Under the pieces are notes generated by a model. The model saw only the letters and a list, made by a program, of their open reading frames with translations, did not search any database and had not been told where the DNA came from. A stretch of 64,000 bases of DNA from Akkermansia muciniphila (GTDB taxonomy: Bacteria > Verrucomicrobiota > Verrucomicrobiia > Verrucomicrobiales > Akkermansiaceae), in NCBI RefSeq assembly GCF_040616545.1, contig NZ_CP156688.1, forward strand, positions 2,294,001 to 2,358,000, read 5' to 3'. The position numbers and the translations under genes are program-made. How positions within the stretch are numbered: position 1 is the stretch's first letter; the number at the start of each line of letters is the position of its first letter. Shown here one piece after another: positions 1-64,000 of the stretch.

Positions 1-2
1 TG

Positions 3-530
3 GAGTGCCGGCTGGAATTTCTCCACCGCATTCTCAATGAACCCCGCAAGCAAATGAAACGCTGCTGGAAAATAATCTCTGTTCTGCCCTGGATCTTTAT
101 CCGGGAGAAACAACGGCAGAAGGCGGCCAGGCCGGCTGCCGCCTCCGGAAGGGAAGAAAAGGCGCCCTCTCTTCCCTGCACGCTGGTTTCATGTTTCGGC
201 CGGCTTCCCGGCAACATGGATGACCTGCTGGCTGCCTGGGGCAGGGAAGAAGGCAGGAAATTCATCATTGTCAGCGACGATGCGAGGTTCTGGAACCTGC
301 CCGCCAACGCCAGCCTGGTGCCGATGGCTTTTTGCGAACTCCAGTCCCTGGCAAGGAAAAAACTGGGAAAACGGCATAAAATCAACGTCCCGGAAGACCT
401 CCCGCCGCTTTTGCCGGAATATCCGGTTCTGTTTGAGGACTATGTGGAAGGGAGCCCGGAACTGGAAACAATGGCGCTGGAAAGGGAGGCCGGTTCCTCC
501 CCTGCACCGGTTCCCGCCGCTCCATTTTAA
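3..530 (+). CDS. C-terminal part of a glycan-related protein with a DUF6625-like segment (5' end outside window)
   Basis: The frame is open from the window edge (from base 3), so the ATG at 54 is probably internal. The first ~40 residues (…EFLHRILNEPRK…) are basic and hydrophobic, like the tail of a family 2 glycosyltransferase. After an Ala/Arg-rich linker comes a segment with the pattern FIIVSDDARFW…LVPMAFCELQSLARKKLG…YPVLFEDYVEG. I associate this pattern with the N-terminal part of DUF6625 proteins, which are found in polysaccharide loci. Those proteins normally run on for ~200 more residues; here the frame stops 26 residues later. It is therefore either a truncated remnant or a short fused domain. 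The downstream sugar-nucleotide/kinase fusion supports a surface-glycan setting. The family assignment is from memory of motifs and is only moderately secure. Confidence 0.5.
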   Translation, partial: ECRLEFLHRILNEPRKQMKRCWKIISVLPWIFIREKQRQKAARPAAASGREEKAPSLPCTLVSCFGRLPGNMDDLLAAWGREEGRKFIIVSDDARFWNLPANASLVPMAFCELQSLARKKLGKRHKINVPEDLPPLLPEYPVLFEDYVEGSPELETMALEREAGSSPAPVPAAPF

Positions 531-580
531 TATTTTTCCCCCTCCAGACAGCAACAACCCAACCTTCATACATTTCAACG

Positions 581-1672
581 ATGGCTACCAAAATATTCGT
601 CTCCGGATTTTACGACATTATTCATGCCGGGCATATCCAGTTCTTCCGCGAAGCGCGTTCGCTGGGGGATTTCCTTATCGTCTCCTTCGCCTCCGAGCAG
701 GTGCTCTGGAAGAGCAAGCGCAGAAAACCGTCCATTCCGGACGAACATAAAAAAGTGATTCTGGAAAGCCTGTGCATGGTGGACAAGGTGGTCTGCGGAG
801 AAAATCCGGAACCGGGAATGGATTTTAAGCACGTTTTTCTGAAAGAACGGCCCGACATCCTGGCCGTTACGGAAGATGACTGTTACGGTGACCTTAAAAG
901 GGAACTGTGCGCAAGGATTGGTGCGCGGTATGTAGTGCTCCCCAAGACGCCTCCCTGTTCCGAACAGATTTCCACCACCCAGCTGGTGAACCGAATCAAG
1001 GCCCCGCTCAGCGTGCCCCTGCGCGTGGATTTTGCGGGAGGCTGGCTGGACGTTCCCAGGCATGCGCGGCAGGGGGCGTACATTGTCAACTGCGCCATCA
1101 GTCCGTTTGTCTCCCTGGACCACTGGCCTTATGAACTCCGGGCCGGTCTGGGAGGCAGCGGAGCCTGGGCCATGCTGCAGGGCAGGGACCCCGTCCGGTC
1201 TGAACTGGCCCTGGGGGTTGGCTGGCAGGACCCGGCTGTGATTGCGGAAACGGGGCTGTGCGTCTGGCGTTCCGGCGCCGTTCCCGTATTGGACATCAAG
1301 AGCACCGGCGATTTTCTGGCTGGAAAAATGGCGATCTTCCACACCGGACACGACCATGATACGCCGGGAATGGCTGACGGGTGCAGGGACTACGCCCGCA
1401 TTGCCCAATCCTCCCTGATCGCCCGCGCCGGAGTGATGGAGCGCAGCGTTCATGAACTGGCCGCGGGAGTGGCGCTGTACCATAGCGTGCAGCTCCGGGA
1501 GGGGATGGCCCCCCTCCCGGTCATGGGGGATGAACTGGCGAAGAAATACCTGGGAGGCGGATTCGGCGGATACGCCCTGTACCTGTTCGATTCCCGGGAG
1601 GACAGGGACGGAGCGGTGCGGCTGCATGACGGCATGAGGGCCGTGGAACCGCATTGTAAAAGCCCGTTCTGA
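581..1672 (+). CDS. Fused nucleotidyltransferase / GHMP-kinase-like protein
   Basis: 363 aa with two domains. Residues ~1-140 are a cytidylyltransferase-like Rossmann domain: the nucleotide-binding motif SGFYDIIHAGH (HxGH type) is near the N-terminus and ISTTQLVNRI (the ISSTxxxxRI motif) is near residue 130. Residues ~143-363 look like a GHMP sugar kinase of the heptose-7-phosphate kinase type: VPLRVDFAGGWLDVP opens the domain, GLGGSGAWA sits where the phosphate-binding GLGSSAA motif is expected, and YLGGGFGGYALYLF matches the C-terminal glycine-rich motif. One chain would thus both phosphorylate a sugar and activate it to an NDP-sugar. The substrate cannot be read from sequence; a heptose-like sugar is a guess. 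The kinase half (~220 aa) is shorter than usual (~330 aa), so its activity is uncertain. A membrane acyltransferase gene follows after 19 bases, probably in the same operon. Confidence 0.75.
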   Translation: MATKIFVSGFYDIIHAGHIQFFREARSLGDFLIVSFASEQVLWKSKRRKPSIPDEHKKVILESLCMVDKVVCGENPEPGMDFKHVFLKERPDILAVTEDDCYGDLKRELCARIGARYVVLPKTPPCSEQISTTQLVNRIKAPLSVPLRVDFAGGWLDVPRHARQGAYIVNCAISPFVSLDHWPYELRAGLGGSGAWAMLQGRDPVRSELALGVGWQDPAVIAETGLCVWRSGAVPVLDIKSTGDFLAGKMAIFHTGHDHDTPGMADGCRDYARIAQSSLIARAGVMERSVHELAAGVALYHSVQLREGMAPLPVMGDELAKKYLGGGFGGYALYLFDSREDRDGAVRLHDGMRAVEPHCKSPF

Positions 1673-1691
1673 TTCTTTTTTCGGAAAGAAA

Positions 1692-2822
1692 ATGTCCATG
1701 GTTGAAGAATGCAGTCTGGCCAGGGAACCGGAAAGGGCGCAGGCTTTCCGTCCGGCGCCCGTTCCCGGGGCGCCGCCGAGGGAATGCTGGCTTGACCTGG
1801 GCAGGGTGGTTGGCCTGTTCTTCATTGTCCTTTTTCATGCTGCCGGGAACGGTGTGGAATTCCCTCTCTTCTTCCAGCGGGTGCCTTTTCTGTTCATGGC
1901 GGCAGCCTACTTTGTGGGACGCAGGAAAATGTTCGACTGGCGCCATTCCCCGTGCAGGTACGTTCTATTTTATCTGGCGTGGAACGGCGCGGCTTTTTTG
2001 GAAGCTCTCTTCAGACATTGGATTTATTTGAGACTGGGCCATTCCAGCGCGTGGGACTGGAGCAGCCTCCCCTGGAAGCTGACGGGGGTGGGAACTACCT
2101 TTCCCTATGACGGGCCCCTGTGGTTCCTGAAATATGTGATGGCGTTGAGCCTGCTCTCCCCGCTTTTATTCGCCCTCGGGAAAAGGAAGCTGCTGATTCC
2201 CGCGACGATTGCCGTTCTCTTCTCCGTGGTGCTGTTCCCGGAGGTTAACGCGCTGTTTTCCGACCCTCCACGGGTTCCCTGGGCGGACTCCCTGGCTTTT
2301 TTCATGCTGGGATTCTGCCTTTCCTCCCTGACGCTGGGCGAAATCAAGCTGTTCCTGAAAAAAACAAGTTGCCTTTCCCTCCCCGCGTGGGCGGCAATAG
2401 CGTGGATGACCCATGGCGGCGTCATTTCCACGGAAACCCTGCACACCATCCCTTGCTGGATTCCGGGGATTCTGGGTCTGGGCTCCCTGTGCGTTCTGCT
2501 GGCGGAAAAGAAGTTCTTTCGTAACGTGGCGCGGGCATGCGCTCCCCTCTTCTTCTTCATTTATGCCGTCCATTGCCTGATCCTTCCCTGGTTGATGCCG
2601 CTCCTCTTGAGAATCCTTCCTGAAGCACTTCCTTCCCCCATGATTGCGGCGGTCCTGATATTTGCGGGAGCATTCTTTCTTCATCGGCAGGTGGTCCGGC
2701 ATTACCCCGGCTGGGAATACCTGATCTTTGCCCAAAAGCGGAGAAAACCGGTGAGTGGCGGAAAGGAAATGTTTGCCGCAGGTTCCCTCCGGTCCGTCTC
2801 CATGAATGAACCCCGTCTTTAA
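1692..2822 (+). CDS. Acyltransferase 3 family membrane protein
   Basis: 376 aa with about ten hydrophobic segments. The sequence CWLDLGRVVGLFFIVLFHAAG carries the conserved Arg and the His at the end of the first membrane helix that mark acyltransferase-3 (OafA/NodX-type) proteins. Such proteins move acyl groups onto extracytoplasmic sugars or peptidoglycan. The first ~35 residues are polar and precede the first helix. The short spacing behind the nucleotidyltransferase/kinase gene suggests co-transcription and a role in modifying a surface glycan. The acceptor is unknown. Confidence 0.75.
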   Translation: MSMVEECSLAREPERAQAFRPAPVPGAPPRECWLDLGRVVGLFFIVLFHAAGNGVEFPLFFQRVPFLFMAAAYFVGRRKMFDWRHSPCRYVLFYLAWNGAAFLEALFRHWIYLRLGHSSAWDWSSLPWKLTGVGTTFPYDGPLWFLKYVMALSLLSPLLFALGKRKLLIPATIAVLFSVVLFPEVNALFSDPPRVPWADSLAFFMLGFCLSSLTLGEIKLFLKKTSCLSLPAWAAIAWMTHGGVISTETLHTIPCWIPGILGLGSLCVLLAEKKFFRNVARACAPLFFFIYAVHCLILPWLMPLLLRILPEALPSPMIAAVLIFAGAFFLHRQVVRHYPGWEYLIFAQKRRKPVSGGKEMFAAGSLRSVSMNEPRL

Positions 2823-2992
2823 CCGCCTTCTGTTTTTTCTGACGCCTCAAGATTGCCGGAACCTGTATAACGGACTGGGGTTGATAATGGCGTCACTATT
2901 CAAAAAGGGAGAGTGGGAACTCGGGAAAACTGAATTGCCGGCATGCAGTTTGGAAACATGGAGCACTGGCCGGCACGGGCGGTGGGAAGGGA

Positions 2993-3976
2993 TTACTGCA
3001 GAAAAACGCTTTCAATGACTTTTCCGGTCCATTCCGGCCGTGGCGTCCCTCCGAATAAATGAAGAAGCATGGGAGCGGTATTGGTGGTATTGTTTGGTTC
3101 GGAAATCTGGAAATTCCGCTTGATTCCCGGTCCCGCGATTCCCCATGGAACAATCATTTCCGCCGCGCTCGTCCCTCCATGTCCCTTTCCGATGCCTCCG
3201 TGGTCCGTCAGAAACAAAAAATGCGTGTCCCTGTATAACCCTTCCTGCTTCAATTTCTGAAAAAGGATTCCGATCTGCTGATCCGCCTCTTCAATGGCCT
3301 GAAGGTATTCGGGGGACATCCATCCGTGCCTGTGACCGGCATGGTCCGTGTGAACGGAATACAGAAAGACAGCGGCAGGGGCGTTACGGTGTTTCTTCAT
3401 GAACCGGAAAGCCTGCTCGTAATTGAAGGCATAGGCATCGTTCTTCAGGAACTCCGTTTCATCCAGATATTTTTCATTGAACGGATAGGAAAGAGGTTTC
3501 CAATTATAATAAAAAGCCGTTTTGCAGGAAGGGTTGCTTTCCTTCAGAACCTGGAACACGGAGGGGTAATAGCCGTCTCCGTCTTTCCGTACGGCGGGGT
3601 AGGCGGACTTTGCCGGTGTCCAGTTATTATCGAAAACCCCGTGCTGCTCCGGTCCGCTTCCGGTCAGGTGGCTCGTCCAGTTGGGCAGGGTGATGGAGGG
3701 CATCACGACTCGCGTATCCAGGGAAAACGCCCCCTCTGACATCAACTCCCTTAAATGGGGTGCATGCGCCTTTTGAAAACCCTCCACGCAAATCCCGTCC
3801 AGCGAGATCATGAGCGCTCTTTTGGCGCGAACCAGCGCCGGGACGGAATGCGGGAAAGTACCGGCCGCATGTTCTGTAGCGGAAAAGGCGGTGTTGGCCG
3901 CCGCCACTCCTGCCGCCGCCAGGCCGAAACGGTTCAGGAAACTCCGGCGGCTTACTTCATGAGAGCTGCTTTCCAT
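2993..3976 (-). CDS. Tat-exported alkaline phosphatase / phosphodiesterase superfamily protein
   Basis: 327 aa from the ATG at 3976. The frame is open further upstream, but this start puts a twin-arginine signal (SRRSFLNRFGLAAAGVAAANTAFS) at the N-terminus. The mature part has the type I phosphodiesterase/nucleotide pyrophosphatase pattern: MISLDGICVEGF supplies the first metal-binding Asp, PSITLPNWTSHLTG the nucleophile Thr/Ser region, HTDHAGHRHGW and LTDHGGIGKGHGG the later Asp/His metal ligands. It should hydrolyse phosphomonoesters or phosphodiesters in the periplasm; the substrate is unknown. At about 330 aa it is compact for the family. It stands alone, convergent to the acyltransferase gene. 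Confidence 0.85.
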   Translation of the reverse strand: MESSSHEVSRRSFLNRFGLAAAGVAAANTAFSATEHAAGTFPHSVPALVRAKRALMISLDGICVEGFQKAHAPHLRELMSEGAFSLDTRVVMPSITLPNWTSHLTGSGPEQHGVFDNNWTPAKSAYPAVRKDGDGYYPSVFQVLKESNPSCKTAFYYNWKPLSYPFNEKYLDETEFLKNDAYAFNYEQAFRFMKKHRNAPAAVFLYSVHTDHAGHRHGWMSPEYLQAIEEADQQIGILFQKLKQEGLYRDTHFLFLTDHGGIGKGHGGTSAAEMIVPWGIAGPGIKRNFQISEPNNTTNTAPMLLHLFGGTPRPEWTGKVIESVFLQ

Positions 3977-4151
3977 ATAAAATCCATACGGCAAACATGA
4001 AATATTTTTATCACCGGTTTTTGGAGGGTGGAAAGTCCTCTTCGTGATGTGGTTCCTTACGCGGGGGATGGCTGTTTCACACCCGCGGCACAAAGCCATT
4101 TACCGCAGGACATTGTTTCTAATAAGCCGTCCTAATGTCTTGCACTTTCAT

Positions 4152-4193
4152 AAAAACAAAAACCGCAAACGTTCTGTTTCAAACGCTTGCGGT
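4152..4193 (-). terminator. Rho-independent terminator of tmRNA
   Basis: Read on the minus strand, a 12-bp stem (ACCGCAAGCGTT / AACGTTTGCGGT, one G-T pair) is followed by TTTTTGTTTT. It begins 11 bases after the tmRNA CCA end. Confidence 0.9.
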
Positions 4194-4203
4194 TGTTTTG
4201 AAG

Positions 4204-4563
4204 TGGTGGAGGCGACGGGAGTCGAACCCGTGTCCTGAAGGCCGTTGATGCCGGCATCTCCATGTTCAGACGCATATTGCTGCTTTCGCGGCTGCTTCGT
4301 CATGCGCCAACTAGGCAAGCTCGCTAGTTGCCTGTGGAAGTCTCGTGCGTTGCGCGGCAACCCCGCATTGCACCAGCCTGCTGAATATTCGTCGTCCCCT
4401 CTAGCAGGCGTTGAGGTTCTGACGCGGCTGAACTAATTAGGCAGCCAGAGCAAGGTCGTTAGACTCTGCATTTATTTTTTTAATCGGCTTTTTAGAAGGC
4501 CAGCCGATTAACCTTCACATGCAGCCAGCACCTCAGACTTCCAGTCGAAACCATGGCGCCCCC
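4204..4563 (-). ncRNA. ssrA: tmRNA (ssrA)
   Basis: Transfer-messenger RNA for rescue of stalled ribosomes. The 5' end GGGGGCGCCATGGTTTCGAC and the 3' end ACGGGTTCGACTCCCGT…CGCCTCCACCA form the tRNA-like part; GGGGGCG pairs with CGCCTCC as a 7-bp acceptor stem with discriminator A and encoded CCA. The tag reading frame runs from 4469 to 4437 (GCA GAG TCT … GCC TAA) and encodes AESNDLALAA, ending in the LAA degron expected for ClpXP. The RNA is one-piece (not permuted), about 360 nt. A strong terminator follows. No clear promoter was found between it and tRNA-Arg, so the two could share a transcript. Confidence 0.95.
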
Positions 4564-4644
4564 ATATGTATGTATCGGTAGAGACAAAAAATCCCGCCAT
4601 GATGTTCAGGCAGGAGCAATTTTATTTACCGGTGGTGATGCAAG

Positions 4645-4721
<77 letters not shown>

Positions 4722-4738
4722 TTTAACTTGCGTCGTGT

Positions 4739-4786
4739 ACCGCGTAAGCGGTGAAAGAAATATAGGTTTTTCTTCGGGAAAGTCAA
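4739..4786 (-). promoter_or_regulatory. Sigma-70-type promoter of tRNA-Arg, with leader hairpin
   Basis: On the minus strand TTGACT (4786-4781) and TATATT (4764-4759) are separated by 16 bases. The -10 box lies 37 bases before the tRNA 5' end. A small hairpin, ACCGC-TTAC-GCGGT (4752-4739), falls in the predicted leader and may be an RNase processing site. Confidence 0.7.
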
Positions 4787-4934
4787 GATGTTTGTAAGAT
4801 GATTTGAGAAAAAAATCTCATTTTTTCTTTTCGCGGGAAATGACCCTTTCATGCACAGTCCGTTAACTCCGGGGGCCGGAAAAAGGGAAAGGCGTTGCGT
4901 CCCGGAATGGCCTGTGGCACACTGAACGGAGAAA

Positions 4935-7085
4935 ATGAGTGGATTCAAGGTGATCAGATCGCCGATGGAGGCATTAAAGGAGCACTTCGGCTTTTCCGGC
5001 TTGAGGGAAGGGCAGGACCGCGTGGTTTCCTCCATCATGGAAGGCCGCAATGTACTGGTGGTGATGCCCACCGGCGGGGGCAAGTCCCTGTGTTACCAGC
5101 TTCCGGCCCTTTGCCGGGACGGGGTTTGCCTGGTGGTCAGTCCGTTGATCGCCCTGATGAAGGACCAGGTGGACGCTCTTGTGGCCAGGGGGATTCCCGC
5201 CACCATGATTAACAGTTCCCTGAGCTTCCCGGAACAGAAGGAGCGCCTTGCCGGCATGAAGGAGGGGGCGTTCAAGCTGGTGTACGTGGCTCCGGAGCGT
5301 TTCGGCCATGAGGGATTCATGCGCGCTCTGGCGGAGGTGGATATCAATATGATGGCCGTTGACGAGGCGCATTGCCTGAGCCAGTGGGGCCATGATTTCC
5401 GCCCGGATTACCTGAAACTGGGCCGGGCTATTGAAGCGATGGGACAGCCCCAGGTGGCGGCCCTGACCGCCACGGCCACTCCCCGTGTGCGGGAGGATAT
5501 TCTGGTGCATCTGGGGCTGGATGATCCGGTGACGATCGTGCGCGGGTTTGCGCGGGAGAACCTGCATTTCCGCATTACGGCGTGCGATACGCACAAGGAT
5601 AAGTACAAGAGGCTGTATGAGCTGGTAAAGCTCCATAAGACGGGAATTATTTATTGCTCCACCCGCAAGAAGGTGGAGCAGGTGCATGAGGCCCTTTCCG
5701 ACCTTGGCCTGAATGTGACGGCCTACCATGCGGGCATGACGGATGCCCAGCGGGAAGAAGCCCAGAACGCCTTCATGAACCGTCACGCGGACATTGTCAT
5801 TGCCACGAATGCGTTTGGCATGGGGATTGACCGTGCGGACGTCAGGTTCGTGGCCCATTTTGAGGTTCCCGGCAGCGTGGAGGCCTATTACCAGGAAGCC
5901 GGCCGTGCGGGCCGTGACGGAGACGACGCCTATTGCGAGCTTTTGTTCAACCATGCGGATTTGCGGACCCAGGAGTTTTTCATTGAAGGGGTGAATCCCG
6001 GCGTTCCGCTGATTGTGGAGCTGTACGAACTGCTGCGGAAGCATTGCAGTGCGGAGACCCATGATGTGGCGTGGTCCCTGGAGGAAATGGCGGAACGCCT
6101 TAAATGCCGGAATGCCATGCAGGTGGGCGCGGCTTTGTCCGTTCTCATGCGCAATGGAGTAATCAGCCGCCATGACGTTCCGGGACAGCGGGTGAAGCTT
6201 ACCAGAGTGACGGATCCCTCCGTAAGCGGCTTGAAGATTCCTCTGGACGAACAGTCCCTGCGGGAAAAGGAGGTGAGGGACCGGGAAAAATTGAAAGCGG
6301 TGACGGAATTCGCTTATTCCTCCGGCTGCCGCCAGCAGTGGATTTTGAATTACTTCGGAGAAGAGGACAGCGCCCCCTGCGGCCGGTGTGACCAGTGCAT
6401 GACGCTGGGTGTGGAGGAGGGCCAGTCCCTGGGTGAGGAGGAAAACAAGGTAGTCCGCCAGGCCTTGAGCGGAATTGCCCGCGCGTCCGTGCGCATGGGG
6501 GACGGCTCCTGGCAGGGAAGATGGGGGAAGACGAAAATCATCCAGATGCTCAAGGGATCGAAAACCCAGGAACTTTTGAAAACCTCCCTGTCCCGGTTGA
6601 GCACTTATGGGATTCTTGCCCGGTGGAGCGAGGACGACATCCGCCAGTTGTTCCGCGCCATGCAGATGGCGGGGCTGACCAAAATGAGCGGAGAGGCGGA
6701 CCGTCCCCTGATTACCCTGAGTCCGAAAGGTAATGAAGTGATGATGGGGCGGAAGGTAGCCTCCATGATTTGGCCTTTTGCCCGCAGGGGAAAAGATTCT
6801 GCCTCCTCAGGGCAGACCAGGGTGCGCTCCACGGGGGATTTGACGTCCCTGGGCGAGTTTGACGAAGACTTGTTTTTGAAATTGAAGGAGCTCAGGAATG
6901 AACTGGCCCGTGAAGCGGGAATTCCCGCTTATGCCGTATTCCACAATTCCACCCTGGAGGGGTTGGCGCGTCTGAAGCCCACCACGCGTCGCGGGGCCAT
7001 GAACGTACATGGCATTGGGGAGCAAAAAGCCGCGAAGTATCTGGATGACTTCCTGGAAGTGATTGCCGAGCATTGCGGGGTTTAA
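4935..7085 (+). CDS. recQ: ATP-dependent DNA helicase RecQ
   Basis: 716 aa. Superfamily 2 helicase that unwinds DNA 3'-5' in recombination and fork repair. Walker A MPTGGGKS is at about residues 44-51, the DEAH box AVDEAHCLSQWGHDFRPDY at about 140, and motif VI QEAGRAGRDG at about 325. A RecQ C-terminal zinc site is visible: CRQQWILNYFG…CGRCDQC, about 465-492. A winged-helix region follows, and a single HRDC domain ends the protein (LKELRNELAREAGIPAYAVF…, ~640-710). The length is typical of a bacterial RecQ with one HRDC. It is monocistronic, between the tRNA-Arg and tRNA-Ser genes. Confidence 0.96.
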   Translation: MSGFKVIRSPMEALKEHFGFSGLREGQDRVVSSIMEGRNVLVVMPTGGGKSLCYQLPALCRDGVCLVVSPLIALMKDQVDALVARGIPATMINSSLSFPEQKERLAGMKEGAFKLVYVAPERFGHEGFMRALAEVDINMMAVDEAHCLSQWGHDFRPDYLKLGRAIEAMGQPQVAALTATATPRVREDILVHLGLDDPVTIVRGFARENLHFRITACDTHKDKYKRLYELVKLHKTGIIYCSTRKKVEQVHEALSDLGLNVTAYHAGMTDAQREEAQNAFMNRHADIVIATNAFGMGIDRADVRFVAHFEVPGSVEAYYQEAGRAGRDGDDAYCELLFNHADLRTQEFFIEGVNPGVPLIVELYELLRKHCSAETHDVAWSLEEMAERLKCRNAMQVGAALSVLMRNGVISRHDVPGQRVKLTRVTDPSVSGLKIPLDEQSLREKEVRDREKLKAVTEFAYSSGCRQQWILNYFGEEDSAPCGRCDQCMTLGVEEGQSLGEEENKVVRQALSGIARASVRMGDGSWQGRWGKTKIIQMLKGSKTQELLKTSLSRLSTYGILARWSEDDIRQLFRAMQMAGLTKMSGEADRPLITLSPKGNEVMMGRKVASMIWPFARRGKDSASSGQTRVRSTGDLTSLGEFDEDLFLKLKELRNELAREAGIPAYAVFHNSTLEGLARLKPTTRRGAMNVHGIGEQKAAKYLDDFLEVIAEHCGV

Positions 7086-7355
7086 CATCTCCCTGCTTTT
7101 GCTGAGCTGTGGTAACGGAGTGCGGGCGTCCGGCGTAGGCTGCCATGTTGGGATGGAGCCTCCTTTTCCCTGTTTGGCGGTTTGTGTACGGTTTCCATGC
7201 CGGAAAGCGGGAAAATGACCAGCCTCCCCAACTGGGCGCGTTCCATGAATCCGGATGGGAAATTCCAGTGGAAAGCCGTCCTCAAATCCGGGAAGGAAAA
7301 CAAACTGGCTTACCCGTATACTGCCTGGAGTAATTCCTGTCCGTGTTATTTATGT
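7086..7355 (+). other. Intergenic stretch between recQ and tRNA-Ser, no gene seen
   Basis: Short open frames here have no recognisable domain, ribosome site or terminator. The end of the gap holds the promoter annotated for the tRNA. Confidence 0.5.
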
Positions 7356-7356
7356 A

Positions 7357-7385
7357 TTGACATCATTTTGAGAAGTGTGTACTTT
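7357..7385 (+). promoter_or_regulatory. Candidate promoter of tRNA-Ser
   Basis: TTGACA (7357-7362) matches the -35 consensus perfectly. It is followed after 17 bases by a weak -10, TACTTT (7380-7385), 23 bases before the tRNA. Confidence 0.5.
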
Positions 7386-7408
7386 CCTTTCCACACATTA
7401 CCCAAGAC

Positions 7409-7501
7409 GGAGCGGTGGCTGAGAGGCTGAAAGCACTCCTTTGCTAAAGGAACGTACTGGCAAAACCGGTACCGAGGGTTCGAATCCCTCCCGCTCCGCC
7501 A
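7409..7501 (+). tRNA. tRNA-Ser (anticodon GCU)
   Basis: 93 nt class II tRNA with a long variable arm (TACTGGCAAAACCGGTA). Acceptor GGAGCGG pairs with CCGCTCC, discriminator G, encoded CCA. The anticodon loop TTGCTAA gives GCU, decoding AGC/AGU serine. Confidence 0.95.
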
Positions 7502-7529
7502 TTATTTTTATAATGTTGAACGTTGAAAG

Positions 7530-7552
7530 CCTGATAAAATCAGGTTTTTTTA
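7530..7552 (+). terminator. Rho-independent terminator after tRNA-Ser
   Basis: CCTGAT-AAA-ATCAGG followed by seven T residues, 28 bases past the tRNA end. Confidence 0.85.
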
Positions 7553-7787
7553 TTTCTTGCAATGCAGGAATTCAGGTTTCTCCGGATAGCCCGGCATTCT
7601 GAAGCGGCAATCGTGTTTAATGGCTGCGATAAGGAAGCACTCCGGTTTGTTGAAATTCTAATGATCGGCAATGTCCCGGGGACCGGGCATGAACGCTTTT
7701 GTTCCCCTTATTTCTTCCAGTGAGGGCGGTTTCCATACATGGAAAGACTGGCGTAATGGAGTTTTGACTTTTTACAGGGATCTCCGG

Positions 7788-8402
7788 TTAAGTGCTGGGA
7801 GATTCTTTATGATGCGGGAAATATTTAGCTACGGTTTCCTTGACTTCTTCCAGCCATTTGCGGCGCAGGTCCGGAGTGCTGTCGGCAATGATGCGGAACA
7901 TTTTTCTTTCAAAGACGTTGACGCCGCAAAAACTGAAGACGCAGTCTTTCCAGATGTGTTCCAGAGGATCACCGAAGATTTGCCGCTCTCTTTCCGCAGG
8001 GGTATTGGAGGTATTGAAGACGAGCGCCGCTTTTGCTTTTAACAGGCCGATGGGCACGCCTCCCCCGTTGTCTCCTTTGGGGAAGGTATAGGCCACTTCC
8101 TCCCGGAGTACGCGGTCAATCCAGCCTTTCATGATGGCCGGAGGCTGCCCCCACCAGTTGGGGTGGATGATGACGATTCCGTCTGCCTCCCTGATTTCCC
8201 GCTGGTGGAGGGCCGTGAGAGTATCTTCCGGAACGTCGCTGACCAGTTCTGTGTCCGGAAGAACGGGATTGAATTGTTCCCCGTAAAGGTCGTGAAACAG
8301 GACATGATGACCCTGTTTATTTAATGCCTCCGCCGCTGCTGCGGCAATCGCTGCATTGAAGCTGTACTTGTAGGGATGCCCCAGAATAACGGATATGTTC
8401 AT
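7788..8402 (-). CDS. NAD(P)H-dependent FMN quinone reductase (flavodoxin-like fold, KefF/MdaB type)
   Basis: 204 aa. The N-terminus MNISVILGHPYKYSFNAAIA is the flavodoxin-like phosphate loop of the NQO1/KefF/YwrO family. HPNWWGQPPAIMKGWIDRV is the conserved active-site segment (FxxPxWWxxxPAxLKxWxDRV type) that contacts the quinone and FMN. It should reduce quinones or other electrophiles with two electrons in the cytoplasm. No KefC-type transporter is adjacent, so a role as a channel partner is not supported. A single gene, with an inverted repeat 48-84 bases upstream. Confidence 0.87.
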   Translation of the reverse strand: MNISVILGHPYKYSFNAAIAAAAAEALNKQGHHVLFHDLYGEQFNPVLPDTELVSDVPEDTLTALHQREIREADGIVIIHPNWWGQPPAIMKGWIDRVLREEVAYTFPKGDNGGGVPIGLLKAKAALVFNTSNTPAERERQIFGDPLEHIWKDCVFSFCGVNVFERKMFRIIADSTPDLRRKWLEEVKETVAKYFPHHKESPST

Positions 8403-8449
8403 AACGGCTGCTTGAATAACTGTTCTTTGAAAAAACCTTACCGGAGAGA

Positions 8450-8486
8450 ATAGCTCCGGCTGGAGGCCAAGTCAAACCGGAGCTAT
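8450..8486. repeat. Inverted repeat upstream of the quinone reductase gene
   Basis: ATAGCTCCGG (8450-8459) and CCGGAGCTAT (8477-8486) are perfect 10-bp arms with a 17-base loop. No T-run follows on either strand, so it is more likely an operator or mRNA structure than a terminator. Confidence 0.5.
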
Positions 8487-8510
8487 GGGATCAATGGCCG
8501 TATTCCTCCA

Positions 8511-8543
8511 TAAAAAGGCGCCTTCCGGTGAGGGAAGGCGCCT
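8511..8543 (-). terminator. Terminator of the sucCD operon
   Basis: On the minus strand AGGCGCCTTCC / GGAAGGCGCCT (11-bp stem) is followed by TTTTTA, about 35 bases past the sucD stop. Confidence 0.9.
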
Positions 8544-8577
8544 GGATGTGAATTAGTGAATTGATGAAGAGGATGGG

Positions 8578-9465
8578 TTACATGCCCTTGTTCTTCATGG
8601 CTTCTGCCAGGGCGGCGCCCATCTGGGCGGGCGTCTTGGCCACCACGATGCCGGCTTCCTTCAGGGCTTCCTGCTTGGCGGCGGCGGTGCCTTTGCCTCC
8701 GGCCACGATGGCTCCTGCGTGGCCCATGCGGCGTCCCTTGGGAGCCGTGGCGCCTGCGATGAAGGCGGCGACGGGCTTCTTGCAGTTGTTCTTGATCCAT
8801 TCGGCGGCTTCTTCTTCTTCGGAACCGCCGATTTCACCGATCATGATGAAGGCGTCCGTGTTCGGGTCTTCCGTGAAGAATTGAACGGCCTGCTGCTGGG
8901 TCATGCCGTGGACGGGGTCGCCGCCGATGCCGATGCACATGCTCTGGCCCAGGCCCATGTTGGTGACTTGCCAGACGGCTTCATAGGTGAGCGTGCCGGA
9001 ACGGGAGACGATGCCGATTCTGCCGGGCTTGAAGATGTAGGCCGGCATGATGCCGATCTTGCAGTTGGCGGCGGGGTTGACGATGCCGGGGCAGTTCGGG
9101 CCGATGAGGGTCACGTCCTTGTCCTTCAGGAAGGCTTTCACCTTCTGCATGTCCTGTACCGGGATGCCTTCCGTGATGCAGACGATGAGCTTCACGCCCG
9201 CGTCCGCGGCTTCCATGATGGCGTCCGCAGCAAAGGGCGGGGGAACGAAGATCATGGAGGCGTTGCAGTCCGTGGCCTTTTTGGCTTCCGCCACGGTGTC
9301 GAAGACGGGGACCTTGCCTTCAAAGAGCTGGCCGCCCTTGCCGGGGGTTACGCCGGCGACGACGTTGGTGCCGAAGTCCATGCAGTTTTTGGCGTGGAAT
9401 GCGCCGGCGCTGCCGGTGATGCCTTGCACGACCAGACGGGTGTTCTTGTCAATGAGAGATGTCAT
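8578..9465 (-). CDS. sucD: Succinyl-CoA ligase, alpha subunit
   Basis: 295 aa. With SucC it interconverts succinyl-CoA and succinate with substrate-level nucleotide phosphorylation in the TCA cycle. The N-terminal CoA-binding Rossmann segment is visible ([21 protein letters not shown]), followed by the middle motif [11 protein letters not shown]. The phosphorylated active-site histidine is in [11 protein letters not shown] near residue 250. Length is standard for the family. The gene starts 21 bases after sucC and is followed by a strong terminator. Confidence 0.97.
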
Positions 9466-9486
9466 TGTCGTAATAAATGGTGAGGG

Positions 9487-10668
9487 TTATTTGACTGCTG
9501 CCACCGCTTTCTGGGCGGCTTCGTCCAGGTTGTCGGCGGGGATGATGGCAATGCCGCTGTCTGCGAGGATTTTCTTGCCGATTTCCACGTTGGTGCCTTC
9601 CAGGCGGACGACGAGCGGGATTTTCATGTCGATGTTTTTCGCCGCGGCCACAATGCCCTGGGCGATGACGTCACAGCGCATGATGCCGCCGAAGATGTTG
9701 ACCAGAAGGGCCTTCACATTCTTGTCGCTGGTGAGGATGCGGAACGCGTTGGTTACCATTTCCTCCGTGGCGGAACCGCCTACGTCCAGGAAGTTGGCGG
9801 GCTCCCCGCCGTAGTATTTGATGATGTCCATCGTGGCCATGGCCAGGCCGGCGCCGTTCACCATGCAGCCGATGTTGCCATCCAGGCCGATGTAGTTCAG
9901 GTCATACTTGCCGGCTTCCACTTCACGGGGGTCTTCTTCCGTTTCATCCCGCATTTCCATGATTTCCGGGTGGCGGTACAGGGCGTTGTCGTCAAAGTTG
10001 AATTTGGCGTCCAGCGCGCACACGCGGTCGTCCGTGGTGACCACGAGGGGGTTGATTTCCACCAGGGAGCAGTCCAGGGCGGTGAAGAGCTTGTAAACGT
10101 TGGTGATGAGCTTGGTGGCCTGGCGGAGCAGGGGGCCGGTCAGGCCCAGGGCCACGGCGATCTTGAGAGCCTGGAAGGGTAGGATGCCCAGGGCCGGGTC
10201 AATGTGTTCGCGGATGATGGCTTCCGGCCGGGTGGCGGCCACTTCTTCAATGTCCATGCCGCCTTCCGTGCTGGCTACGATGACGGGGCATTCACGGGCG
10301 CGGTCCTGGAGAATGGCGAAGTAGCATTCCTTTTTCAGGTCCACGGCTTCCGCCACCATGATCTTGCTGACCAGCTTGCCGGTTTCCCCGGTCTGCTTGG
10401 TAACCAGAACCTGGTTCAGCATCTTGCCGGCCACATCTTCCACTTCTTCCACGGAGTCAACGACGTGCACGCCGCCCTTGAAGCCGTTTTTGAAGGTGCC
10501 TTTGCCACGTCCGCCAGCGTGTACCTGTGCCTTAACTACGTATTGGGAGACGCCCATGTCCCGGGCTATTTGTGCTGCTTCCTGGGCGGTAGCGGCGGCG
10601 ATGCCCTTGGGGGTAGCCACGCCAAAGCGCTCAAAGAGTTGTTTTGCTTGATATTCGTGAATGTTCAT
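9487..10668 (-). CDS. sucC: Succinyl-CoA ligase (ADP-forming), beta subunit
   Basis: 393 aa from the ATG at 10668 ([17 protein letters not shown], the canonical SucC N-terminus); an in-frame ATG 21 bases upstream is less likely. An ATP-grasp domain fills the N-terminal half ([19 protein letters not shown]…). The C-terminal flavodoxin-like half has [21 protein letters not shown] and [12 protein letters not shown], both conserved around the nucleotide and phosphohistidine site. First gene of the two-gene sucCD operon. Confidence 0.97.
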
Positions 10669-10870
10669 GACAGTGGGCCGTTCGGCCAAATGTTTGCGAA
10701 AGAAAGGCTATGCCTGTTTTTTGTGCCGGTCAAGGGAGAATGGTTTGGTCTTTTGATTTTTTGTCCGGGGGATTCATGGAGCGCCTTTGGAAATCAAAGA
10801 AGACAGAAGGCTTGACTGCATGCTTAAAGATTGTGAAACTTTCCTCTCATTTTTCCGTATTATATCTTTT

Positions 10871-12169
10871 ATGAAAATTTACCGTCCTTCCGACACCTGT
10901 TTTGACGAGATGAAAAGCCGGATGAACCGCCGCGCCCTCCCGGAGGATTCCGTAAGGGATACCGTGAATGCTATTATCCGGGACGTTTCCGCGCGCGGGG
11001 ACGAGGCCCTTTTTGATTACGCCGCCAGGTTTGACAAGGTGGAGCTGGACCCTTCCTCCCTGTTTGTGACGGAAGAAGAGCTGGCGGAGGCGGAAGCCGC
11101 GGTGGAGGATTCCGTGAAGGAGGCCATTGCCGCCTCCCTGGCCAATATCCATTATTTTTCAGACCGCAGCCGCAGGCAGGACTGGTCCGGCGTAAACGCG
11201 CAGGGAGTGGAGGTGGCGGAGCGCTTCCTGCCGTATGACCGCGTGGGCATTTATATTCCCGGCGGAAAGGCTCCCCTGGTGTCCACGTCCATCATGACGG
11301 GCGGTTTTGCCCAGGCCGCCGGCGTGCGGGAGATTGTGGCCGCTACGCCCTGCGGGCCGGACGGACGGGTGAATCCCGCTCTTTTATACGCATTGAAGGC
11401 TTCCGGCGCTACGGAGATTATTAAAGCAGGCGGAGCCCAGGCGATCGCTGCCCTGGCGCTGGGGACGGAGAGCGTGAAGCCGGTGGAAAAGATTTTCGGC
11501 CCCGGCAACCGTTTTGTCGTGGAGGCCAAGCGTCAGCTGGTGGGAGCCGTCGCCATTGACTTGCTGCCCGGCCCCAGTGAAGTGATGGTGCTGGCGGATG
11601 AGACCGCGGATGCGGAGTTTCTGGCTGCGGACCTGCTGGCGCAGGGGGAACACGGCCCGGACAGCGTGGTGGTGTTTGTCACCACGTCGGAAACGCTGCT
11701 GGAGCAGGTAGAGGCGGAGGTGGAGCGCCAGGCCGCCCTGCTGAGCCGCGGAGCAATTATCCGGGAGGTGCTGGACAAGCACGCTTACGGTTTTCTGGTC
11801 TCTTCCATCCGGGAAGGCGTGGACCTGGTGAACGCCTTTGCCCCGGAGCACCTGGTGCTCGTCACGCGGGATGAAGACGCCGTGCTGGACGGCATCCGCA
11901 CGGCGGGCGCCATTTACGCCGGCGCTCTTTCCACAGTAGCCTGCGGGGATTTTCTGGCGGGGCCCAGCCATACGCTGCCCACCGGAGGGGCCGGCAAGTC
12001 CTTTTCCGGACTGCGGGCGGACCAGTTTCAGCGGCGCACCAGCGTGGTGCGGATGAACCGGGATTCCGTGCTTAAATCAGCCCCGTATGTGGCGGAGTTC
12101 GCCAGGGTGGAGGGGCTGGACGCCCACAACCACTCCCTCCAGGTCCGCGCCGCGCGCGTTGACCGGTAA
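10871..12169 (+). CDS. hisD: Histidinol dehydrogenase
   Basis: 432 aa from the ATG at 10871. An upstream in-frame ATG at 10787 would add 28 residues unlike the family, so it was not used. The enzyme oxidises L-histidinol to L-histidine with two NAD+ and is zinc-dependent. Family signatures: VGIYIPGGKAPLVSTSIMT, KIFGPGNRFVVEAKRQL, DLLPGPSEVMVLAD, the catalytic Glu-His in QGEHGPDS, and GPSHTLPTGGAGKSFSGL near the C-terminus. It is not beside other his genes here. The following tetR-like gene starts 27 bases downstream. Confidence 0.97.
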   Translation: MKIYRPSDTCFDEMKSRMNRRALPEDSVRDTVNAIIRDVSARGDEALFDYAARFDKVELDPSSLFVTEEELAEAEAAVEDSVKEAIAASLANIHYFSDRSRRQDWSGVNAQGVEVAERFLPYDRVGIYIPGGKAPLVSTSIMTGGFAQAAGVREIVAATPCGPDGRVNPALLYALKASGATEIIKAGGAQAIAALALGTESVKPVEKIFGPGNRFVVEAKRQLVGAVAIDLLPGPSEVMVLADETADAEFLAADLLAQGEHGPDSVVVFVTTSETLLEQVEAEVERQAALLSRGAIIREVLDKHAYGFLVSSIREGVDLVNAFAPEHLVLVTRDEDAVLDGIRTAGAIYAGALSTVACGDFLAGPSHTLPTGGAGKSFSGLRADQFQRRTSVVRMNRDSVLKSAPYVAEFARVEGLDAHNHSLQVRAARVDR

Positions 12170-12196
12170 TCCAGACTTTCCCCACCTACTCCCCCC

Positions 12197-12841
12197 ATGA
12201 AACAACAGCAAGGAACCAAGGAACGATTGCTGGATGCGGCGGAGTGCCTGTTTGCCGAGCACGGCTATACGGGCACTTCCATGCGCATGATTTCCCAGCA
12301 GGCCTCCGTCAACATCGCCTCAGCCAATTATTATTTCGGCGGCAAGGAGGGGCTTTGGAAGGCGGTCATGATGAAGTATGCGCCGCAGGCGCGGGATTTC
12401 CGGATTTCCATGATGGATGACGCCATGGAAAAAGGCACGGTGCGGGCGCTGGCCCATGCCTATGTTTACCCTTCCTTCCACGGCCTCCTGCATGTGAAGC
12501 TGGAAGACCTGGGCAATTTCCCCCATTACCTGCGCCTGCTGGGCATCTGCCATGTGCAGACTCCGGAGATAGCGGTGGAGTATATCAAGGAGGTGTATTC
12601 CCCCATCCGCCGCCGGCTGCATGACTGCATCCGCACCATGTTTCCGGACGCTTCCACGTACCAGATTTTCTGGACGGTGCTGGCTATTGAAAGCATCATG
12701 ATCGGCCTGCTGACCCGTTTGCGGATGATTATGGAGCTGATGGAGAACAACCGGGTTCCCAAGGGCAGCGTGCAGGATTTGTTTGAACTGATTGTCCGCC
12801 AGGTGGACGGCCTGATCCATTTGTGCGGAAAACCCGCGTAA
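12197..12841 (+). CDS. TetR/AcrR-family transcriptional regulator
   Basis: 214 aa. Residues ~6-55 are a TetR DNA-binding domain: KERLLDAAECLFAEHGYTGTSMRMISQQASVNIASANYYFGGKEGLWKAV, with the recognition helix around ASANYYFGGKEGL. The C-terminal ligand and dimerisation domain resembles the CecR (YbiH)-type class (DUF1956-like), a moderate-confidence assignment. The transporter gene 26 bases downstream is the obvious regulatory target. The ligand is unknown. Confidence 0.87.
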   Translation: MKQQQGTKERLLDAAECLFAEHGYTGTSMRMISQQASVNIASANYYFGGKEGLWKAVMMKYAPQARDFRISMMDDAMEKGTVRALAHAYVYPSFHGLLHVKLEDLGNFPHYLRLLGICHVQTPEIAVEYIKEVYSPIRRRLHDCIRTMFPDASTYQIFWTVLAIESIMIGLLTRLRMIMELMENNRVPKGSVQDLFELIVRQVDGLIHLCGKPA

Positions 12842-12867
12842 CCGTTTCACTGTCGTCCGCATTCCAC

Positions 12868-13764
12868 ATGTTCAAGTCCCTCATCCGCACGTTTGCCATT
12901 GTGGCGGCTTTTATTGCGGGGTACATGATGCCCGGCCTGCACGTGTATGGCTGGACATTCAAGTGGATGCTGATCGTCATGCTGTTTGTGACGTTCCTGG
13001 GCATCCGCTTCAAGCGAATGAAGCCGGAGCGGACGCACTGGCTTCTGGTGGGGGCCAACCTGCTCGTGGCCCTGGCGGCCTGGGGCGTATGCCGCCTCGT
13101 TTTTGGGGACGGGTATCTGGCGGAGGCCGCCTTCTTCGTGGGCATCATGCCCACGGCTACGGCGGCTCCGGTAGTAATGGGGCTGCTGGGAGGCAGCGTG
13201 GAGTTCATGCTGACCGCCCTCCTGCTGGCCAATGGCGTCATTTGCGCCCTGCTTCCCTTCATCCTTCCGGCGGTCGTGGGGCAGGGGGGCTTTGAGATTT
13301 ACCTGAACGTGGCCGAGAATATTTCCCTGGTGATGCTGCTGCCGCTGGTCCTGGCCCTGGCGGCGCGGCGTTTTTATCCGCGGGCCATTGCGTGGCCGCG
13401 GAAGCTGAAGGACGTCACTTTTGGCATCTGGGTGGTGATTCTGGTGCTGATCGCGGCGAACGCTTCTTATGATATTTCCTCCCGTGACGGCATTTCGGAA
13501 CGCGTGCTGGAGCAGATCGGCGCGGTTTCCCTGCTGATCTGCGGGATCAACTTCGGGCTGGGACATTTGCTGGGGGGGCGCACGCGCGCCGCGGAGGGCA
13601 GCCAGGCCCTGGGGCAGAAGAATACCACGCTGTCCATTTATCTGGCGCTGACGTATGCCAGCCCCATTGCCGCGCTGGGACCCACGTTTTACGTGCTGTG
13701 GCATAATTTATGGAATGCCTGGCAGTTGTACCGGGCATCCGAACGGAGGCGCAGGAACGGCTGA
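12868..13764 (+). CDS. BASS-family (bile acid:sodium symporter-like) membrane transporter
   Basis: 298 aa from the ATG at 12868. Eight to ten hydrophobic helices are spread along the protein. The pattern LVFGDGYLAEAAFFVGIMPTATAAPVVMGLLGGS is the conserved crossing segment of the bile acid/sodium symporter (ArsB/SBF) superfamily. It probably carries an organic anion with sodium. Translation is probably coupled to the TetR-type gene just upstream. The substrate cannot be inferred; despite the family name, bile acid need not be the cargo. Confidence 0.75.
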   Translation: MFKSLIRTFAIVAAFIAGYMMPGLHVYGWTFKWMLIVMLFVTFLGIRFKRMKPERTHWLLVGANLLVALAAWGVCRLVFGDGYLAEAAFFVGIMPTATAAPVVMGLLGGSVEFMLTALLLANGVICALLPFILPAVVGQGGFEIYLNVAENISLVMLLPLVLALAARRFYPRAIAWPRKLKDVTFGIWVVILVLIAANASYDISSRDGISERVLEQIGAVSLLICGINFGLGHLLGGRTRAAEGSQALGQKNTTLSIYLALTYASPIAALGPTFYVLWHNLWNAWQLYRASERRRRNG

Positions 13765-13947
13765 CGGGAATCGCCGTTGCCTTTTCCGGAAGAGGAAGCC
13801 GGAGAGCGGCAGCTTCTCCTGCTCACGATGGCTGACAGGGAAACGGTTGACGGAGGTTTTCCTGCTGCCTTCATGAAGGGCGCAGGAGCTCCTTCCATGC
13901 AAAAAGCTTGAAATTCAGAGCGCTCCCGGTAACGTTATGCACTTGTT

Positions 13948-15615
13948 ATGCAGGCCTCTTCTCCTTTGAAACCCCTGTCCCCGCGCACCAAGTGGCTGAT
14001 TGCCCTGTGCTTGTGCGTGCTCGTGATGCTGCTGGAGTTCCTGACGTACCACATGGCGTACCGCATAGGCCATGATGAAGGGATGCTGGCTACCCCTGCG
14101 GTAGTGGTGCAGAAGAGTGATGAAAAGGCCATGCAGAATTTATCCCGCTTCATGGCGGACGTGTTTGCTTCCCGTGAAAGCCTGGCCGGCATTCTGGACA
14201 ACCGGGATGAACGCCTGGCATGGATCAGGGATCCGGAATTGCGCACGGAGACGGCCTGGGGCCTTACCCGTGAACTGATCAGCCGGGACGGCGTGGACCG
14301 CGCGCTGCCCACGGCCAGGGAACTGATTGACGCTGGCTACGCCGCGGGGCGTTACGGCACATGGGCGCCCCGTGCGGATGCCGTGGCGCAGGCCCTTCTG
14401 TCAGTGCACCGGTATTCTCCGGCTTATGATTATTTGAAAACGGCTGTGGAGGGGTATGAAAAGGAGGGAATGGCCGCGGAACTGGTGAAGGCCCTCCAGA
14501 CCATGAGCTCCATTGACCAGATGCTGAACAGGAATGATGAGGCGAATACCCTCCTTCAGCGCGCCGTGGATGCCGCCGCCCATTTGGGGCCGGACGCCCT
14601 TCCGGTCAGGTCCAGGCTGATGGCCGCCCAGGGCAGGCTGGCCCGCACCACGGGGCGCATTCCGGAATCCCGCGCGTATTTCAAGAAGGCCCTGGCCCTG
14701 TGCCCCCAGCCGGACAAGACGACCGGTGACCTGGCCCTGGCGAGCATCAGCATGGGGGAGGCCATGCTGGAAGCCGGCAGGAAGGAAGAGGCGCGGGAAT
14801 TGTTTTTAAAGGGCCTTTCCGGTTCGGAAAACGCCCCCTACCTGCTGAATGATTGCCTCAACGCCCTGCGCGGCCTGGCGCGCATTTCCACGGAACAGGG
14901 GAATTATGAGGAAGCGCTGGCTTATCTTTACCAGGCGGAAGGCGCCGCCCGCGGCGTGCTGCCGGCGGACCATGCATTCTGGGCCGGGCTGTACGACCAG
15001 AGGGGGTGGGTCAACATCATGCGCAAGGCCGCTCCGGAGGCCCGCTCTGATTTTCAGAAAGCTATCAATAACAGCGCCTCTTCCCCCGTCATTTCCGCCC
15101 AGTCCCGGGAAGGGCTGGGCAAGGCGTGGCTGGATGCCGGTGAGGGAGACAAGGCCAGGGAAAACCTGAAAAAGGCCCTTGAGCTCCGGGAATCCCATTT
15201 TGCCTCTGACACTCTGTCCCTGGGCCGCGTTTATTATTCGCTGGGCCTTGCCAGCGATATGTCCGGGGACCGGGAAAGCGCCCTGCACGCTTACGCCGGA
15301 GCGGTGGATTCCCTGCTGAAATGCGGAGAAGGGCCGGAGCGCAAGAGCCTGCTGGTCCAGTCCTACTTATGCAAGGCATACGCCCTGTGCGACGGGGAGC
15401 AGTGGAAAGAGGCCGTGGAAGCCTTTGAAGCGGTGCTCCCCATGCTGGAAGGGGAACAGCGGTCGGAAAATTACAAGCAGCTGGGCCGTTGCTATGATGA
15501 GTTGGGCATGAAAGAGAAAGGGGATGCCTGCTGGAAGGAATCCGGCTTTCCCCGCGTGCGCATGGAGTCTCCGGGACGGAGGCCGTCCGGAAGCTCCAGG
15601 TCTTCCCGGCGTTAG
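13948..15615 (+). CDS. Membrane-anchored TPR-repeat protein
   Basis: 555 aa. One membrane helix near the N-terminus (about residues 15-36, WLIALCLCVLVMLLEFLTY) is followed by a large Ala/Leu/Glu-rich helical region with many tetratricopeptide-like units, such as KTAVEGYEKEGMAAELVKAL and YEEALAYLYQAEGAARGVLP. It ends in a basic Ser/Arg tail. TPR arrays are protein-binding scaffolds; a periplasmic or cytoplasmic face cannot be decided. The next gene has the same architecture, which suggests a pair of scaffolds. Confidence 0.8.
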   Translation: MQASSPLKPLSPRTKWLIALCLCVLVMLLEFLTYHMAYRIGHDEGMLATPAVVVQKSDEKAMQNLSRFMADVFASRESLAGILDNRDERLAWIRDPELRTETAWGLTRELISRDGVDRALPTARELIDAGYAAGRYGTWAPRADAVAQALLSVHRYSPAYDYLKTAVEGYEKEGMAAELVKALQTMSSIDQMLNRNDEANTLLQRAVDAAAHLGPDALPVRSRLMAAQGRLARTTGRIPESRAYFKKALALCPQPDKTTGDLALASISMGEAMLEAGRKEEARELFLKGLSGSENAPYLLNDCLNALRGLARISTEQGNYEEALAYLYQAEGAARGVLPADHAFWAGLYDQRGWVNIMRKAAPEARSDFQKAINNSASSPVISAQSREGLGKAWLDAGEGDKARENLKKALELRESHFASDTLSLGRVYYSLGLASDMSGDRESALHAYAGAVDSLLKCGEGPERKSLLVQSYLCKAYALCDGEQWKEAVEAFEAVLPMLEGEQRSENYKQLGRCYDELGMKEKGDACWKESGFPRVRMESPGRRPSGSSRSSRR

Positions 15616-15692
15616 CTTTCACTGATTCCCGTAAGACGTTGGGAGGTGTTTATTTTGCTTGATTTGTGCCGTCTTTTTGGCTCAATGCCTGC

Positions 15693-17285
15693 ATGAGTTC
15701 CGAGCGCCATTTTTCCAACAAACCCTACCGTCCCTCACGTAAAAAAAAGTCTTACTGGAAGCCCGTTCTCTTTCTGGTGGTGCTGGGGGGCCTCTGGTTC
15801 GGATACATCCAGTACTGGCCCACGATTGAAGGATGGTTCAAACCGACCATTCATGAGGTGCACAGCCAGACCCAGGCCATGGGGCACTTGCAGGGCATGC
15901 TGGCCTCCTGGAACGGCTCTGATGCGGAGCTGGCGCAACTGGCCGCCTCCGTGGACAAGCAGGTGGAATGGATGAACTCCCCGGAAGCGCGGGATTCCTT
16001 TACGTGGCTCCTGGCGGTGGAAATGGACAGGCGCGGCATGCTGAAGGAGTCCGAACCCATGCTGGCGTCCCTGCTGGAAAAGAAGCTGGCCGATTCCGCC
16101 TCCATGACGGCGGAGGACAGGGGGCGCCTTCTGGGCGTGAGCCTGAACTGGGCGCGGGAGTTTGCCGCCCGCAAGCATGACGCCACGGCGGAAAAGCTTT
16201 ATGAGGTGATTCTGAAGAATACGCCGGAGGACCAGGTTTCCATCCGTCTGGCATGCCTGGAACCGCTGGCCCATTACGCGTATGACCAAGCCAAATTTGA
16301 GCGTTTTTCCTCCTTGTGCCAGCAGGCCGTTTCTCCCGTGATGAGGAGCAGGCTGAAGAAGCCGGAGGACGTGAAGAGCATGGTGAAAATACTTCTGCTC
16401 CAGGATACCCTGCCGGACAAGGCCACGGGCCAGCCCGGCACCACGGGCAGCGTCATTGCCCGGGAACTGCTCACCAAATTCCGGCTTACCGCCAGCCCGG
16501 ACATGGGACGCATCATCCTGAATGAGCTGAATATGCCGCTCAATGCGCGCCGGAAGTATTCCCAGGCGAAGCTGAAGGCCATGGCTGACCAGCTGGAAGC
16601 CGCCTTGATTTGCTTCCGCGCCGCGGAGACGGAGATGGACTGCACGCCGGAGACCATGCTGGCCCTGGCGAAGGTCAGAATGCAGATGGGGGATTTAAAG
16701 GAGGCCGGCCTCCTGCTTTCCCGTGCGGAAGGAACCGCCATGACGCTGGGCGTGGATGCGCCGCGCATTCTCAGCGGCTCCAGCCTGAGCCAGGACATTG
16801 CCGCCCTGCGTACCCAGCTTGAAAAATACGGACAGGCGGAGGCCCTGGTGAAACGCGCTTATGAGGATGTAAACGTTGCCGCGGCTTTCCTGAAGGCGCA
16901 GGATTATGACCAGGCCATGAAATATCTGGACCAGGCCATGAAGGTGGCCCGTGAAAACACGGCGTTTGTCCAGGCCCTCCAGCCCGTCATCCTGAACCTT
17001 CAGGCGGAGATAAGCGCCGGCAGGGAACAGTGGGCCCTCTCGGAAGCGCAGTATGGAAAGCTGGTGGAAGAGTGGGACGCGTTGAGCGCGGAAGACCAGG
17101 CCAAGCTCCAGAGCAATCTGGCCTCCATCCAGTCACAGGAGCTTTACAAGAAAATCCACCGGAACTGGGCGAATGTGTGCCTTAAGCAGAACAGGACCAC
17201 GGAAGCGCGCAGGGTACTGGCCAAAATAGGGGAAGCTCCGGCTGAAGAACTGGAAAAGCCCGCCTCCCGCCGGCGCCGCAGATAA
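15693..17285 (+). CDS. Membrane-anchored TPR-like protein, partner of the preceding gene
   Basis: 530 aa from the ATG at 15693; an ATG at 15666 would add nine residues. A lysine-rich N-terminus (RPSRKKKSYWK) precedes one membrane helix (PVLFLVVLGGLWFGYIQYW). The rest is helical with TPR-like pairs, clearest near the C-terminus (KAQDYDQAMKYLDQAMKVAR). The tail is RRRRR-like (ASRRRRR), as in the preceding gene. It lies 77 bases downstream of that gene on the same strand. Function unknown. Confidence 0.78.
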   Translation: MSSERHFSNKPYRPSRKKKSYWKPVLFLVVLGGLWFGYIQYWPTIEGWFKPTIHEVHSQTQAMGHLQGMLASWNGSDAELAQLAASVDKQVEWMNSPEARDSFTWLLAVEMDRRGMLKESEPMLASLLEKKLADSASMTAEDRGRLLGVSLNWAREFAARKHDATAEKLYEVILKNTPEDQVSIRLACLEPLAHYAYDQAKFERFSSLCQQAVSPVMRSRLKKPEDVKSMVKILLLQDTLPDKATGQPGTTGSVIARELLTKFRLTASPDMGRIILNELNMPLNARRKYSQAKLKAMADQLEAALICFRAAETEMDCTPETMLALAKVRMQMGDLKEAGLLLSRAEGTAMTLGVDAPRILSGSSLSQDIAALRTQLEKYGQAEALVKRAYEDVNVAAAFLKAQDYDQAMKYLDQAMKVARENTAFVQALQPVILNLQAEISAGREQWALSEAQYGKLVEEWDALSAEDQAKLQSNLASIQSQELYKKIHRNWANVCLKQNRTTEARRVLAKIGEAPAEELEKPASRRRRR

Positions 17286-17573
17286 CAGAATTTCCGTTAC
17301 CCTCACCGGAGAGGAATGTCCAGAGGCAAAGATGGAAATTCCGGCATATGGCGCGGAAGCTGCCCCATACCTGTAAGACGTTCCGGCAACAGGCATTCCC
17401 GGATACTCCACCGCAGAGGGGGGAGAAAGTCCCTAGGTTGATGCTTCCGTCTTTTCCTTGCGGCGGATGCCCATAGGGGCCGCTCACCGGGAGCAGGGGC
17501 GGTATTATTGCCGGAATGGAAGCATGAGCCGCATTTTACCGAATGTAATGTTTCCGGTATAATTCAGCAAAGG
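17286..17573. other. Intergenic stretch with no gene seen
   Basis: No convincing coding frame lies between the convergent TPR-like and AP2-like genes. Only the hairpin annotated next was found. Confidence 0.5.
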
Positions 17574-17600
17574 CATTGAAGCCGGGAAACAGCTTCAATG
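17574..17600 (-). terminator. Candidate terminator hairpin after the AP2-like gene
   Basis: Perfect 9-bp arms CATTGAAGC / GCTTCAATG with a 9-base loop, 8 bases past the stop of the minus-strand gene. The following T content (CCTTTGCTG) is weak. Confidence 0.4.
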
Positions 17601-17607
17601 AGTTTCC

Positions 17608-17922
17608 CTAGCCGCGGACTTTGGCTTTTTGAAGAGTCCTCTTTCCGTGGATCATTTTTTCACGGCGGTCCGCAGCGGACTGCCGGCGTGAGCGCACTGT
17701 ATATTTTGCGAAAATTTGGCTAACCGTAAGGTTGCCCTGCTCAAAAAGGTTGAAAATGTTATCTCTCACTCTCATCGCTTCCTGAAGCGCCGCGTCAGCG
17801 CCCCCGTATTGAGAATCGGAGAAATAACGAGTGAACAAACGCTTGTTCTTACAGATAGCCAACCGGTAGCCCTGGAAGGCTGTTGTTTCGTAAGTGTAAC
17901 GGGTGATGTTTTTACAAGGCAT
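17608..17922 (-). CDS. Small AP2-like DNA-binding protein (putative)
   Basis: 104 aa from the ATG at 17922; the frame stays open to an ATG at 18012, but that extension is poor in charged residues and unlike the rest. The core ITRYTYETTAFQGYRLAI…RLFTRYFSDSQYGG…ALQEAMRVRDNI has the layout of the AP2/integrase-type three-strand-plus-helix fold: a GYR/GWR turn, an FxRYFSD strand and a helix with A…AxxxRD. The C-terminus is basic. Such proteins bind DNA in phages and homing elements, but no partner gene is adjacent. The family call is by pattern only. Confidence 0.5.
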   Translation of the reverse strand: MPCKNITRYTYETTAFQGYRLAICKNKRLFTRYFSDSQYGGADAALQEAMRVRDNIFNLFEQGNLTVSQIFAKYTVRSRRQSAADRREKMIHGKRTLQKAKVRG

Positions 17923-18063
17923 ATGTACAGAAGTTATGGGACCGGGTAATAGGAGCAGTGACAGGCTTCTATTAGGATAGGTCTCACTTCCTGTAAAATC
18001 CAGAAAAAACACAATTTGTTAGATTGAGTGCAAGAAATGCGATTCTAGGTGTTTGTGGACAGT

Positions 18064-19428
18064 TTATTGTGATGTGTCATCCTTGACAAAAAAACAACCG
18101 TCGGAGACACGGACTTTTAATTTTTCCCCGGGCTGGACCTGGCTCGTTTGGCGAATCAGCTGTTTTTGCCCGTTTTCTACCAGGGCGTACCCCCGGCGCA
18201 ACGTTTGCTCCGGGCTGTGGGCATCCACCCGGGCTTGAAGAAGAGCCAGTTGTGAAGCAAACTCAGCCATGCGCGCGGCGGCGGCATGGGCCAATCCTGC
18301 CCGGAGGGAATCCAGGAGCTGCATGCGTTCCCGGTTGCGGTGCGCCGGGTGGCGCATTTGGAGCTGGTGTTCCAGTTGGTTGATATGAAGTGTGTTCTGG
18401 AAAATGCGCGTGGCGGAGGCATTCAGCAGGGTCTCCTCCATGTCGTCCAGGCGCTGGGCATAGGGGGAAAGCAGGGAATCCGCATCCAGCAGTTTTCCAC
18501 GCAGGTAAACATCCAGTTTCAGCTTGGAACGCAACAGGGAATGCCGGGCGGAGGCGTGCAGGGACTGCTCCATCCTGGACAGTTTCCGGAGCCATTCGGG
18601 GCCGTCCGGCGTAGCCAGTTCCGCCGCGGCGGTGGGAGTGGGCGCGCGCAGGTCCGCCACAAAATCCGCAATGGTGAAATCCGTATCATGCCCCACGGCG
18701 GAAATCACGGGAACGGTGCATTCGTAAATCGCGCGCGCTACCGTTTCCTCATTGAAATTCCACAAGTCCTCAATGGAGCCGCCGCCGCGGCCCACAATAA
18801 GCACGTCCACGGGGGGCAGGCCGTTGAGGGCCGCGTGGGACCAGGCGCGGACCGCCGCGGCTATCTCATGCTCCGCTCCGGCCCCCTGCACGCGCACGGG
18901 CAGCAGATAGGCCTTCACCCATGGTGCGCGGCGTTCCAGCACATGGCGTATGTCCTGGATGACGGCGCCGGTGGGGGAGGTGATGATGCCGATGGCGCGC
19001 GGGAAGGCGGGGATGCCTTTTTTACGCTCCGCATCAAACAATCCCTCCCGCTGGAGTTTTTCCTTCAATTCCAGGAAACGGGCCTGCAAGTCCCCCTGTC
19101 CGGCGGCTTTCACCTGCCTGATGACCAGTTGAAGCTGCCCCCGGTCCGGATACACGGTGGCGCTTCCCAGCACATGGACCTTCATCCCTTCCTGGAGCCG
19201 TACGGGGCATTTGGAGGCCGCCGCCTTGAAGAAGGCGCAGAAGATTTCCGCCCCCTGTTCCTTCAGGGTGAAGTAAACGTGGCCGCTGGTGTGGTGCTTT
19301 ACGTTGCTGAGTTCCCCCACCACCCATTGGGTGCCCACGGCAATGCTCACCGTATCCCTCAGGCGGTAGACAAGCTGTTTAACCGTGATGGGCCTGGGGG
19401 CTGCGGGCGTTTCCTCCGGGAATTCCAT
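18064..19428 (-). CDS. xseA: Exodeoxyribonuclease VII large subunit
   Basis: 454 aa. Catalytic subunit of the single-strand exonuclease that cuts DNA to oligonucleotides. The N-terminal OB fold is clear (ITVKQLVYRLRDTVSIA…VVGELSNVKHHTSGHVYFTLK). The catalytic region has PRAIGIITSPTGAVIQDI, VGRGGGSIEDLWNFN and SAVGHDTDFTIADFVADLRAPTPTAAAE. The long helical C-terminal region is complete. The small subunit gene xseB is not adjacent. The start lies 3 bases after the stop of the synthetase gene, so the two are translationally linked. Confidence 0.95.
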   Translation of the reverse strand: MEFPEETPAAPRPITVKQLVYRLRDTVSIAVGTQWVVGELSNVKHHTSGHVYFTLKEQGAEIFCAFFKAAASKCPVRLQEGMKVHVLGSATVYPDRGQLQLVIRQVKAAGQGDLQARFLELKEKLQREGLFDAERKKGIPAFPRAIGIITSPTGAVIQDIRHVLERRAPWVKAYLLPVRVQGAGAEHEIAAAVRAWSHAALNGLPPVDVLIVGRGGGSIEDLWNFNEETVARAIYECTVPVISAVGHDTDFTIADFVADLRAPTPTAAAELATPDGPEWLRKLSRMEQSLHASARHSLLRSKLKLDVYLRGKLLDADSLLSPYAQRLDDMEETLLNASATRIFQNTLHINQLEHQLQMRHPAHRNRERMQLLDSLRAGLAHAAAARMAEFASQLALLQARVDAHSPEQTLRRGYALVENGQKQLIRQTSQVQPGEKLKVRVSDGCFFVKDDTSQ

Positions 19429-19431
19429 AAA

Positions 19432-21594
19432 TTATGGTTCAAAGGGGATGTTCAGCGCTTCATAAGCCAGCATCCTGCATTGCTTGATGTCCAGCTTGCC
19501 GGACGGCAGCACCGGAATGCGCTCCACGGGAATAATCTCCTTGGGGCACCACAGGGCCGGAAGCCCCTGGTCAATCAGGCCGTGCCTGATCAGGGTGCGC
19601 GCCTGGTGCACGTAATCCGTCACCAGCGTGGTGAGCAGGGCCACGGCCTCCCCCTTCACGGGGTCCGGAATGGTGACGACGGCTATGCGCCGTTCCTCGT
19701 CCGCCGGGTCCAGGTTCCAGATGTTCATGATGGCGGCCTCCAGCGCTTCATGGGGAACCATCTCCCCGCCTATCTTGGAAAAGCGGGAAATGCGGCCTTC
19801 AATCTTCAGGAAGCCGAATTCGTCCGCGGAGCCTATGTCCCCGGTTTTCAGCCATCCGTCCACGAAAATGTCCCGGTCCGCTTCAGGCCCTCCCAGGTAG
19901 CCGGGGAAAATATTCGGCCCTTTCAGCCAGATCATGCCGGACGTGGTGGAGGGCACCACGCGGCCCGTATGAGGGCTGGTGATGCGTATGGCTATGCCCG
20001 GCAGCAGGGCTCCCACGGAACCTTTCTTCATGCCGGGAATGAAGTCTCCGGCGGGGTTGGAGGGAGCCGGGTCAATGAAATTGACGGAGCAGACGGGGGA
20101 GGCCTCCGTCAGGCCGTAGCCTTCACACGGAATGGTGCCGAATTTCTCCCGGAAAGCGGCGGAAAGATCGTCCGGCAGCTTCTCCGCGCCCACAATCAGG
20201 TAGCGCACGGTTTTAAAGGTATCCGGCTCACACCGTTTCATGAAGCCGCGCAGGAAGGTGGGCGTGGTGACCACCAGGCTGATGCCGTACTGCTTGATCA
20301 GCGCGCCCAGGCGCTTGGCTTCCAGCGGGGAGGGGTAGGTAACCATGTCATATCCGCCGATCATGGGGTACCACAGCCCGATGGTGATGCCGAAGCAGTG
20401 GAACACGGGCAGGCTCCCCAGGAACCTGCTCTGCGGCGCGAGCGTGATGCGGGAGGAGCACTGGGAGATGTTGGAAAGCAGGTTGTGGTGGGTCAGCGGC
20501 ACGCCCTTGGGTTCTCCGGAGGAACCGGAGGTGAACATCAGCACGGCCTCGTCCGCGCCCGTGGGCGCGTCCAGCCCCAGCTTCCTGATCATGAACCCGG
20601 CGGTCAGGAACTTCATGGCCAGGCCCCAGCGTTTGGCGGAACTCTTGAGCAGGGGAATTTCCCTTTCCATGAAGATCAGGTCCCGCTGGGGGGGCCATGG
20701 GAAATTCTGAAGCTTGCGCATGAACGTGTCCGCCGTGATGAACCAGTCCACGCCGGATTGTTTTACGGAACTGGCAAAAGCACCTTCCGAGGCTGAATAA
20801 TTGAAATTCACCGGCGTTTTCCCGGCGAACAGGCAGCCCAGGTTGGCAATGGCCGCGCCCTTGCCGGGCGGCAGGATGATGCCCACCCGGCGGTTGGAGG
20901 TGATCTTTTTCAGCCGCTTGGCAAAGGCCACGGAAATGGCCAGCAATTGGCCGTAGGTCAGCGTAGTGTCGTCAATGCCGTCAATGACCCGGCAATCCGA
21001 ATGCTGCTTGAGGCTGCGGAACAGCAGGGCGGACAGGGAGCCGTGAAGCTGGGGCAGCGTGGCGTAAGCCTGGGCGGAGCATTCCAGCCAGGCGGAGGTC
21101 AGGCGCGGCGCCATTTCAGCGCCGGGGGCCAGCTTGGGGAGAATATGGATCTGGATATCCGCCTGGACGTCCGTATCCGCCTCCGCATCCAGCACGGAGC
21201 TGGTGTAAAAGCCCACGTAAACCGGTACGGGGGAAATGTGGAGCGCTTCCAGGGCCTTGATGACCCGCGGGGGAATCTGGCTGATGGAGCCCTTGATGTG
21301 CGCCACCGGGCCGGGAAGGAACACCACGCGCCTTCCTGCGTTAATGCGCTCCATGATAGCGGCGCGCAGGGCGATGGGATCGCTGGAGCCCGCCTGGAAC
21401 AGGATGCCGTCCGCCCTGGTGGATTCCAGATGGGCGGCGATGGATGTGTCCGGGGGCAGGCCTTCTTCCACCAGGTAGGTGATGCGCTCCCTGCCCAGTT
21501 CCTTTTCGAGCATAAGCAGGGTTTTGTGGGATGCCTTGTTGAAAATCAGCAGGTCGCCGGAGTCGGATAGATTGGAGGAACCGAAGATGGCCAT
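19432..21594 (-). CDS. AMP-forming acyl-CoA/acyl-ACP synthetase with a degenerate acyltransferase-like N-terminus
   Basis: 720 aa from the ATG at 21594 (MAIFGSSN); an ATG ten codons upstream is an alternative. From about residue 210 it is an ANL-superfamily adenylating enzyme: P-loop LMFTSGSSGEPKGVPLTHHN, then CEGYGLTEASPVCSVNF, GWLKTGDIGSADEFGFLKIEGR and a lysine motif LPSGKLDIKQCRML. The first ~200 residues recall the PlsC-type domain in Aas fusions (GRRVVFLPGPVAHIKG…SPVPVYVGFY), but I see no HxxxxD catalytic motif. In Aas proteins this pair recycles lysophospholipids; here the acyltransferase half is probably inactive or altered. It precedes xseA in an operon. Confidence 0.82.
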   Translation of the reverse strand: MAIFGSSNLSDSGDLLIFNKASHKTLLMLEKELGRERITYLVEEGLPPDTSIAAHLESTRADGILFQAGSSDPIALRAAIMERINAGRRVVFLPGPVAHIKGSISQIPPRVIKALEALHISPVPVYVGFYTSSVLDAEADTDVQADIQIHILPKLAPGAEMAPRLTSAWLECSAQAYATLPQLHGSLSALLFRSLKQHSDCRVIDGIDDTTLTYGQLLAISVAFAKRLKKITSNRRVGIILPPGKGAAIANLGCLFAGKTPVNFNYSASEGAFASSVKQSGVDWFITADTFMRKLQNFPWPPQRDLIFMEREIPLLKSSAKRWGLAMKFLTAGFMIRKLGLDAPTGADEAVLMFTSGSSGEPKGVPLTHHNLLSNISQCSSRITLAPQSRFLGSLPVFHCFGITIGLWYPMIGGYDMVTYPSPLEAKRLGALIKQYGISLVVTTPTFLRGFMKRCEPDTFKTVRYLIVGAEKLPDDLSAAFREKFGTIPCEGYGLTEASPVCSVNFIDPAPSNPAGDFIPGMKKGSVGALLPGIAIRITSPHTGRVVPSTTSGMIWLKGPNIFPGYLGGPEADRDIFVDGWLKTGDIGSADEFGFLKIEGRISRFSKIGGEMVPHEALEAAIMNIWNLDPADEERRIAVVTIPDPVKGEAVALLTTLVTDYVHQARTLIRHGLIDQGLPALWCPKEIIPVERIPVLPSGKLDIKQCRMLAYEALNIPFEP

Positions 21595-22110
21595 GAGAAA
21601 AATAGGTGGGGAAACTCGCTCCATTCATGATAGCAATTCGAGGTGCGGAGGGCAAGTAGGAAAGGCGCCCTCATTCCGGTTCCCGGCATCCATGAATAGC
21701 GGAAAAATACAGCCGCAGCGGAAGCATGTTTTTTATGGGAAGGATATTGTTTTTCATGGAACGGGCCGGAGGGCTCCCCGGAAACCACGGAAGCGGCTCC
21801 TGCCGCAGAACCCGCCCGGACCAGTCAGTTGGCGCCCCCAGCCACCTCTGGAAAGCCGGAATGACGGAAAGGAAAAGGAACCTGATGCCGGAAAAAAACA
21901 TCCATGAACCAAGGCGGATTTGAAATCCGGACGGGGCGGGAATGCTGTGCGGCCGGCAGCCGGAAAGGAGGATAAGGCATTCACGGGAATATACTTTCCA
22001 ATGCGTTAAATGGGATTTATTACCGAATTGCATGGATTGATTGGAGGGACAAACCAAAATAATTGGAAGAAAGGAAAACAAGGTAAAGCTTTGAAAACCC
22101 CACTTCCAGA
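21595..22110. other. Long intergenic stretch upstream of the first autotransporter
   Basis: No convincing gene. It contains the palindrome CGGATTT-G-AAATCCG at 21915-21929. That palindrome is the inverted partner of the one at 22118-22132. Confidence 0.5.
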
Positions 22111-22137
22111 TTGACACCGGATTTCAAATCCGATATT
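22111..22137 (+). promoter_or_regulatory. Candidate promoter/operator of the first autotransporter
   Basis: A perfect -35 box TTGACA (22111-22116) and a -10-like GATATT (22132-22137) enclose the perfect palindrome CGGATTT-C-AAATCCG (22118-22132). The spacing is 15, shorter than the usual 17. The same arrangement precedes the second autotransporter, which supports a shared regulator acting at the palindrome. Confidence 0.5.
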
Positions 22138-22216
22138 TCATTCATCTAATAGCATGTCTCATTTCTGCTAAAAGACCACGTCTTTCTCAATATATTTATA
22201 ATTAATTGTTTTCTTT

Positions 22217-25200
22217 ATGAAGCTGCATTTGCCCCTCAAGTTGTTGTCCGCTCTTCTTGCCTGTTGCGCCGTTTTGTCGGCATCCGTTCATGCGGAGCCC
22301 CTCACCATTACGACCAACCAGACTTTTGATACGGACGTTACCTGGAATGAGACCACGACGATTGGGGCGGATAACCTGACACTGACCATTGAGGCCGGAA
22401 AGACCGTCACCCAGGCGGAAGGGGCATTCAACATCGGAAACAACAGCCTGACCCTTACGGGCGGCGGCGTGTTCAAGATTGAAACGGCGGCTACCGTGAA
22501 AGTAGGGAGCGGCACCGTATCCAAAACCCTGACGATCGACAACGCCACGCTGGATTTAAGCTCTCCGGGAGCCAGCCTCAGCATGAAGGGGGATAATTAT
22601 ACACGCTACAAGGTAACCGTCACCAATGGCGGCGTGCTGCGCGTGGGGGAATATACGTATGACGGCGCGGGGCTGGGCTCCATGGCCGTCAATACGGATT
22701 ACTGGACCTTGAACAACGGGCGCCTGGAGATTACCAAGGCAACCGACGGAACCTTCGGGAACGGCTTGACGGTAGCGGCAGGCGGCGGCGCCGTGGAGGT
22801 GGTGAATGCCGGTAGCACTATGTCAATCACTGCTGACGACACTCATTATATTCAGCTGAATGGCACCCTGACCATTACCGGGGCAGGGAACATGACCACG
22901 GGCAATGACAATGTGTTCCGCGGAACCGGTCGTCTGGTCAAGGACGGTTCCGGAACACTGACCCTGGCCAACACCTCCTCCTTCACGGGCGGCGTGGAGC
23001 TGAAGGGGGGCACCCTCATTGTCAGCAATGCCTCCGGAATGGGGACCAACAAGAACCTGTCCGTGACGGGGAATGCGTCCATCGGCGGTATTTCCGCGGG
23101 CTACCAGGGGCTTTCCCTTGCCTCCGGCGTGAGCCTGGACGTCTCCGCCGTAGACAATAATGCCGGGCTGACCATGAATTCCGGCGTCTTGTCCCTGGCG
23201 GGGCAGAATACGATGACCGGCAACCTGAACCTGGGTGCAGCCGTGCAGATTGACGCCACCCACATGACGGTGAACGGCAATCCCCTCCTGGCCCTGAACG
23301 GCGCCCTGACGGTGAACGGCAGCCTGCTGCTGGGGAACAGTGACGGCGTAAGCTGGAGCGCAGGCACGTACAATCTGATCAATGCCACGGGCGGCATCAC
23401 CGGGGATTTGGCCAATACCATTCTGCTGGGGACCGAATACATCGGCAACTGGAGCACGACGGACAATATCCTGAAATTTGTCGTGGAGCAGGTTACGTCC
23501 CTGACCTGGACAGGCGGCGGAGACAATACGTGGACGGTGGGAGGAACGGGGAATTCCCCCTGGAATGCGGGGTTGCCCTTTGCCAACGGCAACGGAGTCG
23601 TCTTTGGAGACGTGGCCGGCAATGCGCCGCAGACCGTGAACATCTCCGGACAGGTTGATCCGGGCCTGATCGTCGTCAATGCGGAGACGACCAACTACAC
23701 GTGGACGGGGACCGGCTCCCTTGCGGGAAGTTCCAAGCTCCAGAAGACCGGCGCCGGAACCTTGTCCATCGCCACGGACAACGCCGGTTTTTCCGGAGAA
23801 GTTCTGCTGGGCGGCGGCACGGTGGAAATGCAGCATGCCGGAGCCCTAGGCACCGGTAACATCATCTTTAATGGAGGCGCGCTCAAGTACGGCGCGGGCA
23901 TGACGGCGGACATTTCCGGCCAGATCAAGACGGATGCCCTGGCTTCCAACTCCATTCTGGTGGACACGAACGGGAATGCCGTAACATGGGCCTCCCTGCC
24001 CGGATGGGCGGGTACCATCACCCGCACGGGGAACGGCAGCCTGCTGCTGGCGGCCGGCACTTACGGTGGCAAATTGACCAACAGCGGATCCGGTTCCCTG
24101 GTCATTGGAGCGGGGAATTCCTCCTTGAACGGAGGAATTAACGGCACCGTCACCAAGACGGGGACCGGAACCTTGACGTTAAGTCTTAATTCCTTCAATG
24201 CTTCGGGAGGAGGAACGCTGGTTGTGGAACAGGGTACCGTGATGCTTGCGGACGAAATCGGAACATGGAGCTCCAACCTGAACATTACGCTGGGGGAAAA
24301 TACCGTGATGGACGTAGTGGGCGCCAGAGCCAAGGTGACGGGCACAGGAACCCTTACCATGGGGAACGGCTCCACCCTGCATGTAAGGAACGGAAATGCA
24401 AACGGCGCGAATTTCGACATGAAAATCGTCCTGGATGCCGCGGGCGGATTTGTCTCTATCGGGGGCGCTATTTATGGAGACAATACTACTGTTTCATCCA
24501 CGCTTACCGGAACGGGCGGCCTCAAGATCATTTCCGATGCCGGGGCAAATGGCTGGAGTTTTAAAACGGGCTGGGTGAAGAATTCCTATGACGGCGACAC
24601 GGAAATAGCCGGAACCGGCAACCTGATTAAGCTGACGTACAATATAGGGGACGCTTCCGTCGTTTCCGGTCAGACCCTGACCCCGTGGGGGCAGGGCAAC
24701 GTAACGCTGGGCGGCAATGGAAAAGACGTCACCGTGACGTTCAGCAACCTGAATTCCAATACGGTGACGGGCGGCGTCTCCCTGGCCGGGGATATCACCC
24801 TGAAAGGGACGAATGCGGCTACGAAGCTGAGCATCTTTAACGGAGCCACCGTAAACGTAAACCTCAACGGCAAGGTGTCCGTGGAAACGTCCGGCACTGG
24901 AACGGCGACCATCTTGAGCGGGGACAGCCTCCAGATGCTCGGCGGCCTGGGCGGAACGGGAACGCTGGCAGTCACTACCCGCAACAATGCCGGAGCCCTG
25001 ACGCTGGGCGGGGACGTATCCGGATTTTCCGGAACGCTGAACCTTGCCGGAGCAAACCTTTACCTGAATGCGGATACGGCGCTTGCCGGAACGCTGAACG
25101 CTTCCACCGCCAAGGTGACGGCGCTGCGGAAGCAGAACGTGACCGGGACGCTGAACGCCGCCTCGCTGGCGGTTGACGGGAACGCCCTGAGCGCTGACGG

Positions 25201-28200
25201 AGCAGCGCTTACGGTGAGCAATCTGGCCCTGGGCGCGGATGCGGGCGTCAGCCTGGACATCAACGGGAATATCACCGCGGGGACTTATACGCTGGTTTCC
25301 TGGGGCAACCTGACGGCCGGAAACTTTGCGGATGCAGGGACGATGACCCTGACCGGAACGCTGGCCAGCCTGTACCAGGGGACCTTTAACGTGAACACCG
25401 GGGACAAGACGGTGACCGTCTCCGTCAGCATGGCGGACGGCGTGGTGGTCTGGGACGGCAATCCGATTGGCGCCGTGGACAATACGACGACCTACCTGTT
25501 TGACGGAACGCACACGGGAGTGGCTTCCCTGACGGGGGACGTGAATGCCAAGGCCATCTATTTCAACAACGGAGTGGGGCAGGATCTGGAGCTGACCAAC
25601 AACGGAGGCAAGCTTTCCGGGAACGGCACCATGACCAAGCTGGGGGAAGGCAAGGTGACCTTCAACAGCCCCAATAACGATTATTCCGGCGCGGTGAACA
25701 TCAAGGAAGGAACCGTTGCCGTGAAGGCGAATATGGCCCTGGGTACCGGAACGGTAACCGTGGACAGGACGGGACGCCTGGAAATAGGCGTAACGGGCGG
25801 AATTGCGGATATTCTGGGAGCTACCATGCCCACGATTAACGGAGGCACGATCGCCTTTGTCTCCGGCGGGGCCAACACGCTGGGGACCAATCTGGCCAAC
25901 GGCTCCGGCATTAATCTGGAAGTGGCGGGAGCCGGAACGGCCCTGACGGTTTCCACCGCCCAGACGAAAACCGCGCTGACCACGGTAGGTGAAGGAGCTG
26001 TTCTGAACCTCGGCAAGAACGGGGGCGGAGGAGAATCCATCCTTTACGGAAATCTGATAGTGAACGGGGGCACGCTGAATACCACCGCGGGCGATCCGTT
26101 CGGCTACAGCAACAACGGGAACTTCGGCACGCTGACTCTGAACAATGGCACCTGGAATGTTGGCGGCAGCAACACGACCATGGCCAATACCAGGATGGTG
26201 TTCAACAACAGCCGGGTTATCCTGAACATTCCCGGCGGAGGATTAAACGGCTTTGATTTGTTCAGCGGCACCAATACCATTGTGACGCAGCAGTCCGCTA
26301 CCGGAATGAGCGTCTTTTCCGTAGGTGAGGGGGCTCCCTCCACCGGGCAGGCGAATGCCCTGACCCTCCGCGGCGGTACGGCCATCTTTGACATAGCCCG
26401 CGGGAATTTTGCGCTGGATGATACCAACACGGCGGATTTGAAGCTGGATGTGGTCGTAGCCAAGGAAGACAGCGGCGCCAACCTGGTCAAACAGGGGAAC
26501 GGCGTGCTGCAGCTGAACAAGGCCAGCAGCTATACCAACCAAACCCTGATCAAGGAAGGGACCATCCTGTTAACGGGAGCGGGAACGCTTGGAACGGGAG
26601 CGGTTACGCTCGGCGGCAATGGGGACGCCTACCTCACCTATGCGGTGACCGGGGACCGGACGGTGGCCAACGCTATCAGCGGCAACGGAACCATCACGCA
26701 AAAGGGAGCGGGCAACGTCACGCTCAACGGTGCCAACACCTACACGGGAGCGACGAACGTGGAAGCCGGAACGCTTACGGCGGGAAGCGCCACGGCCTTT
26801 GGCACCAGCACGGTTTCCATCTCCTCCGGAGCCACGCTGGACATTGGCAACTACGCGGTCAACAACGCAGTCAATGTAAAAGCCGGTACGGCGGACGCGC
26901 TCTCCACGGGAGCCATCACCAGCAACGGCGGTTCCATCGGCAGCCTCACGCTTGGAAGCTACTCGCGCCTCAACGTCACCGGAGACATGGCTATGGCCGC
27001 AGGCTCTGCCTTCACCTTTGACATGACGGGACTGACGGCGGGAGGAAACGCCCTGGTGACGCTCACCGGGGGACTGACACTCACAGGAACGCACAACGTC
27101 ACCCTGAACAACTACGACACGCTCACCGATGCGGGAGACTACTCCCTGCTCACGGTGGGAAGCGGAACCCTCACGCTGGGCTCCTTCAACATCGGGGACC
27201 TCATCAATGACGCCCATCCGGAACTGACCTACACGCTGGGCCTCTCTGCGGACGGCAGAACACTGCAGCTCAAGATCGAATCCGCCGCAGACATGCTCAC
27301 CTGGAATGGAACGGCTGGAGCCGGAACGTGGAGCGCGGGCGACGTAAGCAACTGGACCTACGGGGGAAGCGGTTCCGCGCCGACGACCACGGACGGCCAG
27401 CCTCTGCTCTTTGACAATACGGCGGCCAACAAAACCGTCACCATCACGGGTGACGTAGCCCCGTCCTCCATCGTCGTCACCAACAGCGGCGCGGACAACA
27501 CCTATACCTTCCAGGGAGACGGGCACATTACGGGCGCTACCACCATCCTGACCAAGAGGGGGGACGGCACCCTGCAAATCCGCAATACGAACACCTACGG
27601 GGGCTCCACGTCCCTGGAAGGGGGCATCGTGGACATCAACGCGGATGGAGCGCTGGGAACGGGCTCCATCATCTTCGGCGGCGGCACGCTGCAGGCCTCC
27701 GGGGACGTGACGCTGACGCAAACCATGGTGCAGAAAAACGCCGGGGATTCCGTCAAACTGGCGGCCACGGGCGCCGGCACCACGCTGACGGTGGACACGG
27801 CCGGGCAGGACAGCTACCTGGGCCTCAACTGGAATATCTCCGGCAACGGCTCCGTGGCACTGGAGAACATCGCCAATACCAAGGTTCTCTCCGGAACCAT
27901 CACGGTGGCCGGCGGCTCCACCCTCAACCTCTCCGGAGGATCTGAAACTGCCCTCTCCGGCGTGCTCAAAAACATCGGCGGCACGCTCGCCAAAACGGAC
28001 GGAGGCTCCCTGCTCGTCAAGGCGGCCAACGGCAATGACGCTCTCAACGGCACCCTCAGCAATGCCGGAGGCAGCATCGTTCTCTCCGGCTACGGAGCGC
28101 CCACGGCCAACCGAACCATCACGGTCAACGGCACGCTGAATGCCGACCTGATCGACGTCACCTACGGCGTTACGCTGGACCTGAAGAAAGACCTTGATAT

Positions 28201-31200
28201 CGCTACGCTTCAGATCGGCGGCGGCACGATGGGCAGCAACACGCAAGCCTCCGCGGTCAACGTCAACACGGGCGTCACGCTTACCAGCGCCAGCGTCAAG
28301 CTGGGCGGGGCCAACGGCCAGGGAGCGCTCGCCGGCAACCTTAACATCAACGGCGGAACAGCCCTGCTGGGCGGCATCAGCCTGGAAAACGACTCCAACT
28401 CCGGCATTACGCTGACCGGCAATGGAACGCTCACGCTGGGCGGGGACATTACCGGGGCTTCCGGAACCCTTACGCTGGGTGAAGGAACGCTCAACTCCTC
28501 CGCAGCCTGGTCAACCTCTGCCGGAGTAGCGCTTAACGCCGCTTCCGGCAAGACCGCCACTGTGGACACCACGGGCGGGGACATCACCCTCAACGGAGCT
28601 ATCACCGGTTCCGGCAGTCTTCTGAAGACCGGTACGGGCACACTCACGCTCGGCAACGCCAGCGCGGGTTATACGGGCACTGTCACGCTCAACTCCGGCA
28701 CGCTTGCCCTCACGGCGGACGGCTACAAGGGAGCGCTTAACATCACCGGAGGCGCCCTCACGGGAGGAAACAACCACAAGGGAGCCAAAAACGTCACCGT
28801 CAACGCGGCTTCCGGCGTTACCTCCATCTCGCTGGGCGGCCTCTCCGGCTCCTCGCTTAAAACCATCAGCGTCACGGAAGCCGGAACGGTCATCAGCGGC
28901 ATCAGCGGCGCGGCCAGCCTGGATAGCGCCGGCCTCGTCGTAGGCGTAGGCAATGTCTCCAAGACCCAGGACCTGGCCGGAAGCGCTTCCATGATTCAGT
29001 TTGACGCGGACGGAACGCAGCTGGAAATTGAAACGCTCACCCTCACCCTCTCCGCCGACCTCATCAACGCCATGCAGGGCTGGGGAGCGGGAGACCGCAC
29101 CGCGTGGCTCAACCTCACCAACGGAGCGCTGGGCTACGGCACGGCCACCTTCAACCCGCTGCTGGAAACCCTCGGCTTTGCCGTCACGGGCATCAACGGA
29201 GGCTCCATCGGCATCACGGGCGACGCCACGCAAATCTACGCCGTGGGCAGCGAAGACAAAACCGTCTCCAGCAACTCGGAACTGGACCCGTACCGCGCGG
29301 TCATTGTGGACGGCAACCTGGCCCTCAACCTCCCGGGCGTGGACGATACGGCTGACGGCCTCACCATCAACAACCTCTCCGGAGCGGCCTCCGGCGTCAT
29401 CAACATCACCAGCACGAACGACAAGACGGCCTCCGTCATTCTGAACAACGAACTGCTGGGAACTGATCCCAATACGTCCGGCCCCGATACGAAATACTCC
29501 GGAACCATCAATGGCGGCACGGCCAACATCACCAAGACGGGAGAAGGCTCCCTGGAACTTGCCGGAGCCCTGAACACCAGCGGGACGCTGGAAATGCAGG
29601 ACGGCGGCCTTACGCTCTCCGGAACGGCGGACGTAGGCTCCATCAAGCTCAACTCCACCAACGCCGGTGACCTCTCTTCCCTGGACATCACCGGAAAGAC
29701 ACAAGCGGGAACGCTCACGGATGAAGGAAACGGAGGCAACCTCACCGTCGGGAAGAACGGAACGCTCACACTCACAGGAGCAGGTTCCGAACTCTCCAAC
29801 AGCACGGTCTCCGGAGCCGGGGTGCTTCAGGTGGCGGACAATGCCTCCCTGTCGCTCAACGGTACCTCCAAACTCGACGGCGTGCAGGTGGACCTGGACG
29901 GCAACGGAACGCTGGAACTCGCCAACGCGGCCAACACCATCTCCGGCCTGACGGGAAGCGGCGCGCTGAACAACGGCTCCGCGCTGGAAATCACCACCGC
30001 CGGGAATGCCCTGTATGAAGGCGCGCTCAGCGGAGAAGGCAGCATCACCATGAACGGCACGGGCACGCAGACCCTGAAGGGGAACGGTGCGATCGGCCAG
30101 GCCCTCAACGTCACCAAGGGGACGCTGGAATTGATGGGAGCGGAAGGCGGCAACGGCTCGGTCACCTACAAGAGCCTCACGGCGGGAAGCGGCGCCCATG
30201 TGCGCCTCAGCCCGGTAGGGGAAGGAGCCGGCGCAGTCAACACGACGCTCACCGTTGCCAACGGACTCAACCTGCAAAACTCCCATCTGGAACTGGTTAT
30301 CAATACCAACCGGGACGACCTCTTCTCCAGCCCCGTCATCACGGTGCAGGCAGGAGACGTCAACCTGAATGGCACCACCGTTTCCCTGGGAAGCCTGGGA
30401 GACTATGACGACCCGGCGGACCCGACGGCCAACCTCAACTTCACGCTCGTGGACGCGACGGGAGCCGGAACGGTCACCGCGGACGGAGCCACCATCGACC
30501 CCTCGGGCTACTTCGACTTCTACTACCAGGAATTCGGCATCCGGGCGGAAGGCGGCAAAATCGTCGTCACGGGCATGGTCAAAACGGACAACGCCTTCCT
30601 GGATGCGGCCAACACGGCCAACTCGCAAGCCGGAGCCAACCTCCTCTGGAATAGCCGCGGAGACGCCCCCAAGGGTACACAGCTGGGAGACCTGCGTGAA
30701 GCCGTCAGAAACGACATTCAATCCGGCAACGGCTCCCGGGCGGCCCGCTCCATGGCCGCCGCCGCGGGAAGTACGGTCAACGCACTGGGAACGGCGCAGA
30801 AAGACGCCCTTCGCGACCAGATGGGCTGGATACGCAACCGCACCACCCTGATGGGCGTCAACCCTGCCTACATCAACGAAGACCTCCCCTACTTCCACAT
30901 GTGGATGGAAGGAACGGGCTCCTACAGCAAGCTGGACACCAAGGGGGATGAAAGCGGCTACCAGCTCACCACCTGGGGCGGAACCGTCGGCATGGACGTG
31001 GACCTCAGCGACCACTTCACGATGGGAGCGGCCTTCACGGCCAACTACGGGGACCTGACGGCCAGCGCGGCGGACACGGCCGACGGCCACCTGGACAGCT
31101 ACTACGCCAACCTCTTCGGTCGCTACCAGAGCAAGAGATGGGCCCACACGCTCATCCTGACGGGCGGGTGGAACGACGCCAAGCTCAACCGGACGGTCAA

Positions 31201-31738
31201 CTACGGAGAAGGCAGCTACAGCACGCAGGGCAACACCAACGGGTGGGGCTTTGGAGCGATGTACGAACTCACCTACGACGTCTACCTGAATGAAGACAAG
31301 AGCAGCATCCTGCAACCTTTGGCCAACGTCTCGGTGGTAACCACCCGTATGGACGGTTACACGGAAACGGGAGCCGGAAATGCGGGCCTGAATGTAGGCA
31401 AGCAGGAATGGACGACGGGGACGGTGGCGCTTGGCGGCCGGTGGATGGGGCTGGCGGGCAGCAACCTCTTCGGGCGTGAGGCGCTGGTGGAATTCCGAGC
31501 CAACGTAGCGCAGGACATGGGAGACCGCCGCGGCGAGACCGGGGTAGGTTTCCTGGCCAACCCCGGCTACACGCAAACGGTGAGGGGAGCGAAGGTAGGA
31601 ACGACCGCGCTTCAAATCGGAGCGGGCCTGAGCGTGCCTGTGGGAACGCAGGGGACGGTGTTTGTCAACGGCAACGCGGACTTCCGGGACGGAGCCAACT
31701 CGGTGAACGGAAGCGTGGGCTACCGCTATGACTTTTAA
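22217..31738 (+). CDS. Giant autotransporter with beta-strand repeat passenger (3173 aa)
   Basis: A Sec signal peptide (MKLHLPLKLLSALLACCAVLSASVHAE) is followed by ~2800 residues rich in Gly, Thr, Asn, Ser and Ala. These carry passenger-associated repeats of the type GAGTLTLxxxNxYTGxTxVxxGTL, for example around residue 1500 (KGAGNVTLNGANTYTGATNV). That pattern forms a right-handed beta-helix. The last ~300 residues are an autotransporter beta barrel ending GSVGYRYDF, with the terminal Phe needed for outer-membrane insertion. It is a surface or secreted protein; adhesion to host glycans is plausible but not shown. Leucine, glycine and threonine codon choice changes near 26.6 kb, suggesting a mosaic. 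Its last 324 residues are nearly identical to those of the next autotransporter. Confidence 0.92.
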   Translation: MKLHLPLKLLSALLACCAVLSASVHAEPLTITTNQTFDTDVTWNETTTIGADNLTLTIEAGKTVTQAEGAFNIGNNSLTLTGGGVFKIETAATVKVGSGTVSKTLTIDNATLDLSSPGASLSMKGDNYTRYKVTVTNGGVLRVGEYTYDGAGLGSMAVNTDYWTLNNGRLEITKATDGTFGNGLTVAAGGGAVEVVNAGSTMSITADDTHYIQLNGTLTITGAGNMTTGNDNVFRGTGRLVKDGSGTLTLANTSSFTGGVELKGGTLIVSNASGMGTNKNLSVTGNASIGGISAGYQGLSLASGVSLDVSAVDNNAGLTMNSGVLSLAGQNTMTGNLNLGAAVQIDATHMTVNGNPLLALNGALTVNGSLLLGNSDGVSWSAGTYNLINATGGITGDLANTILLGTEYIGNWSTTDNILKFVVEQVTSLTWTGGGDNTWTVGGTGNSPWNAGLPFANGNGVVFGDVAGNAPQTVNISGQVDPGLIVVNAETTNYTWTGTGSLAGSSKLQKTGAGTLSIATDNAGFSGEVLLGGGTVEMQHAGALGTGNIIFNGGALKYGAGMTADISGQIKTDALASNSILVDTNGNAVTWASLPGWAGTITRTGNGSLLLAAGTYGGKLTNSGSGSLVIGAGNSSLNGGINGTVTKTGTGTLTLSLNSFNASGGGTLVVEQGTVMLADEIGTWSSNLNITLGENTVMDVVGARAKVTGTGTLTMGNGSTLHVRNGNANGANFDMKIVLDAAGGFVSIGGAIYGDNTTVSSTLTGTGGLKIISDAGANGWSFKTGWVKNSYDGDTEIAGTGNLIKLTYNIGDASVVSGQTLTPWGQGNVTLGGNGKDVTVTFSNLNSNTVTGGVSLAGDITLKGTNAATKLSIFNGATVNVNLNGKVSVETSGTGTATILSGDSLQMLGGLGGTGTLAVTTRNNAGALTLGGDVSGFSGTLNLAGANLYLNADTALAGTLNASTAKVTALRKQNVTGTLNAASLAVDGNALSADGAALTVSNLALGADAGVSLDINGNITAGTYTLVSWGNLTAGNFADAGTMTLTGTLASLYQGTFNVNTGDKTVTVSVSMADGVVVWDGNPIGAVDNTTTYLFDGTHTGVASLTGDVNAKAIYFNNGVGQDLELTNNGGKLSGNGTMTKLGEGKVTFNSPNNDYSGAVNIKEGTVAVKANMALGTGTVTVDRTGRLEIGVTGGIADILGATMPTINGGTIAFVSGGANTLGTNLANGSGINLEVAGAGTALTVSTAQTKTALTTVGEGAVLNLGKNGGGGESILYGNLIVNGGTLNTTAGDPFGYSNNGNFGTLTLNNGTWNVGGSNTTMANTRMVFNNSRVILNIPGGGLNGFDLFSGTNTIVTQQSATGMSVFSVGEGAPSTGQANALTLRGGTAIFDIARGNFALDDTNTADLKLDVVVAKEDSGANLVKQGNGVLQLNKASSYTNQTLIKEGTILLTGAGTLGTGAVTLGGNGDAYLTYAVTGDRTVANAISGNGTITQKGAGNVTLNGANTYTGATNVEAGTLTAGSATAFGTSTVSISSGATLDIGNYAVNNAVNVKAGTADALSTGAITSNGGSIGSLTLGSYSRLNVTGDMAMAAGSAFTFDMTGLTAGGNALVTLTGGLTLTGTHNVTLNNYDTLTDAGDYSLLTVGSGTLTLGSFNIGDLINDAHPELTYTLGLSADGRTLQLKIESAADMLTWNGTAGAGTWSAGDVSNWTYGGSGSAPTTTDGQPLLFDNTAANKTVTITGDVAPSSIVVTNSGADNTYTFQGDGHITGATTILTKRGDGTLQIRNTNTYGGSTSLEGGIVDINADGALGTGSIIFGGGTLQASGDVTLTQTMVQKNAGDSVKLAATGAGTTLTVDTAGQDSYLGLNWNISGNGSVALENIANTKVLSGTITVAGGSTLNLSGGSETALSGVLKNIGGTLAKTDGGSLLVKAANGNDALNGTLSNAGGSIVLSGYGAPTANRTITVNGTLNADLIDVTYGVTLDLKKDLDIATLQIGGGTMGSNTQASAVNVNTGVTLTSASVKLGGANGQGALAGNLNINGGTALLGGISLENDSNSGITLTGNGTLTLGGDITGASGTLTLGEGTLNSSAAWSTSAGVALNAASGKTATVDTTGGDITLNGAITGSGSLLKTGTGTLTLGNASAGYTGTVTLNSGTLALTADGYKGALNITGGALTGGNNHKGAKNVTVNAASGVTSISLGGLSGSSLKTISVTEAGTVISGISGAASLDSAGLVVGVGNVSKTQDLAGSASMIQFDADGTQLEIETLTLTLSADLINAMQGWGAGDRTAWLNLTNGALGYGTATFNPLLETLGFAVTGINGGSIGITGDATQIYAVGSEDKTVSSNSELDPYRAVIVDGNLALNLPGVDDTADGLTINNLSGAASGVINITSTNDKTASVILNNELLGTDPNTSGPDTKYSGTINGGTANITKTGEGSLELAGALNTSGTLEMQDGGLTLSGTADVGSIKLNSTNAGDLSSLDITGKTQAGTLTDEGNGGNLTVGKNGTLTLTGAGSELSNSTVSGAGVLQVADNASLSLNGTSKLDGVQVDLDGNGTLELANAANTISGLTGSGALNNGSALEITTAGNALYEGALSGEGSITMNGTGTQTLKGNGAIGQALNVTKGTLELMGAEGGNGSVTYKSLTAGSGAHVRLSPVGEGAGAVNTTLTVANGLNLQNSHLELVINTNRDDLFSSPVITVQAGDVNLNGTTVSLGSLGDYDDPADPTANLNFTLVDATGAGTVTADGATIDPSGYFDFYYQEFGIRAEGGKIVVTGMVKTDNAFLDAANTANSQAGANLLWNSRGDAPKGTQLGDLREAVRNDIQSGNGSRAARSMAAAAGSTVNALGTAQKDALRDQMGWIRNRTTLMGVNPAYINEDLPYFHMWMEGTGSYSKLDTKGDESGYQLTTWGGTVGMDVDLSDHFTMGAAFTANYGDLTASAADTADGHLDSYYANLFGRYQSKRWAHTLILTGGWNDAKLNRTVNYGEGSYSTQGNTNGWGFGAMYELTYDVYLNEDKSSILQPLANVSVVTTRMDGYTETGAGNAGLNVGKQEWTTGTVALGGRWMGLAGSNLFGREALVEFRANVAQDMGDRRGETGVGFLANPGYTQTVRGAKVGTTALQIGAGLSVPVGTQGTVFVNGNADFRDGANSVNGSVGYRYDF

Positions 31739-31888
31739 GGAGAGTTGAAGTTTGAGAGTTGAGAGTGGAGCGGAGACGCACCGCTCTGCATCCCTTCAGG
31801 GCCGTTCCGGGGTTATCCGGGACGGCCCTGTTGCGTTGTGAAGGGGCCTCTCCGCTCTATTCTCAACTCTGAACCCTCAACATTCCTC
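31738..31888 (+). terminator. Long structured 3' end of the first autotransporter
   Basis: An outer imperfect inverted repeat starts at the stop codon (GAGAGTTGAGAGTGGAGCGG, 31755-31774) and pairs with CCGCTCTATTCTCAACTCT (31852-31870) and the bases after it. Inside is a 14-bp stem, CAGGGCCGTTCCGG (31797-31810) with CCGGGACGGCCCTG (31817-31830). The inner hairpin could terminate transcription, although its T tract (TTGCGTTG) is poor. The same structure follows the second autotransporter. Confidence 0.6.
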
Positions 31889-32107
31889 TCTAAATAAACC
31901 ATTCCTCTCTTGAAAGGACGACTTCCCGTTTCCGGCGGATTAAAAATCCGCGATTGATGCCGGAAACCGTCAATATACCAGAACAGTGATGCCTGGATGT
32001 TCATACTGTACCGTATAACACGATTCCGGCAGGAAAATACAGACCAGATTTTAGCAAAAACTGTCTCCTCCTGGAATGCGCAACACATACGTGTTCAACG
32101 TTTAATG
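31889..32107. other. Intergenic stretch upstream of the second autotransporter
   Basis: No gene seen. It contains the palindrome GCGGATT-AAA-AATCCGC (31935-31951), comparable to the one at 21915 upstream of the first autotransporter. Confidence 0.5.
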
Positions 32108-32134
32108 TTGACGGCGGATTTTTAATTCGATAGT
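32108..32134 (+). promoter_or_regulatory. Candidate promoter/operator of the second autotransporter
   Basis: TTGACG (32108-32113) and GATAGT (32129-32134) flank CGGATTTTTAATTCG (32115-32129), an imperfect copy of the palindrome in the first autotransporter promoter. Spacing between boxes is 15, as in the first copy. Confidence 0.45.
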
Positions 32135-32197
32135 AGTGATAAAAAGGCCTCTGTCTAGGATTAGCAGGGTTTTTTGTTTTCAACATACATCACTATT

Positions 32198-35100
32198 ATG
32201 AAGCTGCATCTTCCCCTTGGCTTGCTTTCCGCCGTTCTTTCATGCATGGCTGCCGTTTCCTCCCCGCATGCTGTTGCGGAAACCTATACATGGCTGGGAG
32301 GAACGGTGGACGTTCATTTGAATACCAACTGGACTCCGGATTACGGCGGCGGCAATAACTGGTCGGCAACATGGGCCAATGCGGCGGTAAACACCATGCG
32401 TTTTGATACGGCCAGCATGACGGGAACGAATAAGGCGCTTCAGGCTTCCTTCAATACGCTTTCACTTGGTGGAATAACCGTTACGGATGGTTCCGATGGA
32501 TTCAGCGTTTCCAAAAGCAACGGTTCCAACCGCACCGTTAATTTGCGTGATGGAGGAGAGGGATATACCCTGTTTGACATAGGCGGGGATTTTTCCCTGG
32601 GAGTTGCCGCCCAGGCATGGAATGGAATAGTTTTAAACTCCAGCGCCCTGTTCAAAATTGCTACCGGCAAGACCATGAACATTTACGGCGGTTTGGGGAC
32701 GGCCGGAGCAGATGCCAAGACGATGACCGTGGGTGCGGACGGACTGGCGGGCACCCTCATCCTGAATACGGCGGCCCAGGCCTCCATGACGGCGGATTGG
32801 GTTATTTCCAATGGTGCGACCGTTCAGTTGAATAATGCCACGGCTTTGGGTTCCGGCGCGGTAAGCCTGAATGGGGGCAATTTGACGGCCCAGCACGATG
32901 CTACCTACAATAATGTGCTGACCGTGAGCGGTTCATCCGGCATGACCGTGAATGCAGCCACGCAGTTTTCCAATGTAAGCCTTTCCAATGCCGCTGCCCT
33001 GAACATGAATTCCGGAACACTTGCAATTGCGGGTGGAGGAAGTCTGTCCCTGGGGACCTCGGGAACCATTACGGGCAATCTGACGCTGGGAAACTTGTCT
33101 CTTCTGAATTTCTCCGCCCTCCCGGCTTCCGGCGCGTACCTGCTGAATGTAACCGGAACGCTGACGGTGAACAGTGAATTGCTTCTGGGGCAGGGAACGA
33201 TAGAGGGCGTGGCCTGGACAGAGGGTTCCCATGACCTGATCAATGCGGGCTCCATTACCGGAGTTCCGGCCAGTTCCTTTGTTCTGGGCGATAATCTTCT
33301 GGGTTCATGGAGCACGGAGAACGGCAAGCTTACCCTGGTGGTGGAGCAGGTGGCTTTGCTTGAGTGGAAGGGCGGTGATGGAATCTGGTCCGCTACTGCT
33401 CCGGCCTCTTCCCCGTGGAAGAACGACAGCGTGTACAATAATAATTCCGGAGTCGTCATGGGAGACATTGACGGCAACGCCCTGCAGACGGTGACCATTG
33501 ACGGCGCCGTCTCTCCCACGATTATTATGGTGCAGGCGAATACGACGGATTACGTATGGAATGCCGCGGAAGGCGGCGGGGCCCTGGAAGGCAACAGTAA
33601 TCTGGAAAAGACCGGCAACGCCAAACTGACCATCAATACGGCCAATACCAACTATACCGGAAAAGTGATCCTTGGCGCCGGAACGCTTGAGATAGGCGAT
33701 GACGCCGCTCTCGGAGCCGGCAGCCTGGCGTTTGACGGAGGTACCCTCCAGTATGGGACAGGCGTAACTGCGGATATTTCCGGACAGATTTCCGCCGCGA
33801 GCAAGAGCTCCATCAAGGTGGACACCAACGGAAATGCCGTAACGTGGGCTTCCGTGGATAATTACAAGGCGCTGGCCATGGAAAAATCCGGAGACGGCAC
33901 GTTGACGCTGGGCGCCGCCGTATATGCGGGTGCGCTGACGGTAGACGGAGGCTCCGTATCCATTACCTCTGAAAATGTTCAAACGAGGTTTTCCGCGGGA
34001 GTCTCGGTAAGTGCGGATGCGACCCTCGCCATTTCCAGCACTATCAATGGAATGTCAGCCGGGAACAGCGCCAACATCGTCATCAACGGCATGAGCGGAG
34101 CGGGCCGGATTGAGCTGGACAACCAGGCGGCCAAATCCCGTTTTTACATTTCCGGAGACAATTCCTCCTTTACCGGGGAACTGGTTGCCTCCGGATTGAA
34201 CAATGATCCGGGCAATACGAATGATGCCCGCGACATCCAGTTTGCCACCGCTGCCAGCATGGGGAGGGGTACGGTAACCCTGAATGGACGCGGTTTCTGG
34301 CTGGAGGCTGCCAACACGGCGGATACCGCCGCCATGGCAACGATCAATGTGCTGGAGAAAGGAACCTACCTGAATGGAGGGAGCGGCAATTCCTATTATT
34401 TTGGCGGAGCGTTCACCGGAAGCGGGGAGATTACCACGGCCATGGGCGGAGCCAGCGCGTTTGGCTATCTCCTGGGAGATATGACCGGATTTACAGGAAG
34501 CTTTAATCACAGCAATACCAGTAGCGTCTACACCTGGGTATTCGGCAACGGAACTGCTGCCACCCTGAATGACGGGAAACTTTTTGGAGAAGGCGTGATG
34601 CTGAAAGGTTCCAGCGGCACGGCCCAGTATAAGTTCTCCTACACCAATGACCTCATTCTGATGAACGCCACCGTGGGTGCGGAAGCCGCCCTGAACGCCG
34701 GAGTGGAACAGGCGGGAACCGGAACGCTGGTGCTGACGCAGGACAATACCGCTACGGGGACGCTTGCCATTACCAGCGGCACGGTTCAGTTGGGCAATGG
34801 AGAGGCCACAGGCTCATGGGCCGGGCAGATCACCGGGGCAGGGGCTCTGGTGGTGAACAGGGCCGGCGGCTCTCCGGTCCTGGAACTGAATGCCGCCAAC
34901 GATTACCAGGGGGGAACCACCCTGAACGGCGGCACGGTGAAGGCGCTGGGCGCCGGCTCCCTGGGGACCGGGAATGTTTCCGTGAACGGAGGTTCCGTTC
35001 TGGACATGAACAACCAGGCGATTGCCAACAATGTCACCATTACCAAGGGTGGTTTGCAGAATGCCGGAGCGTACGCCACTGCCGGCGGAGTAACCGTGAA

Positions 35101-38071
35101 CGCGGAGGCCAATTCCGGGGATATTGACCTGGGCGGCCTGTCCGGTGACAAGGTGGGCGGCATTAATACCACCACGGCGGGAACGGCCATTACCGGGCTG
35201 TCAGGGAACTTGACGCTGACGGGGAATAATTCCCTGCATGTGGCGGCGAACAATACCACGTATGCCGCCGACGGGGACCAGAAGAGCCTGCTCCAGTTCA
35301 ATGACACGGCCACAGGCACCGTTTCCTTCGGCGGGGACGCTTCAGACCTTACGCTGCACCTGGACATTGATACGGATATCCTGATCGCCATGCGCGAGAT
35401 GGAATCCGTAGGCATTCTGCTGACCGACGGAACGATTTCCGGCTTGCCTTCCAGCGACCTGATTGCGTGGCTCAACCAGCACCTTACGTTCAATGCCACG
35501 CTGGAAAGCCTGGGATTCGGCATCAAGGGCGTGGAGGGCGGCAGCATCATCATTTCCGGCAGGACGGACCAGATTTACATTGCGTCCGTGGACGGCTCCA
35601 CCGTCACGGAGATTCCTGCCCTGAATTCCTATGCCCAGGTAATCGTGGACACGAACCTGACCCTGAACTTTGACGTGCCTGCGGCTAATACGGACAAGAC
35701 CGTCATCCGCCATCTTTCCTCCGGCACCAATACCACGGGCAACCTGGTGGTCAATGCCACCGGGGACGGTTCCCTGGATATTGAACTGGCGAACGATCTG
35801 GACAATTCCGTCTTCAACGGCAGCCTGACCGTCAACGGAGACGGCGTGGACCTGATCAAGACAGGAGAAAAGACGCTGGTGCTTAATGGAAATGTCAATA
35901 CCTCCAATGCGGTGGTTGCCCGGGAAGGCACGCTGGCCCTGAACGGGAGCGCTAACAATATCGGCACGCTGACGCTGGGCTCCGCCTCTGCGGATGAAGC
36001 CGCCCGCGTCGTGATCGGCGGGACAACGACGGCCACCCTGGCGGATGAAGCGGAGGGCGGGTCCCTGCAAATCGCTGCGGGCGGAACGCTCAAGACGGCC
36101 GGGGATTCCACCCTGGACCAGGCGACCACCATTTCCGGAACGGGACGCCTGAATATTCAGGAAGGTTCCAGCCTTGCCATGGCGGGGGAAGCCGGCCTGT
36201 CCGGAACCTCCGTGACGCTGAACGGAATGCTGAACCTGTCCGGGACCGGGGAGAAGTCCATTCTGGCCCTCTCCGGCGCCGGAACGCTGGCGCTGAACGG
36301 CAACACTCTGTCCATCACCTCCGCATCCGCCGTGAACGGCTCGTTCTCCGGCACACTGGATGGAGAAGGGAGCATTGACGTTTCCGGCAAGGTGACCCAG
36401 GTAATGCAGGCCGGAAGCGCCACGTATGACCTGGGTGTGAGCGGAGGCGCCACGCTGGTGCTGAAAGGCACGGCGGCTTCCCCCACGCTGGATTACCGGA
36501 ATGTTACGGTGGGTTCCTCCGGAACCCTGCGCATTGAGGCCGCCGGCAACGGAGCCGGGGATTCCAATACTGCCTTGAATGCGGGGAGCGTTGATTTCCG
36601 GAGCGGCTCCATGACGGAGTTCGTTTACAACCTGAGCCAGGCGGACCCCTTCGGCTCCGCCATGCTGACGGCGGATTCCATCACCATCGGGGATGGGGCC
36701 AAATTCACGCTTGCCAACATGACCGGCAACACGGGCCTGGGAACATATGAAAACCTGGACGGCGTAGTGCTGATGACGGCGGGCGCCATTGACGGCCTGG
36801 CGGACGGAGAATCCATGTCCGTGGGCACTTCTGGGCTTTTTGCCGTATATTACAAGGATGCGACCATGGCCCGGGAAGGCAATAACATTGTGTTAAATGC
36901 CACGGTGCAGCAGGATAATATTTTTACTCCCGCGGCGGGTTCCCATAACTCTGCGGCCGGCTCCCAGCTATTGTGGGAGGCCAGGAGCAATTTGGACGCC
37001 ACTTCCCAGCTGGGGCAGGTGATGAATGCCATCAGCACCATGATTACGGGGGATAATCCGGATCTATCCGGTGCGTCCAGGGCGCTGGCCGCCGTAGCAG
37101 GCAGCACGGTCAACGCGCTGGGAACGGCACAGAAAGACGCCCTGCGCGACCAGATGGGATGGATCAGGAACCGCACCACGCTCATGGGCGTCAACCCCGC
37201 TTACATCAACGAAGACCTCCCCTACTTCCACATGTGGATGGAAGGAACGGGCTCCTACAGCAAGCTGGACACCAAGGGGGATGAAAGCGGCTACCAGCTC
37301 ACCACCTGGGGCGGAACCGTCGGCATGGACGTGGACCTCAGCGACCACTTCACGATGGGAGCGGCCTTCACGGCCAACTACGGGGACCTGACGGCCAGCG
37401 CGGCGGACACGGCCGACGGCCACCTGGATAGCTACTACGCCAACCTCTTCGGGCGCTACCAGAGCAAGAGATGGGCCCACACGCTGATCCTGACGAGCGG
37501 GTGGAACGACGCCAAGCTCAACCGGACGGTCAACTACGGAGAAGGCAGCTACGGCACGCAGGGCGACACCAACGGTTGGGGCTTTGGAGCGATGTACGAA
37601 CTCACCTACGACGTCTACCTGAATGAAGACAAGAGCAGCATCTTCCAGCCGTTGCTCAACGCCTCTGTGGTCAGGACAAGCATGGACGGTTACACGGAAA
37701 CGGGAGCCGGAAACGCGGGGCTGAATGTAGGCAAGCAGGAATGGACGACGGGGACGGTGGCGCTTGGCGGCCGCTGGATGGGGCTGGCGGGCAGCAACCT
37801 CTTCGGACGTGAGGCGCTGGTGGAATTGCGAGCCAACGTGGCCCAGGACATGGGAGACCGCCGCGGCGAGACGGGCGTGGGCTTCCTGGCCAACCCCGGC
37901 TACACGCAAACGGTGAGGGGAGCGAAGGTAGGAACGACCGCGCTTCAAATCGGAGCGGGCCTGAGCGTGCCTGTGGGAACGCAGGGAACGGTGTTTGTCA
38001 ACGGCAACGCGGACTTCCGGGACGGAGCCAACTCGGTGAACGGAAGCGTAGGCTACCGCTACGATTTCTAA
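32198..38071 (+). CDS. Giant autotransporter with beta-strand repeat passenger (1957 aa)
   Basis: The ATG at 32198 gives a signal peptide (MKLHLPLGLLSAVLSCMAAV) matching that of the first autotransporter; an in-frame ATG eight codons upstream is less likely. The passenger (~1650 residues) has the same Gly/Thr/Asn-rich beta-helix repeats. Several blocks are homologous to the first protein, for example ADISGQI…VDTNGNAVTWAS in both. The final 324 residues (from AGSTVNALGTAQKDALRDQ) form the beta barrel ending GSVGYRYDF and differ from the first protein at about nine positions. It is a surface-exposed paralogue; the passengers have diverged far more than the barrels. Confidence 0.92.
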   Translation: MKLHLPLGLLSAVLSCMAAVSSPHAVAETYTWLGGTVDVHLNTNWTPDYGGGNNWSATWANAAVNTMRFDTASMTGTNKALQASFNTLSLGGITVTDGSDGFSVSKSNGSNRTVNLRDGGEGYTLFDIGGDFSLGVAAQAWNGIVLNSSALFKIATGKTMNIYGGLGTAGADAKTMTVGADGLAGTLILNTAAQASMTADWVISNGATVQLNNATALGSGAVSLNGGNLTAQHDATYNNVLTVSGSSGMTVNAATQFSNVSLSNAAALNMNSGTLAIAGGGSLSLGTSGTITGNLTLGNLSLLNFSALPASGAYLLNVTGTLTVNSELLLGQGTIEGVAWTEGSHDLINAGSITGVPASSFVLGDNLLGSWSTENGKLTLVVEQVALLEWKGGDGIWSATAPASSPWKNDSVYNNNSGVVMGDIDGNALQTVTIDGAVSPTIIMVQANTTDYVWNAAEGGGALEGNSNLEKTGNAKLTINTANTNYTGKVILGAGTLEIGDDAALGAGSLAFDGGTLQYGTGVTADISGQISAASKSSIKVDTNGNAVTWASVDNYKALAMEKSGDGTLTLGAAVYAGALTVDGGSVSITSENVQTRFSAGVSVSADATLAISSTINGMSAGNSANIVINGMSGAGRIELDNQAAKSRFYISGDNSSFTGELVASGLNNDPGNTNDARDIQFATAASMGRGTVTLNGRGFWLEAANTADTAAMATINVLEKGTYLNGGSGNSYYFGGAFTGSGEITTAMGGASAFGYLLGDMTGFTGSFNHSNTSSVYTWVFGNGTAATLNDGKLFGEGVMLKGSSGTAQYKFSYTNDLILMNATVGAEAALNAGVEQAGTGTLVLTQDNTATGTLAITSGTVQLGNGEATGSWAGQITGAGALVVNRAGGSPVLELNAANDYQGGTTLNGGTVKALGAGSLGTGNVSVNGGSVLDMNNQAIANNVTITKGGLQNAGAYATAGGVTVNAEANSGDIDLGGLSGDKVGGINTTTAGTAITGLSGNLTLTGNNSLHVAANNTTYAADGDQKSLLQFNDTATGTVSFGGDASDLTLHLDIDTDILIAMREMESVGILLTDGTISGLPSSDLIAWLNQHLTFNATLESLGFGIKGVEGGSIIISGRTDQIYIASVDGSTVTEIPALNSYAQVIVDTNLTLNFDVPAANTDKTVIRHLSSGTNTTGNLVVNATGDGSLDIELANDLDNSVFNGSLTVNGDGVDLIKTGEKTLVLNGNVNTSNAVVAREGTLALNGSANNIGTLTLGSASADEAARVVIGGTTTATLADEAEGGSLQIAAGGTLKTAGDSTLDQATTISGTGRLNIQEGSSLAMAGEAGLSGTSVTLNGMLNLSGTGEKSILALSGAGTLALNGNTLSITSASAVNGSFSGTLDGEGSIDVSGKVTQVMQAGSATYDLGVSGGATLVLKGTAASPTLDYRNVTVGSSGTLRIEAAGNGAGDSNTALNAGSVDFRSGSMTEFVYNLSQADPFGSAMLTADSITIGDGAKFTLANMTGNTGLGTYENLDGVVLMTAGAIDGLADGESMSVGTSGLFAVYYKDATMAREGNNIVLNATVQQDNIFTPAAGSHNSAAGSQLLWEARSNLDATSQLGQVMNAISTMITGDNPDLSGASRALAAVAGSTVNALGTAQKDALRDQMGWIRNRTTLMGVNPAYINEDLPYFHMWMEGTGSYSKLDTKGDESGYQLTTWGGTVGMDVDLSDHFTMGAAFTANYGDLTASAADTADGHLDSYYANLFGRYQSKRWAHTLILTSGWNDAKLNRTVNYGEGSYGTQGDTNGWGFGAMYELTYDVYLNEDKSSIFQPLLNASVVRTSMDGYTETGAGNAGLNVGKQEWTTGTVALGGRWMGLAGSNLFGREALVELRANVAQDMGDRRGETGVGFLANPGYTQTVRGAKVGTTALQIGAGLSVPVGTQGTVFVNGNADFRDGANSVNGSVGYRYDF

Positions 38072-38219
38072 GGAGAGTGGAGGTTTGAGAGTGGAGAGTG
38101 GAGCGGAGACGTACCGCTCTCCATTTCCTCATGGGGCCGTTTCGGACAAGAGCCGGAACGGCCCTGTTGCGTTGGTGAAGGGGCCTCTCCACTCTCCACT
38201 CTAAAACCTCCACTCTCCT
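38071..38219 (+). terminator. Long structured 3' end of the second autotransporter
   Basis: The arm at 38071-38101 (AGGAGAGTGGAGGTTT…) pairs with 38189-38219 (…AAACCTCCACTCTCCT) over about 31 bases with one or two mismatches. It encloses an inner stem, GGGCCGTTTCGG (38134-38145) with CCGGAACGGCCC (38153-38164). Homologous to the structure at 31738-31888, with compensatory changes in the arms. Confidence 0.65.
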
Positions 38220-38235
38220 CACTAGAGGCTCTTGC

Positions 38236-38994
38236 TCAAATATGGGCGCTGCTGTTTGCGGCTCTCCATTCCAGCACTACTTCCGCGCGCAGTTCGTCTC
38301 CCTGCATGAGGTGGTGGCAGGTGGTAGATTCCTGGCGGAACAGCAGGGATTTCATGGATTCTCCCGCATGGGTTTCCTTCTTGAAATGGAGGTGCATGCC
38401 CGTTAATTCGTGTTCTTCCTGCCAGGAGCTTGGGAGGTCTTCCAGAGCCCAGACCAGGTAGGCCGCATTGTTGATGTGGCGGTTGAAGTCCGTGTCACGG
38501 CGTTCAGCCGTCCATTCCCGTATTTCCGGATGAAGACCGGACGTATCTACGGAAACCGGGGCGACGGTTTTTTTGCACGGCGTATCAGGGAAGGCATTAA
38601 TGTGCCTGTTCAATGGCACCGGGCGTCTGCGGCGCACGTCAATGACCGCCCACAGGCAGCTCGCCGTGATGAGGCTGTTTCCCTGGGCGTCCCTTATTTC
38701 CAGATTGCGGCGGGCCAGCAGGGGCGTTTCCTGTGCGGTCCAGGTGCGGAGCTCCACCGTTTCCTTCCATCCGGGACGGCGGCTGATGGCCGCATCCAGG
38801 CGCACTTCCACCCACGCCAGCCCTCGGGACATCACGAAGTCATAACCGAAGCCAAGGGCGGAGGCGTGGGCTTCCGCTATTTCCTGGAACCAGTGCAGAA
38901 CCGTTTCCGACTTCATCAGGCCGTCCGCCCCGCATTCATAACTGCGGACGGCGGCTTGAGTGGAATAAATTCCCTGGGCGGCGGCGTGTTCCAT
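38236..38994 (-). CDS. Acyl-ACP thioesterase
   Basis: 252 aa. Double hot-dog fold of the FatA/FatB-like family, releasing fatty acids from acyl carrier protein in the cytoplasm. The N-terminal half has SYECGADGLMKSETVLHWFQEIAEAHA and RGLAWVEVRLDAAISRRPGWKETVEL. The second hot dog carries the catalytic Asn-His region DTDFNRHINNAAYLVWALE. Length fits bacterial members. It stands alone, tail-to-tail with the second autotransporter. Confidence 0.88.
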   Translation of the reverse strand: MEHAAAQGIYSTQAAVRSYECGADGLMKSETVLHWFQEIAEAHASALGFGYDFVMSRGLAWVEVRLDAAISRRPGWKETVELRTWTAQETPLLARRNLEIRDAQGNSLITASCLWAVIDVRRRRPVPLNRHINAFPDTPCKKTVAPVSVDTSGLHPEIREWTAERRDTDFNRHINNAAYLVWALEDLPSSWQEEHELTGMHLHFKKETHAGESMKSLLFRQESTTCHHLMQGDELRAEVVLEWRAANSSAHI

Positions 38995-39122
38995 AACGTC
39001 TTATTTTAACTGAACCGTTTTCCGTAACCAGCCAAAAACGGGTAATGGGACACCGGGCATGCCGGAGTTACAGGCTTGCATAAGAACAGAGCCTGGAATT
39101 TCCGGATGGTTTTTCTGGAGCG

Positions 39123-40055
39123 CTATAGAATGCTCCGGAAGTAGGCGATGGTTTTTTCAAGGCCTTTTTCCAGGGGAATGCCCGGCTTCCAGCCAAGCTT
39201 TTCACCTGCCAGCCGGATATCCGGCTTACGCTGGGCCGGGTCGTCCTGCGGCAGGGGACAGAAAACTGTTTTGGACGTGGATCTTGTCATTTCAATGACT
39301 TTTTCCGCCAGTTCAAGCATGGTGAATTCGCCCGGATTGCCCAGGTTGACGGGGCCTGGGAAGCCTTCCGTATTCATCATGCGGACCATGCCTTCCACCA
39401 GGTCGTCCACGTACTGGAAACTGCGGGTCTGCCTGCCCGTTCCGTAAATGGTGATGTCCTCACCCTTCAGAGCCTGAACGATGAAGTTGGAGACCACGCG
39501 GCCGTCGCCAGGGTTCATGCGCGGGCCATAGGTGTTGAAAATGCGGATGATGCGGACGTCCACCCCATGCGTCCGGTGGTAGTTCATGAACAGGGTTTCC
39601 GCGCATCTTTTGCCTTCGTCATAACAGGAGCGCACGCCGATGGGATTTACGTTGCCCCAGTACGTTTCCGGCTGGGGATGAACGGCGGGGTCTCCGTACA
39701 CCTCGCTGGTGGACGCCTGGAGGATTCTGGCCTTGCAGCGTTTGGCGAGGCCCAGCATGTTCAGGGCGCCCAGCACGGAGGTTTTGACGGTGTGGACGGG
39801 GTCAAACTGGTAGTGGGGGGGGGAAGCGGGGCATGCCAGATTGTAGATTTCATCCACTTCCATCATGCAGGGAACGGTGACGTCATGGCGGATTAATTCA
39901 AATCCGGGGTGATCCATCAGGTGCAGCACGTTTTGCTTGCTGCCCGTGAAGAAGTTGTCCATGCAGATGACTTCATGGCCTTCTTTCAGCAGCCGTTCGC
40001 TGAGGTGGGAGCCGATGAAGCCGGCGCCTCCGGTGATTAAAATCCTTTTACTCAT
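39123..40055 (-). CDS. uxs: UDP-glucuronate decarboxylase (UDP-xylose synthase), extended SDR family
   Basis: 310 aa. Converts UDP-glucuronate to UDP-xylose with bound NAD+. The nucleotide loop is [11 protein letters not shown] (residues ~7-17), the family segment is [19 protein letters not shown], the STSEVYGDP motif supplies the catalytic Ser/Thr, and the YxxxK pair is in [11 protein letters not shown]. The C-terminal [18 protein letters not shown] is typical of UXS rather than dTDP-glucose dehydratases. It contributes to extracellular polysaccharide synthesis, but no other sugar gene is adjacent. Confidence 0.9.
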
Positions 40056-40567
40056 GATAGCATGTCCATGCGTTTTTTACGCTCCGCCGTGCCGGGATGG
40101 AGGCGGATATTCCTGTCAGGAACGGGAGTTTTGTCCCGCCGTGCGCTGTAGTTTAATGTCACATATCGGTCATATGAAGGCAAGCGCATAGCGGGGTGCA
40201 GAGGATTTTCCGGGATGGAATGGCAAAGGGAGAAAGAATCCAGCCGTGAAGGGAGAAAAGCCTTTGCCGCATTCCATCCAATCGCCAGGCGAATTCCCTC
40301 TTCTTATAAAAACGCCTCCGCTCCACTCCGGATAGAATTCAGTACGAAGGCCAGGAGGCCTCCGCTCCCATCCGGCCGTTTTCCGTTCATGCCGCGGGAA
40401 ATGTCTTTCCACCGTGTCCTTTGATGGCCGCGCTGCGGGGAGCAAGGGGCTCCCGGCCCTTGTAAGAAGAGTCCTTCTGCTTCAAGTATGATGGAACAGC
40501 CTGTTTCCGGCAAAGCTCTTCCGGGGATTCTCCCTTGCGGGAAAAAGTAGGGTTACTCTTTAAAAAA
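40056..40567. other. Long intergenic stretch containing a repeated element
   Basis: No convincing gene. Bases ~40308-40377 resemble 63255-63328: AAAAA, then a CCTCCG…CGGA segment, then GAAGGCC.GGAGGCCTCCG with GCTCCC, around the perfect palindrome GGAGGCCTCC. Confidence 0.5.
40308..40377. repeat. Intergenic repeat element, copy 1
   Basis: It shares an ordered series of blocks with 63255-63328: an A-run, CCTCCG, CGGA, GAATTCA/AAATTCA, CGAAGGCC, and GGAGGCCTCCGCTCCC. Two copies only in this window; function unknown. Confidence 0.55.
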
Positions 40568-42205
40568 TCATGATTTGGGAATGGTCAGCAGGAAGCTGGC
40601 GCCGCCTAGGGTGCCGAATTCCAGTTTCAGGTCTCCACCCAGGGAGCGGGCGGTGTCCTTGGCCAGCGCCAGCCCCAGGCCTACGCCGGGTTTCCGGCTG
40701 TTGGTGGCGTCCCTCGTTCTCCGGAAGGGCTTGAAGACGAGCTTGCGGTTTTTCGGAGAGATGCCCGGGCCATTATCCCGGAAGCGGATGACGATGTTGT
40801 GACGGTCGGCATGGACGGTGAGCTGGACTTTCGCGTTTTCCCCCTTGGCATATTTAATGGCGTTGGAGGTCAGGTTGTCCATGATCTGTTCCACGGAAAC
40901 GGCGTCCGTATGGATGGGGAGGATGCGGATGGGCTGGGCCAGGGCGAAGGAGAAGCTGATGCCAGCCTCCCGGAGGCGGCGTTCTATCTTCTCCGCAATG
41001 GGTTCAAAAAGCTCCTGGCAGGTGAGGGTGTCCCGCGTGCGGCGGATGGCGTTGCGCTGGAGCTTGGAGTACGCTAGCACGTTGTCAATCAGGTGTTCCA
41101 GGCGTCGGCATTCCCGCTGCATGTTGGCATAGTATTCCGGTTTTTTCTGTTCCGGGACCATGCCGTCTTCCAGCATTTCCGTGTACAGGGAAAAGGAGGT
41201 GAGGGGCGTTCTGAGTTCATGGGTAACGGCGGAGACGAAGTCCCCGCGGCGCTGTTCCAGGCGGAAGGTGCCCAGCATGAGCCAGATGACCCCTGCCGCG
41301 CCCAGCAGCACCATGCTCCAGATGAGCGTGAGCGTCCAGGTCAGCATTTTCTTGTGGTCCTGCAAGGGGACGGCTCCGGTGTCCCCGGGCTGGAAGACCA
41401 GGGGGGCATTGGCAAAGCGGAGCGTGCCCGGCTGCCGCGCTTCTTCCGGAGCCGGGGCGGCGGGGTCAAAGGTGGACAGCCGGCTATGGGGCAGCAGCTC
41501 CGTGACCTGGGAGGGCAGCCGCCTGTTCAGGCTGTCCATGTTCATCAGGGCTCCCTGCAGGTATACGCCGCGGCTGGTATGCACCTGGCGCAGGATGTAA
41601 AAGTTTCCCTCATCTTCCACGGGAACGAAGGAGGTGACGGTTTCCACCTGGGCGGGCGTTCCTGCTTCCGCTGGCTCCGGTTCCGGGGATTCATGCAGGA
41701 TTTCATTCCGGATGTCAGACCACAGGTTGCCGCTGGACGGCACGGAGGTGAGGGCGGATACCTTGGCGTTCAGGCGTTCGTAAAGGTCTTTCTGCCTGTT
41801 CAGCCGTTCGGCAAGCTGCGGGGCCAGCGCGGGGCCGCTTACATGGCCGGAGGGGGAAATCTGGAGGTAGGCCGTGACGTAGTCCGGCAGATAGGAGGTG
41901 AGGTTGGACCCCCGGGCGGCTTCCCCGGCTTCCGGCATGCCCATGCGCTGGTCATAGGGGCGCTTGTAGGCGTAGAAGGGCTGGTATTCAAAGTAGCCGC
42001 GTGCCTGTTCAAAGGTGATGAAAGAGGTCAGCAGGCGGTCCATTTCCAGCTTGGCTTCATGGGCCAGGGCCTCCACCTTGATGTTCTGTTCGGAATGGCC
42101 CGTTTCATCCGCCTGCACCAGCAGGACGCGGGTGAGCCATCCCAGCGTGCCGATGACCAGCAGCAGGCTGATTGCCAGCAGAATGATGCGTATGCGCCGG
42201 TTCAC
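40568..42205 (-). CDS. Sensor histidine kinase
   Basis: 545 aa inner-membrane kinase. Two membrane helices (residues ~7-28 and ~292-312) flank a ~260-residue periplasmic sensor region of unknown type. The dimerisation box FVSAVTHELRTPLTSFSLYTEML carries the phosphorylated His. The ATP-binding domain has an N-box (EQIMDNLTSNAIKYAKG), G1 RFRDNGPGIS and G2 KPGVGLGLALAKDTARSLGG. There is no clear HAMP between helix 2 and the kinase. It starts 3 bases after the response-regulator stop, so the pair is translated together. Confidence 0.93.
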   Translation of the reverse strand: MNRRIRIILLAISLLLVIGTLGWLTRVLLVQADETGHSEQNIKVEALAHEAKLEMDRLLTSFITFEQARGYFEYQPFYAYKRPYDQRMGMPEAGEAARGSNLTSYLPDYVTAYLQISPSGHVSGPALAPQLAERLNRQKDLYERLNAKVSALTSVPSSGNLWSDIRNEILHESPEPEPAEAGTPAQVETVTSFVPVEDEGNFYILRQVHTSRGVYLQGALMNMDSLNRRLPSQVTELLPHSRLSTFDPAAPAPEEARQPGTLRFANAPLVFQPGDTGAVPLQDHKKMLTWTLTLIWSMVLLGAAGVIWLMLGTFRLEQRRGDFVSAVTHELRTPLTSFSLYTEMLEDGMVPEQKKPEYYANMQRECRRLEHLIDNVLAYSKLQRNAIRRTRDTLTCQELFEPIAEKIERRLREAGISFSFALAQPIRILPIHTDAVSVEQIMDNLTSNAIKYAKGENAKVQLTVHADRHNIVIRFRDNGPGISPKNRKLVFKPFRRTRDATNSRKPGVGLGLALAKDTARSLGGDLKLEFGTLGGASFLLTIPKS

Positions 42206-42208
42206 GGG

Positions 42209-42913
42209 TCAGGAGACGAAGGATGAATTCCAGCGGTAGCCCTGGCTTCTGAGCGTTTCCAGCGGTGCGGCGCCTGTGGCTCCCAGCTTGTCCCGCAGGC
42301 GCATGACGGTCATTTCCACGGAGCGCGTGTCCGTCAGCCGCGGGTCCACGTCCCAGACGCGCCGGAGCAGTTCGTCCCGCGTGATGACGCGGTTGGGGTG
42401 GGTGGCCATGTAGGTGAGGAATTCGAATTCACGGGCAGTCAGGGAGGTTTCCTTTCCATCTTCAAAGGTAAGCACCCGGTTGGCGCTGTCCAGGGAAGCT
42501 CCTGGAATGCGGATTTCCCGAAGCTGGCGGGGCCGTTCCGGAGACCTGCGCAGCACGGCTTCAATGCGGGCCAGCAGTTCCCGGATGCTGAATGGCTTGA
42601 CGATGTAGTCGTCCGCTCCCAGCTTGAGACCCTGCACGCGGTCTTCCTCTTCTCCGCGGGCCGTCAGCATGATGGCGGGCGTGCCGGGGCGCTCCGCAGA
42701 CATGACCTGGAGCACCTGGAAGCCGTCCGCTCCCGGCATGGCTACGTCCAGCAGGGCCAGGTCAAAGTTGCGTTCCCGCACGGCGCGGATGGCGGCCAGG
42801 CCTTCCTCCACCGCCAGCACTTCATAGCCGGAAGCGGACAGCACGTCCGTCAGGGCATGCCGGATGCTGTCGTCATCCTCCGCAATCAGAATGGTATATG
42901 CTGAATCACTCAT
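42209..42913 (-). CDS. OmpR/PhoB-family response regulator
   Basis: 234 aa. The receiver domain has the acidic pair ILIAEDDDS, phospho-acceptor Asp in LALLDVAMPGADG, the conserved Thr in AIMLTARGEE and Lys in YIVKPFSIRELLARI. The C-terminal winged helix (LTAREFEFLTYMATHPNRVITRDELLRRVWD…RSVEMTVMRLRDKLG) binds DNA. It is the first gene of a two-component operon with the kinase. Targets are unknown. Confidence 0.95.
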   Translation of the reverse strand: MSDSAYTILIAEDDDSIRHALTDVLSASGYEVLAVEEGLAAIRAVRERNFDLALLDVAMPGADGFQVLQVMSAERPGTPAIMLTARGEEEDRVQGLKLGADDYIVKPFSIRELLARIEAVLRRSPERPRQLREIRIPGASLDSANRVLTFEDGKETSLTAREFEFLTYMATHPNRVITRDELLRRVWDVDPRLTDTRSVEMTVMRLRDKLGATGAAPLETLRSQGYRWNSSFVS

Positions 42914-43031
42914 TGTTTGATTCTATAAAACCACAATGATTCCCCTTTTGTATAGGGAAACCTGCGCCCTTTCAGTAACAATGCCATAACAGGGCCGTTC
43001 CGGGCCGGAGGTTTTTCCGGTGCGGGCCGTT

Positions 43032-43403
43032 TCAGTTCTGCTGCATCGGCTGGAACGGAGCCGGAAGGCTGCCGGAGGGAATTTCTATGGCTTCCATGGG
43101 GCCGGGGACGATGCCTTCAAAGAATGGCGTGCCCTTGTAGGTGAGGATGATTTTTTCATGAACCATGCCTCCCGTGGTCTGGCGCAGGAAGTCCGTGTTC
43201 CGGAAAACGAGAAGGGTTTTCCCGTTTTCAGCGGCTACCGGGCGGCACTGGAAGCTTCCCAGCGGGGTTCCGTCCGCGGTGGTCATCTGCACGGGCAGTA
43301 CATAGGCTTCCGAGAAGGTGGGGGCGTAAACGCCCCAGAAGGAGGTGAGCCCCATGACGACGACGATTACGATGCCGACAATGATTTTCGTGGAGGTGGA
43401 CAT
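43032..43403 (-). CDS. Hypothetical single-pass membrane protein
   Basis: 123 aa from the ATG at 43403, giving a clean N-terminal membrane helix (IIVGIVIVVVMGLTSFWGVYA). An in-frame ATG nine codons upstream is possible. The rest is a small exported domain with a beta-rich pattern and a proline-rich end (SGSLPAPFQPMQQN). Not recognised. It lies 57 bases downstream of hemB on the same strand and may be co-transcribed. Confidence 0.65.
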   Translation of the reverse strand: MSTSTKIIVGIVIVVVMGLTSFWGVYAPTFSEAYVLPVQMTTADGTPLGSFQCRPVAAENGKTLLVFRNTDFLRQTTGGMVHEKIILTYKGTPFFEGIVPGPMEAIEIPSGSLPAPFQPMQQN

Positions 43404-43460
43404 GCGGAGAGTTTTTGTCCTGAACCGCACGTCCGCCTCCTGTGCGGAAGCCGTGCGGCG

Positions 43461-44459
43461 TCAGCGTTGTTGTTTAAGCCATTCGGCCGCCTGGGGGGCA
43501 TAATACGTAAGGATCATGTCCGCCCCGGCGCGCCGGATGGAAGTTAGAGTCTCCAGAACGGTTTCCCGTTCATCCAGCCAGCCGGAGGCCACGGCGGACT
43601 TAATCATCAGATATTCTCCGCTAACGTGGTAGGCGGCTACGGGGAGCGTGACATGTTTCCGCATGGCGGCCATGACGTCCAGGTACAGCGTGGCGGGCTT
43701 CACCATCAGAATGTCGGCGCCTTCCGCTTCATCCAGCTGCGCTTCCCGCAGGGCCTCCCGGATGTTGCCGGGGTCCATCTGGTACGTTTTCTTGTCCCCC
43801 TCCTTCGGTTCGCTTTCCAGAGCGCCGCGGAACGGCCCGTACAGGGCGCTGGCGTATTTGGCGGTATAAGCCATGATGGAGACGTCATCCAGTGCTTCAG
43901 AGTCCAGCGTGGCGCGGATGGCGGCCACGCGGCCGTCCATCATGTCGCTGGGGGAGACGATGTCCGCCCCGGCGTCCGCATGGCACAAGGCCTGGCGGCA
44001 GAGAACCTCCACGGAGTCGTCATTAAGGATTTCCATGGTGCCGTCGGAGCGGAATTCCACCAGGCCGTCATGGCCGTCTGAATTGTAAGGGTCCAGCGCC
44101 ACATCCGTCATGACGGTGATGCCGGGCACTTCACTCTTGAGCGCGTAAATGGTGCGCGGAATGAGTCCGTCCGGGTTGCAGGCCTCGCAGGCGTCCGGGG
44201 TTTTCTTCCCGTCCGGAATGGCCGGGAAAAGGTCCAGCGTGCGGATGCCCAGGTCCATCAGGCGCTTGGCTTCCTCCACCAGTCCCTTGACGCTCCAGCG
44301 CGTGCAGCCGGGCAGGGAGGTGATGGGCTGGTTGGCGGACCCTTCATGGACAAAGACCGGGTAAATGAGGTGCTCCGGGGAGAGGGAGGTTTCCCGGATG
44401 AGGCCCCGGATGTTGGCGGATTTTCTGTTGCGGCGCGGCCGTATCGGTAGATTCATCAT
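43461..44459 (-). CDS. hemB: Delta-aminolevulinic acid dehydratase (porphobilinogen synthase)
   Basis: 332 aa. Condenses two 5-aminolevulinate molecules to porphobilinogen in haem synthesis. The two active-site lysines are in MAYTAKYASALYGPFR and MVKPATLYLDV. The segment TDVALDPYNSDGHDG has Asp/Asn where zinc-type enzymes carry cysteines, so it belongs to the magnesium-type class seen in Pseudomonas. Length is standard. It sits between two hypothetical genes on the same strand. Confidence 0.96.
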   Translation of the reverse strand: MMNLPIRPRRNRKSANIRGLIRETSLSPEHLIYPVFVHEGSANQPITSLPGCTRWSVKGLVEEAKRLMDLGIRTLDLFPAIPDGKKTPDACEACNPDGLIPRTIYALKSEVPGITVMTDVALDPYNSDGHDGLVEFRSDGTMEILNDDSVEVLCRQALCHADAGADIVSPSDMMDGRVAAIRATLDSEALDDVSIMAYTAKYASALYGPFRGALESEPKEGDKKTYQMDPGNIREALREAQLDEAEGADILMVKPATLYLDVMAAMRKHVTLPVAAYHVSGEYLMIKSAVASGWLDERETVLETLTSIRRAGADMILTYYAPQAAEWLKQQR

Positions 44460-44511
44460 GGTATGGTAAGAAAAAGGATTGTTTGCATGCGGAATATTCC
44501 GGAGCCTGTTC

Positions 44512-46137
44512 CTAGGATTGCTTTGGTTCGTCCAGTTCCAGCGGCTGCTCCGTGTCCGCTCCGGTGATCATCCATCCGCTGTCCGTTTTGGTAAAATACA
44601 GGTTGTTGACGGAGAATCCGTTTTTGGGGGCAGGCCTGACGCCGATGGTGGCCTTGACGGCGGGGCTGCCGTCCCTGGTGACGGGAACGTATGCCGCCTT
44701 GATGACGGGGACGCTTTTTTCGTTCACCTCGGTGCGTGGGGCGGGAATCCGGTTCATGACCGTTTTCAACTGGGAGAGCGCATCTTCAAATTCCTTCACG
44801 GAGGCGAATTTGGCCGGGGCCAGCATGCGTACCATGGTCAGGCTGTCCCGGTTGGCCAGGGCGCGTCCGGCGGCGGTTACGGCTTCTTCCGGCGTGGGGA
44901 AAGCCAGGGAAGGATAAGTCTGGTGGAAGTCCGCGATGATGCGGGCAGTGGTGGATTCATCCGCTTTAAGGTTCCATGAGGTGAACGCGTCCGTCAGGTA
45001 CATCTTGAAGACGGGGAAGCCGTCCGTGGGGTCCTTGATTTTTTCCAGGGCGTAGCGGTAGATGAGAGCGGGCTTGTCCATGTCCGGCATGCTCATGCGC
45101 GGCGGCAGAATGGTCATGGCCGCAATGCTGTGGATGTCCTTGCCGTTCTTCTTCGCGTTATTCTTATTGGCGGCTTCCTGTTCATCCTCATCCGTTTTGT
45201 TCGGGTCTGTCTGGTCGTCCGGATGGGGCCGGAGAGGAACCAGGATGGTGTTCGGGAAAGCCATGAAACTGAGGTTGGTGGGCTGGATATAGCGGTTCTC
45301 CTCATTTCTGTCCTGGAGGCGCATGGCCTTGACCACCGGGGTGAGCCGTGCGCTCTGGGTGATGGCGGATTCCATGTAGTACGGGGAAACCAGCAGGGCC
45401 GCGATGCGGGCCGGGTCATCCCCCTTCACCGTCCGGATAAGCAGGTTCTTGATCTCATCATCGGATTTTCCCTTCACGGCTTCCACGCGGAAGCGCTTGA
45501 TGTGCTCCAGGGCTCCCTTGACGGCGGCCACGGAGTATTGATGGGCCAGTCCGAATATCTTTTTCTTGGCTTCCGCGGATATTTTTTTCGCTTCCTGCCG
45601 GATACCTTCGTCAAAGGGGAGGAACGTATTGTCAAAACTTCCGGGAGTCAGGGAGGCCTTCCACTGGCCGCCCTTTTTCACCAGGGCCACGGCGGTGGCG
45701 GCATAGACATACGGGTTGGTCCTGTCCGGCAGCATGATGTAGGCCATGGCCAGGTCTCCCTGGGTGATGATGGAGGCTTCGTCCACAAAGGGGGGGCGTT
45801 CCGGAGCGGCTGCGGTTACATAAGCCTGGACCGCCGCCATGCGGGAAAGGATGCTCTTCAGCTTGAGCGGCCCCACAAAGGGGGAGGTGGCGGGGAGGGA
45901 TTTGTACGGTTCATTTTTCCAGTCCGTTTTTTCCTGAAGGGCGCGGAGCAGCAGTTTGGCCGCATTGAACGGCGTGCTCTGGTCCGGAAGGGGGCCTGCG
46001 TCCGGAGCCTTGTTTTCCGCGGGCCGGTCCATGCTGACCGGGAAGCGGACAGGGGGAGAGCCGGGCGGCGGCTGGTCGCCCCGGGAGAGGCCGCAGGGCA
46101 GGCAGAGGCAGAGAAGGGAGAGGGGAAGGATGTTCAT
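44512..46137 (-). CDS. Exported protein of unknown function
   Basis: 541 aa with a Sec signal peptide (MNILPLSLLCLCLPCGLSRG). The mature part is hydrophilic and lysine-rich in the middle (DEDEQEAANKNNAKKNGKD). The C-terminal ~120 residues, with PTPEEAVTAAGRALANRDS and VNNLYFTKTDSGWMITG, have the feel of an NTF2-like or SnoaL-like fold, a weak inference. Not recognised. Upstream of hemB by 52 bases and possibly co-transcribed. Confidence 0.7.
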   Translation of the reverse strand: MNILPLSLLCLCLPCGLSRGDQPPPGSPPVRFPVSMDRPAENKAPDAGPLPDQSTPFNAAKLLLRALQEKTDWKNEPYKSLPATSPFVGPLKLKSILSRMAAVQAYVTAAAPERPPFVDEASIITQGDLAMAYIMLPDRTNPYVYAATAVALVKKGGQWKASLTPGSFDNTFLPFDEGIRQEAKKISAEAKKKIFGLAHQYSVAAVKGALEHIKRFRVEAVKGKSDDEIKNLLIRTVKGDDPARIAALLVSPYYMESAITQSARLTPVVKAMRLQDRNEENRYIQPTNLSFMAFPNTILVPLRPHPDDQTDPNKTDEDEQEAANKNNAKKNGKDIHSIAAMTILPPRMSMPDMDKPALIYRYALEKIKDPTDGFPVFKMYLTDAFTSWNLKADESTTARIIADFHQTYPSLAFPTPEEAVTAAGRALANRDSLTMVRMLAPAKFASVKEFEDALSQLKTVMNRIPAPRTEVNEKSVPVIKAAYVPVTRDGSPAVKATIGVRPAPKNGFSVNNLYFTKTDSGWMITGADTEQPLELDEPKQS

Positions 46138-46392
46138 AACCGCTGGGCGCCACTATGGCATAAAGGGGCGCGGGTGTAAATCATTCGTTGGGAGTCCCGC
46201 CGCGTCCTTGCAGTGGAAATTTGCCACCCTCTGAAAGGACAGTGAGAGGGATACGTAATGATGCCCCCGCAGGAAAGGCGCCGCCGGGGCCGGGCAACGG
46301 AATGCGGCAGCGGCCTTTTTCCTGCATTTTCCGCCGCCCCATGCCTTGATTTTTTGGAGAGAGGGGGTTTTTGCATTTGCCAACAGTGCCTA

Positions 46393-46400
46393 AGGGAGGT
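46393..46400 (+). promoter_or_regulatory. Strong Shine-Dalgarno upstream of thrS with unusual spacing
   Basis: AGGGAGGT lies 14 bases before the thrS ATG (46415) but only 6 before an out-of-frame ATG at 46407. The latter opens a 77-codon frame overlapping thrS. Confidence 0.5.
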
Positions 46401-46414
46401 TAACTAATGCGCGT

Positions 46415-48307
46415 ATGTCCGAACACAAGGAAAGAAAGACTCTTGAAGAACGCCATCAGATGTCTGATCTGGAACGGCTGCGCCACTCCTGCGCGCACGT
46501 TCTGGCTACGGCCATTTGCCGCATCTGGCCGGACGCCCAGCTTGCCGGCGGTCCTGCCGTGGATAACGGTTTTTATTACGATGTGGAACTGGACCACCGC
46601 ATCAGCACAGAAGATTTTGAGCGCATTGAGGCGGAAATGAAGAAGGTGGTGAAGGAAAACCAGCCTTTCCAGAAGGAAATCATCTCCCGTGCGGAGGCCA
46701 TGAAGATGGCTGAATCCGGGGAACTGGGCGCCCTGGGGCCCCGCAGCGAGCCTTCCCGCTTCAAGATTGACCTGCTGAACGACATTCCGGAAGACGAGGA
46801 GATTTCCCTGTTCCGCAACGGTGATTTTACGGACCTGTGCGCCGGACCCCACGTGGGCCGCACGGGGAACTGCAAGGCGTTCAAGGTCATGAGCGTGGCG
46901 AGCGCCTTCTACAAGGGGGACAAGAACCGCCCCATGCTCCAGCGCATTTACGGCACCTGCTTCCCGAACCGCACCCAGCTTGACGAACATCTGGAACGGC
47001 TGGAGGAAGCGCGCCGCCGGGACCACCGCAAGCTGGGCCGTGAACTGGGCCTGTTCTGCATTGACGAGGCCGTGGGCCAGGGCCTGATTCTCTGGAAGCC
47101 CAAGGGCGCCCTCATCCGCCGCTCCCTTCAGGATTTCATCACGCAGGAGCTGGACAAGCTGGGTTATTCCCAGGTGTACACGCCCAACATCGGCAAGCTG
47201 GACCTGTACCGCACTTCCGGCCACTTCCCGTATTACCAGGAAAGCCAGTACGCCCCCATTCCGGAGCGTGACGCCATGGAAAAGCTCAGCCAGGAAGGCG
47301 CTTCCTGCGCGGAACTGTTTAACGGACTGGCAACCGGCACCATTGAGGGCTACATGCTCAAGCCGATGAACTGCCCGCACCACATCAAGATTTACGCGAA
47401 TGACGCCCATTCCTACCGGGACCTTCCCGTGAGGCTGGCGGAATTCGGCACCGTGTACCGCTGGGAGCAGAGCGGGGAACTGGGCGGCATGACGCGCGTG
47501 CGCGGCTTCACGCAGGACGACGCCCACATTTTCTGCACGCCGGACCAGCTGGCCGGGGAAATCCGCCAGTGCCTGGGCATCGTGAAAACCATCTTCGGCA
47601 CCCTGGGTATGACGGACTACCGCGTGCGCCTTTCCATGCGCGACCCGGAGAGCGACAAGTACGTAGGTTCCCCGGAGAACTGGGACAAAGCGGAACAGGC
47701 TCTGCGGGAAGCCGCGGAATGGCTGGGCGCGGATTATAGCGAGGAAGCCGGGGAAGCCGCGTTCTACGGCCCCAAGATCGACTTCATCGTGCGTGACGCC
47801 ATTGGCCGAGAATGGCAGCTTGGCACCGTGCAGGTGGACTACAACCTGCCGGAACGCTTTGACCTCCATTACACCGGAGCGGACAACAAGCCGCACCGCC
47901 CCGTCATGGTGCACCGTGCGCCCTTCGGCTCCATGGAGCGGTTCACGGGCCTGCTGATTGAACACTTTGAAGGGAAATTCCCCACCTGGCTTTCCCCGGA
48001 ACAGGTGCGCGTGCTTCCCATCTCCGACAAGGTGATGGAGGTTGCCCGCGCGCACCGGGAAGCGCTGGCCGCCAGAGGCGTGCGCGTGACGGTGGATGAA
48101 ACGCCGGACAAGATCGGCGCCAAGATCCGCAACGCCCGCCTGGACCGTGTTCCGTACATGCTGGTTCTCGGCCAGCGGGAGGCGGAGGAAGGCACCGTTT
48201 CCGTCCGCCACAGGGACAAGGAAGACCTGGGGCCGATGCCCTTTGAACAGTTTGCTGACATTGTGGTCAGGGAAATTGCGGAACGTCATATTTCCCCCAT
48301 GATTTGA
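46415..48307 (+). CDS. thrS: Threonyl-tRNA synthetase lacking a TGS domain
   Basis: 630 aa class II synthetase charging tRNA-Thr. The editing domain begins almost at once: its zinc-type motif HSCAH is at about residues 28-32 rather than ~73-77 as in E. coli, so the N-terminal TGS domain is missing. The catalytic core has FGTVYRWEQSGELGGMTRVRGFTQDDAHIF (motif 2), the zinc-binding Cys in KPMNCPHHIKIY and motif 3 in HRAPFGSMERFTGLLIEHF. A ~25-residue insertion (PERDAMEKLSQEGASCAELF…) precedes KPMNC. The C-terminal anticodon domain is complete (LPISDKVMEVARAHREAL…). infC follows after 39 bases. Confidence 0.95.
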   Translation: MSEHKERKTLEERHQMSDLERLRHSCAHVLATAICRIWPDAQLAGGPAVDNGFYYDVELDHRISTEDFERIEAEMKKVVKENQPFQKEIISRAEAMKMAESGELGALGPRSEPSRFKIDLLNDIPEDEEISLFRNGDFTDLCAGPHVGRTGNCKAFKVMSVASAFYKGDKNRPMLQRIYGTCFPNRTQLDEHLERLEEARRRDHRKLGRELGLFCIDEAVGQGLILWKPKGALIRRSLQDFITQELDKLGYSQVYTPNIGKLDLYRTSGHFPYYQESQYAPIPERDAMEKLSQEGASCAELFNGLATGTIEGYMLKPMNCPHHIKIYANDAHSYRDLPVRLAEFGTVYRWEQSGELGGMTRVRGFTQDDAHIFCTPDQLAGEIRQCLGIVKTIFGTLGMTDYRVRLSMRDPESDKYVGSPENWDKAEQALREAAEWLGADYSEEAGEAAFYGPKIDFIVRDAIGREWQLGTVQVDYNLPERFDLHYTGADNKPHRPVMVHRAPFGSMERFTGLLIEHFEGKFPTWLSPEQVRVLPISDKVMEVARAHREALAARGVRVTVDETPDKIGAKIRNARLDRVPYMLVLGQREAEEGTVSVRHRDKEDLGPMPFEQFADIVVREIAERHISPMI

Positions 48308-48346
48308 GTTGCCAAGTTATTTTATTTAGTTTAGTAGTATCCGGAC

Positions 48347-48982
48347 GTGCCAATCAAGCCAACGAAGAATAATGACAATCGCCGCCGTGAGCGCGGAGAT
48401 CAAACCCGTGTGAATGAACGCATTCGCGCTCCACGCGTGCGCGTGGTGACCGCCAATGGCGACCAGCTCGGGGTAATGAATACGCGCGACGCGCTGGAAA
48501 AGGCCAAAGCCGTTGGCCTGGACCTGGTGGAAGTAGCAGGCAATGCCGATCCGCCCGTGTGCCGCGTGGTGGACTATGGACGGTACAAGTACCAGCAGTC
48601 CAAGCTCCAGAAAAACAACAAGAGCCGCACGATCAGGCTCAAGGAAATCAAGCTCCGCATCGGGACGGACACGAACGATTACAACGTGAAGCTGGCCCGT
48701 ACGGAAAGCTTCCTGGACCACGGGCATAAAGTCCGGTTCCAGCTCCGCTTCCGCGGTCGTGAAAACGCCCACCAGGAGCTTGGCTATGACGTGTTCAACA
48801 AGGTCATTGCGGACATGAAAACCATGGCGCAGGTGGACCAGCCTCCGCGCCTGGCCGGCAACACCATGCACATGGTGCTTTCCCCGCTCCCCGCCCAGCA
48901 GCGCGTGAAGAAATTCACCGCCCACCTGGATGCAGACTTTGATTCGGAAGATTCCGCCTTTGACGCGGAAGATGACGAATAA
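48347..48982 (+). CDS. infC: Translation initiation factor IF-3 (GTG start)
   Basis: 211 aa starting at GTG 48347 (encoding MPIKPTKN…). IF-3 keeps ribosomal subunits apart and checks start codons. N-domain: RVNERIRAPRVRVV…QLGVMNTRDALEKAKAVGLDLVEVAG…PPVCRVVDYGRYKYQQ. C-domain: KEIKLRIGTDTNDYNVKL…FLDHGHKVRFQLRFRGRE. An acidic tail of ~20 residues (DADFDSEDSAFDAEDDE) extends beyond the usual ~180 aa. infC often has a rare start codon for autoregulation; GTG here is milder. The usual rpmI-rplT partners do not follow; a terminator and the A+T-rich island do. Confidence 0.95.
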   Translation: MPIKPTKNNDNRRRERGDQTRVNERIRAPRVRVVTANGDQLGVMNTRDALEKAKAVGLDLVEVAGNADPPVCRVVDYGRYKYQQSKLQKNNKSRTIRLKEIKLRIGTDTNDYNVKLARTESFLDHGHKVRFQLRFRGRENAHQELGYDVFNKVIADMKTMAQVDQPPRLAGNTMHMVLSPLPAQQRVKKFTAHLDADFDSEDSAFDAEDDE

Positions 48983-49011
48983 GGCGCATTCCGTGCATTA
49001 ATACGTTTTAC

Positions 49012-49051
49012 AAGCCTTCCGCCTCCGCAAAATGGGGCGGAAGGCTTTTTT
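49012..49051 (+). terminator. Terminator of thrS-infC
   Basis: AAGCCTTCCGCC pairs with GGCGGAAGGCTT (12 bp), followed by a run of six T, 30 bases past infC. Confidence 0.9.
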
Positions 49052-49112
49052 GCTGTCAAAAAAGATGAGAGAATTCTTCTTTCGTAAGGTGATACGTAGG
49101 AGAACAATGAGT

Positions 49113-49142
49113 TTGAAAAACATATTTCTAAAAAAATATTTA
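49113..49142 (+). promoter_or_regulatory. Candidate promoter of the serine recombinase
   Basis: TTGAAA (49113-49118), 18-base spacer, TATTTA (49137-49142) in A+T-rich sequence, 68 bases before the ATG. Weak matches are expected by chance here. Confidence 0.3.
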
Positions 49143-49209
49143 TGAAATTTTGGCGTTGTTTTTCATTGATGATGGAATTTTTCTGGAAGCCTAACCCCAT
49201 TGAACGACC

Positions 49210-49830
49210 ATGAACTACGGTTATATCAGAGTTAGCAGTGATAAACAAACTGTTGAAAATCAGCGCTTTGAAATCAATAACTTCTGCATGCGCGAAAATA
49301 TCCGCATTGATGGGTGGATAGAAGAAACGATCAGCGGAACGAAAGCCTATAATAAACGGCAACTGGGTAATCTTCTGAAAAGAGTTCAGAAAGGTGATCT
49401 CATCATCTGTGCGGAACTTTCCCGCCTTGGTAGAAATCTGTTTATGATTATGGAGATTCTCAACATTTGCATGGGGAGAGAATGCAGAGTCTGGACGATC
49501 AAAGATAATTATCGCCTGGGGGATGATATTCAAAGCAAGGTTCTTGCTTTCGCTTTCGGCTTATCTGCTGAGATTGAGCGTAATCTTATCAGCCAGCGTA
49601 CCAAGGAGGCCTTGGCGCGTAAAAAGGCAGAAGGGGTTATCCTTGGAAGGCCTAAAGGCAGAAAATCGGATCCATCCAAATATAAGTTGTCCGGCAAGCT
49701 GTCTTTGATACAAGGACTTTTGGCAGAAGGTGTTTCAAAACGTCAAATAGCAAAAATATGTAAGGTGGATCGTAACACCTTAGCCAGATATTTAAGAGAA
49801 TATTCCTGTAGAGAAATGCTTGAAGCTTAA
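49210..49830 (+). CDS. Serine site-specific recombinase (Mpi/Hin-type DNA invertase)
   Basis: 206 aa. The resolvase/invertase catalytic domain has the nucleophile Ser in GYIRVSSDKQT (residue 9 or 10), then ELSRLGRNLFMI, and the E-helix FAFGLSAEIERNLISQRTKEAL. A C-terminal helix-turn-helix binds the site (GVSKRQIAKICKVDRNTLARYLRE, ~175-198). The N-terminus closely recalls the Mpi-type invertases of Bacteroides, from memory. It lies 30 bases upstream of the 334-bp inverted repeat and reads toward it. It is therefore the best candidate for flipping the methyltransferase specificity segment. Base composition is A+T-rich, unlike infC upstream, consistent with transfer. Confidence 0.9.
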   Translation: MNYGYIRVSSDKQTVENQRFEINNFCMRENIRIDGWIEETISGTKAYNKRQLGNLLKRVQKGDLIICAELSRLGRNLFMIMEILNICMGRECRVWTIKDNYRLGDDIQSKVLAFAFGLSAEIERNLISQRTKEALARKKAEGVILGRPKGRKSDPSKYKLSGKLSLIQGLLAEGVSKRQIAKICKVDRNTLARYLREYSCREMLEA

Positions 49831-49860
49831 CTAGCCTTCTGATTCCTCAAAATTTAAGCA

Positions 49861-50194
49861 TCAAAAAATTGAGCGATTTTGTTCAGCAGAATCATACTAT
49901 TTGCTCCTTTGAGAGCGATGAAAGCTGGGTCATCCTTTCTCCCATTGAGCAGAGCATCAAACGCAAGATTGAAGCCGTCGGAACGCCACTCAAGGATTGG
50001 GATATTCAAATTTACCGTGGTGTATTAACAGGCTGTAATGAAGCTTTCATTATTTCAACCGAGAAAAGGGATGAAATCCTTGCCAATTGCCAAACAGCGA
50101 GTGAGAGAAGTAGAACAGCTGAACTAATACGACCGATTTTGCGAGGTCGCGATATCAAACGATACGGGTACGATTGGGCAGGGTTGTGGTTAAT
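49861..50194 (+). repeat. 334-bp perfect inverted repeat, left copy
   Basis: Identical, base by base on reading, to the reverse complement of 51822-52155. It begins TCAAAAAATTGAGCG and ends GTGGTTAAT. The flanking bases differ at both edges. It encodes the same ~111 residues in both copies, in frame. Confidence 0.97.
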
Positions 50195-50711
50195 AGCCAC
50201 ATTCCCCGCATGTCATTATAACATAGAGGACTATCTTGCTGTAAAAAATTACCTACTTTCTATCGGCATAGAACGATTAGAGCAAACAGGAAAAACTCAT
50301 ATTGTTAATGGTGAAAAAATCAAAGCTCGAAAAAAAACCTGTCATGAATGGTTTGAAACGCAAGATAGCATTAGCTATTGGGAGGATTTCTATAAGCCGA
50401 AAATATTTTACGCTGATATTACCCAAGATTTAAATTTTTGCAAATGTAATGAGGTTATGTTCTGTAATAATACTACCTACTTCATTACATCTAATAGTCA
50501 GAATCTACCTGAACACTTAATAACAACATTAAATTCTAAACTTATAAATTGGTATTACAGGACACTATCTGTGCAGTTGGGTAAAAATGCTATTCGAATG
50601 TTTTCTATATATGTATTAAATATACCTATACCTAAAATTATAATTGGAAATATTTATGAAACATATAATCTTTCAAATGAAGAGATCGATTTTATAGAAC
50701 AAAAAAAATGA
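49869..50711 (+). pseudogene. Silent alternative C-terminal specificity cassette of the methyltransferase
   Basis: 280 codons beginning with a TTG inside the repeat. Its first ~109 residues (LSDFVQQNHTICSFES…) are identical to residues ~896-1004 of the methyltransferase on the other strand. The remaining ~171 residues are a different target-recognition region (ATFPACHYNIEDYL…ISYWEDFYKPKIFYADI) ending NEEIDFIEQKK, parallel to DEDEIDYIESL-type ends of the active gene. It has no own ATG or obvious ribosome site and lacks all catalytic motifs. It is best read as a stored cassette that becomes the 3' end of the methyltransferase after inversion. The frame is intact, so it is not decayed. Confidence 0.9.
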
Positions 50712-51241
50712 TCTAATTTTCTTTGATTTATGTATATTCTATTGATACATTTATCATTCATTAAACCCAAAACTTTCGTATCGAATGAATTCAAATATTC
50801 AATGATATTTAAATTTTCAGGAATATAAATTTCTTCGAAATTAGATAGAATAATCTGGGACATTGTTTTTCTTCGCTACCAACAGTGTTCAAATGACAAC
50901 TATAAAAGGCTGTGACTGTTTATCAATGGTGTGAAATGAATAAACCAGGAAGATTGACCTGAAGTATATAATTTCGAATTTCTTTAATAAATTGTAGATA
51001 TATTGCGTTCATCCTCTATCAAGAATAGCAGGATTTTTTAACTAATATACTGCATACCACATAAAAGAGATAAATTCTTCCTAGTATAAAAGCACAGACT
51101 TGTAAACAATCATTGAATCATTGCATCATTGAATCATCTAATATTAGATAAAAACGAAAAAGAAGATATTTCAGATTTACTAATTCTCATTAATTTTATC
51201 ATATAATTTTTGATTTACTAAAATATCTTAATACTTATTAG
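50712..51241. other. A+T-rich spacer inside the predicted invertible segment
   Basis: No convincing gene. A 69-codon minus-strand frame (50863-50654, MSQIILSNFEEIYIPENL…) overlaps the cassette end and is unrecognised. A short direct repeat ATTGAATCAT occurs at 51112-51121 and 51128-51137. Confidence 0.5.
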
Positions 51242-54200
51242 TTATAAAGATTCAATATAATCTATTTCATCTTCTGATAATCCATAAATATTGTAAATTA
51301 TTTTATCAATTATGATGTCGTTATTTATATCAATCACGCTATTTAATTTACTTAGGACAAAATTCGGCACGTTTTTGGGAACTGGTAACTGATTTACAAA
51401 CATTGGTTTATATTCAAAATATCCGCCATTTCTTGTGACTCCCAACTTCCTTATGTAGTAATCAGCTAATCTTGAATTGAGAACACCAAGTAGAAATTTA
51501 CTTGCAGGAACTAACATATTTGATGGAGCGTTGATAAAACTATCATTTTCTACCATTGTATAACTTGCACGAAGGTTAAGATTTCCCCATACAATTTTTG
51601 GCTTACTAAAATCCTCCCAATATTTAGCACCCCAACGCTGCATTGCATACCATTCATATCGTATTCCTGTTTCAGTTTTATTACGTTTAGATAGAGCTTC
51701 TTTGTATTGCAACATATGGGCATAAACAGCGGAATATTGTTCTCGAAATGCCTCTTCAGCTTTGTCAGATGCTCCGGTTATACTAGTATCAAACTGATAC
51801 GGAAAATGCCATGGAATATAAATTAACCACAACCCTGCCCAATCGTACCCGTATCGTTTGATATCGCGACCTCGCAAAATCGGTCGTATTAGTTCAGCTG
51901 TTCTACTTCTCTCACTCGCTGTTTGGCAATTGGCAAGGATTTCATCCCTTTTCTCGGTTGAAATAATGAAAGCTTCATTACAGCCTGTTAATACACCACG
52001 GTAAATTTGAATATCCCAATCCTTGAGTGGCGTTCCGACGGCTTCAATCTTGCGTTTGATGCTCTGCTCAATGGGAGAAAGGATGACCCAGCTTTCATCG
52101 CTCTCAAAGGAGCAAATAGTATGATTCTGCTGAACAAAATCGCTCAATTTTTTGACACTATCTTTGTTTTGTCTGCTAGTGACAACACATCTTGTCTGAT
52201 GTTTATTTCCCGATTTTGAGAAAAGCAGAATGTTCGTATCAACTGTTGCACTTTCAAAGATTTTGACACCAGCAAAGTCGATAAGAAGAATAGGGTTAGT
52301 GTTTTTGGACAAAAAGCCTCTGGTGCAATCTCCATATCCAGCACGCATCCATTTATTGGAGGTGATGTAGCAGAGGTGTCCATTTTCTTTTAGAAGTTGC
52401 CATCCCCGTTCGTAGAATAAACAATAGATGTCCCCTGTTTTTTTGAAGGTTTGGAATCCGCAATGTTCATAGCGTTTAGAGAGTTCACCGCCATTATTTT
52501 GCAATTGAATATAAGGCGGATTGCCAATGACGATATCGAAGCCGTCGTTTACCCCAAACATCCACTCCGGGTCAAAGAAGGAGGAAACAGCATTCTGGTC
52601 GTAAGGATTCCAGTCAATTAGTTTTTTAAGCTTCTCTACCAAATCTCCTTGAGGAGAATTCTTTACTCTTTCTCGGCTGATGGCTTTACGGCATTGAGCA
52701 ATTTGAGTATCAATGCGTTCGCGTTCCTTTTTATTAATATCTACCTTGAACAGCGAGTTGTTTGCTTGAGATGATTCGAAGCCAAGCAAATCCATTTGAA
52801 GCTCCTGAGAAGTAGAATCGACCCAGTTTTCGTGAACGTATTTGTGCCGTTCTGCTTGTAATTCGGCAATACGTCGTTCGTTTGCCTGAATTTTACCGTC
52901 ATCGGGAGTGATACTCAAGTGAGTTAAACGGGAGATGATTTGTAGGCGTTTCTTTTCATCTGCCTTTCTGAGACGTTTTTTTTCAGAAGCCGTTTTTGAG
53001 TGGAAGTGCCGATGCCTGATCTCCCGGAGTTGTTCCCTTAATTCCGTAAGATTTTTATCATCCAGATTAAGTTGACTTTCGTCTTCTCTATTTAGAGAAA
53101 GGAGAGAGTCGGTAGAGACAAATTTTGTTTCCAGGTTGGGAAGGGTAGGTATTCCGAAATTGTCTTTAGCAGGATTTTTTTCACAGTCGCAAATAAGAGA
53201 GATAAAGAAACGAAGTTTGGTAATTTGAGCGGCTATACTCTGAATGTCGCTGCCGTAGAGACAATTTTCAATGACAGAAATTTTGAGATTATAAACACTT
53301 TCTTCCGGATGGATTTTTTGAAGAATATCTACCATGCGGATTAAAAGCCCCATAGGGAAGGCGCCTGAACCGCAAGCGGGATCAATGACTTTGATTTGTT
53401 TCAGCTTGTCAGCGATGTTTTTATATTTTTCTTCTAGGGAAGGCTCTTTCTCAAAATCATCAGCGAACAGGGATTGGACGAGTTCCGAATCACCCAGATA
53501 AGCCTTTAGGCTTTCATCCACCATGTAATTGACAATTTCTCTGGGCGTATAGAAAGAGCCGCTCTGGTTGCGTGCTGTTTCTTTGGTTTCCGGGTTATAA
53601 GCACCTAAAAGGTTTTCAAAAACTTTGCCAAGTAGCTCCGGATCAAGGGCGACCTGTTGTTCATTGGGAGTGTTTTCTTCAATAGTGAAGTTATATCGGT
53701 TTAGAATGGAGAATAGGCCTTTATCCTTTTTAAAGAATAATTCATTGGGAATGAATGCTCTATATTTGAAGCTGCCATTTGGAGATTTTTTATCGTTACG
53801 GCTAAATCCATCATCATAATAAGGATTGTCAACACCGTCGAATCTCTTGATTTTATCAAGGCATTCAAACAATCCTCCGTTGAGGAAAGGAACTTCAGAG
53901 AACAGGTCTATGATTTGTTCTTCTGAAATGGAAAAAAATTCCGAATATCGATAGAGTGTTTTTAAGTCTTTATCCCCATCAATTTTTGCAAAACCACGTT
54001 TTTTCCCTTCTTCATCAATGACAGCTCTATTAAGTGTGGCAAAAAAGAGATTTTGAAGGATTGCATTGTAATAGTTCCCCTGGGTTTTTGAATTGGGAGC
54101 GAAGTCTTTTAATATGGAGCTAAGCCTGTTTTCATCAAAAAGAGCATTAGGAACTAAGTCCTTCTGTTTGATAAACCACACGAACATGATGCGGGTAATC

Positions 54201-54832
54201 ATACGGATAATTTTGACATCAATATTTTCCCGATCATCGTCAGGAGTAGAAGTTTTGTTTGGGAAAGTAATGCCTGCTTCGTTGCTTACCGCCCACTGGT
54301 ACCATTCAAACAATTCTCTATAAAATTGTTTGGTAAGCGCTTCCACGGAGAAGGCTTCCATCAGAGATTCAAAAGTAATGCCTTTTTGTTGCAAAATTAA
54401 AAAACGGCTTACGGGCGTATTATAGTAATTATTACCATCACCGAATACATAGGTATATCGTTTGGGGGCAGTCTTCAGCTCTTTGATATCACTGATGAAA
54501 GAAAGTCGCCAGTGGTCACCGCTGTCAAATACCACAAGAGCTGCGTCAAATGCCCATTTTGTAAAAGACCGCACAAGGTTTCTAAGTCCGACTTTTTTAT
54601 TGGCAACAGAGCCGGAGTTGATTTGATAATGAAACAAGCCAATATTAAAATGGTCAGTCGTTTCGAGTTGACCAAGATACCAGCCTTCATCAGCGGTATT
54701 GCCGTTATCAATTCTTTCAGGAATATTTTTCAGCGTTTGGGCATGGAAGAAATTTTGGAGAATGTGAGTCCACGAATCGGAATTGAAAGGGGTCTGAAAG
54801 ATGGTTCTCAGTTGTTCAACGGTATAGGACAT
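51242..54832 (-). CDS. Eco57I-type adenine methyltransferase with invertible C-terminal specificity region
   Basis: 1196 aa. Long N-terminal region (~1-430), then a gamma-class N6-adenine methyltransferase: SAM motif I DPACGSGAFPMGLL at residue 484 and catalytic NPPY at 771-774, with a charged helical insertion between them (~600-720). TaqI/Eco57I-like sequence follows (ICYITSNKWMRAGYG-type, then LIDFAGVKIFESATVDTNILLF). The last ~300 residues form the predicted target-recognition region. Residues ~893-1004 lie in the 334-bp inverted repeat and ~1005-1196 are the exchangeable part. It follows the helicase gene by 11 bases in one operon. No PD-(D/E)xK nuclease motif was obvious at the N-terminus, so cleavage, if any, probably belongs to the helicase protein. 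BREX PglX is an alternative family comparison. Confidence 0.92.
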   Translation of the reverse strand: MSYTVEQLRTIFQTPFNSDSWTHILQNFFHAQTLKNIPERIDNGNTADEGWYLGQLETTDHFNIGLFHYQINSGSVANKKVGLRNLVRSFTKWAFDAALVVFDSGDHWRLSFISDIKELKTAPKRYTYVFGDGNNYYNTPVSRFLILQQKGITFESLMEAFSVEALTKQFYRELFEWYQWAVSNEAGITFPNKTSTPDDDRENIDVKIIRMITRIMFVWFIKQKDLVPNALFDENRLSSILKDFAPNSKTQGNYYNAILQNLFFATLNRAVIDEEGKKRGFAKIDGDKDLKTLYRYSEFFSISEEQIIDLFSEVPFLNGGLFECLDKIKRFDGVDNPYYDDGFSRNDKKSPNGSFKYRAFIPNELFFKKDKGLFSILNRYNFTIEENTPNEQQVALDPELLGKVFENLLGAYNPETKETARNQSGSFYTPREIVNYMVDESLKAYLGDSELVQSLFADDFEKEPSLEEKYKNIADKLKQIKVIDPACGSGAFPMGLLIRMVDILQKIHPEESVYNLKISVIENCLYGSDIQSIAAQITKLRFFISLICDCEKNPAKDNFGIPTLPNLETKFVSTDSLLSLNREDESQLNLDDKNLTELREQLREIRHRHFHSKTASEKKRLRKADEKKRLQIISRLTHLSITPDDGKIQANERRIAELQAERHKYVHENWVDSTSQELQMDLLGFESSQANNSLFKVDINKKERERIDTQIAQCRKAISRERVKNSPQGDLVEKLKKLIDWNPYDQNAVSSFFDPEWMFGVNDGFDIVIGNPPYIQLQNNGGELSKRYEHCGFQTFKKTGDIYCLFYERGWQLLKENGHLCYITSNKWMRAGYGDCTRGFLSKNTNPILLIDFAGVKIFESATVDTNILLFSKSGNKHQTRCVVTSRQNKDSVKKLSDFVQQNHTICSFESDESWVILSPIEQSIKRKIEAVGTPLKDWDIQIYRGVLTGCNEAFIISTEKRDEILANCQTASERSRTAELIRPILRGRDIKRYGYDWAGLWLIYIPWHFPYQFDTSITGASDKAEEAFREQYSAVYAHMLQYKEALSKRNKTETGIRYEWYAMQRWGAKYWEDFSKPKIVWGNLNLRASYTMVENDSFINAPSNMLVPASKFLLGVLNSRLADYYIRKLGVTRNGGYFEYKPMFVNQLPVPKNVPNFVLSKLNSVIDINNDIIIDKIIYNIYGLSEDEIDYIESL
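51822..52155 (-). repeat. 334-bp perfect inverted repeat, right copy
   Basis: Reverse complement of 49861-50194, lying inside the methyltransferase gene. The 1627 bases between the two copies are the predicted invertible segment. Confidence 0.97.
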
Positions 54833-54843
54833 AGCGGTAATTT

Positions 54844-57800
54844 TTAGATAAAGGTTTCAGAAATAATAATTTGGGGATCGGAAATGTTGATAGCCTGATG
54901 GCGGTCTTCTTTACTCATCGTGCGGTATTCGTCCAATAGTTTCGAGATCCTATTTTGAATCTTGTATTCGTTTGTGGCTATTCTTCCCCGGTCGTTTTTG
55001 TATTCACGGGACAAGTCCCTGATACGGCGTGAAAGTTTGGAGTAAATACCTTCGTCAATATACTTGATCAGAGTATCGCATTCTTTTATCAGAAGAAGAT
55101 TATCCTTATGAATTTGTTTTATTGTAGTGAGGAATTTCCGAGCCTCCTGTGACGGTTTGTTGAGTGTACTCTTGATGTCCTTTATAGGGGAAGTATCTGC
55201 CGCCTGAATGTATTCAGACTGATATTTAGCCAGAGCTTGAGTGACGTGTTGATAATGATTATCTGCGTTAGAGAAAGACGCCGGTTTTTCTTCCGGTTTG
55301 GCTCTAAGGTAATCTACGGCATCAAGGAATCCGATGACTTCAACATGTGAGTTATCTGCCAAATAAAATTCAGTTTTTACGTTAGAAGAAACAAATACAA
55401 TAGATTTACTGCGATGATGGCCTGTATCACGCATCACTCGGCTTTTCATGGGCAGTTTTTTTATTTTGTGATAAAGCTCTCTATCGTTATTGTAGAGATC
55501 TCTTATTTCCCGCAGAAGGGCTATTTTTTTGTCAACACTATCCTTGATGGTGCTGTCAAAAAGTTTGAACTGTTTAACAATTTCTTCCAGTGAATAGATT
55601 TGGGCATCTTCGCCGAAGGCTGAGTGAAAACCTTGGAGCTTGACCAGAGCATTGTGGTACAGGTTGATTGCTTGGTTGCCTGGCTGAGAAGGATAGAACA
55701 TGTAATTATATATGAAGTCGGCAACAGAGCCTATTCTATTGACTCGTCCGATACGCTGCATCAGCTTGGTAGCATTCCAAGGCGAATCGTAGTTGACAAT
55801 CACATGAGAACGATGAAGATTGACACCCTCTGCCAATACATCAGAAGTAATGATAATATTGTATTGATTTTCCTGAATCGAACTGTTAGCATCGAAATTC
55901 TTTTTAATAGTTTCTCTTAAAGTATTTCTGTTTTTTGCCGTTACCAGGAGCACATCTTTGCGGCCAAGTTCATTTGTCAAGCGGTCCTGCAAGTAGGTTA
56001 GGGTATCGACGCTTTCTGAGAATAAAACGAGTTTACCGGAAGTATTAGTCTGTTGAGAGAGCAAGTCGTTTTCAAGCTTATCTTTGAATAGATCAAATTT
56101 AGGGTCTTCAGTTTCCTTCTCCCAGTCAGCTTTCAATCCTTCCAGGAGCAGTTTGTCTTCCCATAGCTTTTCCAAAAAACACGAATTAAAAGCATTTGCC
56201 GGGAAGACATTCCCTTTTTTTGAATCCTTTTTTTTGTTCAGATAATCTATAATATTGTCCAGACCCCATCCTTTTGCCAGAAGGTCCGTGATGTTTATTT
56301 CTGGGGCAATAATCACCTTGTCGGCCTCAAACATGTGAATCATGTCCGTGGTTATTTTGAGCAGAGTAGTCAGGGATTTTTTGAAAGCGTGGAAACTGCT
56401 TTCAAGACGTTTAACCATATGGACACGATAAATTCCCGCGAGAATCGGACCGGATCGAATTGCTAACTTGTAATTGGGAGACTGGTGTTCCGGTTTCAGG
56501 AATTCTATGGCTCTGTAACGGGCATAATTGAGATGTGTAGGCACGTTTTCATCAGATAGCGCACTCAGAGTAGAATAGAAGCGATTACAAGTATCTTCAT
56601 TCATTCGGTAGCTGAGCGCTTCAGGAGGAAGAATTTTGGGGAAAATAATTCCTTGTGATTCGATATCTTCTTTATAAGACGAGTCATTTAGAATATTGTT
56701 TCTGGTACGGCGGACGGTGACTTTATCAATAACTTTTTCTCTTATCTTTTCATAAATTTTTTCAACTCTTTTAGTTACGTCAGTTTCTTTTTCTTTGTTA
56801 TTTTTGATTAATTTCTTGTACTCTTTAATAAATGGGATGAAAAATGCTTCCAGATTGGGAATGCCGTCAATAGTACAGTTACGACTATTTTGGAAGAGAA
56901 GAAGCAGATTGAGTAAATCTTCCGGGCTGTTATTAAGGGGTGTAGCTGATAACAGCATGACCTTCTTTTGCAGGCTATTCAGCAGACCTTCATTTAAGCA
57001 GGAAGATTTGCATATTTTTTGCAGAGCGTCGTATTTACCTGAGCCGTCGTTGCGGAATCCATGAGCTTCATCAACAATGATAAGATCAAATTCTTCTTTA
57101 TCCTTATACTGATTTTTGCCGTTCAATATTTTGGAAAGGCTCCCATTTGTAATGAATTGGGCGTTTTTTTGAATATTGAACAGACGGAAGGTTTCTTTCC
57201 AGTTTTCTTCCAACGCGGGGGGATAGATTACTAAAATGTTGGTTCGTTTGCCGTTGGCTTCAACAAAACGTTTGGCAATCATGGTGGCAATCATGGTCTT
57301 ACCAAGACCAACAACGTCGGCAAGAAATAAACCATGATGCTGAAGCAGCATTTGATAACCTTGAATAACGGCATCTTTTTGGTATTTCAGTTCTTTGACA
57401 TCCTTTGGGAGTTGCAGCGTGAAATCCTCTTCTACCTGATCGCCGAACATATCAATCAGGACTTTGATATATAGTTCATAGGGTGTTGGTTGGATGCCGA
57501 GATAGGTTTCTTTTGTGCATTTTGCTATGTCCTCAGGAGAAAGGGGAATTGCCGCATCCCACAGTTTTTGGAACTCGCATAAACAGTATTTTACGTCGTC
57601 ATAGTCCTTCATGGCGACGTTTAATTCATATCTGGGGGGAGTGGTGATTCCTAATCCTGAATCAGATATGTTAGAGGATCCCATGATGACCCAGCCGTCG
57701 GTATGCTCATTGTGATTGTTGGGCAGGCATAGGTAGAATTTGGCATGCAAGTTTTTAGTCGCATGGATTTTCATTTCCAGCCGACCTGACATCAGGTCTT

Positions 57801-58140
57801 CATGCATTTGCAAAATTCCCCGTTCAATCAAAGGATCATATTTTGCATTGATAACATCCTCGTTGAAATGATCACAATAAATGTCTTTGGATTTTGCTGC
57901 GTCTGCCAAAAACATATTTGCTTTATTATGTTTGCGGAAAATGTTATCAATGTTAATTCCAACAAGGATTTTGATTTCAGATACATCGCTCAATTGTTCT
58001 CTTAATTTGAAGTATCCGGATGATCTGAAAAATCCTGAAACAGCCAAAAATTTGTCAAACGATGCCATTTGGGAAGCAATGCCGGTTAATTTGTCAAAGA
58101 GAGTATGACCAGTCTCATTATTGAAAAACTTGGAGCTCAT
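54844..58140 (-). CDS. PLD-nuclease / SNF2-type helicase defence protein
   Basis: 1098 aa. Residues ~1-200 form a phospholipase D-like nuclease domain: HAKFYLCLPNN near residue 137 and WVIMGSSNISDSGLG supply an HxK…GSxN site. A SNF2-type superfamily 2 helicase follows: Walker A LADVVGLGKTMIATMIAKRF at about 272, DEAH in LIIVDEAHGFRND at about 345, motif III LLSATPLNNSPEDL, motif V SDVLAEGVNLHRSHVIVNYD and motif VI QRIGRVNRIGS. A helical C-terminal ~250 residues is unrecognised. PLD plus SNF2 helicase beside an adenine methyltransferase recalls parts of DISARM (DrmC, DrmD, DrmMI) but in a two-gene form. Translocation with PLD cleavage of unmethylated DNA is the inferred role. First gene of the operon. 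Confidence 0.9.
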   Translation of the reverse strand: MSSKFFNNETGHTLFDKLTGIASQMASFDKFLAVSGFFRSSGYFKLREQLSDVSEIKILVGINIDNIFRKHNKANMFLADAAKSKDIYCDHFNEDVINAKYDPLIERGILQMHEDLMSGRLEMKIHATKNLHAKFYLCLPNNHNEHTDGWVIMGSSNISDSGLGITTPPRYELNVAMKDYDDVKYCLCEFQKLWDAAIPLSPEDIAKCTKETYLGIQPTPYELYIKVLIDMFGDQVEEDFTLQLPKDVKELKYQKDAVIQGYQMLLQHHGLFLADVVGLGKTMIATMIAKRFVEANGKRTNILVIYPPALEENWKETFRLFNIQKNAQFITNGSLSKILNGKNQYKDKEEFDLIIVDEAHGFRNDGSGKYDALQKICKSSCLNEGLLNSLQKKVMLLSATPLNNSPEDLLNLLLLFQNSRNCTIDGIPNLEAFFIPFIKEYKKLIKNNKEKETDVTKRVEKIYEKIREKVIDKVTVRRTRNNILNDSSYKEDIESQGIIFPKILPPEALSYRMNEDTCNRFYSTLSALSDENVPTHLNYARYRAIEFLKPEHQSPNYKLAIRSGPILAGIYRVHMVKRLESSFHAFKKSLTTLLKITTDMIHMFEADKVIIAPEINITDLLAKGWGLDNIIDYLNKKKDSKKGNVFPANAFNSCFLEKLWEDKLLLEGLKADWEKETEDPKFDLFKDKLENDLLSQQTNTSGKLVLFSESVDTLTYLQDRLTNELGRKDVLLVTAKNRNTLRETIKKNFDANSSIQENQYNIIITSDVLAEGVNLHRSHVIVNYDSPWNATKLMQRIGRVNRIGSVADFIYNYMFYPSQPGNQAINLYHNALVKLQGFHSAFGEDAQIYSLEEIVKQFKLFDSTIKDSVDKKIALLREIRDLYNNDRELYHKIKKLPMKSRVMRDTGHHRSKSIVFVSSNVKTEFYLADNSHVEVIGFLDAVDYLRAKPEEKPASFSNADNHYQHVTQALAKYQSEYIQAADTSPIKDIKSTLNKPSQEARKFLTTIKQIHKDNLLLIKECDTLIKYIDEGIYSKLSRRIRDLSREYKNDRGRIATNEYKIQNRISKLLDEYRTMSKEDRHQAINISDPQIIISETFI

Positions 58141-58191
58141 AGAAGTGGGAATTTTTACAAAAATGGATAAGAGAAAGATTATTTAATACCA

Positions 58192-58218
58192 ATAATATTT
58201 TAGTGTCTTCTGTGTCAA
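58192..58218 (-). promoter_or_regulatory. Candidate promoter of the helicase-methyltransferase operon
   Basis: On the minus strand TTGACA (58218-58213) and TATTAT (58197-58192) with a 15-base spacer, 51 bases before the ATG at 58140. Both boxes are good; the spacing is short. Confidence 0.5.
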
Positions 58219-58436
58219 TGAAATGTTGCTATCAGTGGGCATTCTAGTGAAAGGAAAAGTGGGTTGGAATGAGGAAAGAAGCAAAAGCAGAAATAGAAGG
58301 ATATAAGAGATGTGAAGAAGTTTTGTATAAAAGACATATGTTTGTATTTACCTTACGCTTCCCGCATGTTCTCTCCTGCTTCTTTTCATCCTGTTCTGAT
58401 TGGAACAATTCGATCGTTAAGTCCTTTTTTACAGCG

Positions 58437-59666
58437 TTATCCGGTTTCCTTTTCCTTCCTGAATGGCTGTATCCGACACATGGTGGCGGTGCGCCAGAGC
58501 CATTCCAGGGGGCCGTACAGGAAATAGCTTAGCCACAGGCGGCAGGCCCAGGCTTGAAGCAGGAAGACGGCTACCGCCGCGCAGAGGCAGGCCCACGGCC
58601 CCATGTCCTGCGCCAGACCGAGACCCCACCCGAAGAAGAGGAACGTGAATACCAGCGTCTGGGTGACGTAGCACGTCAGCGTGCATTTGCCGGCGCTGCT
58701 GAGCAGTCTGAAGGGCAGGGGTAGTCCGGGATGGGTGAAGAGCAGGACGGCGGCGGAGACAAAGGCCGCGGCGTAGGCGAGGTTTTCCCATTGGACGAGA
58801 AGGTGTCGCAGGTCCGCTCCCAGCGGGTAGTCCAGCCGGGTGGGGAGGAACAGCCGCGCGAGCAGAAGCGCCAGAAACAGCGTTCCGGAGATTCCCAGCA
58901 TCCGCAGGAACAGGCGGCGTTTGTTGGCGGTGTCCACAAAGACATGCCATCTCCCCGCCAGCATTCCCAGGATGAAGAGGCCCAGCGTTTGCCAGATGCG
59001 GCCGCTGAGCAGGAGGAACTGCCATTTGCCTGTCTGTCCCTGCGTCAGGTTCCAGAGGGCGGCTTCACTCCAGCTCCCGTGTTCATACAGGAATTCCCGC
59101 GAAGGGCCTGCCGCCGGGGATGCGGGCTGGAACCAGCCGGAGGAATGGGGCCATATATCCGCCATCCCGGTGCGGGACAGCGTGTCCATGAAGGAGATGG
59201 GCTGCATCAGGCACAGCAGGCAGAGGATGACGAGAAGAGGCGTGCCGCGTTTGTACAGGGCTACCAGGGCAAAGCCGAGCACGCCGAAGATGGTGAGGAT
59301 GTCCCCGTCATAAAAAAGGGTGTGCGCCAGCCCAAACAGAAACAGGAGCGCCAGCCGCCACATGAAGCGTTTCCGGAAGTCGACGCCCTTCTGCTCCTGC
59401 CTGTCCAGCTGGATGAAGAAGCTGAGGCCGAACAGGAAGGAGAAGAGAAGGAAGGATTTGCTGACAAAGAGGTATTCATAAACCCAGTCCGCCGCGCTGT
59501 TGGCCGCGGCCTGCCATCCCTCCGCCGGAGGAATGGGAAGGTACAAGTTGAAGTGATCGTGCGCATGCACGATGACGATGCCCAGCAGGGCCAGCGCCCG
59601 GAGGATGTCCAGAATGGTGATGCGCGCCGCCTGCGGGGGCGTTCCGGCGGGAGTCCGGGCGGTCAT
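58437..59666 (-). CDS. DUF418 (YeiB-like) membrane protein
   Basis: 409 aa with about ten membrane helices. The N-terminus ITILDILRALALLGIVIVHAHDH is typical of the YeiB/DUF418 family. The family C-terminal domain is visible as LLSSAGKCTLTCYVTQTLVFTFLFFGWGLG and YGPLEWLWRTATM. The function of the family is unproven; transport or acyl transfer has been suggested. It starts 3 bases after the dxr stop, so the two are co-transcribed. It marks the right edge of the A+T-rich island. Confidence 0.87.
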   Translation of the reverse strand: MTARTPAGTPPQAARITILDILRALALLGIVIVHAHDHFNLYLPIPPAEGWQAAANSAADWVYEYLFVSKSFLLFSFLFGLSFFIQLDRQEQKGVDFRKRFMWRLALLFLFGLAHTLFYDGDILTIFGVLGFALVALYKRGTPLLVILCLLCLMQPISFMDTLSRTGMADIWPHSSGWFQPASPAAGPSREFLYEHGSWSEAALWNLTQGQTGKWQFLLLSGRIWQTLGLFILGMLAGRWHVFVDTANKRRLFLRMLGISGTLFLALLLARLFLPTRLDYPLGADLRHLLVQWENLAYAAAFVSAAVLLFTHPGLPLPFRLLSSAGKCTLTCYVTQTLVFTFLFFGWGLGLAQDMGPWACLCAAVAVFLLQAWACRLWLSYFLYGPLEWLWRTATMCRIQPFRKEKETG

Positions 59667-59669
59667 GGG

Positions 59670-60845
59670 TCAGGAAGGGCGGGGAATGGACGGAATCAGT
59701 TCCGCGGCGCGGCGCCTAGCCCACTGATCCGCTTCCAGGATGGGGGCTAGCTCACCGCGGGGGTCCGCCGGGGAATGGTCGTCCATGACGGATTCCACCA
59801 GCTTCCAGATGCCGGGGAAGGTGATTTTTCCCCGGATGAAGGCATCCACCGCCACTTCATTGGCGGCATTGTATACGGCGGCCATGGTGCTGCTGCTGGC
59901 TCCGGCCCTGCGGGCCAGGTCCAGCGCGGGGAAGGCGTCCGGGCGCGGCGCCTCAAACACCAGCTGGCCTATTTCCGCAAAATTGAGCTGCCTGAGGGAG
60001 TTGGGAACGCGGTCCGGCCACGTGACGGCGTACTGGATGGGGAAGCACATGTCCGAGCTGCTCATCTGGGCCAGCACGGTTCCGTCCCGGTATTCCACCA
60101 TGGAATGCACGATGCTCTGCGGGTGGACGATCACGTCCACTTTTTCCATGGGAACGTCAAAGAGCCAGCGGGCTTCAATCATTTCCAGCCCCTTGTTGAA
60201 CAGGGTGGCGGAGTCAATGGTGATTTTCCTGCCCATGCTCCACGTGGGGTGCTTGAGGGCCTGCTCCAGCGTGACGTGTTCCAGGTCCTCCTTCCTCCAG
60301 GTGCGGAAGGGGCCGCCGGACGCCGTCAAAATCAGGCGGGAGACGGCTTCCGGGCCGCCGTGGTTGCCGTTCAGGCACTGGAAGATGGCGTTATGTTCGC
60401 TGTCCACCGGGAGTACTTGCACGCCGGCCCTGCGCGCCTTTTCCATGACGATCTGCCCGGCCATGACCAGGATTTCCTTGCTGGCGATGGCGAGGTCCTT
60501 GCCTGCCTCAATGGCGGCTAATGCGGGCTTGAGCCCGGCGGTGCCCACGATGGAGATCAGAACCATGTCCGCCTCTGGAAGCTGCGCCAGGCGGCACAGG
60601 CCTTCCTCTCCCGTTTCCACCCGTGCGCCGGGAAGGGCGCGGGCCAGTTCGTCCGCTCCGGACGGGTCAAAAATGCATACGTTGCGGACATTGAATTCCC
60701 GTGCCTGGAGCGCCAGGGCTTTCACGCTGGTGCCGGCGGCCAGCCCCACGATTTCCATTCTGTCCGGAATGTCCCGGGCGACTTTCAGGGCGCTGGTTCC
60801 GATGGAACCCGTGGAACCCAGGATGACGACGCGTCGTTTCTGCAT
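59670..60845 (-). CDS. dxr: 1-deoxy-D-xylulose 5-phosphate reductoisomerase
   Basis: 391 aa. Converts DXP to 2-C-methyl-D-erythritol 4-phosphate with NADPH in the non-mevalonate isoprenoid pathway. NADPH loop ILGSTGSIGTSALKV (~8-22); metal and substrate segment LPVDSEHNAIFQCL; GGPFRTW; catalytic lid and metal ligand region HPTWSMGRKITIDSATLFNKGLE; then VIVHPQSIVHSMVEYRDGT. Length is standard. First gene of a two-gene operon with the DUF418 protein. Confidence 0.96.
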   Translation of the reverse strand: MQKRRVVILGSTGSIGTSALKVARDIPDRMEIVGLAAGTSVKALALQAREFNVRNVCIFDPSGADELARALPGARVETGEEGLCRLAQLPEADMVLISIVGTAGLKPALAAIEAGKDLAIASKEILVMAGQIVMEKARRAGVQVLPVDSEHNAIFQCLNGNHGGPEAVSRLILTASGGPFRTWRKEDLEHVTLEQALKHPTWSMGRKITIDSATLFNKGLEMIEARWLFDVPMEKVDVIVHPQSIVHSMVEYRDGTVLAQMSSSDMCFPIQYAVTWPDRVPNSLRQLNFAEIGQLVFEAPRPDAFPALDLARRAGASSSTMAAVYNAANEVAVDAFIRGKITFPGIWKLVESVMDDHSPADPRGELAPILEADQWARRRAAELIPSIPRPS

Positions 60846-60932
60846 AACGGAAAAGAATGATGCAAAAAATACGGCTCCTTGACAAGCCGGGGGATGAAAA
60901 TCTTCCCCGCGCCGTAAAGATTGGTTTCTTCG

Positions 60933-62537
60933 TCAGTTCGGCCTCATTCCGGTGGGCCGGGAGGAAGGACGCCACGCATCCGTGCCGTAGGTGGCCTGTG
61001 CCGTGGGTTCGGGAAGCTGCCGGAACTGCATCCTCTGCCGGTCCCTTCTCCATTTCCGCAGGTTGAGGGAACGCCAGTTCCAAATGCGGCTTTCGGCATT
61101 GAGCGCTTCCCGGGTCATGGCGTAAACGTTGGCTCCGGCTTCCGTCTCCCCTCCCAGCCGGCGGTAGGCGGCCATGGCAAAGGGGATGTTGTCCCGGAGT
61201 TCAAAGCGCGGCAGGTCTCCATCGCTGAAATACCAGTCCGGCTGCCCGTCCATCGTCATCAGGTTCAGGTCCCCGCTCAGCTGGGACGGGCTGCGGAGTC
61301 CGGCCAGGGCCAGAAAAACGAGGGTGATGGCTCCGCAGTATTTTCCATAGCGCAGCCAGTTTCCATGGCCGGCCATGTAGCGGAAGAGAAGATACAGGAA
61401 GCAGGCGCCCATCAGCAGATAGATGCCAGCCGTAACGCGGTTGGGAGAAAAACCGAAATCTTTTATCTGGAAATACAGCCTCATGCCCACGCTGGCGGCG
61501 AGCAGCCCTGTCTGCGCCGCTAGGATGAAGCCCAGGACGATTCCCGTTTTTGACGCCCGCACGGAGCCTTCCGGACGGAACAGAATCAGCAGAACAAGGG
61601 CGGAAAGAAAGGCCGCCAGCATGATGGAGTCCGCTCCGTCGTGCAGATAGGCGGTCTGGGAAATTCCGTCAGGAACGCTCCCCCGCCATAAAAACGCCAC
61701 GTCCGTGCCGTTGTTGACCAGAAAGGCCAGGTTGATGAACAGCAGGGAAACGGCGGGGAGGTACGGGAGCCACGGGCGCCCCGGATGCACGGGATGTTGT
61801 TCCGGAAAGGAAGAGCAGGGGCGCGGCAAGGCTGTAATGCCGAATGCCAGGGCTCCCAAGCACCATAGGAGGATGTCCGCTACCGTTCCCATATCCGGGA
61901 CCAGCCAGGAGCAATAGCTCCAGAACCATTTGTTCATGGCTGTTCTGACGGCGGCGACTACGGGGTTCCCATCCGCAAAGATGGACAGGAAGATCAGGAA
62001 CAGAATCACTCCGATGACGACGCTGCCTGCAAGCGGAATTTTCCCTAGGACTTTTCCGGCCACCTCTTTTGCCTGCGTCAGCCGGAAAAATTTATAGCCC
62101 CACCAGGTGACGTACCGTTTGGCAGGGTCAAAGCTGTTGCCCTCTTTCCGCGGCAGGAACGTTATCACCACGGGAAGTCCCAGGCCGATGAGCAGGTTGA
62201 ACCCGGTATCGGGAGACAGATTGGCGCCTGCCGCCATAGCGTTCAGCACGGCCATGAAGACAAGGAATAGCTGCTCCTTCCGGCTGAGGTCCGTTCTCAG
62301 GGCCAGAAAGGCCGCCGTGTATAGCAGCAGACCCAGCGCAGTACCGATGCCTAGGCCCTCCAATGTACCAAACATGAAATCCGCGGCAAAGCCGCTGGCA
62401 ATCAGGGCAAGCAGGGGAATGTGCCCGTGCCTCCACCAGGAAGGGGAAAGTACCGGGCGCGGATCGCTGCGGATGACGCTGATGAAGGAAGACGGAAGGG
62501 GCGGACGCTCCGGAAAGGAAGAGGAAGGTTCTGTCAT
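60933..62537 (-). CDS. DUF4173-like polytopic membrane protein
   Basis: 534 aa from the ATG at 62537 ([12 protein letters not shown]); an in-frame ATG 13 codons upstream is possible. About twelve hydrophobic segments occupy residues ~45-420, followed by a soluble tail with many Arg and Trp ([18 protein letters not shown]). The block [17 protein letters not shown]…[25 protein letters not shown] matches my memory of the DUF4173 family, whose members are uncharacterised membrane proteins. Divergent from coaD. Confidence 0.7.
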
Positions 62538-62706
62538 GAGAGGAAAGTTGGATATTTGCGGAACAGCTGTCCGCATGTTGGGAGTGCGGCGCTGTGCGTT
62601 CCTGTTTAGCTGTTATTGCAGGAGTGTCAAGAGGAGATGTCTTGAAAAGGGCGGGCGTGGACGGAAAGGGCGGGGGCGCCGCATGGAAAAGGATTGTATT
62701 TTCTGC

Positions 62707-62713
62707 AGGAGGG
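62707..62713 (+). promoter_or_regulatory. Shine-Dalgarno fixing the coaD start
   Basis: AGGAGGG sits 8 bases before the ATG at 62722. The frame is open far upstream (to 62107), so this site is what decides the start. Confidence 0.8.
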
Positions 62714-62721
62714 CGTATAGC

Positions 62722-63240
62722 ATGGCACGAATGAAGCGCATCGCCGTGTATGCCGGTAGTTTCGACCCTCTGACCAATGGTCACTTATGGATGATCAAGC
62801 AGGGGGCGAGGATGTTTGATGAGCTGATTGTGGCCATAGGCGACAATCCGGACAAGCACTACACGTTTTCCCATGAGGAACGCATGACCATGCTCCGGGT
62901 GGCGCTTTCCGACATGCCGGACGTGCGCATTGCGGAGTTCCACAACCGCTTTCTGGTGGACTTTGCCAACGAGCACGGGGCCACGTTTATGCTGCGCGGC
63001 ATCCGTTCCACCCAGGATTATGAATATGAACGCGTGATGCGCCATATCAATGCGGACATGGCCCCCAAGGTGTGCACGGTGTTCCTGATGCCCCCGCGGG
63101 ATACGGCGGAATTGTCCTCCAGCATGATCAAGGGGCTGATCGGCCCGGAAGGCTGGGAAGGGCAGGTGAGCCGTTATGTTCCCCACAATGTCTTCTCCAT
63201 GCTGAAGGAGAAGTACCGGGAGATTTTCCCGCATTCCTAG
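62722..63240 (+). CDS. coaD: Phosphopantetheine adenylyltransferase
   Basis: 172 aa from the ATG at 62722. Fourth step of coenzyme A synthesis: transfers AMP to 4'-phosphopantetheine. The nucleotidyltransferase motif [13 protein letters not shown] carries the TxGH signature. Further family motifs are [14 protein letters not shown], and [13 protein letters not shown] (the ISSTxxR equivalent). An ATG at 62731 is an alternative start three codons later. Confidence 0.96.
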
Positions 63241-63254
63241 GGGCGGTTGTGATT

Positions 63255-63287
63255 TAAAAAGTATTCCTCCGTTTCACTTCGGAGGAA
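63255..63287 (-). terminator. Terminator, probably bidirectional, between coaD and the release-factor-like gene
   Basis: TTCCTCCG / CGGAGGAA (8 bp, 8-base loop). On the minus strand it is followed by TACTTTTTAAA; on the plus strand it lies 23 bases past coaD. Confidence 0.7.
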
Positions 63288-63328
63288 ATTCATTTGCGAA
63301 GGCCGGAGGCCTCCGCTCCCGGCTGGAT
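63255..63328. repeat. Intergenic repeat element, copy 2
   Basis: Homologous to 40308-40377. The first part here is a good hairpin and the second part holds CGGAGGCCTCCG, a perfect 12-base palindrome. Confidence 0.55.
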
Positions 63329-63411
63329 GCTTTCGTCAAAGGCCGTGGGAAATGGTTCTTCCTCCGTTCGGCTGCCGCAAAGGCTTGCGGCGCTTCCTGA
63401 CGGTTTTCCAT

Positions 63412-63768
63412 TTATTCCGGAGAAGAGCTGGGAGGGCCGGACCGCCTGCGCCTTCTTCTGTCCTTTTGCCTGCGCATGCGCTGGATGACGCGCGCCCTGG
63501 CGGCGCACTGGCCCGTTTGTGCCTGCTCCACGGCATCGCACAGTTCCCGCCGCGCCAGAAAACGGTTGAGTTCCCGGGAGCGGTCCACATGGCATTTGAC
63601 GGCGATGCCCGTGGGGAGGTGCTTGAGATAAACGCAGTTGTTGGTTTTATTCACCTTCTGGCCCCCGTGCCCGCTGCCGCGGACAAAGCTTTCCTCCAGG
63701 TCCTGTTCACGGATGCCCAGGGCTTCCATCCGCTCCTTGAGAGCGGCCAGTTTTTCAGGCCTTACCAT
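63412..63768 (-). CDS. Short GGQ-domain release-factor-like protein (ArfB/YaeJ or RF-H type)
   Basis: 118 aa from the ATG at 63768 (MVRPEKLAALKERM). The catalytic loop SGHGGQKVNKTNNCVYLKHLPTGI carries GGQ at residues 35-37, the tripeptide that triggers peptidyl-tRNA hydrolysis. The C-terminal tail is strongly basic (RVIQRMRRQKDRRRRRR), as in ArfB, where it enters the empty mRNA channel of stalled ribosomes. There are no codon-recognition domains. With the tmRNA in this window it suggests a second ribosome-rescue route. It overlaps the preceding gene by 14 bases. Confidence 0.88.
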   Translation of the reverse strand: MVRPEKLAALKERMEALGIREQDLEESFVRGSGHGGQKVNKTNNCVYLKHLPTGIAVKCHVDRSRELNRFLARRELCDAVEQAQTGQCAARARVIQRMRRQKDRRRRRRSGPPSSSPE

Positions 63769-64000
63769 GACCGGAGCATTGCAGGGCGTTGACGCGCTGC
63801 CGGACCGCATGGACCAGCAGGTTACGGCTGGCGGGGGTCATGGAGCGCAGACTGATGGAGACGGCGGCGCCGTCAGTCAAATGCAGATTCAGGCGTTTGC
63901 CCTTCTGGTCCACGGAATCCATTTGCTGCCAGAGGTACCACCGCATGGTGCGGCGGGGCCGCAGGAAAGGCAGGACCTCCACACCCAGCGGGGTAACGAG
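63755..64000 (-). CDS. C-terminal part of an unidentified protein (5' end outside window)
   Basis: 82 codons open to the window edge. The segment LVTPLGVEVLPFLRPRRTMRWYLWQQMDSVDQKGKRLNLHLTDG has the strand pattern of a bacterial PH-like domain, which is a weak inference. Its 3' end overlaps the release-factor-like gene by 14 bases, indicating translational coupling. Confidence 0.6.
   Translation of the reverse strand, partial: LVTPLGVEVLPFLRPRRTMRWYLWQQMDSVDQKGKRLNLHLTDGAAVSISLRSMTPASRNLLVHAVRQRVNALQCSGHGKA

What the first reader, a model, noticed from the sequence alone, without database searches (positions are those of the whole stretch)
49210..54832. Invertible target-recognition switch in an Eco57I-type methyltransferase
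A perfect 334-bp inverted repeat (49861-50194 / 51822-52155) lies in frame inside both the methyltransferase gene and a promoterless second 3' end of opposite orientation. Inversion of the 1627-bp core would replace residues ~1005-1196 by ~171 different residues and give an intact ~1175-aa enzyme. The catalytic motifs stay outside the flip, so only DNA specificity should change. An Mpi-like serine recombinase lies 30 bases outside the repeat. Type I hsdS shufflons and BREX pglX inversions are known parallels; a serine-invertase-linked switch in a two-gene PLD-helicase system is, to my knowledge, not a described type.
Basis: partly seen in the sequence, partly recalled or inferred. Interest (0 to 1): 0.9.

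Follow-up and report, generated by a model that had tools for sequence, protein, structure and literature searches.

The report
Shuffling switch for DNA-marking defence enzyme
A bacterial DNA-marking defence enzyme sits next to a DNA-flipping enzyme that appears able to swap two separate halves of its target-reading part, so one gene could read up to four DNA words or be switched off, and related bacteria carry traces of such swaps.

Summary
The 334-bp perfect inverted repeat, the convergent second 3' end and the Mpi-type serine recombinase are real. In 24 recombinase-linked relatives, a gene-wide scan of synonymous-codon identity puts the top 25 of 728 six-codon windows in three clusters: S0 at the repeat's outer edge, S1 near its inner end, S2 inside the target-recognition domain. 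Natural rearrangements break there: three loci show S1 x S2 inversions with the crossover at the same dinucleotide, and two Lactococcus plasmids hold the same arm plus half-domain in opposite positions, with endpoints at S0 and S2. N- and C-halves of the domain are exchanged independently between loci. In silico this window can make four full-length enzymes plus a truncated OFF form. The model would explain three m6A motifs of Prevotella intermedia 17F (GGNYAG, CCNYAG, GGYGAB), only one of which was assigned to a gene (PMC5608340), and predicts CCYGAB. Inversions in Type II R-M genes are, as I recall, in print (Milman 2023, not held), so this is a new variant. No reads or methylation data of this strain were available.

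The parts
49210..49830 (+). mpi: serine recombinase (206 aa), Mpi family
   Evidence: NF009949 337.2 bits, cut-off 272; Resolvase domain; aligns to DNA-invertase 4m6f/3uj3 with Ser9 on Ser9
49869..50711 (+). OFF cassette: arm + alternative TRD (N-half of family 'a', ATFPACHYNI; C-half 'B'), 280-aa reading frame from TTG
   Evidence: ORF; TaqI_C; halves placed
49861..50194 (+). outer inverted-repeat arm (OFF copy)
   Evidence: 100% complementary to 51822-52155
51822..52155 (-). outer inverted-repeat arm (ON copy), MTase residues 893-1004
52135..52149 (-). site S0, ON copy (AATTGAGCGATTTTG on the gene strand)
   Evidence: position; codon constraint; edge of ON/OFF identity in 29 loci; exchange endpoint in Lactococcus plasmids
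49867..49881 (+). site S5, the mirror copy of S0 in the OFF cassette
51875..51889 (-). site S1, ON copy (ATACGACCGATTTTG), predicted crossover dinucleotide 51882-51883
   Evidence: natural S1 x S2 junctions in L095, L115, L119; codon constraint; position
50127..50141 (+). site S4, mirror copy of S1, predicted crossover 50133-50134
51606..51622 (-). site S2 inside the ON TRD (TATTGGGAGGATTTTAG, encodes YWEDF), predicted crossover 51616-51617
50376..50396 (+). site S3, mirror copy of S2 in the OFF TRD, predicted crossover 50381-50382
51242..54832 (-). Eco57I-type N6-adenine MTase, 1196 aa, ON gene with N-half 'b' (YIPWHFP) and C-half 'A'
   Evidence: Pfam Eco57I, N6_Mtase, TaqI_C; model pLDDT 77.6; closest folds CamA, BrxX, BseCI
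51623..51826 (-). ON TRD N-half (family b)
51245..51622 (-). ON TRD C-half (A)
   Evidence: 82% identical to the C-half of L106, whose N-half is of family a
50190..50375 (+). OFF TRD N-half (family a)
50376..50708 (+). OFF TRD C-half (B)
54844..58140 (-). PLD-nuclease-like + SNF2 helicase, 1098 aa, likely restriction partner
   Evidence: Pfam PLDc_2 (26.3 bits, just under its 27-bit cut-off), SNF2-rel_dom, Helicase_C; PADLOC C3a139 'HKD+Snf2' 2.6e-42
49061..58454 (.). about 9.4-kb inserted module (left edge between 48988 and 49061)
   Evidence: infC and the next gene lie about 540 bp apart in G114 (same species), G049, G017 and G115; GC 0.25-0.43 against about 0.60 in the flanks

Best explanation
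[quoted passage not shown] The MTase reads its target through a C-terminal domain made of an N-half and a C-half. A mirror-image spare copy with different halves lies downstream. Mpi is inferred to act at short sites embedded in codons, in three inverted pairs: S0/S5 at the outer edge of the repeat, S1/S4 near its inner end, S2/S3 between the two halves. An S0/S5 or S1/S4 flip swaps both halves (1175 aa); an S2/S3 flip swaps only the C-half (1181 aa); both together give the fourth combination (1190 aa); an S1 x S2 flip inverts the N-half in place and truncates the enzyme at 986 aa (OFF). The PLD-helicase is the likely nuclease partner. Shown by sequence: sites, codon constraint, natural junctions, independent exchange of halves, four open frames. 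Inferred: that Mpi does it, that it is active in this strain, that the halves read separate parts of the target, that the pair restricts phage.
For: Unbiased codon scan: top 25 of 728 windows fall in S0, S1 and S2, best excess 0.53 against mean 0.05, sd 0.07. Junctions of three natural S1 x S2 inversions share the crossover dinucleotide CC/GG; in L119 and L115 the ON gene is truncated as predicted. Lactococcus plasmids NZ_CP016750 and NZ_PP589677: 496 bp at 99.2% identity in inverted positions, from S0 to S2, with the OFF-side flank 100% identical up to S0. 27 of 27 loci with both cassettes intact have Mpi; in the 25 whose N-halves could be classed, ON and OFF differ in family, and each of the three families occurs in both positions. 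C-half pairs of 55% identity or more: 64 with the same and 81 with a different N-half family. L066 and L093 hold two C-halves in swapped places (80% and 69% identity). Mpi is found with the sites: S1 core in 29 of 30 Mpi loci against 3 of 9 uncut loci without it. 18 of 23 contigs that end inside the MTase gene end in the 126-residue stretch of the arm. In the own genome the S1 site is exact only here.
Against: No reads, no second orientation and no methylome of this strain. Mpi activity is untested. L095 has both cassettes but no Mpi; L048 departs from the S1 core and L086 from the S0 core. Loci without Mpi are also more distant relatives, so that control is confounded. The C-halves of the two Lactococcus plasmids do not match each other, so one clean flip does not explain that pair. 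G028 has an Mpi with no arm found in 12 kb around it. R. microfusus motifs do not split into a clean 2 x 2, and its ON frame is broken in the draft. The OFF cassette model is poor, pLDDT 57.6.
Confidence: 0.82

Rival explanations
1. Two-state switch only: the whole 334-bp repeat is the recombination unit and flips one TRD for the other.
For: Perfect 334-bp arms in this window; a flip gives one intact alternative enzyme.
Against: Arms of other loci are often only 66-85% identical, yet keep three short constrained sites; N- and C-halves assort independently; extra lone C-halves in 7 of 16 loci annotated.
Confidence: 0.1
2. Inversion by homologous recombination between the arms; Mpi acts elsewhere.
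For: Long perfect arms would allow it; pneumococcal spnIII recombines without known site-specific recombinases (PMC6620402, title and abstract in the search listing only).
Against: S1 x S2 junctions share little beyond a dinucleotide; codon constraint at the sites; Mpi in 27 of 27 two-cassette loci; no other exact S1 site in the genome.
Confidence: 0.1
3. The OFF cassette is expressed as a separate specificity subunit that works in trans, like a half-HsdS.
For: It lies 38 bases downstream of mpi on the same strand, and many OFF arms read ATG at the edge of S0.
Against: In P. intermedia the second gene alone gave no methylated motif, and both genes together gave the same single motif (PMC5608340).
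Confidence: 0.08
4. A dead duplicate: the second 3' end is a leftover with no switching today.
For: Only one orientation of this locus can be seen here; the 530-bp spacer 50712-51241 is AT-rich and holds no recognisable TRD half.
Against: Both frames and all sites are intact; the arms are 100% identical.
Confidence: 0.08

Closest known systems
Gene-altering programmed inversions in Type II R-M systems (Milman, Yelin, Kishony 2023, NAR; recalled, not held; seen only as a reference in PMC10939037)
   Same: As I recall the abstract, inversions that alter Type II R-M genes were predicted and checked in long reads.
   Different: I could not check whether they describe this locus, the codon-embedded sites, half-TRD exchange, the OFF product or Mpi as the partner.
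Type I hsdS shufflons (e.g. S. pneumoniae spnIII/cod, PMC4948785, title and abstract in listing)
   Same: Inverted repeats shuffle TRDs and change methylation specificity.
   Different: Here one polypeptide holds MTase and TRD, the halves belong to one TaqI_C-type domain, and the linked enzyme is a serine recombinase; no hsdS, hsdM or hsdR gene was recognised among the four proteins scanned.
Pin17FIII locus of P. intermedia 17F and its homolog in R. microfusus (PMC5608340; section 14 part 2 and passages read)
   Same: MTase plus convergent second gene with a SNF2-family helicase upstream; several related non-palindromic m6A motifs.
   Different: No switch, recombinase or inversion is described there for this locus in the parts I read; the extra motifs were left open.
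Mpi of Bacteroides fragilis (PMC5903667 passage)
   Same: Same NCBIfam family, NF009949.
   Different: B. fragilis Mpi inverts at least thirteen scattered regions; here the exact S1 site occurs only at this locus.
BREX pglX and DISARM drmD/drmMI
   Same: Related MTase and helicase domains.
   Different: Scores far below the curated cut-offs.

Membership tests
Mpi-family serine recombinase (NF009949) | score over the curated cut-off | tested here: met
   337.2 against 272 bits
Mpi-family serine recombinase (NF009949) | catalytic serine in the resolvase domain | tested here: met
   Ser9 aligns with Ser9 of DNA-invertase 4m6f; that this serine is the catalytic one is recalled
Mpi-family serine recombinase (NF009949) | inverts DNA at its sites | not testable with these tools
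   needs an experiment
Eco57I / TaqI_C N6-adenine MTase | Eco57I MTase and TaqI_C specificity domains over the gathering score | tested here: met
   133.2 against 25.3 and 47 against 26.5 bits
Type IIG restriction enzyme | REase and MTase in one chain | tested here: inconclusive
   PADLOC REase_MTase_IIG 2.2e-129, but residues 1-135 show no clear ExK nuclease motif in the window protein by eye; no nuclease domain was hit in Pfam
BREX PglX | score over the NCBIfam cut-off | tested here: not met
   98.5 against 500 bits for BREX-1
DISARM DrmD | score over the NCBIfam cut-off | tested here: not met
   153 against 610 bits
Type I hsdS shufflon | HsdS as the shuffled gene, with HsdM and HsdR | tested here: not met
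   shuffled gene is an Eco57I MTase with a TaqI_C domain
Programmed TRD inversion (functional class) | both arrangements seen in natural relatives | tested here: met
   Lactococcus plasmids; N-half families in ON and OFF positions
Programmed TRD inversion (functional class) | both arrangements within one strain | not testable with these tools
   no reads available

The most novel reading that the evidence does not exclude
A nested three-site serine-recombinase shufflon that recombines two half-TRDs inside one MTase chain, with the crossover sites written into codons, giving 2 x 2 specificities plus an OFF state. The same design would account for the methylome of P. intermedia 17F as {GG, CC} x {NYAG, YGAB}: the cloned allele GGYGAB, its two one-inversion neighbours CCNYAG and GGNYAG, and a predicted fourth motif CCYGAB that needs two inversions.
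Probability: 0.6. Interest if true: 0.85.

Novelty: new variant of a known kind. Interest (0 to 1): 0.72.

Why it matters
If true, one MTase gene can be rebuilt into four readers of DNA by a local recombinase, without separate S subunits. It turns an open puzzle, several related m6A motifs with one assigned gene in P. intermedia 17F and R. microfusus, into a direct test, and it shows a natural modular split of a TaqI_C-type recognition domain that could map protein halves to bases. Similar loci are found in Bacteroidales and in scattered other phyla among the 80 loci kept, so the effect on phage defence and gene regulation in gut and oral bacteria may be wide.

Tried and rejected
Homologous recombination alone, a two-state switch, an in-trans S subunit and a dead duplicate were considered; see rivals. 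BREX and DISARM membership rejected on curated cut-offs. A palindrome scan of the arm found no strong dyad (best 8 of 13 pairs), so the sites were found by codon constraint and natural junctions instead. My S0 x S5 simulation cut at unmatched positions and gave a frameshifted product; it was discarded, which flips the whole repeat, gives the matched result. The OFF-cassette model (pLDDT 57.6) was not used. Viral-contig scan: 5 loci; L117 is identical to L064 over 19,167 bp and was dropped from counts. Phage records gave only distant relatives (29 records, none covering 80% of the query). Within-species flips could not be tested: one other genome of the species, G114, was seen and it lacks the module. 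Literature: ten searches; none listed showed this locus as a switch, but the library lacks most subscription papers and the 2023 NAR paper.

Rows left out: one search counts only loci where the script recovered both cassettes intact; L095, L115 and L119 (inverted or missing N-half), L064 (split arm) and L037, L038, L045 (contig ends in the OFF cassette) are outside the 27. In 'ON' means plus strand of the locus, so L027's arm is the one beside mpi, and 16 loci cut short were not used as controls. One search used 24 of the 40 aligned genes (the Mpi-linked ones).

Full report
What is there. The window (64 kb, GC 0.562) lies in a single-contig genome of 3,055,113 bases. Between infC and a DUF418-like gene lies a low-GC module. 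In G114 (same species), G049, G017 and G115 the two flanking genes are about 540 bp apart; the shared left flank ends between 48987 and 49060 and the right one starts at 58455 or 58461. The module holds mpi (+), the OFF cassette (+), an AT-rich spacer, the MTase (-) and a PLD-SNF2 helicase (-). The PLD call is weak by itself: PLDc_2 26.3 bits against a cut-off of 27, backed by PADLOC C3a139 'HKD+Snf2' at 2.6e-42.

The observation. The 334-bp repeat is exact and a full flip gives 1175 aa in frame. A second inverted repeat of 29 nt lies in the two TRDs.

Relatives. A search of 114 relatives found the MTase in 13. Mpi occurs in 4 of 386 genomes of the order, a sample of a larger group. G030 (L025) has the same layout with an N-half like the window's OFF one in the ON gene (49%) and a TRD like the window's ON one (56%) in the OFF place. 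A scan of named genomes kept 80 of 388 loci; 31 of these 80 carry Mpi. Of 23 contigs that end inside the MTase gene, 18 end at residues 885-1010, the arm, as expected where an assembler meets an inverted repeat or a mixed population.

Three sites. In a codon alignment of 86 arms two stretches keep the same codon where many synonyms would do: codons 895-901 and 980-985. I then scanned whole ON genes of 24 Mpi-linked loci, scoring synonymous-codon identity against each gene's own usage. Of 728 six-codon windows the top 25 all start at 890-897, 978-984 or 1068-1078. These are S0, S1 and S2. S2 is the YWEDF motif region; in 70 sites found by a DNA match, Tyr is TAT 70 times (that search favours such sites, one search does not). 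Within loci, ON and OFF sequences differ up to S0 and agree from there on, over 29 loci.

Natural junctions. In L095, L115 and L119 a stretch from S1 to S2 is inverted; both junctions in each locus pass from one site to the other at the dinucleotide CC. That is what a serine recombinase with a two-base overlap should leave (recalled). In L119 the ON frame stops eight residues after the crossover and in L115 at it; in L095 the change is in the OFF cassette and the ON gene is intact. L119's mpi is frameshifted in the contig, and L095 lacks it.

A pair of arrangements. Lactococcus plasmids NZ_CP016750.2 (described as pJM1F; PMC6458302 lists CP016750 as pJM1D) and NZ_PP589677.1 carry helicase, MTase, a convergent TaqI_C-type cassette and an identical Mpi protein accession. 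The ON arm and N-half of the first are 99.2% identical over 496 bp to the OFF copy of the second, in inverted position; the reverse pair is 85% identical. The OFF-side flanks are 100% identical up to S0 and diverge from there; identity of the exchanged piece ends at S2. The C-halves do not match, so more than one event is needed. A third plasmid has lost the OFF cassette and mpi.

Half-domains as modules. In 27 loci with both cassettes intact, all with Mpi, N-halves fall into three families; ON/OFF pairs are g/a 11, a/g 7, b/a 3, g/b 2, b/g 1, a/b 1, and a with an unclassed one 2. C-half pairs at 55% identity or more join the same N-half family in 64 cases and a different one in 81; pairs are not independent. 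Examples: the window's ON C-half is 82% identical to that of L106, whose N-half is of another family; L095 ON and L108 OFF share a 100% identical N-half with C-halves at 28%. Seven of 16 loci annotated in detail hold extra C-halves without an N-half. L066 and L093 have two C-halves in exchanged places.

Control. The S1 core is kept in 29 of 30 Mpi loci and in 3 of 9 uncut loci without Mpi (Fisher p 1.7e-4); the S0 core in 29 of 30 and 3 of 7 (p 2.5e-3). Loci without Mpi are more distant, so this is suggestive only. In the own genome only the two copies at this locus match S1 exactly; five more places have three mismatches, against 14 for the reversed control pattern.

Predicted products for this window: 1196 aa now; S1 x S4 1175; S2 x S3 1181; both 1190; S1 x S2 truncated at 986; S3 x S4 leaves the ON gene unchanged.

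Structure. The MTase model (pLDDT 77.6, pTM 0.64) matches CamA (Z 30.4, 400 aligned, rmsd 20.3), BrxX (27.8), BseCI (26.6), LlaGI (25.9, rmsd 4.0) and MmeI (23.8) (Foldseek). The high rmsd of the first rows means the domains align but their relative placement does not. By eye the N-terminal domain has no clear ExK motif in the window protein, so the nuclease may be the PLD-helicase; this is inference.

Methylome link. In PMC5608340 (section 14 part 2 read in full, other parts as passages) P. intermedia 17F has a homologous two-gene locus with an upstream SNF2 helicase and three m6A motifs, GGNYAG, CCNYAG and GGYGAB. The cloned MTase gives GGYGAB only; the second gene alone gives none; both give GGYGAB only. 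My reading: {GG, CC} x {NYAG, YGAB}, with the two unassigned motifs one inversion away and the missing CCYGAB two away. I have not seen the 17F sequence, so Mpi and the sites there are unchecked. For R. microfusus DSM 15922 (L100) I have: Mpi, both arms, S0 and S1 are present, but its motifs CCGACY, CCRGAG and SCCAAB do not split cleanly and its ON frame is broken in the draft.

Novelty. Ten paper searches found no description of this locus as a switch, but the library is partial. From memory, Milman et al. 2023 reported gene-altering inversions in Type II R-M systems; I could not read it. I therefore file this as a new variant of a known kind.

Noticed in passing
window 50712-51241: 530-bp spacer of 25% GC between the two convergent 3' ends, with a short repeated TCATTGAATCAT-like motif; no TRD half was recognised in it.
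   Followed up: partly
G028:C16:84161-84760 (L158): An Mpi relative (77%) with no repeat arm found in the 12 kb around it, while the MTase of the same genome lies on another contig.
   Followed up: partly
L063, L065, L072, L109: Loci with the same MTase body and Mpi but a different C-terminal region that the arm query does not match; probably another TRD architecture with its own switch.
   Followed up: no
L107 (Bacteroides xylanisolvens XB1A), about 10596-11534: A run of 939 N in the record falls inside the invertible segment, between two partial arms.
   Followed up: no
L064 (Porphyromonas canoris), 10413-12193: ON arm lacks codons 38-75 while codons 5-39 are present twice on the OFF side, as after unequal recombination between arms.
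   Followed up: no
NZ_PP589708.1 (L161): Lactococcus plasmid with the MTase locked: OFF cassette and mpi are gone and an annotated putative phage abortive infection gene follows.
   Followed up: no
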